A stretch of 9,783 nucleotides of DNA from Clostridia bacterium (GTDB lineage: Bacteria; Bacillota_A; Clostridia; Oscillospirales; CAG-272), in the NCBI GenBank assembly GCA_017472105.1, contig JAFUQY010000358.1, forward strand, positions 1 through 9,783. The letters run 5' to 3'. Below the pieces are notes generated by a model. It did not search any database. It saw nothing but the letters and a program-made list of their open reading frames with translations, and had not been told where the DNA came from. The position numbers and the translations under genes are program-made. Each line of letters starts with the position of its first letter. Position 1 is the first letter of the stretch. Of this stretch, positions 1 through 9,783 are shown in pieces.

Positions 1-230
1 ACCTCCGCCTCACAGTTGCCGCGCACGCAGATGATTCTGTCCGCGATTTCGTTCAGCAGTGGAGCAACCGTCTTCGGCGCGTATCCGAGAGGCAGATCGT
101 TTCGCGGGCCGTGGTAGAGAATGTCGCCCAGCAGCACCAGATGCGACGCCCCGGATTCACGGAACCGTTCGAGCATCAGGGCAGTGTAATCCGCCGACCC
201 GTGCAGATCGGATGCAATAAAAAGTTTCAT
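1..230 (-). CDS. yfcE: YfcE-type metallophosphodiesterase, 5' part only (cut by window edge)
   Basis: The first 76 codons of a calcineurin-like phosphoesterase are visible; the gene runs off the left edge, where the frame is still open. The N-terminus reads MKLFIASDLHG, giving the metal motif D8-x-H10. LLGDILYHGPRN follows with D36, and RGNC with N72, which are the usual dimetal ligands of this fold. The spacing and the HGPRN and GYAPK segments match Escherichia coli YfcE closely from memory; that family hydrolyses phosphodiesters in the cytoplasm, with an uncertain natural substrate. The ATG at 230 is preceded by AAAGGA about 9 nt upstream, a good ribosome binding site. It lies downstream of the sugar isomerase gene but is separated from it by a terminator and a palindromic element, so it probably has its own promoter. 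I found no convincing -35/-10 pair. The C-terminal half, with the remaining histidine ligands, is not in the window. Confidence 0.85.
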   Translation of the reverse strand, partial: MKLFIASDLHGSADYTALMLERFRESGASHLVLLGDILYHGPRNDLPLGYAPKTVAPLLNEIADRIICVRGNCEAE

Positions 231-305
231 GTGTGTAATTCCTTTCGGAGAATTTTTTGTGTGAAAGTATCACCGTATATCCGTCAGCGCAATCGCCTCA
301 AATTT

Positions 306-446
306 CGTAGGGGACGGCGCCCTCGACGTCCCGCGGGTTAAATAAAACAATATTTAGGCAGATGAAATATCAATCCAATTCCATCCGGCATAAATCGTTC
401 GGCGGGACTGTCTGACCACTTTCTGTGAAAGTGAACGTCCCCTACG
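306..446. repeat. GTAGGG-headed palindromic element (element D)
   Basis: The ends are an 11-bp perfect inverted repeat: CGTAGGGGACG at 306-316 and its complement at 436-446. The left end also forms a compact hairpin, GGGACG (311-316) with CGTCCC (327-332) around a 10-nt loop. A second internal pair is GTCCCGC (328-334) with GCGGGAC (402-408). The AT-rich centre (335-400) shows no gene. The left hairpin is related to the one inside the YwlE-RimI gene at 6113-6138, with covarying stem bases. It occupies the gap between yfcE and the terminator of the upstream transcript. Confidence 0.7.
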
Positions 447-486
447 GTAATTAAGAAATTGCAGCCCCGGAAATAACCGTGGAGAC

Positions 487-532
487 AAAAAACGTCCCCG
501 CACCCCGAAAAGATCAGGGAACGGGGAACGTT
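487..532 (-). terminator. Rho-independent terminator after the sugar isomerase gene
   Basis: On the minus strand, 9 nt after the stop codon, AACGTTCCCCG (532-522) pairs with CGGGGACGTT (500-491) with one bulged T. The hairpin runs directly into a T tract (492-487). A strong GC stem followed by a U run is the classic intrinsic terminator, and its position at the end of the gene fits. It should close the dnaC-isomerase transcript and insulate yfcE. Confidence 0.85.
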
Positions 533-541
533 ATGTCAATC

Positions 542-1402
542 TTACTTCAGATTGTACTTTTCAATCTTTTCGCGGAGGAACTGTACAGCCATCGCGATGT
601 CCTTTTCGGGCTGGTTGCCGACTTCGCGTTCAATGGTCAGGAAGCCGTTGAATCCGGTTGCAGCCAGAGCAGGGAGGTAAACATCGAAGTCTACGTCGCC
701 TTCACCGAGAGGCAGTTCGAGGTACTTTCTGCCCATTTCCATCATAGCCTTGTGTTCCTTTGCTTCTTCACCGATCGCAACAGCGGCTTCGACTCTCTTC
801 TTGAGCATGATGCCGTCCTTTGCGTGGGTGTGTACAACGTACTTGCCGATGTACTTGAGCGCGTTTTCCGGTCTGTCGTCCACGCACATTACGAGGTTTG
901 CAGGGTCAAAGTTGACGCGAACGCCGCCCGCACCGAGGGAATCGAGGAATTCGCCGAGGAGCTTGCCGGGTTCCGGACCGGTTTCAACCGCGAAAGCCGC
1001 GTCAACGGAGTCCGCGTATTCAGCCAGTTCACGGCATGCCTTGCGCATGATTTCCTTGGTTGCGTTTTCTTCTGCGGGAACGGTGCCGATGTGGGTGGTA
1101 ACTACGTTGCATTCGAGCTTCTTCGCGAGATCGAGAACTCTCTTGGACTTTTCAACGTAGACTGCGTTGCTTTCTTCCTTCATGAAGCCGTGGCCGAAGT
1201 CACCGCAGATTGCGGAGAAAACGAGACCGTGGGACTTCACGATGTCAAGAGCTTCCTTGAGCTGTGCGTCGGTAACGGTGTCCACGTTGAGCTCGCCGTA
1301 AGTAGCGTAAGCCTGGATACCTTCGATACCGAGTTCTGCTGCCTTCTTCACGCCGTCCTTGAAGCCGAGGCGGAAGGATTCGACCATTGCGCCGATTTTC
1401 AT
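542..1402 (-). CDS. Sugar phosphate isomerase/epimerase-like protein (xylose isomerase-like TIM barrel)
   Basis: A 286-residue cytoplasmic protein with the AP-endonuclease-2/xylose-isomerase-like TIM barrel pattern. Likely metal ligands lie at strand ends in the usual order: E140 in AVETGPEP, D166 in NFDPAN, H191/H193 in HTHAKD, and E258 in TIERE; H104 in VTTHIG fits a further active-site histidine. This full set argues for an active enzyme. The family includes epimerases, inosose dehydratases and isomerases acting on sugars or inositols, and the substrate cannot be read from sequence. The ATG at 1402 has GGAGGA about 8 nt upstream, a strong ribosome binding site. The gene starts 39 nt after the dnaC-like stop, so the two are probably cotranscribed, an odd functional pairing likely reflecting read-through. 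A terminator follows immediately. Its length is normal for the family. Confidence 0.85.
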   Translation of the reverse strand: MKIGAMVESFRLGFKDGVKKAAELGIEGIQAYATYGELNVDTVTDAQLKEALDIVKSHGLVFSAICGDFGHGFMKEESNAVYVEKSKRVLDLAKKLECNVVTTHIGTVPAEENATKEIMRKACRELAEYADSVDAAFAVETGPEPGKLLGEFLDSLGAGGVRVNFDPANLVMCVDDRPENALKYIGKYVVHTHAKDGIMLKKRVEAAVAIGEEAKEHKAMMEMGRKYLELPLGEGDVDFDVYLPALAATGFNGFLTIEREVGNQPEKDIAMAVQFLREKIEKYNLK

Positions 1403-1441
1403 ATTGTTAATCCTCCAGATGAGAAAATTTTTGACAGTTGA

Positions 1442-2422
1442 TTACGCATTCCTCAGCGTTTCCCGCACCTTCTGCTCGCGGACGTCGTTGCCGCGGAAGA
1501 CGAGGGGCTTGTATTCGCCGAAGAGCCTGCTCATGATCCGGTCGGAATACCGCTTGCGCAGCTCCGCCTGGGTCAGATTTGTGCTGATGATCGTGGATTT
1601 GTGCCGGATCATGCGGGTATTGATGATGTTGTAGAGACAGGATACCGTGAACTGGGACGTGACCTCGCATCCGAGATCGTCGATGATGAGCAGATCGCAG
1701 TCCGTGAAGCGGTCGGTGCCGTCGGCGTTCTCGTCCATTTCGTAGGAGGAACGGTGGAAGCGCTCTTCCTCAAATTCCCCGAAGAGGGTCAGGGCGGATT
1801 CGTACACCACATACGCACCGCGTTCAATCACAGCCTGCGCCGCCGCGGTCGAGAGATGGGTTTTCCCGAGTCCCGTCGCGCCGAGGAAGAGAAAGCTGTC
1901 GGATTTGCCCGGCACAAAATTCTCCGCAAACTCGCGAAGAAGCCGGACGTTCTGTCCCATTATTATTTTATCATCTTTTTCGTAATAGTCAAGAGAAAAA
2001 GTGTCAAAATTTTGTTTTTCCACAAGAGAATACAGCCCGGAGCTTTCCAGATTCGCCCGGACGATCTCTTTTTTCAGGCAATCGCAGATGTTGATGTCCA
2101 CGTACCCCGTGTCGGAGCATTTCTCACAGGTGTAGTGGATGTCGCAGTAGTCAACCGGAAAGCCTGCCATCCGGAGAACCAGCTCGCGGCGTTTTGCCAG
2201 ACTTTCGTACTCCTCGCGGATTTTTTCCAGCGGGACTTCGCTCTGCCCAAGCGCGGCAGCCATGATTTTCGGGCCGGTTGCCGCGAGCTGAGCGTCGATT
2301 GCCGCAAACTGCGAGACCTTCGCCGACGCTTCCGCGCTGTGTTTTTCGTATTCCGCAATCGCCGCGGCGCGTCTGTCAGCTATGATATCCTTCGCGCGGC
2401 GTATGTTTTCGCGTCTTCCCAT
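1442..2422 (-). CDS. dnaC: DnaC/DnaI-type helicase loader, AAA+ ATPase (IstB-like fold)
   Basis: A 326-residue AAA+ protein. Residues 1-90 are helical and charged, as expected for the helicase-binding end. A zinc-type cluster follows, with C99-x2-C102 and C113-x-C115 in YTCEKCSDTGYVDINICDC, as in the N-terminal domain of DnaI-like loaders. The ATPase core has Walker A GATGLGKTH (181-189), Walker B LLIIDDLG (244-251), sensor-1 STNL (280-283) and an arginine-finger region KRYSDRIMSR (290-299). Loaders of this type place the hexameric replicative helicase on DNA with DnaD/DnaB-type partners. A dnaD-like gene lies just upstream on the same strand, which supports a loader role over a transposon IstB. 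The ATG at 2422 has AAAGGAG 7 nt upstream. A 317-bp palindrome sits between the two primosome genes. The symbol follows common Clostridia usage; dnaI would be the Bacillus equivalent. Confidence 0.88.
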   Translation of the reverse strand: MGRRENIRRAKDIIADRRAAAIAEYEKHSAEASAKVSQFAAIDAQLAATGPKIMAAALGQSEVPLEKIREEYESLAKRRELVLRMAGFPVDYCDIHYTCEKCSDTGYVDINICDCLKKEIVRANLESSGLYSLVEKQNFDTFSLDYYEKDDKIIMGQNVRLLREFAENFVPGKSDSFLFLGATGLGKTHLSTAAAQAVIERGAYVVYESALTLFGEFEEERFHRSSYEMDENADGTDRFTDCDLLIIDDLGCEVTSQFTVSCLYNIINTRMIRHKSTIISTNLTQAELRKRYSDRIMSRLFGEYKPLVFRGNDVREQKVRETLRNA

Positions 2423-2503
2423 GTCGGGACTCCTTTCGGGTGATCGGGATTGTGCGGGTGGGCTTTAAGGATTACTCCATCTTGAACAAGCCCAACATCC
2501 GTT

Positions 2504-2820
2504 TTTGTCATTCAGAGGGCGGGCTATTCTGTAAATCCAAGCCTGATGTCCTGCCCGAAGAATCTGTGTATGTTCTGCTCAGATCTGCATATGTCCGTGG
2601 TTGTCATGCTGGTTCGGCTGAAGGGTACTCACTTTGTAATAACGTGCAGTTTGAAGATATAATATTTGTGCAAACCGTCTGTATGACATTCGTGAGTAAC
2701 CTTCACCTGAATAGGTACGACAACCACGGACATATTCCGAACCGAATAGGACATGCACAGATTCTTCGGGCGCGATGTACGGTATTGGCTGCAAGTGATT
2801 CTCGCCCTCTGAATGACAAA
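2504..2820. repeat. 317-bp inverted-repeat element (element A1)
   Basis: Two 129-bp arms (2504-2632 and 2692-2820) are reverse complements of one another without a single indel: position i always pairs with 5324-i. Perfect or near-perfect blocks are the 18-bp ends (TTTGTCATTCAGAGGGCG), 2553-2573 with 2751-2771 (20 of 21), 2589-2605 with 2719-2735 (17 of 17), and 2620-2632 with 2692-2704 (12 of 13). By hand I count about 93 matching pairs of 129. A 59-nt spacer lies at the centre. No transposase and no obvious target duplication are seen. It separates dnaD-like from dnaC-like. A shortened relative is at 5483-5603. Confidence 0.85.
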
Positions 2821-2876
2821 GGGTGGCGTTAGGCTCACGAGATCGGCTTTCACTTAAGTTCTCAAACTTCCGCCTT

Positions 2877-2918
2877 CTCTTCACTTCTTACATCTTACTT
2901 TTTACTTCTTACTTCTTA
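2877..2918 (-). repeat. Heptanucleotide repeat beginning in the dnaD stop codon
   Basis: Read on the minus strand, six 7-mers follow without a gap: TAAGAAG, TAAGAAG, TAAAAAG, TAAGATG, TAAGAAG, TGAAGAG. The first TAA is the stop codon of the dnaD-like gene. Because 7 is not a multiple of 3, successive TAA triplets fall in all three frames, so translation stops whatever the frame. The remainder of the gap (2821-2876) shows nothing I can name. Confidence 0.8.
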
Positions 2919-3869
2919 TTCCGCTTCCGCAGCCTGATACGACCGCTTGAGTGCAGCTTCGTAGAAATCGTCGGTCGAGAAACTCTGCTTCTGAACCGTG
3001 CCGGCATTGCGTTCAGCCTCCGCCGCGTCCACTTCTTCGGGCGTTTTGAACCCCTTCGCGTACCAGCTTTCCAGCACGGCATTCGCGTAGCTCAGCGACG
3101 GCTCCTTTGCCTTGGCGATGGTCGTCTCGTACGCATGCCGGATCAGCTCGCGCGAGAAGCCGTACGTGCCCGTCCATTTTTCCAGCATCGCCGTCTCTTT
3201 TTTCACAAGAGCACGCTTGCCGATGCCGAAGAGATTCCGCACGAACACTTCAAGCGAGGCAAGCTCCCTGACGCGTGCAATCTCTTCCTCCAGCGCCGCG
3301 TAGGTCGTGATCCCGCGGTCGTAGAAGGCAAGCGCCATTTTCTCCACGTAGCGCACGGTTTTCTTGTCCATCTCCGCCGCGTGGGTAAAGAGGAGCAGGA
3401 TGTATTCCGTGTCCAGCCGCAGATGATCCGCCAGTCCCGCAACGATCTCCGTCTCCGCGGTGTTGAAAATCTTGCCGAAAATCTGCTGGCACGAGTCGAG
3501 AAGACCGCGGAATGCAGTCGTGCGGACAGCGGCATCGGCAAGCTCCTCGGCGGTGTAGTGCGGCAGGGTCGTATGTACGGACACACGGGACGCCGGTTTC
3601 GTCGGTTTCGCAGGTTTTTCGGCAGTTTTCGCCGGAGCGGCAGCGTCCGAGGAGAGCGCACCGCAGGCAACCCATGTCTCAAGCGCACGGCGGAACGCGT
3701 TCTCCGTCATGTCCAGCCGCCCGGCAAGCTCGGAAAGCTCGAACTCCGGTTCGGAATAGACCGCCAGAAGTACCCGGAGCTCGTCGCCTGTGGCTGTGGA
3801 TAACTTTTCGGAAACCGCCTCGGCGGGCAGGGAAAGAATGCGGTTTTTGTATATTGGTGTGATTTTCAT
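2916..3869 (-). CDS. DnaD-domain replication initiation protein
   Basis: A 317-residue protein with the layout of Firmicute DnaD-like primosome proteins. Residues about 10-72 form a helical, winged-helix-like N-terminal part (ELSELAGRLDM then AFRRALETWVACG). An Ala/Pro/Lys-rich linker follows (76-98). Two DnaD-type helical segments then lie at about 118-185 and 205-275. The second ends in YANAVLESWYAKGF (261-274), matching the family Y-x3-I/L-x-x-W DNA-binding signature. It likely remodels origin or fork DNA and acts with the DnaC-like loader encoded downstream. I place the start at 3869 (MKITPIYK): the open frame extends upstream to 3995, but that leader does not look like protein and contains the promoter-like motif. 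AGGA lies about 14 nt upstream, so the ribosome binding site is poorly spaced. The stop codon is the first unit of a heptamer repeat. Confidence 0.82.
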   Translation of the reverse strand: MKITPIYKNRILSLPAEAVSEKLSTATGDELRVLLAVYSEPEFELSELAGRLDMTENAFRRALETWVACGALSSDAAAPAKTAEKPAKPTKPASRVSVHTTLPHYTAEELADAAVRTTAFRGLLDSCQQIFGKIFNTAETEIVAGLADHLRLDTEYILLLFTHAAEMDKKTVRYVEKMALAFYDRGITTYAALEEEIARVRELASLEVFVRNLFGIGKRALVKKETAMLEKWTGTYGFSRELIRHAYETTIAKAKEPSLSYANAVLESWYAKGFKTPEEVDAAEAERNAGTVQKQSFSTDDFYEAALKRSYQAAEAE

Positions 3870-3896
3870 ACTGTATGCTTGTTTTCCTGAAAATTC

Positions 3897-3925
3897 ATGA
3901 AATCTTTGTTCAAATCGGTTGTCAA
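3897..3925 (-). promoter_or_regulatory. Putative sigma-A-type promoter of the dnaD-like gene
   Basis: On the minus strand a perfect -35 TTGACA (3925-3920) is separated by 17 nt from TTTCAT (3902-3897), a 4-of-6 match to the -10 consensus. Transcription would begin near 3890, about 20 nt before the ATG at 3869. The spacing and -35 are ideal and the -10 is weak, so this is an inference. Confidence 0.5.
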
Positions 3926-3989
3926 TATGTCGGTATGCGGGAACTTTCTGCCGGATTCTGTCGGAACTTTTGTCGGAATTATACGAAAC

Positions 3990-4081
3990 ATGCATAAAAT
4001 CCGCGCTCGATGCATATTGCTGCGGATTGAATCATATCCGGCGGGATGCATAAGCGGATAAAGATTCGTTCACAAATGCAT
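3990..4081. promoter_or_regulatory. Cluster of four ATGCAT palindromes upstream of the dnaD-like gene
   Basis: ATGCAT occurs at 3990-3995, 4010-4015, 4046-4051 and 4076-4081, four in 92 bases. Two copies share a wider context, GATGCATA followed by GCGGAT. The cluster sits 65-160 bases upstream of the promoter-like motif. It may be an operator array or another degenerate repeat. Nearby, a 13-14-base unit (AGGTTTTACAACAG, then the same minus one A) is tandemly duplicated at 4084-4110. I see no gene in 3870-4166. Confidence 0.35.
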
Positions 4082-4166
4082 GGAGGTTTTACAACAGAGG
4101 TTTTCAACAGCCTGTGGAAAAGTGGGTTGGATAAATGCACAACTTGTTTCGCAGAGACAAACGCCT

Positions 4167-4240
4167 CGTAGGGCGGGGGTTTACCTCCCGCCGTGAATTT
4201 CGGTTGTACTTTGCGGCGGGAGGTGAACTCCCGCCCTACG
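4167..4240. repeat. Long hairpin, 27-bp stem (element C)
   Basis: Arms 4167-4193 and 4214-4240 are reverse complements except at two positions. Both exceptions read as G-T wobble pairs when the plus strand is transcribed, so that RNA would pair over all 27 bp around a 20-nt loop. Each arm begins CGTAGGGCGGG and carries its own small CGGGRG/CTCCCG hairpin. It lies just after tsaD on the minus strand and may slow or end that transcript, although no T run follows the stem on that strand. Confidence 0.8.
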
Positions 4241-4295
4241 GAGATTGAAGATACCTGCCTCGCAGTGAGAGTTATCGAACATGTCTCATTCTTCC

Positions 4296-5378
4296 TTATT
4301 TTTTCATCCGCAGGCGTTCCAGATATTCCTCGCAGGCCTCATCCGACGCATACGCGTTGAGCGACGAATCCGCGTGCAGACCGAGCAGATGCATGTGATA
4401 TCCCGCCGCACCGACCATCGCCGCGTTGTCTCCGCAGAGGCTGAGCGAGGGCACGATGAACCCGACGCCGTGACGGTCGCAGACGGACTTCACCGCTTTT
4501 CTGAGATGGGAATTCGCCGCAACGCCGCCCGCCATCACGAGAGTCTTCGTTCCCGTGCGCACGAGAGCGTCGGAGAGCTTCTTCGAGATGCCGTCGCACA
4601 CGGTCTTCGTGAACGCACCCGCAATCTCCGCGCGGACTTCATCCGGCAAGTCGTCGGTTTTCCGCTTCTGCTTTTCGTTGTGGATGTGGTTGATGACCGC
4701 CGTTTTCAGTCCGCTGAACGAGAATTCCAGCGTATCATCCGCCACAGCCGGGGACGGGAACGACAGCGCACCCTTCTTTTTGTAGTCGTAGAGCTCAAAT
4801 CCGCGCGAAGCCAGCCTGTCCATCGCCGCACCGCCGGGATAGGGAAGTCCCATCACGCGTCCGACCTTGTCAAAGGCTTCCCCGCAGGCGTCATCGCGCG
4901 AGCATCCGATTTCTTCAAATGTGATGTAATCCTTTACGTCATACAGGGATGTGTGTCCGCCCGATACGACGAGCGCGAGATACGGGGGCTTGAGCGCGGG
5001 ATTTTCGATATACGCCGCCGCCACGTGCGCTTCGATGTGATTCACGGGAACGAGCGGCACGCCGAGCACGGACGCAAAGGATTTGGCAAAGCTCACGCCG
5101 ACGAGGAGCGATCCGATCAGCCCGGGCGCGAAGGTCACAGCCACCGCTTCAATGTCGGAGAGCGCAATCCCGGCCGTGTCAATCGCTTCGCGGACAACGT
5201 TCGAGATCGATTCGCAGTGCGCGCGGCTCGCAATTTCGGGAACCACACCGCCGTAGAGGGCGTGAATGGCGATCTGCGAGGAAACAATGTTGGAAAGCAC
5301 CCGGATCCCGTCGGCAGAACAGTCCAGAACCGCCGCGGACGTCTCGTCACAGGAGCTTTCAATAGCAAAAATGTACAT
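4296..5378 (-). CDS. tsaD: tRNA N6-adenosine threonylcarbamoyltransferase TsaD (Kae1/Gcp)
   Basis: A 360-residue cytoplasmic enzyme that transfers threonylcarbamoyl from TC-AMP to A37 of ANN-decoding tRNAs, working with TsaB and TsaE (neither encoded here). The Kae1/HSP70-actin signature is complete. It starts MYIFAIESSCDETSAAV and has the metal motif H114-I-E-A-H118 and VVSGGHTSL (137-145). Further on come GEAFDKVGRVMGLPYPGG (166-183), FSGLKTAV (221-228), MAGGVAANSHLR (282-293) and CGDNAAM, with D317 as the third metal ligand. The family length is normal. I chose the ATG at 5378 because homology begins exactly there and CGGAG lies about 8 nt upstream; the open frame continues back to 5459 without family resemblance. 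The neighbour upstream on the same strand ends in RimI, the classic partner of tsaD in bacterial operons, but a 279-nt gap holding element A2 separates them. Confidence 0.97.
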   Translation of the reverse strand: MYIFAIESSCDETSAAVLDCSADGIRVLSNIVSSQIAIHALYGGVVPEIASRAHCESISNVVREAIDTAGIALSDIEAVAVTFAPGLIGSLLVGVSFAKSFASVLGVPLVPVNHIEAHVAAAYIENPALKPPYLALVVSGGHTSLYDVKDYITFEEIGCSRDDACGEAFDKVGRVMGLPYPGGAAMDRLASRGFELYDYKKKGALSFPSPAVADDTLEFSFSGLKTAVINHIHNEKQKRKTDDLPDEVRAEIAGAFTKTVCDGISKKLSDALVRTGTKTLVMAGGVAANSHLRKAVKSVCDRHGVGFIVPSLSLCGDNAAMVGAAGYHMHLLGLHADSSLNAYASDEACEEYLERLRMKK

Positions 5379-5482
5379 GGTGTACTCCGTTAATGCATAA
5401 TGTTTATGCCGATATTTTGTTGGTTGACAGAAAAATGTGATGACGAAATACAATAACACTTACGTCAGCAAGCACAGCGTAA

Positions 5483-5603
5483 ATCTCTGTCATTCTGAGG
5501 GTGAAAATCACCGGTAATCAAAGCCGTACGCCGTGCACAGATTCATCGGGCAGGATGTCGGGTATGTGTCTGTGGGATAGCCCGCCCTCTGAATGACAGG
5601 GAT
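5483..5603. repeat. 121-bp inverted-repeat element (element A2), short relative of A1
   Basis: The ends 5483-5501 and 5585-5603 are 19-bp inverted repeats with two mismatches, built on TGTCATTCWGAGGG. The right half (about 5534-5603) matches the reverse complement of the A1 left arm, including the CACAGATTCNTCGGGCAGGA core and AGCCCGCCCTCTGAATGACA. The left 45 bases match the reverse complement of the A1 right end (TGAAAATCAC and CCGTAC blocks). A2 therefore looks like A1 with about 200 central bases missing. It fills most of the rimI-tsaD gap. Confidence 0.8.
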
Positions 5604-5657
5604 TGTTCGTCTGACCGGATGACATATTGACCAGCGTCAGCCGGAAAAAACAACGTG

Positions 5658-6554
5658 TCATTCATTACGCATTGTGCATTTCATTAAAATCGCATCTTCA
5701 ACGGGCTTCTGATAATATCCCTTCCGCTTGCCGAGGACTTCGAAGCCGTACTTTTCGTAAAGATGCCGTGCCGGGGCGTTGGATTCGCGGACTTCGAGGA
5801 AAATTTCCTCCGCTCCGAGGGATGCCGCCCTCTCCAGTACCGCGTCCATGAGGGATGAGCCGATTCCCTGAGAGCGGTAAGCGTCGTCAACTGCAATGTT
5901 CATCAGCTCCGCATCCGGGGCAATGCACATCAGGCACGCGAATCCGGCGAGGGTATCCCCGTCAAGTGCCGCGAAAACGCTGACCTTGTCCGATTGGAAC
6001 GCGCTCTCAAAGGTCTTCTTCGACCACGGAACGGTGAACGCACGCAGCTCCAGCGCGGCAATGCCGTCAATCATGTCAGGCGTCGCGTCAATGATCTTCA
6101 ATCCATACCGTTGTAGGGACAGGCGTCCCCGACTGTCCTCCGAACAATCTGCACCAAATAACATCTCCAATGCCGCCTCAATGTCCGAAAGACACGCGCG
6201 GTACAGGATGAGATCCCCGCCGAAGGGGTCGGAAATGGGCAGGGGCATGGGCACGATTTTCTCCGCGAACTGCGGGAGCGCGTCCCGGATGATCTTCGCG
6301 TGCGCCGGCGTGACCGTGACAACGAGATCCGCATCCGCGATATCTTCTGCCGTCAGCGGGAGGGAAGCACGGTTCTCGTCCGCGTCAAATCCGCGTTCTC
6401 TCAGGGCAGTCACCGCGTTATGTGAGATGAGCGAGCCGTCGGCAGCCAGTCCCCGGGAATCCGCGTGAAGACCGTATTTTGCCGAAGCCACGGACGCACA
6501 CATCGGCGAGCGGCAGGTGTTGCCCGTGCAGACAAAGAGAACCTTATCCCACAT
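5658..6554 (-). CDS. Fusion of YwlE-type protein-arginine phosphatase and RimI N-acetyltransferase
   Basis: A 298-residue two-domain protein. Residues 1-135 are a low-molecular-weight phosphatase: P-loop C9-TGNTC-R15-S16 near the N-terminus and the general-acid loop D109-PFGG. T13 in CTGNTCRS and DPFGG match Bacillus YwlE, where that threonine selects phosphoarginine over phosphotyrosine, so an arginine phosphatase is the better call. Residues 151-298 are a GNAT enzyme of the RimI type, with PWS (176-178), acetyl-CoA motif RSQGIG (227-232), LEVRESN with E254, and LYEKYGF with Y266. RimI acetylates the N-terminal alanine of ribosomal protein S18. Residues 138-148 between the domains are encoded by a palindromic repeat. 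The ATG at 6554 overlaps the lipoprotein stop by 11 nt without a clear Shine-Dalgarno, implying coupled translation; an upstream extension to 6692 is a shadow frame. A TTG at about residue 152 could separately start RimI. Confidence 0.88.
   Translation of the reverse strand: MWDKVLFVCTGNTCRSPMCASVASAKYGLHADSRGLAADGSLISHNAVTALRERGFDADENRASLPLTAEDIADADLVVTVTPAHAKIIRDALPQFAEKIVPMPLPISDPFGGDLILYRACLSDIEAALEMLFGADCSEDSRGRLSLQRYGLKIIDATPDMIDGIAALELRAFTVPWSKKTFESAFQSDKVSVFAALDGDTLAGFACLMCIAPDAELMNIAVDDAYRSQGIGSSLMDAVLERAASLGAEEIFLEVRESNAPARHLYEKYGFEVLGKRKGYYQKPVEDAILMKCTMRNE
5664..5684. repeat. Short heptanucleotide repeat in the 3' end of the fusion gene
   Basis: Plus-strand units ATTACGC, ATTGTGC and ATTTCAT follow each other at a period of 7. 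They encode the last codons of the RimI domain on the minus strand (MKCTMRN), with the stop just beyond. Three units only, so this is modest evidence taken alone. Confidence 0.45.
6113..6142. repeat. Palindromic repeat inside the YwlE-RimI coding sequence
   Basis: GTAGGG heads a hairpin, GGACAG (6117-6122) with CTGTCC (6133-6138), around the 10-nt loop GCGTCCCCGA. The intergenic element at 307-332 has the same head, a loop differing at two positions, and three stem pairs changed on both sides at once. Read on the minus strand it encodes about S138-Q148 (SEDSRGRLSLQ), exactly the linker between the two domains. Thirty bases is ten codons, so it keeps the frame. Confidence 0.75.
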
Positions 6555-7158
6555 AATCAAGGAAAATGTCGCCGACTTCGACGCAGTGCTTCGTGTTGCG
6601 GTCGTAGAGGAACTTGCCCTCCGGGAATTCGCCGTAGAAGAGGTTGTAGTACAGATGCGGGTACTTGTCGGCGGAGTAGAACTTGATGTCAAGCGTCAGC
6701 TCCGAGCCGAGCAGGGGCCATTCCGCCTCCTTGCCGTTCACAAAGAGGTCGATCACTTCGGAAATCACGGCTTCGTCCTCAATCACGGCAACTGCGGCGG
6801 AAACCTCAGTGTTCGTGCAGAGATAGATCGCGGTTGTGCCGAGCTCTTCCAGCGTGGGAAGCGTGATGTCCTCACTGTAAAAGACGGACGTAGCACTTCC
6901 CGCAAGCTCCTGCGACAGCCATTCTTTCGGGTCCGCACCCGTGATCTGGTACAGCGTCATGTCGGAATCCTTGTAGTATCCGTACGCGTCACCGATCGCG
7001 CGGGGCTGATAATTGGTCGGAGCGACGTTGTAGACCACGCCGAGCCGCTTGTTGTAGAACTGACCGTTCTCGTATTTCAGATTCACCAGCGAACCCGCAC
7101 AGGACGCCAGCATGGAAGACGCCAGCAGCAGAGCCGCAAGTTTTGTGGATTTTTTCAT
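6544..7158 (-). CDS. Lipoprotein of unknown function
   Basis: A 204-residue secreted lipoprotein. The N-terminus has MKKSTK, a hydrophobic segment (about 7-18) and lipobox LASC with Cys20 as the predicted lipidation site, so it should be anchored to the outer face of the membrane. The mature part is mixed alpha/beta in appearance, rich in Tyr and acidic residues, with no repeats, no further membrane segment and no catalytic motif I recognise; Cys114 and Cys192 remain. Segments such as GVVYNVAP, LYQITG and FLYDRNT suggest a conserved but uncharacterised Clostridia family, on general impression only. The ATG at 7158 has GAGGT about 11 nt upstream. It overlaps the phosphatase-acetyltransferase gene by 11 nt and is probably cotranscribed with it, which says little about function. 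A three-unit heptamer repeat and element B lie upstream. Confidence 0.8.
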   Translation of the reverse strand: MKKSTKLAALLLASSMLASCAGSLVNLKYENGQFYNKRLGVVYNVAPTNYQPRAIGDAYGYYKDSDMTLYQITGADPKEWLSQELAGSATSVFYSEDITLPTLEELGTTAIYLCTNTEVSAAVAVIEDEAVISEVIDLFVNGKEAEWPLLGSELTLDIKFYSADKYPHLYYNLFYGEFPEGKFLYDRNTKHCVEVGDIFLDYVG

Positions 7159-7183
7159 AAGTTACAGTTACCTCGAATATAGT

Positions 7184-7204
7184 AATTCAGAATTCGGAAT
7201 GCAT
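7184..7204. repeat. Three-unit heptanucleotide repeat upstream of the lipoprotein gene
   Basis: AATTCAG (7184-7190), AATTCGG (7191-7197) and AATGCAT (7198-7204) stand in tandem at a period of 7, directly upstream of the lipoprotein ribosome binding site. It resembles the other heptamer tracts in this window in period and placement, not in exact sequence. Confidence 0.5.
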
Positions 7205-7223
7205 CGTCGGGTAGGAATCTCAT

Positions 7224-7541
7224 GCCTCATCCGTGGTGCACGCCTCATCCGTCACGGATTTTCAATCCGCGCCACCTTCCCCACCGCGTTTGTGAAGCTG
7301 TAATCTTTCATCCGTACAGGGGAAGGCTTATTCAGTTTCACGTCCCGCAGCATCGCCGGATGAGAACGGAAAATCCGGATGAATCCGCACTGCATCTCCG
7401 TAGGACTGCGGGAGCATCAATCAAAGAAGCCTTCCCCGTGCAGTCGCTTAAAATTTCGGCTTCAAAAACACAGCCGGGGAAGGTGCCCCATAGGGGCGGA
7501 TGAGGCGTGAACCCGGATAGAGGCGCGAACCCGGATGAAGC
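7224..7541. repeat. Nested inverted-repeat element (element B)
   Basis: About 318 bases made of two inverted arms. Pairs are CACGCCTCATCCG (7239-7251) with 7497-7509, CACCTTCCCC (7273-7282) with 7476-7485, GTTTGTGAAGC (7288-7298) with 7459-7469 (one mismatch), GGGGAAGGCTT (7319-7329) with 7427-7437, and CCCGCAG (7344-7350) with 7406-7412. Each arm is itself a hairpin, since CCTTCCCC and GGGGAAGG occur within it. The outer 18-base unit is duplicated at both ends (GCCTCATCCGT at 7224 and 7242; GAACCCGGAT at 7510 and 7528). It lies between the dCMP deaminase and lipoprotein genes. No gene is apparent in it. Confidence 0.8.
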
Positions 7542-7551
7542 GCCGCATTCC

Positions 7552-8037
7552 TCAATTATGCATCCCCACAAGACTGTCGTCGTTTTCGATCCAGTCCTCG
7601 GTGGAGATCACGCGGAAAACGTCCTTTGTGTCGCGGATGTACACCTTTGCGATGCCGGCGTTGATAATCATGCGCTTGCACATCATGCAGGAATTCGTTC
7701 CGGCGATGATGGAGCCGTCGATGGGACTGGTGCAGCTCATGTACAGGGACGCACCGAGCATGTTCTCCCGCGCCGCCGCAATGATCGCGTTCGCTTCGCT
7801 GTGTACCGACCGGCAGAGCTCGTACCGTTCGCCGCTGGGAATGCCGAGTTCCTCGCGGATGCAGCGTCCGATGTCCGTGCAGTTTTTCCGTCCGCGCGGC
7901 GCACCGTTGTATCCCGTGGAAATGATGACATCGTTCTTCACGATAATCGCCCCGTACCGCTTTCTCAGACACGTACTCCGCTCCGAAACCGTCTGGGCAA
8001 TGTCAAGATAATAATTATGCTTGCTGATCCGCTCCAT
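7552..8037 (-). CDS. dCMP deaminase (ComEB-type, zinc-dependent)
   Basis: A 161-residue cytidine/deoxycytidylate deaminase. The zinc site is complete: H79-S-E81 in SVHSEANAI, with E81 as proton shuttle, and C117-x-x-C120 in SCMMCKRMIINAGI. The N-terminal part has the dCMP deaminase segments STCLRKRYGAII (21-32) and TGYNGAPRG (41-49), the latter typical of enzymes acting on dCMP. The product dUMP feeds thymidylate synthesis. The usual proline before the CxxC motif is serine here. The ATG at 8037 has GGAGGA 7 nt upstream and a good promoter at 8077-8106. The gene is divergent from the flippase. The C-terminus ends in GMHN, within an ATGCATAATT-like stretch next to element B. Length is normal for the family. 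Confidence 0.93.
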   Translation of the reverse strand: MERISKHNYYLDIAQTVSERSTCLRKRYGAIIVKNDVIISTGYNGAPRGRKNCTDIGRCIREELGIPSGERYELCRSVHSEANAIIAAARENMLGASLYMSCTSPIDGSIIAGTNSCMMCKRMIINAGIAKVYIRDTKDVFRVISTEDWIENDDSLVGMHN

Positions 8038-8076
8038 TTTTCATTCCTCCGCCGTGAGAATATTTTTTATCATTAT

Positions 8077-8106
8077 ATTATACTATATTTCCGGGGAAGA
8101 AATCAA
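8077..8106 (-). promoter_or_regulatory. Putative promoter of the dCMP deaminase gene
   Basis: On the minus strand TTGATT (8106-8101) is followed after 18 nt by a perfect TATAAT (8082-8077), in an AT-rich stretch. Transcription would start near 8070, giving a leader of about 33 nt that contains GGAGGA before the ATG at 8037. The motif quality and position fit a housekeeping sigma factor. Confidence 0.65.
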
Positions 8107-8122
8107 GAGGATTTTATAAATC

Positions 8123-8239
8123 AGTGAAGAGAGAAGAGTGAAAAGAGAAGAGAAAAGGTAGAAACCTTCGGTTTCAATGAATTAAAACGCGGAGCGTTTT
8201 TTCCGATTCTCTTCACTCTTCTCTCTTATCTCTTATCTC
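8123..8239. repeat. Heptamer-built palindrome with two inner mini-hairpins (element E)
   Basis: The left arm is five 7-mers: AGTGAAG, AGAGAAG, AGTGAAA, AGAGAAG, AGAAAAG (8123-8157). The right arm is CTCTTCA, CTCTTCT, CTCTTAT, CTCTTAT, CTC (8209-8239). Across the arms AAGAGAGAAGAGTGAA (8127-8142) pairs perfectly with 8212-8227. Between them lie two tight hairpins, GAAACC-TTC-GGTTTC (8161-8175) and AAAACGC-GGA-GCGTTTT (8184-8200). The second is followed by two further T's, so it looks terminator-like on the plus strand. The element occupies the divergent gap between the dCMP deaminase and flippase genes; I found no clear plus-strand promoter there. Confidence 0.8.
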
Positions 8240-8256
8240 AACAATCGCGAGGTTTT

Positions 8257-9783
8257 ATGTCAGCCAGAACAACTTTATTCCTCAAAAACGCTCTCCTGCT
8301 GTCCGCCGTGAGTCTTGCCATGCGCGGGGTCAGCGTGGGCTTCAATGCATGGGTCAACGGAAAAATCGGCGCGGAGAGCATGGGACTGTTCACGCTTGTC
8401 ATGAGCGTCTACGGTTTCGCCGTCACATTGGCTCTCGCGTGCGTGAATCTCGCGTCGGTGCGGCTTACGTCACAGCGGTGCGCTCTGCTGGATCATGCGG
8501 ACAAAGCGTCGTGGAAGTACGCGATGGGAAGGGTGCTCCGTGCGGTCTGCCTGTACGCGCTCCTCTTCGGCGTCTCCTCAGCCGTACTGCTCTACGCGTC
8601 ATCCGGTTTGGCGGCAGAATATCTCCTGCGCGACATGCGGACGGTGAAATCCCTGAAAATCCTCGCCCTGAGCCTGCCCGCGATTGCACTGTCCTCCGCA
8701 CTTTCCGGATTTTTCACAGGACTCCGCAAAGCCGCAAAGAACGCCGCCGTCGCCGTCACGGAGCAGCTCTGCAAAATCGCCGTCACTTCCACTGCGCTCG
8801 TCATGGTGCTCCCGGGAACGGTCGAAAACGCATGCCTCGCCGTCGTCGGAGGATCCGCAGTCTCCGAAGCATGGTCGCTCATCTGGAACGCCGTCCTCTG
8901 TCTCACCGACTCGAAAAAGCCGTCGGATATGGCGTTCGGCACAAACTCCGTCCGGCTGAATACCACGTTCCGCGAGGCCGTGGAGATCGCACTGCCGTCA
9001 GCGGTCGGAGCATGCGCGCGCCAGGGACTCACCACCCTCGAGCACCTCGCAATCCCCGTCGGACTCGGGAAAAGCGGACTCGGCAGGGAAGCCGCACTCG
9101 CATCGTACGGACTGCTTCAGGGCATCGCGTTCCCGCTGGTCATGTTCCCGTACGCCGTCATCGGATCGTTCACGTCCCTCCTGATCCCGGAAATGGCGGA
9201 ACGTCACGCGCTCGGCGATAAAACCGGCATCGCAAGCCTTACCGAAAAGGTGTACCGGGTATCCGCGATGTTCTCCGTCGGCGCGTGCGGAATCTTCGCC
9301 TGCTTTGCACCGGAGCTGGGTGAGATCGTCTATTCCTCCCGTGAAGCGGCGGCGTACACCTTACAGCTCGGTCTGCTCGTGCCGTTCATGTACCTCGATA
9401 CCGCAGTCGACGCGCTTCTCAAGGGATTGGGCGAGCAGGTCTACACCATGAAGGTCAACACGGCCGACGCCGCATGCGGACTGCTCCTCGTCATTCTGCT
9501 CACTCCGGTCATGGGGATCTACGGCTACATCCTCTGCATCTGGCTGTGCGAAATCGGGAATCTGTGGGCAAGCATCGCACGGCTCGGGAAAATCACCGGA
9601 GTCGGAATCCCGCACGCCGCCGCGCATTACATCCGTCCCGTTACCGTGTGTCTCATCGCCGCCGCACTCCGGTTCACGTGCATGAAGCATCTGCCGCCGG
9701 TCACAGCGATGGTGCTCTTTGCCGCCGTGTATCTCACCGGAATCCTCGCTGTCCCGGAAAACAAAAAAAGGAACCTGCAAAAA
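8257..9783 (+). CDS. spoVB: SpoVB/MurJ-superfamily lipid-linked oligosaccharide flippase, 3' end cut by window edge
   Basis: An open frame of 509 codons with no stop before the right edge; it encodes a polytopic membrane protein of the MOP flippase superfamily. It begins with the family-like FLKNALLLSAVSLAMRGVSV, then alternates hydrophobic helices, for example at about 96-118, 135-153, 173-188, 289-309, 370-386, 409-435 and 484-500. Features matching SpoVB/YtgP proteins are LIPEMAERHALGD (308-320), KGLGEQVYTMKVN (389-401) and GIYGYILC. Members flip lipid-linked cell-wall or polysaccharide precursors; SpoVB acts in spore cortex synthesis. The basic tail PENKKRNLQK suggests only a few residues are missing. 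The ATG at 8257 follows GAGG by just 4 nt, a short spacing, and element E lies immediately upstream. The subfamily (SpoVB, MurJ-like or capsule exporter) is uncertain, so the symbol is tentative. Confidence 0.8.
   Translation, partial: MSARTTLFLKNALLLSAVSLAMRGVSVGFNAWVNGKIGAESMGLFTLVMSVYGFAVTLALACVNLASVRLTSQRCALLDHADKASWKYAMGRVLRAVCLYALLFGVSSAVLLYASSGLAAEYLLRDMRTVKSLKILALSLPAIALSSALSGFFTGLRKAAKNAAVAVTEQLCKIAVTSTALVMVLPGTVENACLAVVGGSAVSEAWSLIWNAVLCLTDSKKPSDMAFGTNSVRLNTTFREAVEIALPSAVGACARQGLTTLEHLAIPVGLGKSGLGREAALASYGLLQGIAFPLVMFPYAVIGSFTSLLIPEMAERHALGDKTGIASLTEKVYRVSAMFSVGACGIFACFAPELGEIVYSSREAAAYTLQLGLLVPFMYLDTAVDALLKGLGEQVYTMKVNTADAACGLLLVILLTPVMGIYGYILCIWLCEIGNLWASIARLGKITGVGIPHAAAHYIRPVTVCLIAAALRFTCMKHLPPVTAMVLFAAVYLTGILAVPENKKRNLQK

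Follow-up and report, generated by a model that had tools for sequence, protein, structure and literature searches.

The closest described systems are the GTAG-tagged REPs, which combine a 6- to 13-bp stem with an unpaired GTAG at one end and occur as variants with complementary stem changes (Di Nocera et al. 2013, PMC3733652). As portrayed in that survey, these elements exist as single units and head-to-head dimers, and they are mostly intergenic, with some intragenic copies. Its authors consider that REP insertions in flexible linkers or loops may be neutral. The same work counts the intragenic Rickettsia conorii repeats RPE-4 and RPE-6 among CGTC-tagged repeats. On the side of the partner enzymes, the Escherichia coli TnpA_REP recognises the tetranucleotide GTAG and both cuts and rejoins REPs, and frame-keeping REPs inside the transposase gene are presented as a unique feature of TnpA_REP subclass 2.4, also termed RAYT group 4 (Quentin et al. 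2018, PMC6006769).

Here, we analysed a Clostridia contig of 9,783 nucleotides (hereafter the window), in which a single gene (5658-6554, minus strand; 298 amino acids plus stop) joins ywlE to rimI. Pfam LMWPc (PF01451) matches residues 5-133, the YwlE low-molecular-weight phosphatase domain (6156-6542, minus strand), whereas NCBIfam TIGR01575 (rimI) matches residues 163-291, the RimI acetyltransferase domain (5682-6068, minus strand), with 124 bits against a cut-off of 86; Pfam Acetyltransf_1 covers residues 165-271. These two domain limits place a GTAG-tagged hairpin at 6113-6138 (plus strand, antisense to the gene) in the inter-domain joint. The hairpin reads GTAGGGACAGGCGTCCCCGACTGTCC, the gene reads its complement, and the codon map confirms the earlier statement that the repeat keeps the frame, beginning at the third base of codon 139 and ending at the first base of codon 148 (298 codons in all). 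It translates as DSRGRLSL, followed by Q. The unpaired GTAG foot (6113-6116, plus strand) extends into codon 148. By eye, this codon lines up with an internal Met of the homologue P0002, just ahead of the RimI part of that protein, and may be a former rimI start. The earlier note had set the repeat at 6113-6142 and exactly at the domain boundary. The start was right and the end four bases too far, whereas the boundary statement is accurate only in that the YwlE match and the residue aligned by eye with the P0002 Met flank the repeat.

The hairpin at 6113-6138 is real, is a GTAG-type REP, and belongs to the same family as a second copy at 307-332. Both fit one pattern, GTAGGGNNNNGCGYCCYCGNNNNNCC, composed of GTAGGG, a four-base half stem, a GCGYCCYCG loop, the matching half stem, and CC, which occurs twice in the window and never in 1000 dinucleotide shuffles; the earlier assignment of the two repeats to one kind thus stands. 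The in-gene copy is a palindrome within the 6- to 13-bp range that ends on one side in the unpaired GTAG, and its hairpin is also predicted by folding. The window contains four hairpins that have a GTAGGG head and a perfect stem of 6 or more, whereas 300 shuffles average 0.007. A chance hairpin or codon bias, with no mobile element behind it, could be argued from the mere 26 bases involved and from the ease with which weak hairpins form in GC-rich coding DNA. We give this explanation practically no credence, since the shuffles exclude a chance origin and the exact 26 bases recur in at least two copies in genome G103 (contig 79), both outside ORFs of at least 110 aa.

The 307-332 copy (plus strand) lies outside annotated genes and is identical to the commonest form among the matches listed in G017, G052, G107, G276, and G240. 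It faces a second GTAGGGGACG head at 436-445 (minus strand), recognised as an inverted repeat and in the predicted fold, and together the two form a 139-bp head-to-head pair (307-445). At 4168-4239, two more GTAGGG hairpins face each other, differing from the first pair in stem and loop and likewise seen as an inverted repeat; the predicted fold of 4160-4245 reaches -64.5 kcal/mol. Both pairs resemble the head-to-head dimers that GTAG REPs are described as forming (PMC3733652).

The window also holds repeats of other sequence. The family TGTCATTCWGAGGGC lies at 2506-2520, 2804-2818, 5488-5502, and 5584-5598, as two facing pairs of about 310 and 110 bp; its four matches with up to two mismatches compare with a shuffle mean of 0.01, and it looks like another miniature mobile element. 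Facing GCCTCATCCG/CGGATGAGGC repeats (7224-7251 and 7497-7524) stand beside a dCMP deaminase gene and enclose an inner inverted repeat (7319-7350/7406-7437). A further facing pair, AAGAGAGAAGAGTGAAAAGA (8127-8146 and 8208-8227; 95% complementary), precedes the ORF at 8257.

Beyond the window, the REP pattern with at most one mismatch was found 567 times in 45 of the 291 sampled genomes of G001's class, compared with 14 matches to the reversed pattern, and it reaches up to 73 copies per genome in genomes other than that of the window. Stem variants carry complementary changes: among 15 hand-picked variants, 13 pair at every one of the six stem positions and the remaining two at five and three, with two of these pairs fixed by the search pattern itself. 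The places listed in nine of the 45 pattern-positive genomes (111 copies at 80 loci) show that the family resides mostly outside genes, with 89 copies not spanned by any ORF of at least 110 aa. Ten of the 22 spanned copies are in recognised genes, namely eight in four RAYTs and two in LRR_5 proteins. The other 12 are in ORFs that either have no Pfam match at 0.01 (10 copies) or have a match below cut-off (2 copies). Such abundance, inside and outside genes and in other genomes, supports the proposal made earlier that a mobile palindrome was captured in frame. The pattern was also seen in 102 viral-contig stretches, with up to three copies in one (e.g., L131, L142, and L163); these represent either stretches of the host genome or phage-borne REPs.

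The two copies in LRR_5 proteins are further in-frame cases. Both proteins, encoded at L246 (1261-3978) and L310 (1815-4025), combine LRR_5 and CBM77 domains and have their REP-coded peptides between the N-terminus, which is signal-like by eye, and the LRR match. Visual inspection of the L246 translation revealed two tandem REP-coded copies along with further diverged ones. A protein repeat possibly started from a DNA repeat in these two proteins. The YwlE-RimI case points to such further in-frame REP captures in other proteins. The REP can be read through in frame, as only one of its six frames, the one in which the foot reads TAG, is closed and the other five are open. Open frames make in-frame survival of the element easier.

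The REP family is associated with a particular type of transposase. Five divergent Y1 transposases of pattern-positive genomes match NCBIfam REP_Tyr_transpos, a single one above the cut-off and four below. A RAYT profile built from these five transposases matched 31 of the 45 pattern-positive genomes versus 5 of 35 pattern-negative genomes (p = 8e-7); the comparison took in all positives and 35 of the 246 negatives, the first by number except G001. Because the profile derives from five of the positives, the test was run again without them and gave 26 of 40 versus 5 of 35 (p = 7e-6). No RAYT match at 1e-8 was obtained in 14 of the 45 pattern-positive genomes, including G240 (15 copies) and G291 (23 copies). 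Pfam Y1_Tnp overlooks some partner RAYTs, returning no family for L223 and L255, both of which match REP_Tyr_transpos below its cut-off. Plain IS200-type transposases were considered as REP partners and rejected, since strong Y1_Tnp matches also occur in pattern-negative genomes such as G004 and G010, which makes such a partnership unlikely. The GTAGGG hairpin is absent at the plain IS200-type transposases L196-L199, all with strong Y1_Tnp matches, and L194 has a single one, outside the transposase match.

RAYT genes themselves harbor the hairpin. Among the best loci of 30 genomes (L263-L292), 26 have a GTAGGG hairpin within the RAYT open frame, i.e., a REP inside the transposase gene with the frame kept; 19 of these 26 carry in-frame hairpins on both strands, and the other four loci of the 30 have none. 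The in-gene sequence varies between genomes and is different in most, and the pairs of G017 (L223) and G276 (L301) are the 307-332 form or a near copy. Five aligned RAYTs, their motifs read by eye, display NH[IFV]H in four cases, WQ in four, and strict YIxNNP in one. With their in-gene REPs, the RAYTs are likely members of TnpA_REP subclass 2.4, although strict YIxNNP occurs in just one of the five. Our data suggest that a RAYT/REP system is widespread among uncultured Clostridia, with an in-frame repeat in most of the transposase genes examined. A bolder idea is that the REP family of these Clostridia was shaped for translatability, as its five open frames and its in-frame presence, mostly twice, in its own transposase might suggest. 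It would then have served repeatedly as raw material for protein linkers, both where YwlE meets RimI and, in surface-type proteins, ahead of the LRR domain, where REP-derived peptides in tandem have started to diverge. We regard this as speculative and unlikely.

How the repeat relates to the gene fusion can be addressed by comparing relatives. YwlE-RimI fusions are common: 749 of the 7999 candidates scored are homologues at E <= 0.001, and each of the best 120 of them covers at least 93% of the query; their linkers differ in length and sequence. The closest genus compared was found via TsaD (25 genomes, identity up to 78%). None of its 21 tsaD loci has a fused ywlE-rimI gene; ywlE and rimI are separate and adjacent in 10, which implies that a fusion took place, and the remaining 11 (L339, L365-L373, and L375) lack ywlE in the stretch ahead of rimI. 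Gene order at the rimI site is unstable inside one genus. The TsaD search of viral contigs found nothing, and a search of the G434 family for kin of the window turned up none.

As one of two alternatives, the earlier note proposed that the repeat itself caused the fusion. Spelled out, an intergenic REP at a short ywlE/rimI junction would have removed or bypassed the stop and joined the frames, and it would have decayed later in sister lines. The position of the REP between the two former genes is in keeping with this scenario, as are the 10 closest-genus loci with separate neighbors and the ATGA overlap at L363, where a frame-shifting insertion could fuse the genes. We confronted it with a tree of 38 rows built on the two domains, with the linker left out. 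Its rows are the window, 16 homologues out of the 120 listed, and 21 loci at which ywlE is present and separate from rimI. The window and P0001-P0009, all fused, group together, with support of 90/75 that is below the starred level, and this group adjoins L363/L364, where the genes are separate (95/98 for the twelve). The inner nodes unite the window with P0001, P0002, and P0003 (100/99) and then with P0006 (97/94), again with every member fused. Only the window and P0001, which are 99% identical, have the repeat peptide among the ten fused rows. The sister pair P0002/P0003 (70% identity) is fused without it, and so are P0004-P0009, the linkers of P0002-P0009 being judged from protein sequence alone. 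The grouping of all ten fused rows makes a single fusion that preceded the repeat the more economical account. Because close relatives are fused without the hairpin, the REP most likely arrived later. Hairpin-free fusion is common as well, since GTAGGG/CCCTAC is absent from the linkers of all eight fused loci examined (L029, L030, L056, L058, L060, L062, L063, and L064), of which L058 contains GTAGAG. The fused or separate state requires at least five changes on the whole tree, and fusion is therefore labile in general. The tree and the fusions without hairpin rule against a repeat-made fusion as the main reading, and we deem it improbable.

The linker measures 19 residues in the window and P0001 and 17 in P0002/P0003, a net gain of two codons, although a shared, decayed repeat would also account for such close lengths. 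Repeat-free relatives had been expected to show separate genes or a shorter linker. The separate genes do appear at 10 of the 21 closest-genus loci, but P0002-P0009 are fused, and the linker of P0002/P0003 is shorter by just those two residues. An assembly artefact behind the fusion with its repeat might be suspected in a contig of 9.8 kb, but P0001, which is 99% identical and shares the 19-residue linker, was found on a different contig (longest 1363 bases), which renders this possibility very remote. Sister species, sampled as 40 stretches of eight genomes plus the tsaD loci, contain 2 GTAGGG hairpins in 504 kb versus 4 in the 9.8-kb window, and these 504 kb yielded no RAYT match at 1e-5. 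Both observations fit a late arrival of the REP.

We therefore consider it highly probable that a GTAG-tagged REP of the non-autonomous, RAYT-served kind landed, within the window's lineage, in the pre-existing linker of a YwlE-RimI protein that was already fused. A RAYT would have moved a REP copy into the linker after ywlE and rimI had fused, and the newcomer would have been tolerated since the linker is free to vary. A bare 26-base insertion breaks the frame, so the event must have been accompanied by loss or change of neighboring linker bases. The REP-coded peptide is probably a neutral passenger. The mobile-palindrome reading is supported, and gene fusion and mobile-hairpin capture can be ordered on a tree, with the hairpin as the later passenger.

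The REP of the window is like the GTAG REPs of PMC3733652 in its GTAG end, stem, variants, dimers, and some intragenic copies. The elements of that account come from eight phyla, chiefly Proteobacteria, and "clostridi" has no occurrence in its main text, whereas ours reside in Clostridia; a ywlE-rimI target is not known to feature among its intragenic cases. Among the top-ranked results from the open-licence literature, we found no paper on RAYTs or REPs of Clostridia. The RAYTs resemble TnpA_REP subclass 2.4 as described in PMC6006769 in their in-gene REPs and have close HuH and Y motifs. According to that description, the subclass abounds in Cyanobacteria and Bacteroidetes, with scattered occurrences in further phyla, and its in-gene REPs generally lie between HuH and Y, whereas here one often precedes HuH too. 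Rickettsia palindromic elements, to which the repeat had been likened, are small palindromes translated in frame within proteins as well (PMC3733652). The likeness holds for the kind of element and fails for the family, RPE-4 and RPE-6 being CGTC-tagged in that source and the present REP GTAG-tagged. Both REPs that lie in frame within genes and the tolerance of linkers for them are already on record in the two studies (PMC3733652 and PMC6006769). What is new here is a further example, in uncultured Clostridia, together with two more in-frame cases in LRR proteins.
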